Source of the DNA: an uncultured Alphaproteobacteria bacterium
GTDB lineage: Bacteria > Pseudomonadota > Alphaproteobacteria > Rs-D84
Assembly (NCBI GenBank): GCA_944389465.1
Contig: CALXML010000011.1
Location: 1-36,054, forward strand
Direction of reading: 5' to 3'
Length of the DNA stretch: 36,054 nt
In this document: in pieces, positions 1 through 36,054 of the stretch
How the letters are laid out: each line of letters begins with the position of its first letter
How positions within the stretch are numbered: the stretch's first letter is position 1
Notes under the pieces: model-generated
Databases searched by the model: none
What the model was told of the DNA's origin: nothing
Seen by the model: only the letters and a program-made list of their open reading frames with translations
Program-made: the position numbers and the translations under genes

Positions 1-74
1 TGGTGCGGGCGAAGGGAATCGAACCCTCGTCTTCAGCTTGGGAAGCTGACGTGCTGCCATTATACCACGCCCGC
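1..74 (-). tRNA. tRNA-Gly (anticodon CCC)
   Basis: Read on the minus strand this is a complete cloverleaf: acceptor stem GCGGGCG/CGCCCGC, discriminator A and an encoded CCA at the window edge. The anticodon arm is TCAGC-TTCCCAA-GCTGA, giving anticodon CCC, and the T-arm carries GGTTCGATTCC. It closely resembles the Gly-CCC isoacceptor known from other proteobacteria. The gene decodes GGG. No promoter could be assigned. Confidence 0.96.
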
Positions 75-152
75 AATCTGTTAATTCATATGCGCGGATT
101 TTATAACTATGTCGGACAAATGTCCAGCAGAAAAATATATGGGCTTTTGTGG

Positions 153-181
153 TTGCTTTTTAATTTTTTCAGTCCTACATT
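153..181 (+). promoter_or_regulatory. Predicted sigma70 promoter of the glutamate dehydrogenase gene
   Basis: TTGCTT (153-158) and TACATT (176-181) are separated by 17 bases. The predicted start near 188 leaves a leader of about 33 bases that contains the AAGGGAG ribosome-binding site. Confidence 0.5.
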
Positions 182-220
182 TATGGTTGCCTTTTTAACA
201 AACACAAGGGAGTTATAATT

Positions 221-1474
221 ATGGCAAATGAAAATTTAAATCCGTTAATGGCTGCGCAACAACGTGTTAAGGTTGCTTGTGACAAGTTGGGTATGCCGGC
301 GGATGTTTATGAAATTCTGAAATATCCACAGCGTATGATAGAAGTTTCCATACCTGTTAAAATGGATGATGGTACAATACGCGTGTTCACCGGATTTCGC
401 GCCCAGCATAATACTGCCATTGGGCCGTCCAAGGGTGGCATTCGTTTTCATCAAAATGTTACACGTGATGAAGTGGCCGCGTTGTCAATATGGATGACGT
501 TTAAATGTTCTGTTACCGGTATTCCATATGGTGGCGGTAAAGGCGGTATAATCGTTAATCCAAAAGAATTGTCCGCCGGTGAACTGGAACGTCTGTGCCG
601 TGGGTATGTTGATGCAATTTATCCGATATTGGGTGAAAAGAAAGATGTCCCTGCCCCAGACGTTAATACAAATGCGCAGATTATGGCGTGGATGACAGAT
701 GAATATATTAAATTATCTGGCGAATCATCGTTTGGTACATTTACCGGTAAGCCTGTTGAATTGGCGGGTTCCAAGGGCCGTAATGCTGCGACCGGATTGG
801 GTATATCCATTATTATGGGCGAAGCATTAAAAAAGCAAGGCAAGGATATTAATGGCGCACGTATTGCAATTCAGGGTTTTGGTAACGTGGGCAGTTTTAC
901 CGCAAAGTGTGCACATGATATGGGGGCCAAGGTTGTTGCAATTGCTGAATGGAATGTAACGCTGTTTAATGAAAATGGTTTGGATATTGACGCGTTAATG
1001 AAATTCAAGGTGGAAAACAGTGGCAGTATAAAGGGTTTCCCAAATGCAACAGAAATTTCTGCTGATGAATTTTGGGGATTGGATGTTGATGTGTTGTCAC
1101 CGTGTGCAATGGAAAACACAATCAACCAAGATACTGCACCTTTGATTAAAACAAAACTGGTGGTAGAGGGCGCAAATGGTCCAACAACACTGGATGGTGA
1201 AGAAATTTTGTTGAAAAATGGTGTTACTGTTGTGCCTGATATTTTGGCCAATGCAGGTGGTGTAACTGTGTCTTACTTTGAATGGGTTCAAAACAGATAT
1301 GGTTATTATTGGGAAGAAAGCGAGGTAGAACAGAAAGAAAAAATCGCAATGAAAAACGCATTTGATGCAATATACAAAATCAAAGAAGAATATAATGTAT
1401 CAATGCGCGAAGCGGCATATATGCATTCAATTAAACGTATTGCGGCCGCAATGAAATTGCGCGGTTGGTATTAA
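221..1474 (+). CDS. Glutamate dehydrogenase, NAD(P)-dependent
   Basis: Reversible oxidative deamination of glutamate to 2-oxoglutarate and ammonia in the cytoplasm, linking nitrogen and central carbon metabolism. The 417-aa length fits the short hexameric GluDH class. Visible landmarks are the substrate loop GPSKGGIRFH (about 68-77), the lysine motif PYGGGKGG (about 102-109), PAPDVNT (about 144-150) and the Rossmann glycine motif QGFGNVG (about 218-224). The residue after the second beta strand lies in AEWN, and an acidic residue there usually means NAD preference, so NAD use is inferred. A good ribosome-binding site (AAGGGAG) precedes the ATG. The gene is monocistronic, between a tRNA and a strong terminator. 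Confidence 0.95.
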   Translation: MANENLNPLMAAQQRVKVACDKLGMPADVYEILKYPQRMIEVSIPVKMDDGTIRVFTGFRAQHNTAIGPSKGGIRFHQNVTRDEVAALSIWMTFKCSVTGIPYGGGKGGIIVNPKELSAGELERLCRGYVDAIYPILGEKKDVPAPDVNTNAQIMAWMTDEYIKLSGESSFGTFTGKPVELAGSKGRNAATGLGISIIMGEALKKQGKDINGARIAIQGFGNVGSFTAKCAHDMGAKVVAIAEWNVTLFNENGLDIDALMKFKVENSGSIKGFPNATEISADEFWGLDVDVLSPCAMENTINQDTAPLIKTKLVVEGANGPTTLDGEEILLKNGVTVVPDILANAGGVTVSYFEWVQNRYGYYWEESEVEQKEKIAMKNAFDAIYKIKEEYNVSMREAAYMHSIKRIAAAMKLRGWY

Positions 1475-1500
1475 ATAAAAACATAAATGTTTAATACACT

Positions 1501-1529
1501 AAAAAAATCCCCAGATTTGGGGATTTTTT
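1501..1529. terminator. Bidirectional intrinsic terminator between gdh and lipoprotein gene
   Basis: Stem AATCCCC/GGGGATT flanked by A-run and T-run, so it can end transcription from both convergent genes. Confidence 0.9.
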
Positions 1530-1551
1530 AATAATATTTTTGCATTGGGGG

Positions 1552-1962
1552 TTATTCAGAGCAAACCTCTACTGCATAAACTTCTGCACCCATTTCTTCG
1601 GCTGTGCCACAGAACAAACGGAAATTACATTTGTTTTCAGGTGTGTTCATTGCGGCCATTGTGTTTTCTGGGATAATGTTCAACAGGCATGTGCCTTCTG
1701 TTACATATTGTGCTGGGTTTTCAACAGACAAGAATGTAACAGTTTTATCCATTGATGCAATTTTTGTCAGAACGTCTGTTGCAGGCAGTGGAATGATATA
1801 GTCCCCACCCTGACCCAATGCGACGATTGAAACAGGTGTGCCGTTTGCAGATGCATTTTGAATTTCTGTTTCAATTGCTGCAAAGTCTGCTGGGGTTGGT
1901 TTATTGTCGCCACATGCGGCCAATGCGATGGCTGTTAATGCCAATAATGACAGTTTTTTCAT
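1552..1962 (-). CDS. Small predicted lipoprotein, unknown function
   Basis: 136 aa. It starts with a classical lipoprotein signal (MKKLSLLALTAIALAAC) with lipobox LAAC at residues 14-17, so it should be lipidated and anchored in a membrane facing the periplasm. The mature part contains three further cysteines in its second half, possibly two forming a disulfide. I recognise no domain. An AAGGAGAA ribosome-binding site precedes the ATG. It is a single gene, convergent with glutamate dehydrogenase across a shared terminator. Confidence 0.8.
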   Translation of the reverse strand: MKKLSLLALTAIALAACGDNKPTPADFAAIETEIQNASANGTPVSIVALGQGGDYIIPLPATDVLTKIASMDKTVTFLSVENPAQYVTEGTCLLNIIPENTMAAMNTPENKCNFRLFCGTAEEMGAEVYAVEVCSE

Positions 1963-2112
1963 ATTTTCTCCTTTGGGTTAAGTGTTTTGCAGTTTCAGTA
2001 TAGCATAAAAAATTATATTTCATTTATTTTTTTATAAAATATTTGACTTTTTGTGTTTTGTAATACATACTGTTTACTGCAAATCCCAAAGATTGCCATT
2101 AAAATCAGTCTA

Positions 2113-2154
2113 GTACGCAGTGGCGTGTGGTACATCATCCGACGAGTGTTCGTC
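2113..2154 (+). promoter_or_regulatory. Structured leader upstream of rpsP
   Basis: Within the 253-base gap between the divergent lipoprotein gene and rpsP two small hairpins are visible: an ACGC/GCGT stem inside a GTAC/GTAC frame (2113-2133) and GACGA-GTGT-TCGTC (2141-2154). A weak TTGACT at 2043 may be part of an upstream promoter. Such a leader could carry translational control of the ribosomal operon, but I see no known motif. Confidence 0.3.
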
Positions 2155-2215
2155 CTTGGTGTTGGTTTTCTTTATGGGAAAAACAGTTTAATAAAAGCAC
2201 AAGGAGCAATAAAAA

Positions 2216-2668
2216 ATGGCAACTGTTATCAGATTGGCGCGTTTTGGTGCAAAAAAACGTCCTTATTATCATATCGTTGTTACAGATTCACGGAATGCAC
2301 GTAATTCCGGTAATGTATTGGAAGTTGTTGGTAAATATGACCCAATGTTGGCACGTGATAATGAAAAACGCGTTGTTTTGAAAATTGATGAAATCAAGGC
2401 TTGGTTGGCCAAGGGTGCACAGCCATCTGACCGCGTATATCGTTTCTTGGCAAATGCTGGGTTGGTCGCTGCCCGCAAAGTGCCAAATCAGACAAAGAAA
2501 AATCAACAGTCTGAAAAAACACTGATGAAAATCAAAGATAAGCAAGAAAAATTGGCCAAAATAGCCGAAGAAAAAGCCGCAGCAGAAGCAGCAGCCAAGG
2601 CCGCCGCAGAAGCACCGGCAGAAGAAGCCGCCCCTGCAGAAGCACCAGCCGAGGCAGTTGCTGAATAA
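2216..2668 (+). CDS. rpsP: 30S ribosomal protein S16 with acidic/Ala-rich tail
   Basis: Small-subunit protein required for 30S assembly. Residues 1 to about 80 are the canonical S16 domain (VIRLARFGAKKRPYYHIVV, then KYDPM and DRVYRFLANAG). The family is usually 80-100 aa; this one is 150 aa because of a Lys/Gln-rich linker and a terminal stretch of alternating Ala and Glu (about 110-150), as found in several alphaproteobacteria. AAGGAGC precedes the ATG. It is the first gene of the rpsP-rimM-trmD-rplS operon. Confidence 0.96.
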   Translation: MATVIRLARFGAKKRPYYHIVVTDSRNARNSGNVLEVVGKYDPMLARDNEKRVVLKIDEIKAWLAKGAQPSDRVYRFLANAGLVAARKVPNQTKKNQQSEKTLMKIKDKQEKLAKIAEEKAAAEAAAKAAAEAPAEEAAPAEAPAEAVAE

Positions 2669-2683
2669 AAAGCAATAAAATAT

Positions 2684-2704
2684 GCCCGAACATTGTGTTC
2701 GGGC
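2684..2704 (+). terminator. rpsP-rimM intergenic hairpin (partial terminator or processing site)
   Basis: A perfect 9-bp stem GCCCGAACA/TGTTCGGGC with a 3-base loop, followed by only a mild T-rich stretch (TTAATCTTTG). It probably attenuates transcription or protects the 3' end of rpsP message, giving more S16 than the downstream modification enzymes. Confidence 0.6.
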
Positions 2705-2739
2705 TTAATCTTTGATAAAATAAGAATGTTACAGGCAAT

Positions 2740-3207
2740 ATGACAGATAAAAAACAAATCTTGGTTGGAAAAATTGTCGCACCCCAAGGAATACGGGGTG
2801 AAGTTCGTGTTCAAACATATACTGAAAATCCAGATGATTTGCAGAAATTAAAACTGTACAGTTCGCGGTTGCCAGACGGCGCGTTTCATTTTGTGCGGAC
2901 TGTGCCGGCGTCCAGTGTTATAATTGCGCGTATTGATGGGGTTGATAATCGCAATGCGGCGGAATTATTGCGTGGTGTGGAAATTTTTATTAACCGCGAT
3001 GATTTGCCTGAATTGCCAGATGGGGAATTTTATCAGGCCGATTTAATCGGTATGCGTGTTGTACGTAATAATAATGTTATCGGTGTTGTTGCGGATATAC
3101 AAAATTATGGCGGTGGCGACATATTGGAATTGGATAATGGGGAAATGGTGTCCTTTGTTGGGGCAACTGTTGATGTTGAAAATAAAGTAATAAATGTTCA
3201 GGGGTAA
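2740..3207 (+). CDS. rimM: Ribosome maturation factor RimM
   Basis: Binds S19 in the 30S head during late assembly. 155 aa matches the family. The N-terminal RimM domain shows VGKIVAPQGIRGEVRV (about 9-24), and the C-terminal PRC-barrel shows GEFYQADLIGMRV and a G-DILELDNG segment. The ribosome-binding site is weak, as expected behind the intergenic hairpin. It lies in its conserved place between rpsP and trmD but is separated from trmD by an additional small ORF. Confidence 0.94.
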   Translation: MTDKKQILVGKIVAPQGIRGEVRVQTYTENPDDLQKLKLYSSRLPDGAFHFVRTVPASSVIIARIDGVDNRNAAELLRGVEIFINRDDLPELPDGEFYQADLIGMRVVRNNNVIGVVADIQNYGGGDILELDNGEMVSFVGATVDVENKVINVQG

Positions 3208-3210
3208 AAT

Positions 3211-3483
3211 ATGGCAGAAGAAAATAAAAAGCCTGTACAGGTGTTTTTCAGATTTGACCCGATATACAAAAATACGTTCTGTAATAAATGTAAAACGGGT
3301 GCGGTGGATTGTCCGGTGTTAAAGGGTTTGGACGGATTTAATATAAAATATCGCATCTTTCGCGAAGAACCGAACAAGATAAAGGTTATTGATGTTACGC
3401 CTTTCTCTTATAATTTAACAACGCAATATTTGGCACGTGTTGCAGAACATATCTGTTGGAATTGCCCGAACAAGCAATATTAA
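3211..3483 (+). CDS. Small cysteine-rich protein inside the ribosomal operon
   Basis: 90 aa, starting 3 bases after the rimM stop and ending one base before the trmD ATG, so it is co-translated with them. Six cysteines are present: CNKC (about 24-27), two single cysteines about 7-12 residues later, and a near-terminal CWNC (about 82-85). Paired CxxC knuckles suggest a zinc-binding or ribosome-binding protein. I do not recognise the family, and its position in an otherwise canonical operon implies a ribosome or tRNA-linked role (inference). Confidence 0.8.
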   Translation: MAEENKKPVQVFFRFDPIYKNTFCNKCKTGAVDCPVLKGLDGFNIKYRIFREEPNKIKVIDVTPFSYNLTTQYLARVAEHICWNCPNKQY

Positions 3484-3484
3484 A

Positions 3485-4165
3485 ATGCATTTTAATATAT
3501 TGACTATTTTTCCGGAAATGTTCCCCAGTACGTTGGGTGGTGGGGTGGTTGGACGTGCCCTGAATCGTGGCATATGGTCGTATGATGTTATAAATATTCG
3601 TGATTTTGCGCATGATAATTATGGCAGTGTTGATGACGAACAATTTGGTGGTGGCGCAGGCCAAGTGATGCGTGCCGATGTTTTGGGTGATGTGTTGGAT
3701 TCAATAAAAAAGCGCGGAAAAATAATATATTTTTCACCACGTGGTCCAACATTAAATCAAAAAATGGTGCGTGAATTTGCCGCCGCCCCAGATTCAACAT
3801 ATACTTTGTTATGTGGTCGGTACGAGGGTATTGACCAGCGAATCATTGATGAATATGATATAATGGAATTATCCATTGGCGATTACATATTATCTGGGGG
3901 GGAAATCGCAGCGCAAGTTTTTGTTGACAGCGTGGTTCGTGTGATGGATAATGTGCTGGGCGGTGGCGCAGATGCCACGCTGAATGAAAGTTTTGAAATC
4001 GGCGGGTTGGAATGGCCGTTATATACCCGTCCGTCAGTATGGCGTGGACGTAAAGTCCCAGAAGTCCTGCTGTCCGGTCACCACGGCAACATAGAACGGT
4101 GGCGGAAACAACAATCGGACGAAATAACAAAGGAACGTCGTCCGGACTTAATAAAGGAAAAGTAA
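3485..4165 (+). CDS. trmD: tRNA (guanine37-N1)-methyltransferase TrmD
   Basis: Methylates G37 next to the anticodon using S-adenosylmethionine, preventing +1 frameshifting. 226 aa from the ATG at 3485 ([13 protein letters not shown] is the usual TrmD start); an in-frame start 16 codons upstream only overlaps the previous gene. Visible SPOUT-family knot motifs are [13 protein letters not shown] (about 51-63), [12 protein letters not shown] (about 107-118) and [11 protein letters not shown] (about 129-139). Its C-terminus lies just before rplS (2 bases). Confidence 0.95.
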
Positions 4166-4167
4166 AA

Positions 4168-4569
4168 ATGAGCATTATTAAGAAAATTGAACAGGCACAA
4201 GTAGAAAAACTGAAAAATGGCAAGGTTATACCTGAATTTAAAGCTGGTGATACTGTTAAAGTTCACGTGAAAATTAAAGATGGCGATAAATTCCGTATTC
4301 AGGTTTTTGAAGGTGTTGTTATTGCACGTGATGGTGGCAATGGAAATAACGCATCGTTTACAGTACGTCGTGAATCTTATGGCGTTGGCGTTGAACGTAA
4401 ATTCCCATTGTACAGCCCTGCTATTGAAAAAATTGAAAAGGTTCGTACAGGTAAAGTTCGTCGTGCAAAATTGTTCTTTTTGCGTGGTTTGTCTGGCAAG
4501 AAAGCGCGTATTGTTGAAGATTTGTCAGCCACTGCCGCAGAAAAGGCAGAAAAAAAGGCAGATAAATAA
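4168..4569 (+). CDS. rplS: 50S ribosomal protein L19
   Basis: L19 sits at the 30S-50S interface. 133 aa from the ATG at 4168, preceded by AAAGGAAA; an upstream in-frame ATG lies within trmD and lacks the family signature. Family features are the [14 protein letters not shown] segment, [10 protein letters not shown] and [15 protein letters not shown] short Lys/Ala/Glu-rich tail extends beyond the usual C-terminus. It is the last gene of the operon, followed by a strong terminator. Confidence 0.96.
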
Positions 4570-4585
4570 TTATATTTATTTGCAT

Positions 4586-4614
4586 AAAAAATCCCGCCAT
4601 TGGCGGGATTTTTT
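4586..4614. terminator. Bidirectional terminator after rplS
   Basis: Stem ATCCCGCCA/TGGCGGGAT with A-run before and T-run after; it also ends the convergent metallophosphoesterase transcript. Confidence 0.9.
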
Positions 4615-4623
4615 ATACGTTTT

Positions 4624-5148
4624 TTAACGTGAAAATTCACGTGGACGCATTATGTATGGATTAACCAGCGCAACAGGTTTATAGCCCGTTTTTTCAACGC
4701 ATACGTTTATGCATTGGGGATGGTCTGGGAAATCATAATCTTGGATATGTATATGGCCGTGATAGTTCACAATTGGTGGGTTGTTGCCAAATTCTGGCAA
4801 TGGTTCATGCGACAGTAATATATAATTGCGTGCGTCGTAAATCGGATGAGAGAAAACTTTATCAAATCCACACGATAACCACCATGTTTCAGAATGATTG
4901 CGGTCGTGATTGCCCATAATCAGATATTTGCGACCGTGCATACGGGATAAAATTTTAAATACTTTTTCTTTGGATGCATCATACATAATGTCGCCCAGCC
5001 AATAGCAAACGTCTTGTTTTTTTACAACCATATTATAGTTTTTAATAATTGTTGCGTTCATATCGGCAACGTTTGCAAATGGACGATTGCAATTTACAAT
5101 AATATTTTTTGAATCAAAATGTGGGTCTGAAAATACATATGTTGCCAT
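4624..5148 (-). CDS. Calcineurin-like metallophosphoesterase (COG4186-like)
   Basis: 174 aa with the complete metallophosphoesterase signature: SDPHF (residues 7-11), WLGD (about 50-53), GNHD (about 79-82), SHEP and a C-terminal GHIH. The NIIVNCNRPF segment resembles the small COG4186 group of phosphoesterases often found in phages and bacteria, whose substrates are unknown. Its ATG follows the stop of the nucleotidyltransferase gene by 2 bases, and its AAGGGGA ribosome-binding site lies inside the end of that gene, so the two are translationally linked and probably work together. Confidence 0.88.
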   Translation of the reverse strand: MATYVFSDPHFDSKNIIVNCNRPFANVADMNATIIKNYNMVVKKQDVCYWLGDIMYDASKEKVFKILSRMHGRKYLIMGNHDRNHSETWWLSCGFDKVFSHPIYDARNYILLSHEPLPEFGNNPPIVNYHGHIHIQDYDFPDHPQCINVCVEKTGYKPVALVNPYIMRPREFSR

Positions 5149-5150
5149 TT

Positions 5151-6092
5151 TTATCCCCTTTGAAAATTGATAGTATGAATTTTAGCGGACAATTCACGCA
5201 GGGTACGTACGATTTCAGACCAATCATCAGGAATGCCCAAGAATTTGTCTGACATTTGTTTGTAATCTGCACTTAATTTTGCCAAACCGTCCAAATCGGG
5301 TAATAATGATAAGTCTGCTGGTGTGGACAGTGGTTGAATGTGTTTCAGTGTGTATTTTTGTTGGTGGCGTTCTATGTCCTGTAACAGATTATATGTACGT
5401 TTTAAATTTATATGATGCGACAATTTCGCAACGTCATAATAATGTCTGGAATAAAACTGGGTATAGTGTGGACGTGCAGATGCCGTATTTGAATGTAATG
5501 CATATACCTTGTCCCAAAAGGTTTGTTCGTAACGGACCGTTGGAATGTCGCCAATTTCCTGTTGAATAGAATAAGGAATAACAGATTTGTGTTCTATTGT
5601 ATGTGGTAAATATTTACGTGGGATTACTTCTATGCTTAAATGCCCCAAATTACCACTGAAATTAGACATATACAATAAATGCAATGTTGGTGAAAATATA
5701 AATGTTTCGTTGTTTTTTAATGCGGCCCAGTCTTTGTCTGTTAAAATTTTAAACTGGTTATCTTTATTAATTAAATCAGAAATTTTGTTGCATATGTCGG
5801 TAAAGACGGTGTTTCTGAATTGCTTTTTAAATTTATCCAAACTTTTACGAGAATGGTCGTCTGGCAATTCGTCAAAATCGTGACATACCAAATCAATGTC
5901 CTGACAAATACGTGCGCTTAATTGATATGATTTTGATAACGTTGCACCCCCAGCAAAAACAAAACTGCTGTTGAAATAAGAGTCTGAAAATAATTTTTCC
6001 AATATGGCGCATTCCAGATAGTCTTTTTCGGCCATTTCAGGTCTGGCCGTGTTTTTCAGTAAACTGTATGCACCGTTGCTTATCTTTACCAT
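5151..6092 (-). CDS. AbiEii/AbiGii-like nucleotidyltransferase
   Basis: 313 aa from the ATG at 6092. An in-frame ATG at 6110 is less likely because a strong promoter overlaps it. The nucleotidyltransferase signature is clear: FAGGATLSK (about 46-54) followed by RICQDIDLVC (about 61-70) with the two metal-binding aspartates. AbiEii proteins are the toxin half of type IV toxin-antitoxin and abortive infection pairs; known members transfer nucleotides to RNA or proteins. The usual AbiEi antitoxin is not upstream, and the partner gene here is a metallophosphoesterase. Other members of the family are not toxins, so the defence role is inference. Confidence 0.85.
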   Translation of the reverse strand: MVKISNGAYSLLKNTARPEMAEKDYLECAILEKLFSDSYFNSSFVFAGGATLSKSYQLSARICQDIDLVCHDFDELPDDHSRKSLDKFKKQFRNTVFTDICNKISDLINKDNQFKILTDKDWAALKNNETFIFSPTLHLLYMSNFSGNLGHLSIEVIPRKYLPHTIEHKSVIPYSIQQEIGDIPTVRYEQTFWDKVYALHSNTASARPHYTQFYSRHYYDVAKLSHHINLKRTYNLLQDIERHQQKYTLKHIQPLSTPADLSLLPDLDGLAKLSADYKQMSDKFLGIPDDWSEIVRTLRELSAKIHTINFQRG

Positions 6093-6096
6093 ACCG

Positions 6097-6126
6097 GTAT
6101 TATTGCACATAATATTATTTTGTCAA
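6097..6126 (-). promoter_or_regulatory. Strong promoter giving a near-leaderless AbiEii transcript
   Basis: On the minus strand TTGACA (6126-6121) and TAATAC (6102-6097) are 18 bases apart. The predicted +1 falls at about 6090-6092, on the ATG chosen for the nucleotidyltransferase. No ribosome-binding site precedes that ATG. Confidence 0.65.
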
Positions 6127-6154
6127 TATTTTTATGGGTATAAATTTAATGTGT

Positions 6155-6183
6155 TTGACTTTGGAATGTGTGAATTGTAAAAT
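6155..6183 (+). promoter_or_regulatory. Promoter giving a near-leaderless DUF2155 transcript
   Basis: TTGACT (6155-6160), 17 bases, TAAAAT (6178-6183). The predicted +1 is about 6190 and the ATG is at 6192. No Shine-Dalgarno is present. Confidence 0.65.
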
Positions 6184-6191
6184 TAAATATT

Positions 6192-6554
6192 ATGAAAAAA
6201 TATTTGTTATACAGTTTTTTATGTTGTTTTTCATTGGTGGCCGTGTTGCCACGGGTGGCGGGGGCATATATTGACCGGCAAAATGCTGTTGTCAGAATTA
6301 TGGATAAAACCGCTGGCAAGGTACAGACCATCACCCTGCCCGTTGGTCAGACGGTGCAATATGGTAAACTGAATATGGTTGTTCGTTCGTGCAAGCAAAC
6401 AGACCCGTTTGATGCAGAAGATTTCTTTATGTTTATTGAAATTAGCGATTCCAATAATTCTAAAATATTCAGCGGTTGGATGAGTGCGAACGAACCGGGG
6501 GATAATCCGTTGCAAAATGCCGATTATGATGTTTGGTTGGTCACCTGTGAATAA
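6192..6554 (+). CDS. DUF2155-domain periplasmic protein
   Basis: 120 aa with a signal peptide (MKKYLLYSFLCCFSLVAV..., cleavage probably after VAGA). The mature part matches the alphaproteobacterial DUF2155 pattern: VRIMDKTAGKVQTITLPVGQTV, YGKLNMVVRSC and the C-terminal IFSGWMSANEP...YDVWLVTC. The two conserved cysteines (RSC and VTC) are present and may form a disulfide. The molecular function of the family is not known; it is exported. It begins the rightward run that reaches xseA. Confidence 0.85.
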   Translation: MKKYLLYSFLCCFSLVAVLPRVAGAYIDRQNAVVRIMDKTAGKVQTITLPVGQTVQYGKLNMVVRSCKQTDPFDAEDFFMFIEISDSNNSKIFSGWMSANEPGDNPLQNADYDVWLVTCE

Positions 6555-6572
6555 GCCAAGGGGTTATACACA

Positions 6573-6878
6573 ATGAATAATATAAAAAAAATAGTAAAGG
6601 TTATTATTGGTATTGCTGTTTTGGTGTTGGCAGTGGCGGTGTTCTTTTTCGCAATGCAATCGGGTGATTTGGAAAATGCTAATTTGAAAAAATGGCGCAG
6701 TTCTGATGTTGACAGACGTATTGCCGCCGTTCAAATATTGACTGCGTCTGATTCTGATTTGGATTTATTGGTTCAATGTGTTGATAAAATGGCCGCTTTG
6801 CCAGATTCCAGTGATTTTGCCGTGCGTGATGCGGTGGCCCTGTGTTATACTGGGGTTCAGGTTAATAAAAACAACTAG
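6573..6878 (+). CDS. Small single-pass membrane protein, unknown
   Basis: 101 aa. One hydrophobic helix spans about residues 8-28 (VKVIIGIAVLVLAVAVFFFA), leaving a short basic N-terminus and a soluble C-terminal domain of about 70 residues containing two cysteines. It begins 18 bases after the DUF2155 gene and ends 12 bases before the next lipoprotein, so it is probably co-transcribed. No domain recognised; the downstream part could be a short helical repeat (VDRRIAAVQILTAS). Confidence 0.7.
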   Translation: MNNIKKIVKVIIGIAVLVLAVAVFFFAMQSGDLENANLKKWRSSDVDRRIAAVQILTASDSDLDLLVQCVDKMAALPDSSDFAVRDAVALCYTGVQVNKNN

Positions 6879-6890
6879 ATAAAAAATCTG

Positions 6891-7577
6891 ATGAAATATT
6901 TGGCCCTGTTGTTTGTATTGTTTGGCTGTTCGGTGGCGTCGCAATCTGATATAGGTGGGCAATATTTGGGTGTACAATATGTCCCAGACCCATTGGGTGA
7001 AGGATTTGCGCCGGATTCAGACCCCTTAATCAGAACAGACGCATTTGATTGTACGACCTTTGTAGAAACTGTATTGGCCGATGGCGATGTTGATAAACTG
7101 ACGCAAATTCGTTATAAAAATGGCAAAATAGGCTTTTTGAATCGCAATCATTTTATTGAAACAGATTGGCTGGAAAATAATTCTGATATTGTAACTGATG
7201 TAACCGCACAATATGGTGAAACTGCAACGCGTGTGGTTGTGACAGATAAAGAAAATTGGTTTCGTGTTGTGCATGGAATTGAAACTGAATTTCCAGCAAA
7301 GCGTGCGGTATTACACTATATACCATATGAAAAATTAACACGCATACAAAATACAGAGCCATTAATAGTGTTATTTATTGCTGGAAAATCTGAAAAAAAT
7401 GATAAAATAGGTACTGATTTAGCGGTTCGGCATATGGGATTTTTATTACCAAATGGAATGCTGCGTCATGCATCGTCGCAATATGGGCGTGTTATGGATA
7501 CTGATTTTTATGAATATGCCACATCGCGTGCACAGGACAATAATAATATTGGAATAATGTTGGTGAAAATAAAATGA
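6891..7577 (+). CDS. DUF1460 lipoprotein (NlpC/P60-like amidase fold)
   Basis: 228 aa with a short signal and lipobox-like LFGC (cysteine 13). The DUF1460 core is visible: FDCTTFVETVLA with candidate nucleophile Cys54, RNHFIETDWLENN (about 85-97), and RHMGFLL with His181 plus a further His193. DUF1460 proteins are papain-like and related to peptidoglycan amidases, so a periplasmic cell-wall hydrolase anchored to the outer membrane is the best reading. The Phe at lipobox -2 is unusual. Its end overlaps the tsaD start (ATGA). Confidence 0.8.
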   Translation: MKYLALLFVLFGCSVASQSDIGGQYLGVQYVPDPLGEGFAPDSDPLIRTDAFDCTTFVETVLADGDVDKLTQIRYKNGKIGFLNRNHFIETDWLENNSDIVTDVTAQYGETATRVVVTDKENWFRVVHGIETEFPAKRAVLHYIPYEKLTRIQNTEPLIVLFIAGKSEKNDKIGTDLAVRHMGFLLPNGMLRHASSQYGRVMDTDFYEYATSRAQDNNNIGIMLVKIK

Positions 7578-8707
7578 GTACAATTGATAAAATAATTCGT
7601 ATGGATATGGGGCAATTAAGCGGTAATGCGTGGGAAAAAGATGCGTCGCGTCCGGTGCTGTGTTTGGGAATTGAATCATCGTGCGATGAAACGTCGGCTG
7701 CGATTGTTGATTCCAACAGAAATATTTTATCCCATATAATATATTCCCAAATTCCAGAACATCAAAAATACGGCGGTGTTGTGCCCGAACTGGCGGCGCG
7801 CGCACATATTTTGGCCATTGATGATGTTATTCGCCAAACATTGGAACGTGCAGGTAAAAAAATATCTGATATTGATGTTATCGCTGCAACGGCTGGTCCG
7901 GGGCTGATTGGCGGGGTTTTGGTTGGTTGGATGGCTGCAACCGGTATTGCGCAATCAACCGGTAAACCATTGGTTGCGGTAAATCATCTGGAGGGTCACG
8001 CACTGGTTCCGCGTTTGCATTCTGCGGCGGCCAATGGCACAGATGGTGCAACAAATGTTGATTTCCCATATTTGTTAATGTTGGCATCCGGCGGGCATTG
8101 CCAGATTTTATTGGTGCGTGGCGTTGGGCAATATGAAATGATTGGTCAAACGTTGGACGACAGTGCTGGCGAGGCGTTTGATAAAATTGCCAAAATGTTG
8201 GGATTGGGATACCCCGGTGGTCCAATTGTTGACAAGCGTGCATCCGCTGGTAATGCCAAGGCGTTTAAATTCCCACGCCCATTATGTGACAAGGCCGGAT
8301 GTGATTTTTCTTTCAGTGGGATAAAAACTGCTGCACGGACATTTTTGTCACGCGTTAATCCGCCATATTCTGATGAATTTATAAATGATTTTTGTGCGTC
8401 TTTTCAGGCGGCTGTGGTTGATTGTATAATAAACAGGTTAAACAATGCGTTTGACGATGCGCGTGTTATTGCGGCAAATCCAAAAACACTGGTTGTGGCG
8501 GGCGGTGTCGCAAAGAACAGTGCCATACGCAGTGCAATGGAAAAATTGGCCGTCCAGCATAATATAATTTTTGCAGCCCCACCAATGAATTTATGTACTG
8601 ATAATGGTGCAATGATTGCGTGGGCTGGGTTGGAAAATTATCGTTTGGGGCGCGTTGTTACTGAACCTGTCGCACCACGTCCACGTTGGCCACTGACTGA
8701 ATTATAG
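7574..8707 (+). CDS. tsaD: tRNA threonylcarbamoyladenosine transferase TsaD
   Basis: Transfers the threonylcarbamoyl group to A37 of ANN-decoding tRNAs with TsaB/TsaE. The ASKHA-fold signature LGIESSCDETSAA starts near residue 31; the iron-binding histidines are in NHLEGH (138, 142), and ASGGHCQIL, ALDDSAGEAFDK-like and CTDNGAMIAWAG motifs follow. 377 aa: compared with usual TsaD there is an N-terminal extension of about 28 residues, so translation could start at an internal ATG (codon 10 or 12), but the ATGA overlap with the upstream gene supports 7574. Confidence 0.95.
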   Translation: MSTIDKIIRMDMGQLSGNAWEKDASRPVLCLGIESSCDETSAAIVDSNRNILSHIIYSQIPEHQKYGGVVPELAARAHILAIDDVIRQTLERAGKKISDIDVIAATAGPGLIGGVLVGWMAATGIAQSTGKPLVAVNHLEGHALVPRLHSAAANGTDGATNVDFPYLLMLASGGHCQILLVRGVGQYEMIGQTLDDSAGEAFDKIAKMLGLGYPGGPIVDKRASAGNAKAFKFPRPLCDKAGCDFSFSGIKTAARTFLSRVNPPYSDEFINDFCASFQAAVVDCIINRLNNAFDDARVIAANPKTLVVAGGVAKNSAIRSAMEKLAVQHNIIFAAPPMNLCTDNGAMIAWAGLENYRLGRVVTEPVAPRPRWPLTEL

Positions 8708-8720
8708 GGTATGATTTATT

Positions 8721-9260
8721 ATGACGCCGTACGAAAAAGCAACTGAAAAATTGGTACAACAGGTGAACAAATTGAAAATGCCGCCTGAATTTAAGCCAAT
8801 GTATGATATGGAACAGGTTGTGCGGACATTTCGTGTCGCGTTTCGTAATCCGGTAATACGCAGAAAGACATTGTTAAATAAATACGAGGATGCACGTATT
8901 GCATCTGAACGATATTCGGCCGGATTTTGTGGTATTGCCAGTTATACTTGGAATCATTTATTTCGTATGTCAGATGGCAGTGAAGTATGGCATTTGAAAA
9001 TGATTTCCGATGGGGAATATGATATTGGCAATCATGTGTGGTTGGAAAATGCTTTTACTGGCGAACCGTTGGATTTAACCTTTGACCAATTTGTTGACCA
9101 GAATGGGAATTTTGTAAAGTTGCCCTATTCTGCAATTGGACGATTTGTTAACAGTGATTTTGAATTTGTTCGTGCGTATAAATTTGCCAGATTTTTGGGA
9201 CTGAATTTGGGTGATATTGTTTTTGAAAATGCGTTGCGTTCATTGGGGCGCGGTGGATAG
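8721..9260 (+). CDS. Unknown protein, first of a tandem paralog pair (Cys-His-Asp bearing)
   Basis: 179 aa, no signal peptide. It is homologous to the next gene: both contain GFC, a Ser three residues on, a YNL/WNHL-like stretch, an acidic-IW/VW step and a DQF near the middle. This copy has Cys70 (AGFCGIASY), His105 (GNHVWLEN) and Asp118 (EPLDLT), an order seen in papain-like and transglutaminase-like enzymes, so it may be a cysteine hydrolase. This is inference; no family was recognised. It begins 13 bases after tsaD. Confidence 0.7.
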   Translation: MTPYEKATEKLVQQVNKLKMPPEFKPMYDMEQVVRTFRVAFRNPVIRRKTLLNKYEDARIASERYSAGFCGIASYTWNHLFRMSDGSEVWHLKMISDGEYDIGNHVWLENAFTGEPLDLTFDQFVDQNGNFVKLPYSAIGRFVNSDFEFVRAYKFARFLGLNLGDIVFENALRSLGRGG

Positions 9261-9266
9261 TGGGGC

Positions 9267-9294
9267 TTGTTTTTAATTGTATTTGTGGTATAAT
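9267..9294 (+). promoter_or_regulatory. Internal promoter upstream of the second paralog
   Basis: TTGTTT (9267-9272), 16 bases, perfect TATAAT (9289-9294). Predicted +1 at about 9301, four bases before the ATG at 9305, so the message would be nearly leaderless. Confidence 0.65.
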
Positions 9295-9304
9295 TTCTGG
9301 TGCT

Positions 9305-9802
9305 ATGGATACAAAAGAATATATAAAACAATATGATGCTGCCACACGCAGGGTTTTGGAATTGGCCAATCAAATAGATTCTTTTGCATTGCGTGAATTT
9401 GATGCGCAATACAGGTTGGCTGATATTGCATACGTTTTACGCAATAAATTCAAGGACCACTTGTTCCGTGACCGGTATGTTGGCGATATGCAATTTATGG
9501 GATTTACCCCTTATCCAAAGGGATTTTGTGCATTGTCATCCATATGTATTTATAACTTGTATGGTGGAAATGAGATATGGACACCATCTGCGATAAAATT
9601 GGGGGCGTGGGAATATGCGCCGGTGGTTTTTCTGCGCGACAACAGATTTGATATTGCGTTTGATGTAACCGGCGACCAATTTGCACCGTTGCGTGTGCCG
9701 TATGAATTGGGAACACCCATAAACAAGCGCGTAAAAGATATGAAAACACCGAATAAAGAAAAATTTTTGGCAGAAATTAAACAAGAATTAGACAGACGCT
9801 AA
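9305..9802 (+). CDS. Unknown protein, second paralog lacking the His
   Basis: 165 aa from the ATG at 9305. A GTG at 9260 would add 15 residues but they lie on the promoter. It aligns with the preceding gene over the GFC...S...YNL...NEIW...DQF region. Cys75 is retained, but the segment matching GNHVWLEN reads APVVFLRDN, so the His is lost, while the Asp after the second strand is still DIAFD. It may be a catalytically dead partner. It ends 4 bases before xseA. Confidence 0.7.
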   Translation: MDTKEYIKQYDAATRRVLELANQIDSFALREFDAQYRLADIAYVLRNKFKDHLFRDRYVGDMQFMGFTPYPKGFCALSSICIYNLYGGNEIWTPSAIKLGAWEYAPVVFLRDNRFDIAFDVTGDQFAPLRVPYELGTPINKRVKDMKTPNKEKFLAEIKQELDRR

Positions 9803-9806
9803 AATT

Positions 9807-11057
9807 ATGATTGAAAAACCAAGTCCTTTTGTTCAACCTGATATGATTTTCAGTGTTTCTGATGCGTCCGCATTGTTGAAAAATGTTGTTGAAACCGCAT
9901 TTCCACGTATTCGTATTCGTGGTGAATTGTCGCAAATTACACGCGCGTCGTCCGGCCATATGTATATGACAATCAAGGATTCTGGGGCGGCGATATCAGT
10001 TATTATTTGGCGCGGAACACCCGTTGCATTTAAATTAGAAGACGGGATGGAGGTTATTGTCACAGGGCGTTTTACAACGTATCCTGCACGCAGTAATTAT
10101 CAAATAATTGTCAGTGAAATTGAAATGGCGGGCGTTGGTGCGATTCTGAAAATGCTGGAGGAACGCAAACGCAAATTGGCGACCGAGGGACTGTTTGACG
10201 CGGCGCGCAAAAAGCCTTTGCCACATTTGCCCCAGCGAATTGGTGTGGTTACCAGTCCAACCGGTGCCGCGTTTCAGGATATTCAAAATCGTTTGCGTGA
10301 ACGTTTTCCAGTAACGGTTGTTTTGTATCCTGCAACTGTTCAGGGCGCAACCGCCGCGGCCGAGGTTGCCGCCGGTATTGAATATTTTAATCGCGCAAAA
10401 AATGTTGATGTAATTATTGTCGCGCGTGGTGGCGGCGCGTTGGAAGATTTGCTGCCCTTTTCCGAAGAAATTGTTGTTCGTGCCGCAGCGGCCAGTGAAA
10501 TTCCGCTGATTTCCGGTGTCGGACATGAACCAGATTGGATGCTGATTGACTATGCGGCGGATGTGCGCGCGCCAACGCCAACCGGTGCGGCGGAAATGGT
10601 TGTTCCAACCAAGATATCACTGATTCAGGAATTAGATAATTTATGGCACAGATTATCAAATAATTTTACAACACGGTTAACCAATGCGCGTGCGCGTATG
10701 GAATCAATTACTATTAAAAGTCCAAAACAGGTTGTTATGGAACATCAACAGCGTTTGGATGATTTATCGCGCACAATGAATATTATTATAAATGGTAAAT
10801 TAATGACTGCACGGCAACGTGTGGATATAATGGCAAATTTGCCAAACATATTACAAAATAAAATGATTGTGTTACGGCAATCTTTGTCACATTTGGGACA
10901 AATGCTGCAATCATTAAGTTATAAAAATGTTTTGGCGCGCGGGTATGCAATTGTGCGCGACGCGGATAATCAAATCATCAGTCGCGCAGATGGTGCACAA
11001 CCCGCAACAATTGAATTTGCCGACGGTGTTGTTACTGTGCAGCAAATAAAACAGTAA
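9807..11057 (+). CDS. xseA: Exodeoxyribonuclease VII large subunit
   Basis: Catalytic subunit of ExoVII, degrading single-stranded DNA to oligonucleotides in repair. 416 aa. An N-terminal OB fold is seen in RIRGELSQI...SGHMYMTIKDSGAAI (about 33-62), followed by the nuclease core GVVTSPTGAAFQDI (about 146-159), VARGGGALEDL (about 207-217), SGVGHEPDWMLIDYAADVRAPTPTGAAE (about 232-260), and a C-terminal coiled coil ending in LARGYAIV. The small subunit XseB is not in the window. The start follows the previous gene closely. Confidence 0.94.
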   Translation: MIEKPSPFVQPDMIFSVSDASALLKNVVETAFPRIRIRGELSQITRASSGHMYMTIKDSGAAISVIIWRGTPVAFKLEDGMEVIVTGRFTTYPARSNYQIIVSEIEMAGVGAILKMLEERKRKLATEGLFDAARKKPLPHLPQRIGVVTSPTGAAFQDIQNRLRERFPVTVVLYPATVQGATAAAEVAAGIEYFNRAKNVDVIIVARGGGALEDLLPFSEEIVVRAAAASEIPLISGVGHEPDWMLIDYAADVRAPTPTGAAEMVVPTKISLIQELDNLWHRLSNNFTTRLTNARARMESITIKSPKQVVMEHQQRLDDLSRTMNIIINGKLMTARQRVDIMANLPNILQNKMIVLRQSLSHLGQMLQSLSYKNVLARGYAIVRDADNQIISRADGAQPATIEFADGVVTVQQIKQ

Positions 11058-11600
11058 TTAAAATGTTGTTCTGAATCCCAGTTTGAATCCGTCGCCATCG
11101 GCGGAAATGTTGATTTTGTTGTCGTATTTGCCAACCAGCAACCATGTAAACAATGCGCTGACCGCAGCACCGCCCAAAACGTCGTGCCAATAATGTGCCC
11201 GCGCATGTACGCGTGACCATCCGGTAACCAATGCCATTGCATATGGTATCAGTGCAGGTTTCCATCCATAACGTTTGTGTACAAACATTGCTGCAGAAAA
11301 CGCGCCCGCAGAATGTCCGCTGGGGAATGATTTCCAATCCGAACCATTGGGACGTTGTTCTATTTCCAGCATCTTTATGCCCTCGGTCGCAATCTGGGCG
11401 GCCGCGATTGAACCCGCCAGTTGTAATGTGCCGGCCCAATCTTTTTCTGTTACTGTCATACCCAATGCATACGCTGGGGCCATGACCATCATCAAATCGC
11501 CTAGTTTATTTGCGTCTGTGAATGGACCAGCAAATGCGCTGTTGGAAAGCGTCAATGTCGCCCCAACGGAAAGTATGGCAAAAGTTCTACGTTTTGACAT
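11058..11600 (-). CDS. PAP2-family phosphatase, exported
   Basis: 180 aa from the ATG at 11600, preceded by AAAGGATAGGAATT; a longer frame runs through RNA A and is rejected. A signal peptide (MSKRRTFAILSVGATLTLSNSAFA) is followed by the full acid phosphatase signature: KMLEIEQRP (motif 1), FPSGHSAGAF (motif 2) and SRVHARAHYWHDV (motif 3). PAP2 enzymes dephosphorylate lipid phosphates such as undecaprenyl pyrophosphate or phosphatidate. The single N-terminal hydrophobic region suggests a periplasmic protein. Its stop lies just against that of the convergent xseA. Confidence 0.9.
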   Translation of the reverse strand: MSKRRTFAILSVGATLTLSNSAFAGPFTDANKLGDLMMVMAPAYALGMTVTEKDWAGTLQLAGSIAAAQIATEGIKMLEIEQRPNGSDWKSFPSGHSAGAFSAAMFVHKRYGWKPALIPYAMALVTGWSRVHARAHYWHDVLGGAAVSALFTWLLVGKYDNKINISADGDGFKLGFRTTF

Positions 11601-11618
11601 AATTCCTATCCTTTGTGT

Positions 11619-11764
11619 AAAAAAAAAAGACCACATATTTAAGTGGTCGGGAGTTAGAACAGTCAAACATTGATGACCCTCGCCATCTTGCGATTGGCGA
11701 CATCCCGACCGTGTGTGTCGGGACAATATTTAGTGGCAGTTCAATGTTTTGGTGTTCTAGGCCA
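11619..11764 (-). ncRNA. Structured RNA A (new family with C and D)
   Basis: About 146 bases, read right to left. A TATACA -10 at 11776-11771 puts the start near 11764. A long closing stem joins 11760-11741 (TAGAACA, AAACATTGA) to 11673-11653 (TCAATGTTT, TGTTCTA). Inside are hairpins TCCCGAC/GTCGGGA (11723-11703) and CGCCA/TGGCG (11699-11681). The 3' end is CTCCCGACCAC, then the terminator GACCAC/GTGGTC (11648-11629) with a run of about ten T. The order matches RNAs C and D, but A lacks their 5' GAATCC hairpin. It lies between recN and the PAP2 gene. Confidence 0.8.
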
Positions 11765-11811
11765 ATCCACTGTATATGTCAGTTTTATTATTGAATAATA
11801 TTTTTATAATT

Positions 11812-13464
11812 TCAATTGTTTTTAATCAATGTGCGGGCGGTGGCCAATGATTCAGGGGTAATTTCGGCACCACTGATTATGCGGGCGATTTCGTTTATGC
11901 GGTCGTCGCCACTGATTTCGGTAACCGTTGTGGTGGTTGAATCGTTTTGTGTGTGTTTCGCAATTTTAAAGTGTTTGTCGGCGTATCCTGCAACCTGTGC
12001 GGAATGTGTTATAACCAGTGCCTGTGAATTTCTTGCCAATTTATTCAGGCGTAATCCCACTGCACTGGCGGTTGCGCCACTGATGCCGGTATCTATTTCG
12101 TCAAATATGAACGTGTGTGTGTCGTTTGTGGATAATACAACACGCATGGCCAGCATTAAACGTGCCAATTCGCCACCAGATGCGGCGCGATGCAGTGGTG
12201 CAAACGGCATTCCGGGGTTTGTTTTTATCATAAACACAATATTATCAACACCAGTTGCGGACGGTTTGGTCGGTGTGCATTCAACCATAAAATCCGCGTT
12301 CCCCAGTTTTAAATCCGGTAATTCGGCCAAAATCTGATTTCTTAAATCCGTGGCGGCGACGGTGCGGGCGGCCGTTAATTCCGCAGATGATTTTTCAAAT
12401 TTTGATTGTGCCAATTTTACAGCGGACTGCAGGCGGTGTAATTCAGCGTCTGAATTTTCAATTGTATTTAATTGTGCCGACATTTCCGCCAGTTTTGCGG
12501 GTAATTCATCCGCGGTAACACGGTGTTTACGCGCGGCGGCACGAATGGCGAACAGGCGTTCTTCGGTTGCGTCCAGACTGTCCGTGTCAACATCTGTTGG
12601 TGTCAGGTGTTCGGTGACGTCTGATATTATCTGGGCCGCGTTATACAGTGCATCAATTTGTTCAGCATATGGGTTGGGTTCTGTTTTTATGCGTTGTAAT
12701 ATGTGTGCAACAGAATAAATTTGTTCATCCAATGATTCGCCGCGTGGATTTAATGCGGCGGTGGCGTCTGATAAAATGGCGGCATCTTTTTCTGCGTTCA
12801 TCATAGCGGTGCGTTTGGTGGATAACTCTTCCTCTTCGCCAATATGAACATTCAAAGATTCCAATTCGCGGACATTGTGTTCCAAAAATTCACGTTCTGT
12901 TGCAGATTTTTCCAACATATCCTGTAAGTTATGCAATTGGTTAATTGCAGAATGATATTCGTTATAATTTACGCGAACATCATCCAATAACTGATTGTAT
13001 TTTGGATTGTTTTTTGCGCTGAATGTATCCAATGCCGTGCGGTGTGTTTCCGGATTCAGCAATGTATGATTTGCAAATTGGCCGTGTATTTCAACCAACG
13101 CGTCGCCGATTTGTTTTAATGTTTTTATTGATATTGGGGTATCGTTTGCCCATGCGCGACTTTTTCCGTCGGCGGATAATGTTCTGCGTAAAATTAAAGA
13201 ATCTTCTGATTCAATGCCATTGTCTGTCAGGAAAGAAATTAATTCGTGGCTGATGCAATCAAATTCTGCAATAACCGTTGCCGTGTCGCACCCGTGACGA
13301 ATTAATCCAGTGTCAGACCGTGCGCCCAGTGCCAATGCCAATGCATCCAATAAAATACTTTTCCCTGCGCCTGTTTCGCCGGTCAGTATATTCAGCCCCG
13401 CCCCAAATTCCAGATTCAGGCGTTCTATTAATACTATATTAGAAATGTATAAACGGGTTAACAT
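11812..13464 (-). CDS. recN: DNA repair protein RecN
   Basis: SMC-like ATPase acting in double-strand break repair. 550 aa, full length. N-terminal Walker A LTGETGAGKSILLDALALALG (about 29-44 is the P-loop region), two long coiled-coil arms in the middle, and a C-terminal head with the signature SGGELAR and Walker B FIFDEIDTGISG. Initiates at the ATG at 13464 that sits at the predicted transcription start, with no ribosome-binding site. It is read away from the AddA genes on the same strand. Confidence 0.95.
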   Translation of the reverse strand: MLTRLYISNIVLIERLNLEFGAGLNILTGETGAGKSILLDALALALGARSDTGLIRHGCDTATVIAEFDCISHELISFLTDNGIESEDSLILRRTLSADGKSRAWANDTPISIKTLKQIGDALVEIHGQFANHTLLNPETHRTALDTFSAKNNPKYNQLLDDVRVNYNEYHSAINQLHNLQDMLEKSATEREFLEHNVRELESLNVHIGEEEELSTKRTAMMNAEKDAAILSDATAALNPRGESLDEQIYSVAHILQRIKTEPNPYAEQIDALYNAAQIISDVTEHLTPTDVDTDSLDATEERLFAIRAAARKHRVTADELPAKLAEMSAQLNTIENSDAELHRLQSAVKLAQSKFEKSSAELTAARTVAATDLRNQILAELPDLKLGNADFMVECTPTKPSATGVDNIVFMIKTNPGMPFAPLHRAASGGELARLMLAMRVVLSTNDTHTFIFDEIDTGISGATASAVGLRLNKLARNSQALVITHSAQVAGYADKHFKIAKHTQNDSTTTTVTEISGDDRINEIARIISGAEITPESLATARTLIKNN

Positions 13465-13470
13465 AATCTG

Positions 13471-13500
13471 ATTATAATCGTATGGGGTTCAGCATTTCAA
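13471..13500 (-). promoter_or_regulatory. recN promoter, predicted leaderless
   Basis: Minus strand TTGAAA (13500-13495), 18 bases, TATAAT (13476-13471), then 6 bases to the ATG at 13464. The predicted +1 is the A of the start codon. Confidence 0.65.
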
Positions 13501-13506
13501 GGATTT

Positions 13507-13953
13507 TTATATAACCTGTTCCAGTTCAAAATCGTGCAACCACAGTATATAAGCACTGATTTTATAAGATGGATATATTTCTGATAATAACAATGTATAT
13601 TCAGTTAATTGATTAAAATACTTGTCACGAAATGTTAATTTGTCTGCATCGGTTTTATAGTCCAATATGTATACTGTTTTTTCTGTGTCGTTGATGACCA
13701 AGCGGTCTATTCTGCGGCTGATAAAATGATTGTTTATATGGCCAGCAATGGGAACCTCGGTCTTTGAATCGGGGGTAAAAAAGCGTGACAAGTTTGGTGT
13801 ATGGATAATTTTATCACATATTTCTGTGTCGCCGATTGCTTCGGTCGCAGTTATGATAATTTGCTGCATTTTTTTATGCATATCGCGGCCGGCGGTGGTC
13901 GCGTAATCTTGGTGATTAATGTTTGATAAAACCGCTGATAATTTACTAGACAT
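13507..13953 (-). CDS. AddA nuclease domain as a separate ORF (PD-(D/E)XK)
   Basis: 148 aa. It matches the C-terminal nuclease part of alphaproteobacterial AddA: GRDMHKKMQQI (helix before the fold), a TEVPIAG strand, RIDRLVI and ILDYKTD with the catalytic Asp-Tyr-Lys, and QLTEYTLLLSEIYPSYKISAYILWL. In most relatives this domain is fused to the helicase. Here its ATG overlaps the helicase stop by 8 bases (ATGTCTAG), so it is either a natural gene fission with coupled translation or a frameshift. No separate ribosome-binding site is needed if coupled. Confidence 0.8.
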   Translation of the reverse strand: MSSKLSAVLSNINHQDYATTAGRDMHKKMQQIIITATEAIGDTEICDKIIHTPNLSRFFTPDSKTEVPIAGHINNHFISRRIDRLVINDTEKTVYILDYKTDADKLTFRDKYFNQLTEYTLLLSEIYPSYKISAYILWLHDFELEQVI

Positions 13954-16600
13954 TTTCTATCCTGATTGTGTTATCTGATTTTATGGCGTGTTCGTCGTTT
14001 GATAATACGCGCCACAATTGTGAATGCCATGATAATTGGTTGGCGGGCTTGCCCCGTGGTGCAAAGCCATAAATGTACAGACGGTTGATGGCACGCGTCA
14101 TTGCAACATATAACAGACGATAATATTCTGCAATTCTGGTTTTGTTTAGTGCGTTTTCGGCATTATCGCGCAGTGTGCTGTTGTTACGTTTTGGTGACCA
14201 CAACCATGGTGTTGGCAGACCAATGCCGTCGTGGCGTGTTTTTGGCGATTGCATTTCGGGGGTGATTGGAAAAACTTTTTCAGCCTTTGGCATACGTACG
14301 GTGTCTATTAAAAATATAACCGGTGCTTCCAGTCCCTTGCTGCTGTGTACCGTGACAATGCGTACACCGGCGGCACTGTCCATATCGCGCTTGATAACAC
14401 TGCCGCCGGTGATGAACCATTTAATAAAGTCGCGCAGTGTGCCGCTTTGTGTGCGTTCGTACGACAGGCATATTGTTAAAAATTCTTCCAGTGGGTCAAT
14501 TATTTGATTGCCCAATGCCGCAATCATATTTTCGAGCGTATTGTTGGTGTTTAATATGTGTGTAAAAAATGAATACGGCGCAAGAATTTCATAGTCATTT
14601 TTTATATCTGATAAACGATTGTATATTTCTGGATATTGATTTTGTAAAACATCAAATACAGTTGTTGGTGTGTATTCGGGCGACGTGTTTTTTTTATCCT
14701 TGTTTGCATCATTTTTTATTTTGCAAATATTAAAAATATCGCGTTCAGTCAATCTGAAAATTGGACTTTTTAACACACAACATAAACTGTAATCGTCGGC
14801 CGTGTTTATACAAAAACGTACCAGATTTAACAGGTCGCGAATGGCCGGAAAATTCGGTAAAACTATTCTGTCACTGCCGGCGACGGGAATGTTTCGCTGT
14901 TTTAATTCTTTGACCAACAGTGGCGTCATTGGTTCGCGCTTTTGCACCAATACCATAATGTCGTTTGGATTAAATTCACCGCTGGTAATTACGGATTGAA
15001 TTTTGTCGGCAATATCGTTGATATAGGTATTTATATCCGTGTCGTCATTTTTTGCATCACATATTGTGTGTAATTCAACAAAAGCGTTTTTGTCTGTTTT
15101 TACCCATTTGTGCGAATTATTGATAAATCCTGTTTCTTGTCTGACGATGTCGTCGTTAAAGAATTTATCCACAGTATATAAAATTTGTGGCATAGAACGG
15201 AAACTTTGTACCAGTGGAATTTCCTGCAGTGTGCGCATATTTTGTTGTATTTGGCGTTTTATTTCATCGCGACTGTTGTCAAAGGCGCGCGGGTCTGCGC
15301 CCTGAAAACCATAGATAGATTGTTTTGTGTCACCAACAACAAACATAGAATGTGGATTTTTTGCAGTGCTGCCGTCTGTAAAGAAATCGCCAGACAACAG
15401 GCGTAAAATGTCCCATTGGATTGGACTGGTATCTTGGGCTTCATCAACCAAAATATGTGTTAAATGTACGTTTAATTGTGATAAAACCCATCCCATAACA
15501 TCGGGTGCAGAAAATAATCTTTTTGTATATAAAATCAGGTCTTCAAAATCCAGCAGGTTGTGTTGCTTTTTTATTTCAGAATATATTTTTGCAAATGCGG
15601 CAGATAAATCAAATATTGCCATTGTGTCATCAAAAATTTCGCGTGCCAGATAATATTGGTTTAATGTATAAACGCGTTGTTGTTCGTCGGCCAGAAAATC
15701 TTTGCTGGAAATATTCTTGATTGGCGTATCTTCTTTGGTTAAATATGCGGTTTTATATTTTTTAAAATTTATAGTCTTGTTAATATACTGTTTTGTTAAA
15801 TTGATAATATTTATCAAGTATTGTGCCGGCTTTTTTGATGAATTTACCTGTGATGTGGCAATATCTATGATGTTTTGCAACTTTTCTGGTGCAATTTCGG
15901 TTTGAACCGCTGTATTTAAATTTAAAAATTCTGTAATCGTATCAATGAAATATTTGCGATATTTAACAATGTTTGTTATTTGAAAGAAGTCTTGGTAATG
16001 TGCACTGATGATTGTTAACAAATCTGACAGTTTGGATTCATCCGTTCTGCCGACAATATAAGTAAATGCATCGTTTACACGTGCGTCATTTGATGTGTTT
16101 ATAAGTTTGCTGAATGCGTCCTGCAGTAAAACACGTTGTGTGTCGTCGGATACCAACGTCCATGCTGGGGATATGCCAGCCTCTAGTGGAAACTGATGCA
16201 AAATTTCTTCACAAAAGCCGTGAATGGTTTTTATTTTTAATAAATCAGAATCATCAATGTATTTAAAAAATACCTGACGGGCGTGCGCAATGTCTGAATC
16301 AGTCACCGGTTTGTTTAATGAAATACCATCCAGTAAATCGGCCAGTTCATCATCTGATGCCATCGCCCATTTTTGTAATTCGCGCAAAATGCGGTTACGC
16401 ATTTCACCGGCGGCGGCCTTGGTATACGTCAGGCATAAAATGCCGCTGTTGTCCAAATTATCACTGCGGAACAGTATACGTAACAGACGTTGAACCAAAA
16501 CACTGGTTTTCCCTGTGCCGGCGTTTGCCTGAACCCATACGTTTTCAGACGGATTTGCAGCGATATTTTGTTCCGGTGAAAGTGTAAATTTTTTAGCCAT
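13946..16600 (-). CDS. addA: AddA-type UvrD-family helicase (nuclease domain detached)
   Basis: 884 aa SF1 helicase for double-strand break end processing. Walker A QANAGTGKTSVLVQRLL (about 24-40), Walker B HILVDEAQDTSPIQWDIL, FVVGDTKQSIYGFQGADP and the 2B/2A motifs VRIVTVHSSKGLEAPVIFLIDT and YRLLYVAMTRAINRLYIYG. It stops where other AddA proteins continue into the nuclease domain, which is encoded by the overlapping downstream ORF. AAGGGTATA precedes the ATG. No addB is next to it; the neighbour is a divergent membrane protein gene. Confidence 0.9.
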   Translation of the reverse strand: MAKKFTLSPEQNIAANPSENVWVQANAGTGKTSVLVQRLLRILFRSDNLDNSGILCLTYTKAAAGEMRNRILRELQKWAMASDDELADLLDGISLNKPVTDSDIAHARQVFFKYIDDSDLLKIKTIHGFCEEILHQFPLEAGISPAWTLVSDDTQRVLLQDAFSKLINTSNDARVNDAFTYIVGRTDESKLSDLLTIISAHYQDFFQITNIVKYRKYFIDTITEFLNLNTAVQTEIAPEKLQNIIDIATSQVNSSKKPAQYLINIINLTKQYINKTINFKKYKTAYLTKEDTPIKNISSKDFLADEQQRVYTLNQYYLAREIFDDTMAIFDLSAAFAKIYSEIKKQHNLLDFEDLILYTKRLFSAPDVMGWVLSQLNVHLTHILVDEAQDTSPIQWDILRLLSGDFFTDGSTAKNPHSMFVVGDTKQSIYGFQGADPRAFDNSRDEIKRQIQQNMRTLQEIPLVQSFRSMPQILYTVDKFFNDDIVRQETGFINNSHKWVKTDKNAFVELHTICDAKNDDTDINTYINDIADKIQSVITSGEFNPNDIMVLVQKREPMTPLLVKELKQRNIPVAGSDRIVLPNFPAIRDLLNLVRFCINTADDYSLCCVLKSPIFRLTERDIFNICKIKNDANKDKKNTSPEYTPTTVFDVLQNQYPEIYNRLSDIKNDYEILAPYSFFTHILNTNNTLENMIAALGNQIIDPLEEFLTICLSYERTQSGTLRDFIKWFITGGSVIKRDMDSAAGVRIVTVHSSKGLEAPVIFLIDTVRMPKAEKVFPITPEMQSPKTRHDGIGLPTPWLWSPKRNNSTLRDNAENALNKTRIAEYYRLLYVAMTRAINRLYIYGFAPRGKPANQLSWHSQLWRVLSNDEHAIKSDNTIRIENV

Positions 16601-16607
16601 TATACCC

Positions 16608-16636
16608 TTGCTTTATTGTTGGGATTTTAGTATAAA
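16608..16636 (+). promoter_or_regulatory. Promoter of the membrane coiled-coil gene
   Basis: TTGCTT (16608-16613), 17 bases, TATAAA (16631-16636) in the divergent gap to addA. Predicted start about 16643, leader about 55 bases. Confidence 0.55.
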
Positions 16637-16697
16637 TTCCATAGAACTGCAAGGATATATAAATCGCCATGCGCGTGAATATTTAATGGGGGGATTC

Positions 16698-18629
16698 ATG
16701 GAAATTACGCAAATATTTATGATTGTCGGTGGAAGTTTGGCTGGACTGTTATTGCTGGCATTGCTGGTGTTATTTTTTGTGTCCAGAAAATCCCAGAAAG
16801 TTATGCAATCTGTGCTGAAATTAATAACCAATCCGGAAAATGCCCGTGTTCAGGATGCTGTTCGTGTGCTGAATACCATATTGGCAGATGAAATGATAAA
16901 ATTAGAGGCGAATTTTCAAAATATTCGTGATGAATTAAATGCGCAAATATCTGCTGCGACGGAATTAAAGAATAATTTGGACGAACAAAATGCGCGGTTG
17001 GCGGCGACCACAGATGATGCCACTAAAAAAATATCTGTTATGTCGCAACGTTTGGATAATACCGTGTCCGGTTTGCATGAAATTGTTGAATCCCAAAAAT
17101 GGCAGGATGTTGAATTGTCCACTGACAGATTCAGCGCAACTGTTAATGATTTGCTGGCAAAAATAGACGTCACCACCCAAGATGCAACCGAACGCACGGC
17201 ACAAATTCAGACCGGAATTGAAAAATGGATGGCGTCGGGTGATGCATTATCAGAAAAGTTAAAGTCTGAATTTGATTCTAATGCCACACAAATGCAGGGT
17301 TTAAATGCTGAATACACCACCATGCAGCAGAATATGTCTGAATTGGCGCAAACAACGGCAAATGGATTTGAAAATGTAAAGTCTGCGGCCGCAAATTATA
17401 CCGATGTGATGGATAAAAATAATGCTGCGTTGGATGAGCATTTAAGCAAAATGGATTCGTTTAATAAACGTGCACAAAAGCAATTAAATGCACAGGTGAA
17501 TGCCCTGACCAATACTGCAAATGTTGTTGCCGGTCAGGTCAGATTATCTGAAACGTCTGTTGAATCACAGGTGCGAAAATTAACAAATGCGGTTGAATCA
17601 CTGATGACATCTGCCACCACGACCGAGGCCGCCGTTCGTAATATATCCAAGGAATTAACCGAACTGTGCAATCACTTTAACAAGGATATAACAGGGTTTA
17701 CCAATGATATTGTTGGAGAATTAAAAACTGTGTCTGGGGTTGCTAATTCCACGTTGGAAAACACTAAAACTGCGGCGGGGGCGTTTTCTGAATCTGTACG
17801 GGCAATGGCAACAGGTGTGCGCGAAACATTAATAGAAATGAATACGGCGCATACACAATTATCTGGACAATCTGAAAATCTGATAAAGATGTCTGCGGAA
17901 ACAACAGCGCAATTACAACCGTTGTCTGAACTGATTGAAAAGTATTATTCTGCCCTGCCCGATTTGGCGCGTGATTCCGTGGCGACCGGCGATAATCTGC
18001 AAAAGATAGTGGAAAATCTGAATGAAAAAATTGGATTAATGCGCCAAACGGTGGCTGATTCTACGACGGCGATATCTGAATCTGCCGTGAAACTGGAGGA
18101 TTTAGCCGGTCAATCGCGCCAGCAAATGATTGATTTAATGGCTGATTATACCAAGGCCGTTAATACAATGCAAACGTTAAACAAGCAAATGGTGGTGGCA
18201 CGTGCAACTGCGCCAATGGATGCAATGGGTGTTACGCCCAGTGCGCCATCTTATGGCCGCATAAATACACAGGATTTTTTAAAGCAAAGTGAACGTATGT
18301 TTGAAAAAATGCATGAACAGGCATTGGATTTAACCCGTGCGGCTGGTGTGGATATCCCCGATGTTGTTTGGAAAAAATACCATGGTGGTGACAAGACCGT
18401 CTTTTCAAAATGGTTTGCCAAAATTATGGCGGCGGCTGATAAAAAACAAGTCCGTGAAATGCTGAAAACAAATGCGGCATTCCGTTCACAGGCAATGCAA
18501 TTTGTGCGCAGTTTTGATAAAATTTTGTCCACTGCACGGGCGGCCGATGGCACGGATAAATTGGCCGGCACATTGGCAAAAACTGATTTAGGTCAGATTT
18601 ATATTGCATTAAAGGGGCATGTGCAATAA
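16698..18629 (+). CDS. Membrane-anchored coiled-coil protein with conserved C-terminal domain
   Basis: 643 aa from the ATG at 16698, chosen because GGGGGGA lies 5 bases upstream. A single N-terminal transmembrane helix (about 6-27) is followed by about 480 residues of Ala/Thr/Asn-rich helical heptads resembling chemoreceptor or phage tape-measure proteins, without a chemoreceptor signature. From about 540 there is a compact Lys/Trp-rich region (KYHGGDKTVFSKWFAK, VREMLKTNAAFRSQAMQFVRSFDKIL, DLGQIYIALKGHV) that looks like a real folded domain. It is not RmuC: no nuclease motif is visible. Function unknown; perhaps an envelope or cell-division scaffold. Confidence 0.75.
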   Translation: MEITQIFMIVGGSLAGLLLLALLVLFFVSRKSQKVMQSVLKLITNPENARVQDAVRVLNTILADEMIKLEANFQNIRDELNAQISAATELKNNLDEQNARLAATTDDATKKISVMSQRLDNTVSGLHEIVESQKWQDVELSTDRFSATVNDLLAKIDVTTQDATERTAQIQTGIEKWMASGDALSEKLKSEFDSNATQMQGLNAEYTTMQQNMSELAQTTANGFENVKSAAANYTDVMDKNNAALDEHLSKMDSFNKRAQKQLNAQVNALTNTANVVAGQVRLSETSVESQVRKLTNAVESLMTSATTTEAAVRNISKELTELCNHFNKDITGFTNDIVGELKTVSGVANSTLENTKTAAGAFSESVRAMATGVRETLIEMNTAHTQLSGQSENLIKMSAETTAQLQPLSELIEKYYSALPDLARDSVATGDNLQKIVENLNEKIGLMRQTVADSTTAISESAVKLEDLAGQSRQQMIDLMADYTKAVNTMQTLNKQMVVARATAPMDAMGVTPSAPSYGRINTQDFLKQSERMFEKMHEQALDLTRAAGVDIPDVVWKKYHGGDKTVFSKWFAKIMAAADKKQVREMLKTNAAFRSQAMQFVRSFDKILSTARAADGTDKLAGTLAKTDLGQIYIALKGHVQ

Positions 18630-18638
18630 AACTTACCC

Positions 18639-18667
18639 TTGTTTTAAGAACAAATATGCTGTATAAT
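18639..18667 (+). promoter_or_regulatory. Promoter of structured RNA B
   Basis: TTGTTT (18639-18644), 17 bases, perfect TATAAT (18662-18667). Predicted start near 18674. Confidence 0.7.
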
Positions 18668-18673
18668 TTTGAT

Positions 18674-18927
18674 GTTAGCGGGTGTTCCGTTAATGGGGCG
18701 TCAGAACCTCTGCCTTGGCGTCAAACGCTTATAGTGTTATGACGACACAAATTTCCTGAAATATGTTTTATGGTTTAGTAGGGTTTGTGCACAACCGGCG
18801 CAACGGCGATAACGTCGTGCTATATCCCATCCGGCACCAAGGGCAGTGATTCGTCCGGACAATATGAATACACCAGCAATTGTTATTATGTTAAATGATA
18901 AACGGGCATATTTTTATATGCCCGTTT
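18674..18927 (+). ncRNA. Structured RNA B, unidentified
   Basis: This 310-base gap holds a strong promoter, a folded core and a terminator but no plausible ORF. The outer stem pairs GCGGGTGTTC (18678-18687) with GAATACACCAGC (18866-18877). Inside are CGTCA...TGACG (18719-18744, with an internal AC/GT and CT/AG ladder), ACGGCG-ATAA-CGTCGT (about 18806-18821) and TCCGG...CCGGA (about 18830-18859). The overall closed-stem layout could fit a 6S-like RNA, but I cannot align it to 6S, tmRNA, SRP or RNase P signatures. It is distinct from A/C/D. Confidence 0.65.
18900..18927. terminator. Terminator of RNA B, also usable by tmk
   Basis: Twelve-bp palindrome AAACGGGCATAT/ATATGCCCGTTT with loop TTTT, lying between RNA B and the convergent tmk gene. 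Confidence 0.85.
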
Positions 18928-18939
18928 ATATATGTTGAA

Positions 18940-19626
18940 TCAACGGGTTTTTGATTTAATTAAATTATCAATTACTGGGCGCAGGTGGGAAAATACTTCG
19001 TCAATTCCCATACGTGTGCCATCGGCACGCATTTCATCAACAACTGTCCATGTTGTTGGATTTGCGGTTGCAATTTGTTTGTATACCTGTGATACGTCGT
19101 ACAACAGTTTAAAATCACTTTCGTGAATATCTGGCCGGCCATTCTGATACTGTTTTAATCCAGTGTTACGCATATTGTATGATATACGTGGGTCCAGATA
19201 TAAATATATATTGTAATCAGGTTTAATAATGCCCAATTGATTAAATTCTAAATCCTGCATAAATTGAATTTTTTGTGGCCATTGGTCGCGTGGACATTTT
19301 GCAACTGAAAAAGAATTGCTGTATGTGTATCTGTCCAATACAACCCATTTGCCATCATGCAACCATTCTGATATTTGTGGTTGGTGTTGTAATCTGTCCA
19401 GTGCGTATGGCAACATTGTGTATTCGGCGGGTAAATCGCGCACAGTACCAAATTTGCCATTTAAATAATCGCGTATCATACGGCCAAAATATGCGTTATA
19501 TTGTGGAAAATCCAACGTTTCGGCCGCAATACCACGCGATTGTAAATATTTTATAATATTCATCACCTGTGTGTGTTTGCCGGCTTTGTCGGTGCCCTCT
19601 AGGGCAATCATATATCCATTTTTCAT
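18940..19626 (-). CDS. tmk: Thymidylate kinase with atypical P-loop
   Basis: Phosphorylates dTMP to dTDP for DNA synthesis. 228 aa from the ATG at 19626 (GGTGAT lies 4 bases upstream). Fold landmarks are the P-loop ALEGTDKAGKHTQ (about 8-20), the DR motif VVLDRYTYSNSF, and YLYLDP. The P-loop has GKH where bacterial dTMP kinases have GK followed by Ser/Thr, and the EGTDKAGK part is closer to eukaryotic or viral-like variants. Activity is expected but a divergent specificity is possible. Last gene of the cysS-trcR-rpoD-tmk block, separated from rpoD by a terminator. Confidence 0.85.
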   Translation of the reverse strand: MKNGYMIALEGTDKAGKHTQVMNIIKYLQSRGIAAETLDFPQYNAYFGRMIRDYLNGKFGTVRDLPAEYTMLPYALDRLQHQPQISEWLHDGKWVVLDRYTYSNSFSVAKCPRDQWPQKIQFMQDLEFNQLGIIKPDYNIYLYLDPRISYNMRNTGLKQYQNGRPDIHESDFKLLYDVSQVYKQIATANPTTWTVVDEMRADGTRMGIDEVFSHLRPVIDNLIKSKTR

Positions 19627-19647
19627 TTTTATCACCATTTATAATAA

Positions 19648-19668
19648 AGTCCCACAAATTGTGGGACT
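19648..19668 (-). terminator. rpoD terminator
   Basis: Ten-bp stem AGTCCCACAA/TTGTGGGACT followed on the minus strand by TTATTATAA. Read-through would feed tmk. Confidence 0.75.
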
Positions 19669-19676
19669 GTTGTTTA

Positions 19677-21755
19677 TTAATCTTCCAAGAAACTGCGTAA
19701 TTTACGTGCACGTGTTGGATGTTTCAGTTTGTTTAACGCCTTTTGTTCAATCTGACGAATACGTTCACGGGTAACGCCAATGTATTCACCAACCTCTTCC
19801 AAGGTGCTGGTTTTATTGGTACTCATACCAAAACGTTGACGCAGGACGGTTTCTTCCTTGGGGTCCAGTTCAGATAAAATTTGTGTAACAATTTTACGCA
19901 AATTTTTCTGTGCGGCCGATACGAACGGATTTTTTGCGGTTTCATCAGCAATGATTTCAATGCGGCTGCTGTCATCCTCGGTACCGACGGGGGCCTCTAG
20001 TGAAATTGGTTTCAAGTTTACTTTTAATGCCTTGTGTATTTTATCAACAGGCAGGTAAATAATCTTGGACAATTCTTCGGGTGTGGGCTGGCGACCATAT
20101 TTATGCATAAATTGGCGCGTTGCGCGTTGAATTTTGTGTATGTTATCAATCATATGCACAGGGATGCGGATGGTGCGCGCTTGGTCAGCGATGCTGCGGG
20201 AAATACCCTGTTGAATCCAATTGGTTGCATATGTTGAAAATTTGTTCCCCAAACGATAATCAAATTTATCAACGGCCTTCATTAATCCGATATTGCCGTC
20301 CTGAACCAAGTCAGAAAAATCCAACCCCAAACCGCGATTACTGGATTTTTTTGCAAATTTGATTACCAGACGCAGGTTGGCCTCTATCATTTCGCGTTTT
20401 GCGCGGGCGGCTTCGGCCTGACCGCGGCGGACCAGTTCCACAACCTTTTTATATTCGGCGGTTGGTTGGCCTGTTTCAATGGCGATTGCGGTGATGTCCT
20501 CTTGGATTTTTAAAATATCATTTTCATGCTTTTTAGCAAAATTGGCCCAAGTTGGGTTTTTGCTGCGCATTAATTTTTTTACCCAATTGCGATTTATTTC
20601 ATTGCCGGTATATTCAGCCAGAAAATCTTCGCGTTTAATTTTGTTCGCCAATGCCAAACGTAATAATTTACCCTCTAGCCCCATTAACAATTGGTCGCGT
20701 TTGGTTAATTGGTCCAATATTTCCGCAATACGGTCATCGTTCAGGCGGATTTTGCTGACGTGTTCAAACAATTCCAACCGCATTTTAGTATATTTCTTTT
20801 CCAGTGCATCGTCTGGTTTGGATGATGTTTCCAGATTTTCCAAACGTTTGGCCTGTAATTTTTGCATATTGTTAAATATGCGTTTGATTTTGCCGAACAG
20901 TTCCATAACCATTGGCATTAAAGCATCTTCCATTACTGGGATTGGAACGCCGGATGTACTGCGTGGGGTATCGTCTTTCTTGATACCGTCATCTTCATCA
21001 TCATCTTCGTCTTCGTCGTCATCAGACAATGCGGATTCTTCTAAATCATCCAAATCATCATCGTCCAAATCGTCAACGTGTTCAACACCCTTGGACTTTA
21101 ATGTTTCTGAAATAGCGGCCAATGATTTTTGTTCAGAATCACTGGAATACATCACTTCTAGATTAACGATATAGCGCAGGCGAATATCTTCGTTTAATAA
21201 CTGTTGATACCAATCCAACATGGCGCGTATCGTCATTGGACTTTCGCACAAACCGTATACCATCAGGCGGGATGCGGCCTCTATGCGTTGGGCAATGGCA
21301 ACCTCGCCTGCGGCGGTTAATAATTGTACTGTACCGATTTGCTTTAAGTAAGATTGGACGGAATCCTGAACACCCAAAACCAGATTGCCAGTTTGGCTGC
21401 GTTCCAATTGTTTGGCATAGTGTTCATAGTCATCTTCGTTAACGTCAACCTGTTCGGCGTCTGCATTCAATAAATTACGGGTTTTATCCAATGATTCTTC
21501 GGAATCATCGTCGTAATATTTTTCCATGCTTTGCGCATAACTGTCAGTTTCCAGAATTTCCAAACCTAAATCTTGTTGGAAAAAGTCCAAAACTTCGTCT
21601 TTTTCTTCGTTTGGAACCTCGTCCGCGTCGGTTGCAGCGTCAAAGTCCATTTTGGACAAGTATCCAATTTCCACCGAATTAGTGGCCAGTTTTTGCAAGT
21701 TTTCCGGTAAAGAATCAATCAATAACTTGGTTGCTTCGTCCAATTTTTTTGCCAT
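19677..21755 (-). CDS. rpoD: RNA polymerase sigma factor RpoD (sigma70)
   Basis: Primary sigma factor, 692 aa. Start at the ATG at 21755 (GGGAAGGG upstream), not the in-frame TTG two codons earlier. Region 1.1 is followed by a very acidic Asp/Glu-rich insert (about 235-270), the non-conserved region, then region 2 (LDFSDLVQDGNIGLMKAVDKFDY, FSTYATNWIQQGISRSIADQ), region 3 and region 4.2 (TLEEVGEYIGVTRERIRQIEQKAL). In region 2.3 the usual Thr-Trp-Trp is Thr-Asn-Trp, and the Arg and Thr nearby are Gln and Ser, affecting residues that contact the -10 element. Downstream of trcR and upstream of tmk. Confidence 0.97.
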   Translation of the reverse strand: MAKKLDEATKLLIDSLPENLQKLATNSVEIGYLSKMDFDAATDADEVPNEEKDEVLDFFQQDLGLEILETDSYAQSMEKYYDDDSEESLDKTRNLLNADAEQVDVNEDDYEHYAKQLERSQTGNLVLGVQDSVQSYLKQIGTVQLLTAAGEVAIAQRIEAASRLMVYGLCESPMTIRAMLDWYQQLLNEDIRLRYIVNLEVMYSSDSEQKSLAAISETLKSKGVEHVDDLDDDDLDDLEESALSDDDEDEDDDEDDGIKKDDTPRSTSGVPIPVMEDALMPMVMELFGKIKRIFNNMQKLQAKRLENLETSSKPDDALEKKYTKMRLELFEHVSKIRLNDDRIAEILDQLTKRDQLLMGLEGKLLRLALANKIKREDFLAEYTGNEINRNWVKKLMRSKNPTWANFAKKHENDILKIQEDITAIAIETGQPTAEYKKVVELVRRGQAEAARAKREMIEANLRLVIKFAKKSSNRGLGLDFSDLVQDGNIGLMKAVDKFDYRLGNKFSTYATNWIQQGISRSIADQARTIRIPVHMIDNIHKIQRATRQFMHKYGRQPTPEELSKIIYLPVDKIHKALKVNLKPISLEAPVGTEDDSSRIEIIADETAKNPFVSAAQKNLRKIVTQILSELDPKEETVLRQRFGMSTNKTSTLEEVGEYIGVTRERIRQIEQKALNKLKHPTRARKLRSFLED

Positions 21756-21794
21756 GAACAAACCCTTCCCGTGTGTTAAGTGTTGGTTTATTAT

Positions 21795-22325
21795 TTATTG
21801 TTTTGTGCTTTTTTTAGCCTTGGTTACGGCATCATGCAACGCAGATTCAGATACCAAACCCAAAACAATAGGACTTTGAATTTGAATTGCCGAGTAAGAT
21901 TTATGTGTTTTATTACGCACGGACGCAACTGTTGGGTTGGTGCTGCGCATCAAGCGGGCGATTTGTCCATCTGATAATTCAGGATAATTTTTCAAAATCC
22001 ATAATATACCACCCAAGCGATTTTGGCGATGTAATTTTGGTGTATAACCAACGCCACGTTTGTTCTGCGCCTTTTGCGCCATAACGATTTCTTCGCGTAA
22101 TGTCAGGCGTGCATCGGGGTCAGCCTCGCACCGTTCAATGTCTGCGCGGGTTAATTGGCCGTTCAAGATTGGATTTAATCCCTGAACTTTGGTGGTTTCT
22201 GCATCGGCAATATTTTTAACCTCTAATTCATGCAGACCGCAAAAATCCGCGATTTGTTCAAACGTCAATGACGTATTTTCAATCAGCCACAATGCAGTGG
22301 ACTTTGGCATATATGGGTAATTCAT
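21795..22325 (-). CDS. trcR: Cell-cycle transcriptional regulator TrcR (DUF1013)
   Basis: 176 aa from the ATG at 22325, preceded by AGAGGAACG. The frame open upstream lacks a better start. The sequence matches the alphaproteobacterial DUF1013 group: MPKSTALWLIENTSLTFEQIADFCGLHELEVKNIADAE, then NPILNGQLTRADIERCE and LSDGQIARLMRSTNPTVASVRNKTH. Two helix-turn-helix-like segments are visible (about 20-36 and 117-135). TrcR contributes to cell-cycle gene expression in Caulobacter relatives and associates with RNA polymerase. Its position 39 bases upstream of rpoD fits that. Confidence 0.85.
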   Translation of the reverse strand: MNYPYMPKSTALWLIENTSLTFEQIADFCGLHELEVKNIADAETTKVQGLNPILNGQLTRADIERCEADPDARLTLREEIVMAQKAQNKRGVGYTPKLHRQNRLGGILWILKNYPELSDGQIARLMRSTNPTVASVRNKTHKSYSAIQIQSPIVLGLVSESALHDAVTKAKKSTKQ

Positions 22326-22398
22326 AGAACGTTCCTCTTGTTGCTGGGGTGCAATATACACCAAAATGGCACTAAATTCAAGCCATTTTTATATAAAA

Positions 22399-22430
22399 AT
22401 TACACCACGAATTAAATCCAGTGGTGTAAT
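22399..22430 (-). terminator. cysS terminator
   Basis: Stem ATTACACCAC/GTGGTGTAAT with loop of 12, followed on the minus strand by TTTTTATAT; separates cysS from trcR. Confidence 0.8.
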
Positions 22431-22450
22431 AATTGTATATCGGGATTTTT

Positions 22451-23878
22451 TTATATTTTTTTTACGATTTTTGTCCCATCGCGCGTGTCAACAACCGTCC
22501 AACCGGCGGCATCAATTTGTGCGCGTAATTCGTCGGCGCGTGCCCAATCGCGGGCGGCCTTGGCCGTGGCACGTTCGTTCGCCAATGCCACGATTTCAGC
22601 CGGCGCAGTTTCGGATTCTGCATCGTTTAACTGTTTTGCACGGTCAATAAATTGCAGACCCAACAGACGGTCTATAAATTCAAACAATGCAATTTTAGTT
22701 GATGCATTGGTGGTTTTGTCCCTTAATAATTCTTGGATTTGTACTAATGCCTCGGCTGTTTTCATATTGTCTGATACCGGTGATAAAATTTTATCGTGCC
22801 ATACGTTATATTTTTCCACATCCATTTTATCCGGTGCAGAATCTGTTAAAATGTCGGCTACACGGCGAATAATGTTTTTATATCCGTTTGCGGCCGCATC
22901 CATGGCATCCCATGAAAAAGCCAATTGTGTTTGATAATGTCCCAACAATATAAAATACCGATATATCATTGGGTCATACCCACGATTACGCACAGCGTTC
23001 AGCCCCAGAAATTCCCCGTTTGATTTACTCATTTTTTCGCCAGATTTATCCACCAAAAAACTGAAATGCACCCAATAATTTACCCATGGTGCACCAGTGA
23101 TGGGTTCGCTTTGCGCAATTTCATTTGTATGATGAACGCGTGATAAATCTTCGCCGCCGGTATGAATATCAAAATGATTGCCCAATAATTTCATACTCAT
23201 TGCGCTGCATTCTGCGTGCCAACCTGGGAAGCCCACACCCCATGGACTGTCCCATTCCATTTGGCGTTTTTTATCACGTGGTGAAAATTTCCACAATGCA
23301 AAATCAGTTGGATTACGTTTTGCGTCATTAAATTCAACGCGTGCACCGGCACGATTGCCCGACAAAGAACCACCTGTTAATGCGCCATATGCGGCAAATT
23401 TACTGGTGTCGTAATAAATACCGTCATCTGGGATTTCATATGTGTATCCCAATTCTTCCAGTTTTTTGACCAGTTCAATTTGTTCGGCGATATAATCAGT
23501 CGCACGTGGCATATCTGTTGGACGCATAATATTTAAATCATCATAATCGTGCAGAAATTCGTCCGTATAGAATTTTGCAATATCCCAAACGGATTTGTTT
23601 TCACGCGCTGCGCCGCGTTCCATTTTATCATCGCCACTGTCGTCATCGTCACTGGTTAAATGGCCAACGTCGGTAATATTCATAACATGGTGAACATCAT
23701 AACCATTTTCAATAAACATACGTTTCAGTATGTCGTTATGAATCATAGTACGTAAATTTCCAATATGCGCATAATGATAAACCGTTGGACCGCATGAATA
23801 AAACCCCATTTTGCCAGCGACCAATGGTTTGAATTCCTCTATTTTACGTGTCATGGTATTAAATAATTTTATTGTCAT
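22451..23878 (-). CDS. cysS: Cysteinyl-tRNA synthetase
   Basis: Class I synthetase charging tRNA-Cys. 475 aa. The zinc/substrate cysteine is in GFYSCGPTVYHYAHIGNLRT (about 24-43) with the HIGN variant of HIGH; other zinc ligands are in WHAECSAMSMKLLG and HTGGEDL-HHTNEIAQSE; KMSKSNGEF is the KMSKS loop. The C-terminal anticodon-binding part ends ARDWARADELRAQIDAAGWTVVDTRDGTKI, as in the family. A ribosome-binding site AAAGGAC lies upstream. Confidence 0.97.
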   Translation of the reverse strand: MTIKLFNTMTRKIEEFKPLVAGKMGFYSCGPTVYHYAHIGNLRTMIHNDILKRMFIENGYDVHHVMNITDVGHLTSDDDDSGDDKMERGAARENKSVWDIAKFYTDEFLHDYDDLNIMRPTDMPRATDYIAEQIELVKKLEELGYTYEIPDDGIYYDTSKFAAYGALTGGSLSGNRAGARVEFNDAKRNPTDFALWKFSPRDKKRQMEWDSPWGVGFPGWHAECSAMSMKLLGNHFDIHTGGEDLSRVHHTNEIAQSEPITGAPWVNYWVHFSFLVDKSGEKMSKSNGEFLGLNAVRNRGYDPMIYRYFILLGHYQTQLAFSWDAMDAAANGYKNIIRRVADILTDSAPDKMDVEKYNVWHDKILSPVSDNMKTAEALVQIQELLRDKTTNASTKIALFEFIDRLLGLQFIDRAKQLNDAESETAPAEIVALANERATAKAARDWARADELRAQIDAAGWTVVDTRDGTKIVKKI

Positions 23879-24098
23879 TATGCGCGTCCTTTTATGATAT
23901 TTGGAATATTATTAAAATAGGTGTTTTATTGCAAACAAAAACGTTTGCCGTGGCAAAGAAAGTTATCTGCGACAGTAACAAGATAAAAACTTTTTCATAT
24001 CAAATATGGTATATTATATCACGCGAATTTGCAACTGGTATTTTTTATGGACTTTTATATGTAATTTTGTAATCTGACAGACAGATAAAGGAAACATA

Positions 24099-24446
24099 AT
24101 GTCATTGCGTTCAAATGATTGCAAACCAACCATGTCATGCCGTTTGGCAACTAAAAACTATTTAATTTTTATTCCACGTAACCAGATTTCAAAATACCAA
24201 TCAGGCCAGGTTATAATTACTGTATTTTATCGTATTCCTGTGCTGGGGACACGTGGCCACCTGATAATGGATGAACAGTTTGACACGTTATCACGTGAAT
24301 TTACATCGTATGATATGGCGCAAAAATTTTACAAACAAAAACAGGCCAGTTATAAAGCACGTAAATCTGCACGATATAAACGATTGTATGATGCCAATAT
24401 TAAATATTTTGCGCAAATAAAACGCATGTACCAGCCAGAAATATAA
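24099..24446 (+). CDS. Small basic protein, unknown
   Basis: 115 aa. The start is supported by AAAGGAAACATAATG. The protein is strongly basic and its C-terminal half is a Lys/Arg/Tyr-rich helix (AQKFYKQKQASYKARKSARYKRLYDANIKYFAQIKRMY), suggesting nucleic-acid or ribosome binding. Two cysteines lie near the N-terminus. I recognise no domain. It lies alone between cysS (divergent) and a tRNA-Ser gene on the other strand. Confidence 0.65.
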   Translation: MSLRSNDCKPTMSCRLATKNYLIFIPRNQISKYQSGQVIITVFYRIPVLGTRGHLIMDEQFDTLSREFTSYDMAQKFYKQKQASYKARKSARYKRLYDANIKYFAQIKRMYQPEI

Positions 24447-24473
24447 AAAATCCCACATACAGTGGGTAAATTC

Positions 24474-24562
24474 TGGCGGAGCGTATAGGACTCGAACCTA
24501 TGGACCGCTGTAACACGGTCACGGATTAGCAATCCGCTGCATTACCACTCTGCCAACGCTCC
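24474..24562 (-). tRNA. tRNA-Ser (anticodon GCU)
   Basis: Eighty-nine bases with encoded CCA on the minus strand. Acceptor stem GGAGCGT/ACGCTCC, discriminator G, long class II variable arm (GACCG...CGGTC), anticodon arm GCGGA-TTGCTAA-TCCGT and T-arm GGTTCGAGTCC. Reads AGC/AGU codons. Confidence 0.96.
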
Positions 24563-24637
24563 GAATGGTTGCAGGGGGTATTATACAGAAACGTAAAATT
24601 AAATGCAAGTCAGAAATCGCACAAGAATACATTCCCA

Positions 24638-24665
24638 TTGCTTTTTTACATCAACATGATATAAT
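24638..24665 (+). promoter_or_regulatory. Promoter of structured RNA C
   Basis: TTGCTT (24638-24643), 16 bases, perfect TATAAT (24660-24665). Predicted start about 24672, exactly where the GAATCC hairpin begins. Confidence 0.7.
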
Positions 24666-24672
24666 TCACATT

Positions 24673-24891
24673 GAATCCATAGGGATGTGGATTCTGGGGC
24701 TTAGTAAACCCCATAACAAACCGATGCAGTAATGCATTGTTATCTGGTGTAATGATGCAACTGCATCGTTATATCCCCGAATAAAGTCGGGGCGTGTTGG
24801 GAATATAACACGGGTAACCGGAATACCAACAGGTCATTGTTTGTTATGATTTTACTAACACCCCGACCACCTATTTGAGTGGTCATTTTTG
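24673..24891 (+). ncRNA. Structured RNA C (new family with A and D)
   Basis: Starts with a GAATCC/GGATTC hairpin (24673-24694). A long-range closing stem then pairs GGGG, TTAGTAAA and CATAACAAAC (24696-24721) with GTTTGTTATG, TTTACTAA and CCCC (24839-24864). Between them are ATGCA/TGCAT (24725-24737), GATGCA/TGCATC (24754-24767), CCCCGA/TCGGGG (24775-24792) and CGTGTT/AACACG (24793-24812) hairpins. The 3' end is a GACCAC/GTGGTC terminator (24865-24884) with ATTTTTG. Most of the otherwise empty 24563-25013 stretch belongs to this RNA. No ORF fits. Confidence 0.85.
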
Positions 24892-24915
24892 TACTGATAT
24901 TCATCCCTTTTGCAG

Positions 24916-24986
24916 TGATTCTCTCCACTGGCTGCGTAAGAAAAAAGCAGTGCAAAAGCAAAAACGCCCAAAAAGGGCGTTTTTTA
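24916..24986 (+). terminator. Second hairpin domain and strong terminator after RNA C
   Basis: CTTTTGCA pairs with TGCAAAAG (about 24908-24958) around an inner CTGC/GCAG stem, then AAAACGCCC/GGGCGTTTT (24961-24983) with a T-run. The RNA C transcript may extend to here when its own terminator is passed. Confidence 0.7.
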
Positions 24987-25013
24987 TTATATTAATCATA
25001 CAAAAAACAAGTC

Positions 25014-25042
25014 TTGACAAATTGTTATTTGTGTTGTACAAT
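25014..25042 (+). promoter_or_regulatory. Consensus promoter of the attenuated small-gene operon
   Basis: Perfect TTGACA (25014-25019), 17 bases, TACAAT (25037-25042). Predicted start about 25049. Confidence 0.75.
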
Positions 25043-25067
25043 TAAATTAATAATTCAAGGGAAGTAA

Positions 25068-25109
25068 ATGTTGACACATTTTGCTTTACACTTGGTAATA
25101 ATAGCATAA
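25068..25109 (+). CDS. Candidate 13-codon leader peptide
   Basis: ATG at 25068 preceded by AAGGGAAGT; encodes MLTHFALHLVIIA and stops at 25107-25109, five bases before a terminator-like hairpin. Spacing is what is seen in transcription attenuators controlled by a leader peptide. No single amino acid is strongly enriched (Leu and Ile are frequent), so the sensed signal is unclear. Confidence 0.45.
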   Translation: MLTHFALHLVIIA

Positions 25110-25113
25110 TTGT

Positions 25114-25140
25114 GGGGCGGTTTTTGCGCCCTATTTTTTA
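25114..25140 (+). terminator. Attenuator-like hairpin before the next gene
   Basis: GGGCG (25115-25119), loop GTTTTTG, CGCCC (25127-25131), then TATTTTTTA. The next ribosome-binding site (GGAGG, 25142-25146) follows at once, so termination here would silence the gene at 25153. Confidence 0.6.
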
Positions 25141-25152
25141 TGGAGGTTATAA

Positions 25153-25563
25153 ATGGCAAATACAGCAAATATAAGAAACTACAAGTTTTATTTGGGGCTT
25201 AAGCCAATAAACTATGAGATAAATCGGAAATCAATTTCTAATGATGACATGTTTTCAAAACAAAGCGATATTACATTAAATATGATAAAAAATGTTGATG
25301 ATATTGATGAACGTGGTGTAATAGAAGTTCCTGCAGATGCACAAACTGTTATATATCAGGATGAAGACGGTCAATATTATGAAGTAAACATTGATGAGTT
25401 AAAAGAATATGACGGCGACGATGGGGAAATCACATACCATCAGTCATCTTTGTCACAAGTAAGAACCATAAAACATAATAAACGTATAAAAAAACGTATG
25501 CCGGTTATGCCAATTTTACAATCTGGTGCGTTGTATAACAGATTTATTCAAAGATTACGCTAA
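25153..25563 (+). CDS. Unknown acidic-centre protein under attenuator control
   Basis: 136 aa, preceded by GGAGG. No signal peptide. The middle is very acidic (VYQDEDGQYYEVNIDELKEYDGDD-like composition) and the C-terminus basic (IKHNKRIKKRMP). No family recognised. The consensus promoter and upstream leader suggest tight regulation. The next small gene follows 18 bases later and probably belongs to the same operon. Confidence 0.7.
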   Translation: MANTANIRNYKFYLGLKPINYEINRKSISNDDMFSKQSDITLNMIKNVDDIDERGVIEVPADAQTVIYQDEDGQYYEVNIDELKEYDGDDGEITYHQSSLSQVRTIKHNKRIKKRMPVMPILQSGALYNRFIQRLR

Positions 25564-25581
25564 TTAAAAAAGGAGGATAGT

Positions 25582-25776
25582 ATGGATAAAAGAAGGGTCT
25601 TGACCGATAAATTCGTACAGAAAGTTGACGAAGCAATTGAAGCACTGCGTGAAATTACCGTTGAAAATGCAGAAGAGCAAAAAGTTATAGATTCACGTGT
25701 CGCGGTATTAGAATGGTTAAAATCTGGCCAAGCAGGGAAGTTGGTCGTTGGAACACCGCCGGAACAAAAACAATAA
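25582..25776 (+). CDS. Small helical protein, unknown
   Basis: 64 aa with a very strong ribosome-binding site (AAAGGAGGATAGT). Predicted almost entirely helical (VQKVDEAIEALREITVENAEEQKVIDSRVAVLEWL) and could be a dimeric helical hairpin. No family recognised. Ends one base before a strong terminator hairpin region shared with the convergent accDA gene. Confidence 0.7.
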   Translation: MDKRRVLTDKFVQKVDEAIEALREITVENAEEQKVIDSRVAVLEWLKSGQAGKLVVGTPPEQKQ

Positions 25777-25805
25777 AAAAGACGGGGCAAACCCCCGTCT
25801 TTTTA
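25775..25805. terminator. Bidirectional terminator
   Basis: Stem GACGGGG/CCCCGTC flanked by A-run and T-run; serves the small-gene operon and accDA. Confidence 0.9.
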
Positions 25806-27545
25806 TTTATCTTTGGCGTCGTGTGCGGATACATATTTTTCAACACCGCGTGTCATTGCCAAAAATTTATCAGCACGGCGCGCGGATAATTCAGATGTTG
25901 GGATTTTTTGCAAATCATGAATTTCATCCGCCACGGCGTCTGCCAATGCAGTCATTGTTTGTTGCCAATCTGTGTGTGCACCACCGGATGGTTCGGTAAC
26001 TATTTTATCAATGATTTTCAAGTTTGCCATATCGTTCGCGGTTAATTTCATTGCCGCGGCCGCAGTGGCGCGAAACTTGTTATCTTTCCATAAAATACTG
26101 GCACAGGATTCAGGTGCAATAACTGAATAAATTGTATTTTCCAGCATTAACACGCGGTCGCCCGTGCCAATTGCGATTGCGCCGCCACTGCCGCCCTCGC
26201 CCACGTTGACGGCAACGTATGGTGTTTTTATATCCAATCCTGTTGCAATAGATGTGGCAATGGCCTGTGACTGGCCGCGTTCTTCGGCGGCACTGCCCGC
26301 GAATGCACCGGCGGTATCAAACAACGATATTAATGGTAATTTGAATTTTTCCGCCAATCGCATCAGGCGTTGTGCCTTGCGATAGCCTTCTGGATTGGGC
26401 ATACCAAATCTGTGCAGTTGGCGTGTTTCAATGGTGCGGCCCTTTTCCTGACCGATGATAACAGCGGGAATGTCGCGCCAATATCCAATGCCACCGCACA
26501 TGGCGGGGTCTTCGCCAAATAATCTGTCGCCGGCCAGATATGTCCAATCATCCACTATGCCATTGATATAGTCCAAGAAATGCGGACGGTTTTCATTTCG
26601 CGCCAGTAATACTTTGTCATATGCATCCGTTTCACCCATACCGCGAACCTTTTTATTGTCTGATTCAGGGGTGGTGACATTTATGGAATTTGGTGTGTGC
26701 GGCTGTTTGGTTAATACGGCCAAGATTTTTTCCAGTTTTTCCTTTAATTCATCACGCGGGACAACCATATCAACCATACCGTGTTCGTACAAATATTCCG
26801 CAGTTTGGAAATTTGACGGTAATTTTTCACGTATGTTTTGTTCAATAACACGACGACCGGCAAATCCGATACGTGCGCCCTTTTCTGCAATATGAATATC
26901 GCCCAGCATTGCGAATGACGCAGTTACACCACCGAATGTGGGGTCTGTTAATAAAACAATGTATGGAATACCGTTTGCGTGCAATTTGTTAACAGCAACA
27001 ACCGTGCGGGCCATTTGCATTAATGACAAAATGTTTTCCTGCATACGGGCACCGCCACTGCATGTGACCATAATAAATGGCTGTCGCTTTTCAATTGCGT
27101 GTTCCATACTGGCAATCATACCATCGCCAGCCGCACGGCCCATAGAACCCAACATAAAATCACCATTTAATACGCATATTGTTGTTGGTATACCGCCAAT
27201 AACACCGTCTGCGGTGGTGATTGCGTCGTTGTATCCCGTTTCAGCGCGTGCATCGGCCAAACGGTCGCTGTATGCCCTGCGGTCAACAAAGTTTAATGGG
27301 TCGTCTGATACAATTGGTAATTTCAGGCGTTCCCATTCATTGTTATCAAATAACAAATCAAAACGCTGTTTTGGGGTCATAATAAATGCACGGCCACAGC
27401 GTGGGCAAATATAATGATTTGTTTTATAATCTTTGTAATATACCAAATGACCGCACGATTCACATTTTATCCACATCAGGCGACGAATGCGGTCATACCG
27501 TTCACGATTACGGTTTTTTATGCCTGCTCGTTTTCCAAATAGCAT
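25803..27545 (-). CDS. Fused acetyl-CoA carboxylase carboxyltransferase (AccD-AccA)
   Basis: 580 aa. Residues 1 to about 290 are the beta (AccD) half with its zinc ribbon, cysteines 28, 31, 47 and 50 (CESC...CPRC), and the crotonase-fold segments MVTCSGGARMQE and LTDPTFGGVTASFA. A linker at about 295-310 leads to the alpha (AccA) half: AMCGGIGYW, VIGQEKGRTI-like, RLAEKFKLPLISLFDTAGAFAGSAAEERGQ and GEGGSGGAIAIGTGDRVLMLENTIYSVIAPE. The enzyme transfers CO2 from carboxybiotin to acetyl-CoA, the first step in fatty acid synthesis. AccA and AccD are usually separate proteins in proteobacteria, so the fusion is unusual. Its start is 1 base after the ihfB stop. Confidence 0.93.
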   Translation of the reverse strand: MLFGKRAGIKNRNRERYDRIRRLMWIKCESCGHLVYYKDYKTNHYICPRCGRAFIMTPKQRFDLLFDNNEWERLKLPIVSDDPLNFVDRRAYSDRLADARAETGYNDAITTADGVIGGIPTTICVLNGDFMLGSMGRAAGDGMIASMEHAIEKRQPFIMVTCSGGARMQENILSLMQMARTVVAVNKLHANGIPYIVLLTDPTFGGVTASFAMLGDIHIAEKGARIGFAGRRVIEQNIREKLPSNFQTAEYLYEHGMVDMVVPRDELKEKLEKILAVLTKQPHTPNSINVTTPESDNKKVRGMGETDAYDKVLLARNENRPHFLDYINGIVDDWTYLAGDRLFGEDPAMCGGIGYWRDIPAVIIGQEKGRTIETRQLHRFGMPNPEGYRKAQRLMRLAEKFKLPLISLFDTAGAFAGSAAEERGQSQAIATSIATGLDIKTPYVAVNVGEGGSGGAIAIGTGDRVLMLENTIYSVIAPESCASILWKDNKFRATAAAAMKLTANDMANLKIIDKIVTEPSGGAHTDWQQTMTALADAVADEIHDLQKIPTSELSARRADKFLAMTRGVEKYVSAHDAKDK

Positions 27546-27546
27546 T

Positions 27547-27828
27547 TTATTTCTCGTTCATTTGTTTTGTTAATTCACGGCTGGGTTTGAACAAAATAGT
27601 TGTACTGGCATCCAAATGCATTGGTTGCCCAGTGCATGGGTTATACCCAACCTTGGTCGCGCGGGCACGTGGTTGAAATGTGCCAAAACCGCGGACCTCT
27701 ATTCTGTTGCCATCGGCGACTGATTCAATCATATGGTCCGCAACAGTGTCCAATATCGCGGCCGCATCTGTGGCGCGCATATGTTTAAACTGAACCTGAA
27801 TAGACCGTACAATATCAGAACGTTTCAT
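27547..27828 (-). CDS. HU/IHF-family DNA-bending protein, IhfB-like
   Basis: 93 aa, matching the family length. Signature KRSDIV at the N-terminus, GNRIEVRGFGTFQPRARATKVGYNPCTG with the intercalating Pro (about 64) and FKPSRELTKQMNE. The shape of the arm favours the IHF beta type over HU, but the two are hard to separate. AAGGAAAAAG precedes the ATG. Transcribed in an operon with accDA (gap 1 base). Confidence 0.88.
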   Translation of the reverse strand: MKRSDIVRSIQVQFKHMRATDAAAILDTVADHMIESVADGNRIEVRGFGTFQPRARATKVGYNPCTGQPMHLDASTTILFKPSRELTKQMNEK

Positions 27829-27854
27829 TTCTTTTTCCTTTTTGTTTACCTCAT

Positions 27855-27883
27855 ATTATTGAATGCCGGACGAATTTTATCAA
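27855..27883 (-). promoter_or_regulatory. Promoter of ihfB-accDA
   Basis: Minus strand TTGATA (27883-27878), 17 bases, AATAAT (27860-27855); predicted start near 27848. Confidence 0.45.
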
Positions 27884-27950
27884 GAATAAAGTTTTTTTAT
27901 ATAAAAAATTGCCGGATTTGTGCGCAGTTCACAATAAGATTATACACCTG

Positions 27951-27979
27951 TGTAAACACTGATAAATTGTACTTATAAT
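27951..27979 (+). promoter_or_regulatory. Promoter of the peroxiredoxin gene
   Basis: TATAAT (27974-27979) is perfect; the matching -35 at 17 bases, TGTAAA (27951-27956), is poor. Confidence 0.4.
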
Positions 27980-28007
27980 TTAAACCATAACCAAAGGAGG
28001 AATGTTT

Positions 28008-28784
28008 ATGCATAATTTTGATGAACATTGCGGATGCTGTCATTGTGACACACCAAATTCAGCCCCATCACGTATGCCACTGATTGGGGATGCAGCCCCA
28101 AAATTTGTCGCAGAAACGACAAATGGCACTGTCAGATTCCCAGATGATTATGCCGGAAAATGGGTGATTTTGTTTTCGCATCCGGCTGATTTTACCCCCG
28201 TATGCACAACAGAATTTATGACTTTTCAATCAATGATTAATGAATTTAAAGAATTAAATACCGAAATTATTGGATTGTCTGTTGGAACGCTGACGGGGCA
28301 TTTGGCGTGGATTGACGCCATTGCTAATATTAAATATCGCGATTTGGAAAACATAAATATAACGTTCCCAATCATAGATGATATGAATATGAACGTTGCC
28401 AAAATGTACGGTATGATTCATCCCCATACGTCAGACACGCGTGCGGTGCGGGCCGTTTTTGTTATAAATCCGGCGGGTGTTATTCAGGCTATTTTATATT
28501 ATCCGTTAACCACGGGACGTAATTTTGCTGAAATGAAAAGGTTGTTAATTGCGTTGCAAACAACCAGTGCGTTTGGTGTTTCAACGCCAGCAGATTGGAA
28601 TGTTGGCGACGATGTTGTTGTTGGCGCGCCCAATACAACAACGGCAATGCAAGAACGTATATCAAACAAAAACAATGAATTAAATGTTTTGGCGTGGTTT
28701 TTAAGCCTGAAAAAATTATCACAGGATACAATTATGAAAAAATTGCATTCAGGGGGCGGGAAAAATAACACGACAAAGAAATAA
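28008..28784 (+). CDS. 1-Cys peroxiredoxin (Prx6-type) with Cys-rich N-terminus
   Basis: 258 aa from the second ATG at 28008 (AAAGGAGG ends 7 bases upstream; an ATG at 28002 is too close). Reduces hydrogen peroxide and organic peroxides. The active-site segment HPADFTPVCTTEF has the peroxidatic Cys66 with Pro and Thr; DTRAVRAVFVINPAG and YPLTTGRNF are typical of Prx6. No resolving cysteine is seen in the C-terminal part. Residues 1-14 carry a His/Cys cluster (HCGCCHC) not normal for the family, perhaps a metal site or a stand-in for a resolving thiol (inference). Confidence 0.92.
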   Translation: MHNFDEHCGCCHCDTPNSAPSRMPLIGDAAPKFVAETTNGTVRFPDDYAGKWVILFSHPADFTPVCTTEFMTFQSMINEFKELNTEIIGLSVGTLTGHLAWIDAIANIKYRDLENINITFPIIDDMNMNVAKMYGMIHPHTSDTRAVRAVFVINPAGVIQAILYYPLTTGRNFAEMKRLLIALQTTSAFGVSTPADWNVGDDVVVGAPNTTTAMQERISNKNNELNVLAWFLSLKKLSQDTIMKKLHSGGGKNNTTKK

Positions 28785-28786
28785 CA

Positions 28787-28818
28787 AACGGGGCGTTGCC
28801 CCGTTATTATTTTTTTTT
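28787..28818 (+). terminator. Peroxiredoxin terminator
   Basis: AACGGGGC/GCCCCGTT with loop GTT, then a run of T (28811-28818). Confidence 0.9.
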
Positions 28819-28819
28819 A

Positions 28820-29164
28820 TTAAAAAACCAATGGAAAATCGCGTATATCCAATGGCGCGGCGTCACGTTCTGGGTTCCATTGATATTCATCCATTTTGAC
28901 ACGTTTGTCACGGGTGAATTTTATACCCTCGGATTTCAAGGCTTTGTATTGCTGTTCAAAAAATCCCGCGCCACATAAACTGCCGTCTTTAAAGACGACA
29001 CGATGCCACGGCAAATGCCAACTGTTTTTATTGTTTGACGCATATCCCACAAAGCGCGCCATACGTGGCCGACCAATCATTCGTGCGATTTGACCAAATG
29101 TCGCCACCCGCCCTGCTGGGATTCGCGCAACAATGTCATAAACCTGTTCGTTGAAAGTTTTCAT
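28820..29164 (-). CDS. Alkyltransferase-like protein (MGMT fold, Trp at active site)
   Basis: 114 aa from the ATG at 29164 (an upstream frame reading is not supported). The DNA-binding half of MGMT is clear: VYDIVARIPAGRVATFGQIARMIG with the recognition helix, then RFVGYASNNKNSWHLPWHRVV. The PCHR active-site motif reads PWHR (Trp53), which is the definition of ATL proteins: they bind alkylated bases without transferring the alkyl group and channel damage to nucleotide excision repair. The ribosome-binding site is weak. Confidence 0.88.
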   Translation of the reverse strand: MKTFNEQVYDIVARIPAGRVATFGQIARMIGRPRMARFVGYASNNKNSWHLPWHRVVFKDGSLCGAGFFEQQYKALKSEGIKFTRDKRVKMDEYQWNPERDAAPLDIRDFPLVF

Positions 29165-29232
29165 GCTGATAATATTGTATCGCTTTGTATAAAAAATCAA
29201 ATTGTTTTTGATTGGATGGATAAAAAACTCGT

Positions 29233-29260
29233 TTGACTGCAATTATATAAAAGATATACA
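29233..29260 (+). promoter_or_regulatory. Promoter of the lipoprotein gene, near-leaderless
   Basis: TTGACT (29233-29238), 16 bases, TATACA (29255-29260). Predicted +1 about 29267, three bases before the ATG at 29270. Confidence 0.6.
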
Positions 29261-29269
29261 CTTGCAGTG

Positions 29270-29707
29270 ATGAAAAAGTTTCGTTGTTTATTTGTTTTTC
29301 TATTGCTGTCTGGGATGGGCGGATGTGCCATTGCCGATGATGTAATTCGTGATTGGGATGGTGTTTGGCAATTGAACGGCGCAGATGGTGTTTTGGGTGG
29401 CAAAATGGAAATATACAACTGTACCGACACGGAATGTGATTTTACAATACAATCGTGGTATAAACTGCATACTTGTGAAGCGAACGGTGTGATTATATTA
29501 AAAACACCGACACATGGTGTGTATAATTCAAAAAAATATATGTATGACAAATTCAAAAACTTGGAATATTTTGTTCCAGTTGGCATTCAGTTTGAATTAT
29601 TGCCAAACGGTAATCTGAACCTAGAATATAAAAATCCAGATTCAGATGGTGCATTTTGTGGTATGTCAGCCACAATTGAGGGTATGTGGATAAAACAAAA
29701 CAATTAA
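29270..29707 (+). CDS. Predicted lipoprotein or secreted protein, unknown
   Basis: 145 aa from the ATG at 29270. Signal peptide MKKFRCLFVFLLLSGMGGC with a lipobox-like GMGGC. The mature domain begins IRDWDGVWQLNG and holds a Cys-x4-Cys pair (CTDTEC) plus two more cysteines, with a lipocalin-like alternation (GVWQL...GKMEIYNC...DFTIQSWYK). It resembles small beta-barrel export proteins but no family was recognised. No ribosome-binding site. Confidence 0.7.
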   Translation: MKKFRCLFVFLLLSGMGGCAIADDVIRDWDGVWQLNGADGVLGGKMEIYNCTDTECDFTIQSWYKLHTCEANGVIILKTPTHGVYNSKKYMYDKFKNLEYFVPVGIQFELLPNGNLNLEYKNPDSDGAFCGMSATIEGMWIKQNN

Positions 29708-30246
29708 TATGATTTTGTTCGTCGTATCCAGCCGCCTTGGGCCGTTGGCCAATTTGACATAGTTTGTAATGATTGTATTCTGTTGTCTATCAGTGATTTC
29801 ATAAAATCATTTATTTTGCTGTCTGGAATTGCATTTAATGCAGTTATCGTTTGCTTGCCCAGATATCCTGTTTCAGGTAAATTGGCATTCATTTGGTCAT
29901 TTAATGTTTGTTGGATTGTTTTTGTTGGAATGATTGGACCACTCATGACACTCATGTCAAATATTGCATTTCGTATGCGTGGGTTATTTATTTGTGGTAT
30001 GTTGGTGTTATCCCAATATTCAGCTTTGTATATTTCGCGTGCTTGTTCTGGTGTTAAATCTTTTACGTCAGATGGCATATTTGACTCTGGGTGTTTTGCA
30101 GCATAACTATTCATGGTGCTTTGTGTGATACCCATATTGGTTGGTTCGTCATCAATTTGATTGCTGCCATCAGTATAACCGCCCTCGTGTTCTGCAAGTT
30201 TTTTATAAGCCATATCAAAATTTTTATCATCAGTATCGTTTTTCAT
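29704..30246 (-). CDS. GH108-like lysozyme (phage-type muramidase)
   Basis: 180 aa from the ATG at 30246 (AGAGGG 8 bases upstream; an ATG at 30267 is an alternative). The N-terminal motif LAEHEGGYTDGSNQIDDEPTNMGITQSTM carries the catalytic Glu21 of GH108, followed by REIYKAEYWD, and IRNAIFDMSVMSGP with a C-terminal peptidoglycan-binding-like region (ETGYLGKQTITALNAI). No signal peptide is visible, which suits a holin-assisted endolysin or a cytoplasmic toxin. It may be a domesticated phage gene near the edge of the accessory region. Overlaps the stop of the convergent lipoprotein gene. Confidence 0.85.
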   Translation of the reverse strand: MKNDTDDKNFDMAYKKLAEHEGGYTDGSNQIDDEPTNMGITQSTMNSYAAKHPESNMPSDVKDLTPEQAREIYKAEYWDNTNIPQINNPRIRNAIFDMSVMSGPIIPTKTIQQTLNDQMNANLPETGYLGKQTITALNAIPDSKINDFMKSLIDNRIQSLQTMSNWPTAQGGWIRRTKSY

Positions 30247-30296
30247 CGCTTCAGCCCTCTTATACATTTTGCTCTTTATCGTATTATAAATAAAAA

Positions 30297-30338
30297 ATCC
30301 CGCGGGGCGGGATAAAAAAGGCGGCCATTTTGGCCGCC
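30297..30338. terminator. Pair of GC-rich hairpins downstream of nothing, at the island edge
   Basis: ATCCCGC/GCGGGAT (30297-30313) with A/T runs on both sides, and GGCGGCC/GGCCGCC (30320-30338). No gene runs into them from the left on the plus strand, so they may insulate the GH108 promoter from transcription entering from the right. Confidence 0.6.
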
Positions 30339-30463
30339 CTGTTATTTTGAATTATTATACCACAAACCACCCGTAAAATCAAATTGATTTTATAAAAAAA
30401 TCCCGCGGGTGCGGTATACATTCTGGCGGCGGTAGACAATTCTACGGTCAATTGCATACAACA

Positions 30464-30581
30464 ACAGGGAATTTACAGGGAAATTTTGCAAATTTTGCCA
30501 TAAAAATCAATTTGCACCACGCACAGGTCGCACATTCCCTGGCTTCCACAAAATATTCCCTAAACAAATAACAGGGAATTT
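30464..30581. repeat. Cluster of ACAGGGAAT repeats at the island boundary
   Basis: Three direct copies (30464, 30475, 30571) and two inverted copies (30535-30541, 30555-30561) of an ACAGGGAAT core within 118 bases, in a 450-base stretch without a gene. One more copy, ACAGGGAATT, is at 35909-35918 just after RNA D. The spacing resembles iterons, operators or integrase arm sites. Confidence 0.6.
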
Positions 30582-30603
30582 ATTTCAAAAAACATCTTTT
30601 TAA

Positions 30604-30632
30604 TTGATTTTTTAGCCAATTTTTGATACAAT
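30604..30632 (+). promoter_or_regulatory. Promoter of dual-OB/DUF488 operon
   Basis: TTGATT (30604-30609), 17 bases, TACAAT (30627-30632); predicted start about 30639. Confidence 0.6.
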
Positions 30633-30649
30633 ACTCGCCAAGTTAAGCA

Positions 30650-30706
30650 GGCGATTTTGTCGCCGTTTTTTATTTGCCCCACCCGACACCAGTGGGGCTT
30701 TTTATT
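30650..30706 (+). terminator. Two tandem terminator-like hairpins in the leader
   Basis: GGCGA/TCGCC (30650-30664) followed by GTTTTTTA, then GCCCCAC/GTGGGGC (30676-30698) followed by TTTTTATT. Both lie between the promoter and the ribosome-binding site AAAGGAA, so the operon seems to need antitermination, or the promoter makes a short separate RNA of about 65 bases. Confidence 0.6.
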
Positions 30707-30722
30707 ACCCAAAGGAATAACT

Positions 30723-31373
30723 ATGAAAAAGTCGCACATCGTCATTTCCGACATAACATGCATGAAAGAAAAGTTCTGCATCGCCGGTTTTGACACCTAT
30801 GAAAAACGTATAAAACGTCTGATGATTGACGGCGGATATTGGGACGTCGATCAGATCCCAACCACATATTGCGAAATATTGGTCGATAACGAAGATTTCA
30901 AAGAACCGCGTGATTATCCGCACCGAACTGAAGATGTAAATATAGATTTTGACTCTATTGAGGTTTTGCAAGAGTTTGAACCAGGAAAAGATCTGGCCAA
31001 TGCTTTGCGCGATAGCGTTTCAAAGGATATACAGGGCATATTTTATCATCACGTCAAGGAAAACGCCTATGTGCCCCAGAAAACCAAATGTCCTTCGTTG
31101 GGGGCCATATTGATTCCGGCTCACGATATTGAATTTTTTACAGAAGATGGTAAATTACGTGCCCGAATTACAGACTATTCCAAACAGACCTATGAATTAA
31201 AGGTCAGTTGCAAATACTTACGCGATATATTTGAAAAAGATAAAGATGTCACAAATCTGAATAATGCCGTTGCCGCCAGCCAATATGCCCATTGTCGCAT
31301 AGGTTTGGCGCGAAAGTTCCTGATGCAGGAAAATCATTGCTATTTGATGTTAAACGGGCTATTTTTGTACTGA
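30723..31373 (+). CDS. Dual OB-fold domain protein, associated with DUF488
   Basis: 216 aa from the ATG at 30723 (AAAGGAATAACT upstream). The pattern KSHIVISDITCMKEKFCIAGFD, then PHRTEDVNID, CPSLGAILIPAHDIEFF, KLRARITDYSKQTYELKV and CRIGLARKF...CYLMLNGLFLY agrees with what I recall of the dual-OB family often encoded beside DUF488 proteins. Biochemical role is not established; nucleic-acid or nucleotide binding is likely for OB folds. One base separates it from the DUF488 gene. Confidence 0.7.
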   Translation: MKKSHIVISDITCMKEKFCIAGFDTYEKRIKRLMIDGGYWDVDQIPTTYCEILVDNEDFKEPRDYPHRTEDVNIDFDSIEVLQEFEPGKDLANALRDSVSKDIQGIFYHHVKENAYVPQKTKCPSLGAILIPAHDIEFFTEDGKLRARITDYSKQTYELKVSCKYLRDIFEKDKDVTNLNNAVAASQYAHCRIGLARKFLMQENHCYLMLNGLFLY

Positions 31374-31374
31374 T

Positions 31375-31800
31375 ATGGCAAAGATTTTTACGATTGGTTT
31401 TAGCGGCAAAAAGCCCGATGATTTTATGGATATCCTGAATGTGACCCAAATAAGTTGCGTTTGGGATATCCGACTTTGGCGCACCAGCCGTTTTGTTCCG
31501 TTTTATAGCGGCACAAATTTGGCCACCGCACTGGGCAACCGATATAAATATCATCCCGAATTTGCTCCCTCGACCGAAATTCTTGCCAGATATAAAGACG
31601 GTCACATCACTTGGCCTGATTATGAACGCATGTACCGAGAATTATTGGCCACACGCCACCCGACATCGGGGTTTACTCCAGCCTATCTTGATCGTATCTG
31701 TCTGCTATGCACTGAAAAATCAGCCCTACAATGCCATCGCCGCCTTGCCGCCGAATACATCGCCGAACAATTTCCAGACATCGAAATTGTGCATTTATAA
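31375..31800 (+). CDS. DUF488-family protein
   Basis: 141 aa. Family features: IFTIGFSGKKPDDFMDIL at the start, a VWDIRLWRTSRFVPFY segment in place of the usual DVR-P-S motif, and the C-terminal CLLCTEKSALQCHRRLAAEYI with the conserved Cys-Glu and Cys-His-Arg. The cysteines suggest a metal or redox site. It lacks its own ribosome-binding site and is translationally coupled to the dual-OB gene. Members occur widely in defence and stress contexts; function is not known. Confidence 0.85.
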   Translation: MAKIFTIGFSGKKPDDFMDILNVTQISCVWDIRLWRTSRFVPFYSGTNLATALGNRYKYHPEFAPSTEILARYKDGHITWPDYERMYRELLATRHPTSGFTPAYLDRICLLCTEKSALQCHRRLAAEYIAEQFPDIEIVHL

Positions 31801-31817
31801 ATGAACAATTTTGCCAC

Positions 31818-34800
31818 TTAATAGCCTAACTCTTCCTCTTTTGCTACTTCTTGTTTGATGCATTCGTTCAGCCAATCTAGTGAATCTTTTGCCCACATAC
31901 GAACTAGTTGATTGGGATGATCATGTAAATTCTGAAACAATGGAACATACTGTCTATAATAATCAGAAGTATTTCCCCACCAAGTAAAATTATTAATACG
32001 GGCACTAATTATATCCAAATCTTCTTTTGTTTCTGCCGAATCTATGAAATATTTTATTATCGGGCTCCAATCTATTTGCTCGTTTGAACCATCTAACAGA
32101 TTTGCAATATCGACAATACAATTCTTTACGTTCTTTTGTGTGGATTTATCAATAGATTGCAAATATGCCGGAATTTGATCATCTAAATGCTTTGAAAATA
32201 TATATGGCGACGCTCCATATTTACCATTAAATCCATCCCCCAACAAGCCCATCCATCCAGACAGCCAAATACTATCTTCTTGAGCTAGAGCCTGTAAAAC
32301 ATGTGGCAACATTATTGTTGGATGTTTTTCTATTAAATTTTTTATTGTTTCTGAAGCATAATTATTGTGCTGCAATCCGCGAGAAGTGTCTGATACAGCT
32401 GCCGTTTTAAAAGCATCAAAAATAGTTGATGCCTCTTCTGGGCTCCAATCTATTTTGTGAATAACGTTACTTACATGGTGCCCACTCATAGGATCTTTAA
32501 AAACAAATAGTATATTTTCTGTCTTTGCTAAGATAGCAAATATCAATTTCTTGCAATCTTCTGATAAGGCTTTACCGCTATGCTGGTAATAATCCAGCGT
32601 TTCTATAATAAACTGACAAGACTCTGTTCCGAATGTATTGTATACCGTCTGCAAGAAATTTATAACTTGTTCTATATCAACAGAATTTTTAAGATTAATA
32701 CTGAGGCCACCAATTTGTAATTGTAACAACGAAATTTTTTCCTGTGATATCAATTCTAATATACTATCTATATCAGACTCTAAAAATCTACCATGAACAA
32801 CCCAAATAAGCCTAATAACTCCATTTTTAGCTACCCATCTTTCATCCCGAAGAATCCCTGTTAAGATACTGTCTATATAAGAAGGATCTCGTTTCCATAT
32901 TTCGTGCATAGCGACAGCGAGCAATGAATAATTATCATTATCCGTCGCCATATGTAAAGCCATCAAACGATTTACAAACTCTTTATAATCCGCTATACAA
33001 GAGCCTATTCTGGATGCAAAATCATTAATATTTCCGGCGTTTTTACTTATAAAAAACGGCAATGAATTGTATAAATGTTCTGTATTGGCTAAATATGCGT
33101 CTGCAATTTCTTCCGATTTCTGCTTCATCAAAGAATGCGCATGTTTAAAATCTAGCTTGTCTTCTGTTTCCATAAAATACGCAACATCCCATTCTGATGG
33201 GACTATATAAAGCTCAAACAATGATTCTAGGTCTCTATCAGCTTTCGCCAGAAGCCTGTCTCTATACTCTATTAGTTTTTCAAAACCCTTGTCAGTATTA
33301 AAACGTGAATTTGCTACAAAAGTCGATACATAATCCGGAAATTTTTCCAACAGAGAAGAAACTAATGGCTTATACTTTTCAAACAGGCTATTCATCAATA
33401 GAGGGTTGGTTTTATTACCAATAATCTTCAGCAACTCTTTTTTTAGCTCATCATCGGCAGTATTGTTTATCTCCAGCAATATATTTCCCAACATATCAAA
33501 ATATGTCCCTACTTCTGACCATGTTTTTGGGGTGTAATATTTTAAAGTCCTTGCGCCTTGAGATTCCGCCCCAGCCATACAACTATAATGACCGCCATTA
33601 TCCAAGCCTTTATCTATCATCTTTAAGATTATATCTTTCCCTTGTTGGAATTCTGGAATTAAAGATCGCAGCCAATTGGCACGTTGTTCCAATGATGCTT
33701 CTGTCGGCGCAAGAAAAACTTGCATTGTTTGAATCAAAACACCTGTTGCATTATTTCCAATACTCTCATTTTCTCCTTTTGCTAATCTGAACAAAAGCGC
33801 TGCTGCTCTTTCATACAAATCTTTATGAAACATTATTTTTTCTAATGTCCACACTATGCGTCTACGATGCTCAGTGAGCTTATCTCTCATATCATCATCT
33901 GTCCATCCATCAAACGCATACTCTAATGATTTCATTGCCAAGTCTGGTGCAATTTCAGCAAATTGGCCGAACAGCTCATTACTTGGCGAATTAAGCAATT
34001 CGGCATTAGAAAAAGGGGATGTCTTGTCTCCGATAAAAGATTTTACAAATTCACTAACATTATCTAAATATTTTATTTTTTTCATAAAACGCTCTTGCAA
34101 AGCAAATGGTAACGCTTTGTAATATCTATTGACTATATCTGGATGCGTTTTTTCGTTCCACTTTCTTGCCAAATGAACCGCTAACGGGAACGGTTGAACG
34201 GAAATAGAAAATCCTTTTTGTTGTATTATTTTACGTTCACGAAATTCATTATAAACTTCAAAAACTTCATTCTTATCAAGTTCAAATACATCTATTATCT
34301 TATCTATCTCGTTTGGGTCTGCAAGCTCCCTACCTGCATATCCGCGACAGGTCCCAGACATTCCCGGCCGACAACCTATTTTAGTAAACAGTGACAAAAT
34401 CATAAGAATTTTTATTTTTGATGGCTCGTATTTACCTGTTCGATCTCTCAAAAGCAATTTATATATGTCTGCATCATGAAAACGGCCCAATTTGACAGTT
34501 TCACCTCTTGACAAGGAGTCTTTAATTTCTTGCGCGATATGTATAGCAAATCGTGGGAACCCATCTGCAGCATTAACTACAGCAGCTTGCGTATGTTCTT
34601 CTAGCTCTGGTGCAACCTGTCTAACAATATCCGCAACTACTTCATTAGATAATTTATTAAATTTTAATTCTTCCGACCTGTCATATGAATCATAATCTAT
34701 TGTAACTAAAGTAATTTGGCCTCCAGAAATAATTCGTTTAATCGCTTGTAGCTCATCTTTGTCACATTCATCAATAATTAATATAAACGGCTTATTTTGA

Positions 34801-35588
34801 TCTAATGTTCTCAGAAACGGCATTAAAAAAATTAGTTCACATTTAGGCACATAAATTATTCTTCTTTGGTCTTCTTTGTGCATACGATTACAGGCTTCCA
34901 AAACAGTACGTGTTTTTCCTATTCCTGCCAAGCCACTAATATTAGATACTGGATTTTGTAATATACGATCTTTTATCTCTTCGACAAAAGAATTTAGTTT
35001 ATCATCTAATTGAAACTTATTTATGCCATCTCTAGTGTTCCATTCATCAAGAGATTCGGCCCCAACTTTAAGCCATGCATCTCTCAAATCCGGTTTTAAA
35101 TCAAAGATTACATCTTGATGTAAATTTACCCAATTCTGCACATCTTCCGCATCCAGAAACACTGCTGTTGTTTTCCTCGCCCCAATTTCATTTAATGCAT
35201 ATTTCATTGCGTTCAAACGAGCTTCTTTAAGTTGTGATGGAATATGATCTTTTGTCGAAACAATAACAAAATCATAGCCTGCTAACAATTTTTTACGCAA
35301 TGCTATATGGGCATCACTACTTATTTCGCTGCCACATTGAGCTGGGGACATGCTTGTTGCTTTTAATTGAAAGATTGTTTGAGTTGACGGAATAAACTTA
35401 TCTAGCACAGTTTTTATTTTACCATGTAAAATGGCATCTATTCCTCCGTCTCCAACTGTATCATTGGAACAAACATCAAATTCACAAGGTTTGAATCCTT
35501 CTGCCAATAACAGCTGTTTTGTAAGCCTGGTCAGTTCCTTATCATTTAAATTCTTAATAGTATTGATATCTATTTCATAGTATCTCAT
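31818..35588 (-). CDS. Mrr-like nuclease + STAND NTPase, Avs-like defence protein
   Basis: 1256 aa from the ATG at 35588 (GAGGAAATAT upstream). N-terminus (about 1-160): Mrr-type PD-(D/E)XK nuclease with GDGGID (46-51) and the QLK variant of ExK (74-76). Next a STAND NTPase with Walker A GLAGIGKT (219-226), Walker B FILIIDECD (268-276) and a winged-helix-like region. The last about 750 residues are all helical, consistent with TPR/HEAT-like sensor repeats. This nuclease-STAND-repeat order is that of Avs antiphage sensors, especially the Mrr-bearing type. Function as defence is inference. Convergent with the DUF488 gene; its own promoter faces RNA D. Confidence 0.85.
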   Translation of the reverse strand: MRYYEIDINTIKNLNDKELTRLTKQLLLAEGFKPCEFDVCSNDTVGDGGIDAILHGKIKTVLDKFIPSTQTIFQLKATSMSPAQCGSEISSDAHIALRKKLLAGYDFVIVSTKDHIPSQLKEARLNAMKYALNEIGARKTTAVFLDAEDVQNWVNLHQDVIFDLKPDLRDAWLKVGAESLDEWNTRDGINKFQLDDKLNSFVEEIKDRILQNPVSNISGLAGIGKTRTVLEACNRMHKEDQRRIIYVPKCELIFLMPFLRTLDQNKPFILIIDECDKDELQAIKRIISGGQITLVTIDYDSYDRSEELKFNKLSNEVVADIVRQVAPELEEHTQAAVVNAADGFPRFAIHIAQEIKDSLSRGETVKLGRFHDADIYKLLLRDRTGKYEPSKIKILMILSLFTKIGCRPGMSGTCRGYAGRELADPNEIDKIIDVFELDKNEVFEVYNEFRERKIIQQKGFSISVQPFPLAVHLARKWNEKTHPDIVNRYYKALPFALQERFMKKIKYLDNVSEFVKSFIGDKTSPFSNAELLNSPSNELFGQFAEIAPDLAMKSLEYAFDGWTDDDMRDKLTEHRRRIVWTLEKIMFHKDLYERAAALLFRLAKGENESIGNNATGVLIQTMQVFLAPTEASLEQRANWLRSLIPEFQQGKDIILKMIDKGLDNGGHYSCMAGAESQGARTLKYYTPKTWSEVGTYFDMLGNILLEINNTADDELKKELLKIIGNKTNPLLMNSLFEKYKPLVSSLLEKFPDYVSTFVANSRFNTDKGFEKLIEYRDRLLAKADRDLESLFELYIVPSEWDVAYFMETEDKLDFKHAHSLMKQKSEEIADAYLANTEHLYNSLPFFISKNAGNINDFASRIGSCIADYKEFVNRLMALHMATDNDNYSLLAVAMHEIWKRDPSYIDSILTGILRDERWVAKNGVIRLIWVVHGRFLESDIDSILELISQEKISLLQLQIGGLSINLKNSVDIEQVINFLQTVYNTFGTESCQFIIETLDYYQHSGKALSEDCKKLIFAILAKTENILFVFKDPMSGHHVSNVIHKIDWSPEEASTIFDAFKTAAVSDTSRGLQHNNYASETIKNLIEKHPTIMLPHVLQALAQEDSIWLSGWMGLLGDGFNGKYGASPYIFSKHLDDQIPAYLQSIDKSTQKNVKNCIVDIANLLDGSNEQIDWSPIIKYFIDSAETKEDLDIISARINNFTWWGNTSDYYRQYVPLFQNLHDHPNQLVRMWAKDSLDWLNECIKQEVAKEEELGY

Positions 35589-35620
35589 ATATTTCCTCGA
35601 CAAAAATTCATTATATAATT

Positions 35621-35650
35621 AGTATATACAATATAAAGTTCTAAAATCAA
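35621..35650 (-). promoter_or_regulatory. Promoter of the Mrr-STAND gene
   Basis: Minus strand TTGATT (35650-35645), 18 bases, TATACT (35626-35621). Predicted start about 35614, leader about 26 bases with GAGGAAA. Confidence 0.55.
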
Positions 35651-35666
35651 GACATTAACAATAAAC

Positions 35667-35695
35667 TTGATTTACTTTGTTTATCACGATACACT
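35667..35695 (+). promoter_or_regulatory. Promoter of structured RNA D
   Basis: TTGATT (35667-35672), 17 bases, TACACT (35690-35695). Predicted start about 35702, at the first base of the GAATCC hairpin. Confidence 0.6.
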
Positions 35696-35701
35696 CCCCT
35701 T

Positions 35702-35904
35702 GAATCCAATGGGAATTGGGTTCGGGGCTGTGGTGGCCCGCAGACGCGGCAAGTAGTATAATAATTATTATGTCGTTAAACTCCCCCGACTGAGGTCGGG
35801 GAGCCGTTTTGCTATAAAACAGGGCTTTGCCTGAAGGCTGCGGAGCATTCGTTTGCTGACACCAACTCCCCGACCGTCAATTTCATTGGCGGTCATTAAT
35901 TTAT
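35702..35904 (+). ncRNA. Structured RNA D (new family with A and C)
   Basis: 5' hairpin GAATCC/GGGTTC (35702-35723). Closing stem pairs GGGG, TGGTG, GCAGACG (35724-35746) with CGTTTGC, CACCA, CCCC (35850-35871). Internal hairpins include CTCCC-CGAC/GTCG-GGGAG (35781-35803) and GTTTT/AAAAC (about 35806-35819). The 3' end is a 10-bp stem GACCGTCAAT/ATTGGCGGTC (35872-35894) followed by ATTAATTTAT. Same order of parts as RNA C but with nearly all stem bases changed. No ORF fits; most of the 466-base stretch after the Mrr-STAND start is this RNA. Confidence 0.8.
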
Positions 35905-35906
35905 AA

Positions 35907-36054
35907 AAACAGGGAATTGGTGTGGATATTACAAAATCTATTGTTTCGGCATTTATAAACCTGCAGCAAAAACATCGTTTTTTGTATCAGAGGCGGATTT
36001 TCAGGCATCTTTTACCTGGGAACTGATGCAGGTATTTCAAGATCGCCCAGACGT
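35907..36054 (+). pseudogene. Possible truncated or frame-broken ORF at window edge
   Basis: After RNA D one frame reads QGIGVDITKSIVSAFINL and stops near 36024; the overlapping frame is open to the window end (YYKIYCFGIYKPAAKTSFF... VSEADFQASFTWELMQVF). GVDITK resembles the start of IS110-type DEDD transposases. Either a remnant with a frameshift or chance; the window ends too soon to tell. Confidence 0.3.

Follow-up and report, generated by a model that had tools for sequence, protein, structure and literature searches.

The window analysed here is a whole contig of 36,054 bp from a 99%-complete genome of 0.95 Mb, and towards its right end it carries, on the minus strand at 31818–35588, a gene for an Mrr-STAND-HEAT protein of 1256 aa. 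The open reading frame is real and intact, with zero internal stops over its full length, and the layout proposed for it in the first-pass annotation, a nuclease followed by a STAND NTPase and a long helical C-terminus, was borne out. A Shine-Dalgarno sequence, GAGGAA (35593–35598, minus strand), lies 4 nt upstream of the ATG at 35588, and a candidate sigma-70-like promoter, TTTATA-16-TATAAT (35610–35637, minus strand), was recognised by consensus match only, at 10/12 positions. The contig end lies 466 bp from the gene start, and the upstream view covers those 466 bp. On its other side the gene faces a convergent DUF488 gene (31375–31800, plus strand), which matches the PADLOC candidate PDC-M45C, and a dual OB-fold (DuOB) gene (30723–31373, plus strand; PF22557, E=2.8e-5).

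The N-terminal effector, residues 1–165 (35094–35588, minus strand), is a PD-(D/E)xK/Mrr-type nuclease domain according to the structural model, a weak Mrr_cat match and its conserved residues. It contains a DGGID motif (residues 47–51; 35436–35450, minus strand) and a QLK motif (residues 74–76; 35361–35369, minus strand), in which QxK replaces ExK. In the model of residues 1–500, the order of helices (H) and strands (E) is H16–29, E37–39, E52–55, E70–76, H82–90, E106–111, H118–134 and E142–145, which gives an alpha-beta-beta-beta-alpha-beta core with D51 opening the second strand and QxK within the third. Motifs and secondary structure together correspond to the D...(E/Q)xK core of Mrr-type nucleases (PF04471), and the conserved residues of the domain in the homologue alignment are E30, D47, D51, Q74, K76 and E88. 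With the isolated domain, Pfam Mrr_cat gave E=0.0043 and 17.6 bits, below its gathering threshold of 21, and PDB profile searches with the nuclease domain alone returned chance matches only. Since the sequence profile by itself is weak, the Mrr label is based on the motif, the order of the modelled core and the structural alignment to Avs4. The DGGxD...QxK motif is shared with Mrr-type restriction endonucleases, whereas here the nuclease is fused to a STAND switch and the Pfam match is sub-threshold.

The STAND NTPase core occupies about residues 196–385 (34434–35003, minus strand), as delineated by weak nSTAND_NTPase5 and AAA_16 matches, PDB profile matches and the model. Its Walker A motif is GLAGIGKTR (residues 219–227; 34908–34934, minus strand), with an invariant G..G.GK.R pattern, and its Walker B motif is ILIIDEC (residues 269–275; 34764–34784, minus strand), with DNC in many homologues. 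A winged-helix-like region with a P.PLA motif follows at about residues 386–490 (34119–34433, minus strand), as seen in the model and the alignment. The PDB profile matches for the NTPase were the NB-ARC domains of NRC3, NRC1 and APAF-1; these, the Walker motifs and the modelled NLR-like NTPase fold with its winged helix identify a STAND module. On profile search, the names STAND and Mrr given in the first-pass annotation found matches, including STAND-type NB-ARC profiles of the PDB, whereas the STAND models of Pfam, like Mrr_cat, matched below cut-off only. The STAND/NB-ARC switch fold is shared with plant and animal NLRs and apoptosome NTPases (NRC1, RPP1, APAF-1, CED-4); however, the effector here is a nuclease, and kinship is not evident beyond the NTPase.

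The model of residues 1–500 (pLDDT 83.5, pTM 0.77) arranges the nuclease, the NTPase and the winged helix in this order, and the N-terminal half has an Avs-like fold. By using Foldseek against the PDB, the top match for these residues was Avs3 (8dgc, E 2.7e-9), and Avs4 (8dgf, E 1.9e-7) came seventh, amid plant NLRs and RuvB/RFC ATPases. VIA-align paired model residues 5–492 with residues 2–500 of Avs4 (8dgf_B, 407 residues, Z 10.4, rmsd 10.3), and Avs4 was the sole chain matched from the nuclease through the winged helix among the VIA-align matches listed. The high rmsd is as expected if the modelled domains are rotated relative to one another.

From about residue 491 to residue 1256 (31821–34118, minus strand), the AlphaFold2 model and fold matches outline a HEAT-like helical-repeat arm of ~770 aa, the presumed sensor. 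The model of residues 385–1256 (pLDDT 82, pTM 0.58) is almost entirely a helical superhelix, and its best matches were importins, CAND1, SF3B1 and the PP2A-A scaffold, with Z values of 9–12 that are only moderate for helical repeats. As modelled, the C-terminus looks like HEAT/importin-type repeats. The least conserved stretch of the whole protein in the homologue alignment falls within this arm, at residues 901–1100, as one might expect for a recognition surface. A different way of sensing infection would be that the nuclease itself reads modified or foreign DNA, like Mrr and type IV enzymes, with the STAND module merely gating it. The Mrr-type DGGxD...QxK motif points to such a nucleic-acid sensor, but no DNA-modification reader domain was recognised in the protein and the large arm is similar to superhelices that bind proteins, among them importins, CAND1 and PP2A-A, so that this option appears unlikely and a phage product bound by the arm is the preferred reading.

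To gather relatives of the protein, plasmids were searched with tblastn, genome and viral contigs were scanned under the guidance of a profile, and 385 same-class genomes were added. The class is Alphaproteobacteria, since two genomes in it encode proteins identical to ones from Thalassobaculum sp. OXR-137 and Rhodospirillaceae bacterium SYSU D60007; the genus may be Candidatus Enterousia (order Rs-D84). A single-protein scan of genome contigs found zero relatives, which emerged only with the alignment-based scan. The Mrr-STAND-HEAT clade spans bacteria (Pseudomonadota, Bacillota, Bacteroidota, Cyanobacteriota, Nitrospirota, Thermodesulfobacteriota, Patescibacteria and Leptospira), archaea (haloarchaea), plasmids, which carry many of the homologues, and one viral contig; annotated phage genomes contained no relative. 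Nearly every homologue record examined is annotated as 'hypothetical protein', and NCBIfam offers no usable family name. The homologue on the viral contig (IMG/VR, L065:620-4486) is full-length, and phage or prophage may therefore carry this type of defence. In Haloarcula marina, the homologue (L005:6001-9778) consists of two overlapping ORFs, one with nuclease and NTPase and the other with the rest, which reflects a frameshift or, alternatively, a form made of two genes.

An alignment was built from 41 full-length proteins, the query and 40 others from bacteria and archaea, the latter at 17–23% identity to the query. Thirteen positions are identical in 41/41: D47, G48, G49, D51, Q74, K76, G219, G222, G224, K225, R227, D273 and C275. 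The first-pass annotation had singled out D47, K76 and K225, and all three are correctly placed. Because genome and viral contig homologues were recruited via the DGGxD pattern, the alignment overstates how conserved this motif is, but the plasmid and E. coli homologues, recruited without the pattern, still keep it.

The closest named family is PD-λ-4. The PADLOC model PD-Lambda-4_A (PDLC03991) matches residues 2–727 of the protein (E=1.6e-44) and the N-terminal halves of 29/29 homologues, and in a full-length relative from Pseudanabaena (L003) the match extends over residues 5–1245. Component A of E. coli PD-λ-4 (WP_000963924.1; L126:6001-9852; 1283 aa) matches the same model end to end with 2531 bits. 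BLASTP aligned the query to E. coli A with 22% identity over 775 residues (E=3e-29), and every catalytic residue of the query is also present in E. coli A. The two proteins thus agree in domain order, length (1283 vs 1256 aa), catalytic residues and family profile, whereas they share only 18–22% identity, lie on opposite sides of a deep split and differ in the B gene, which was not found here. In the tree, E. coli A and seven plasmid proteins from Proteobacteria and Leptospira form a clade of eight (support 100, branch 1.2), and the query stands outside it on a single branch of 2.19, whose length makes its exact place unsure. Phage-resistance selection of E. coli library clones yielded 21 systems, among them PD-λ-4 (PMC9519451), for which no mechanism was found in that account; a review lists it merely as a P-loop NTPase (PMC10952713). 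Judged by sequence, the protein is a member of the PD-λ-4 A family and not of Avs1–5; within this known defence family it is a divergent form that stands alone.

This assignment divides the Avs-type architecture that had been proposed for the locus into a part that holds and a part that does not. After sensing conserved proteins of a phage, Avs1–4 cut both phage and host DNA, and their tripartite layout is effector, STAND NTPase and C-terminal repeat sensor (PMC12931631). Models and motifs show the same layout here, and the effector and NTPase match Avs in structure by both Foldseek and VIA-align. The likeness to Avs4 and Avs3 (AVAST; PDB 8dgf and 8dgc) therefore comprises an N-terminal nuclease, a STAND NTPase and a long helical-repeat C-terminus, with a structural match across residues 5–492 of the model, whereas a sequence relation is not detectable and the C-terminus, compared with the TPR-type sensor of Avs, has HEAT/importin-like proteins as its best matches. 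Avs3, Avs4 and Avs5 were not among the PDB sequences recovered with family profiles at E≤10, no Avs chain was among the matches listed for the model of residues 385–1256, and no Avs model was among the PADLOC matches of the query and 29 homologue N-terminal halves, from a library whose Avs content had no positive control. The claim of an Avs type is thereby retained for the architecture and the N-terminal fold and given up for the sequence family, and the structural comparison expected to link the protein to Avs did so for the N-terminal half. The name 'Avs' suits the design and not the family, and the working mode is likely Avs-like.

PD-λ-4 of E. coli is a two-gene system, and at the E. coli locus A is followed 45 bp downstream by B (L126:9898-10644). 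In the window this position is occupied by DUF488; component B had no match within the window, nor in the source genome, in a search that did not include a positive-control genome. Among the homologue loci examined, B was found only at those of E. coli, PADLOC scans of ten homologue neighbourhoods recovered no B component, and each neighbouring gene family occurred at 4 or fewer of the 51 homologue loci. A conserved partner is lacking, and because B is confined to the E. coli loci, the single-gene form looks typical outside the E. coli branch and B looks like an addition within it. That the gene is instead one half, now degenerate, of a PD-λ-4 gene pair, for which defence would be impossible without component B, is suggested by the A plus B arrangement in E. 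coli and the missing B match in window and genome; this is improbable, as the ORF is intact with all catalytic residues retained and the homologue loci outside E. coli have neither a B match nor another recurring partner.

The neighbouring DuOB-DUF488 pair was also considered. The stop codons of DUF488 and the STAND gene are convergent and only 17 bp apart, and DUF488 matches a PADLOC defence candidate, which would fit one joint system with the STAND gene. However, the pair is convergent to the STAND gene, and in other species of the genus DUF488 or DuOB-DUF488 is present without it and with different cargo, so that such a system is very improbable; DUF488 and DuOB were rejected as partner genes because of their presence in sister species that have no STAND gene. 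DuOB adjoins DUF488 in sister species too, and in other species DUF488 stands in different settings. A second, truncated DuOB-DUF488 copy was noted at L109:4123-4909 (G000 contig C2), beside pieces of the structured flank element described below.

The STAND gene, read as a stand-alone receptor, occupies a cargo slot whose left border is DuOB and whose right border is a conserved, strongly structured flank at 35650–35932 (no strand assigned), recognised from sister-species DNA identity and RNA fold. The conserved flank reaches the contig end (35650–36054) and is 83–86% identical in DNA in two sister species, past different cargo. Both borders are kept in two congeners: one (L108:6893-9964) holds Gabija-like GajA and GajB between them (PADLOC, 2e-157 and 1e-114), and the other (L104:8256-11181) holds cll-like, beta-like and M78-peptidase genes with a membrane protein. 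Because the borders are kept and the cargo differs, at least three species have a slot for defence cargo at this position. The gene itself is AT-rich with deviant codon use (GC 0.351 and GC3 0.271, vs 0.39–0.46 and 0.35–0.43 among the window's long chromosomal genes) and is absent from the 58 relatives searched, 34 of them of the same genus. These data support recent acquisition, with the gene as one of the interchangeable cargoes of a defence hotspot, in agreement with the newly acquired look that had been attributed to this DNA.

Taken as a whole, the PD-Lambda-4_A match, the catalytic residues kept in all 41 proteins, the Avs and NLR folds, the HEAT arm, the Gabija-holding slot and the foreign composition argue that the gene, recently acquired as defence-hotspot cargo, probably specifies an NLR-like anti-phage receptor that belongs to the PD-λ-4A family and acts as a single protein. 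By analogy, we infer that it would sense a phage protein, oligomerise, act on DNA and have an anti-phage outcome. At rest, the HEAT arm would keep the nucleotide-bound STAND switch closed; binding of a phage product to the arm would lead the switch to exchange its nucleotide; the switched protein would then oligomerise and bring the N-terminal PD-(D/E)xK (DGGxD...QxK) nuclease domains together; and the assembled domains would cut DNA of the phage, and probably of the host, thereby stopping infection. A role outside defence, as a STAND regulator or as a nuclease in plasmid control, would accord with the many homologues on plasmids and with bacterial STAND proteins that are transcription regulators (PMC7159879). 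It is quite improbable, since the nuclease active site is conserved across 41 proteins, PD-λ-4 came from a phage selection (PMC9519451) and the hotspot holds Gabija cargo in a sister species.

The wider reading, in which the whole widespread and typically B-less clade consists of Avs-like immune receptors with a HEAT sensor that rotate through the DuOB-DUF488-bordered slot in this genus, has about an even chance of being right. Reading PD-λ-4 A as an Mrr-STAND-HEAT receptor offers a testable mechanism with named residues and a broad family in which to search for triggers, and a genome of less than 1 Mb is seen to retain a slot for the exchange of large defence genes.

Other features of the window were recorded. 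The right border contains a strongly structured element at 35690–35905 (RNA fold z = -4.3), conserved at this border in three species; short pieces of it recur elsewhere in the source genome, Rfam gave no match for it, and it may be either a non-coding RNA or the end of a mobile element. Megablast of the right part of the window against E. coli gave no match. At 35935–36054 lies the start of a flank gene whose 231-aa product is intact in L108:10543-11238; near the contig end its frame shifts, which reflects a real frameshift or an assembly error. Near the defence slot there is a phage-endolysin-like glycosyl hydrolase 108 gene (29704–30267), and at 25803–27545 the beta and alpha subunits of acetyl-CoA carboxyltransferase are fused into one 580-aa protein.
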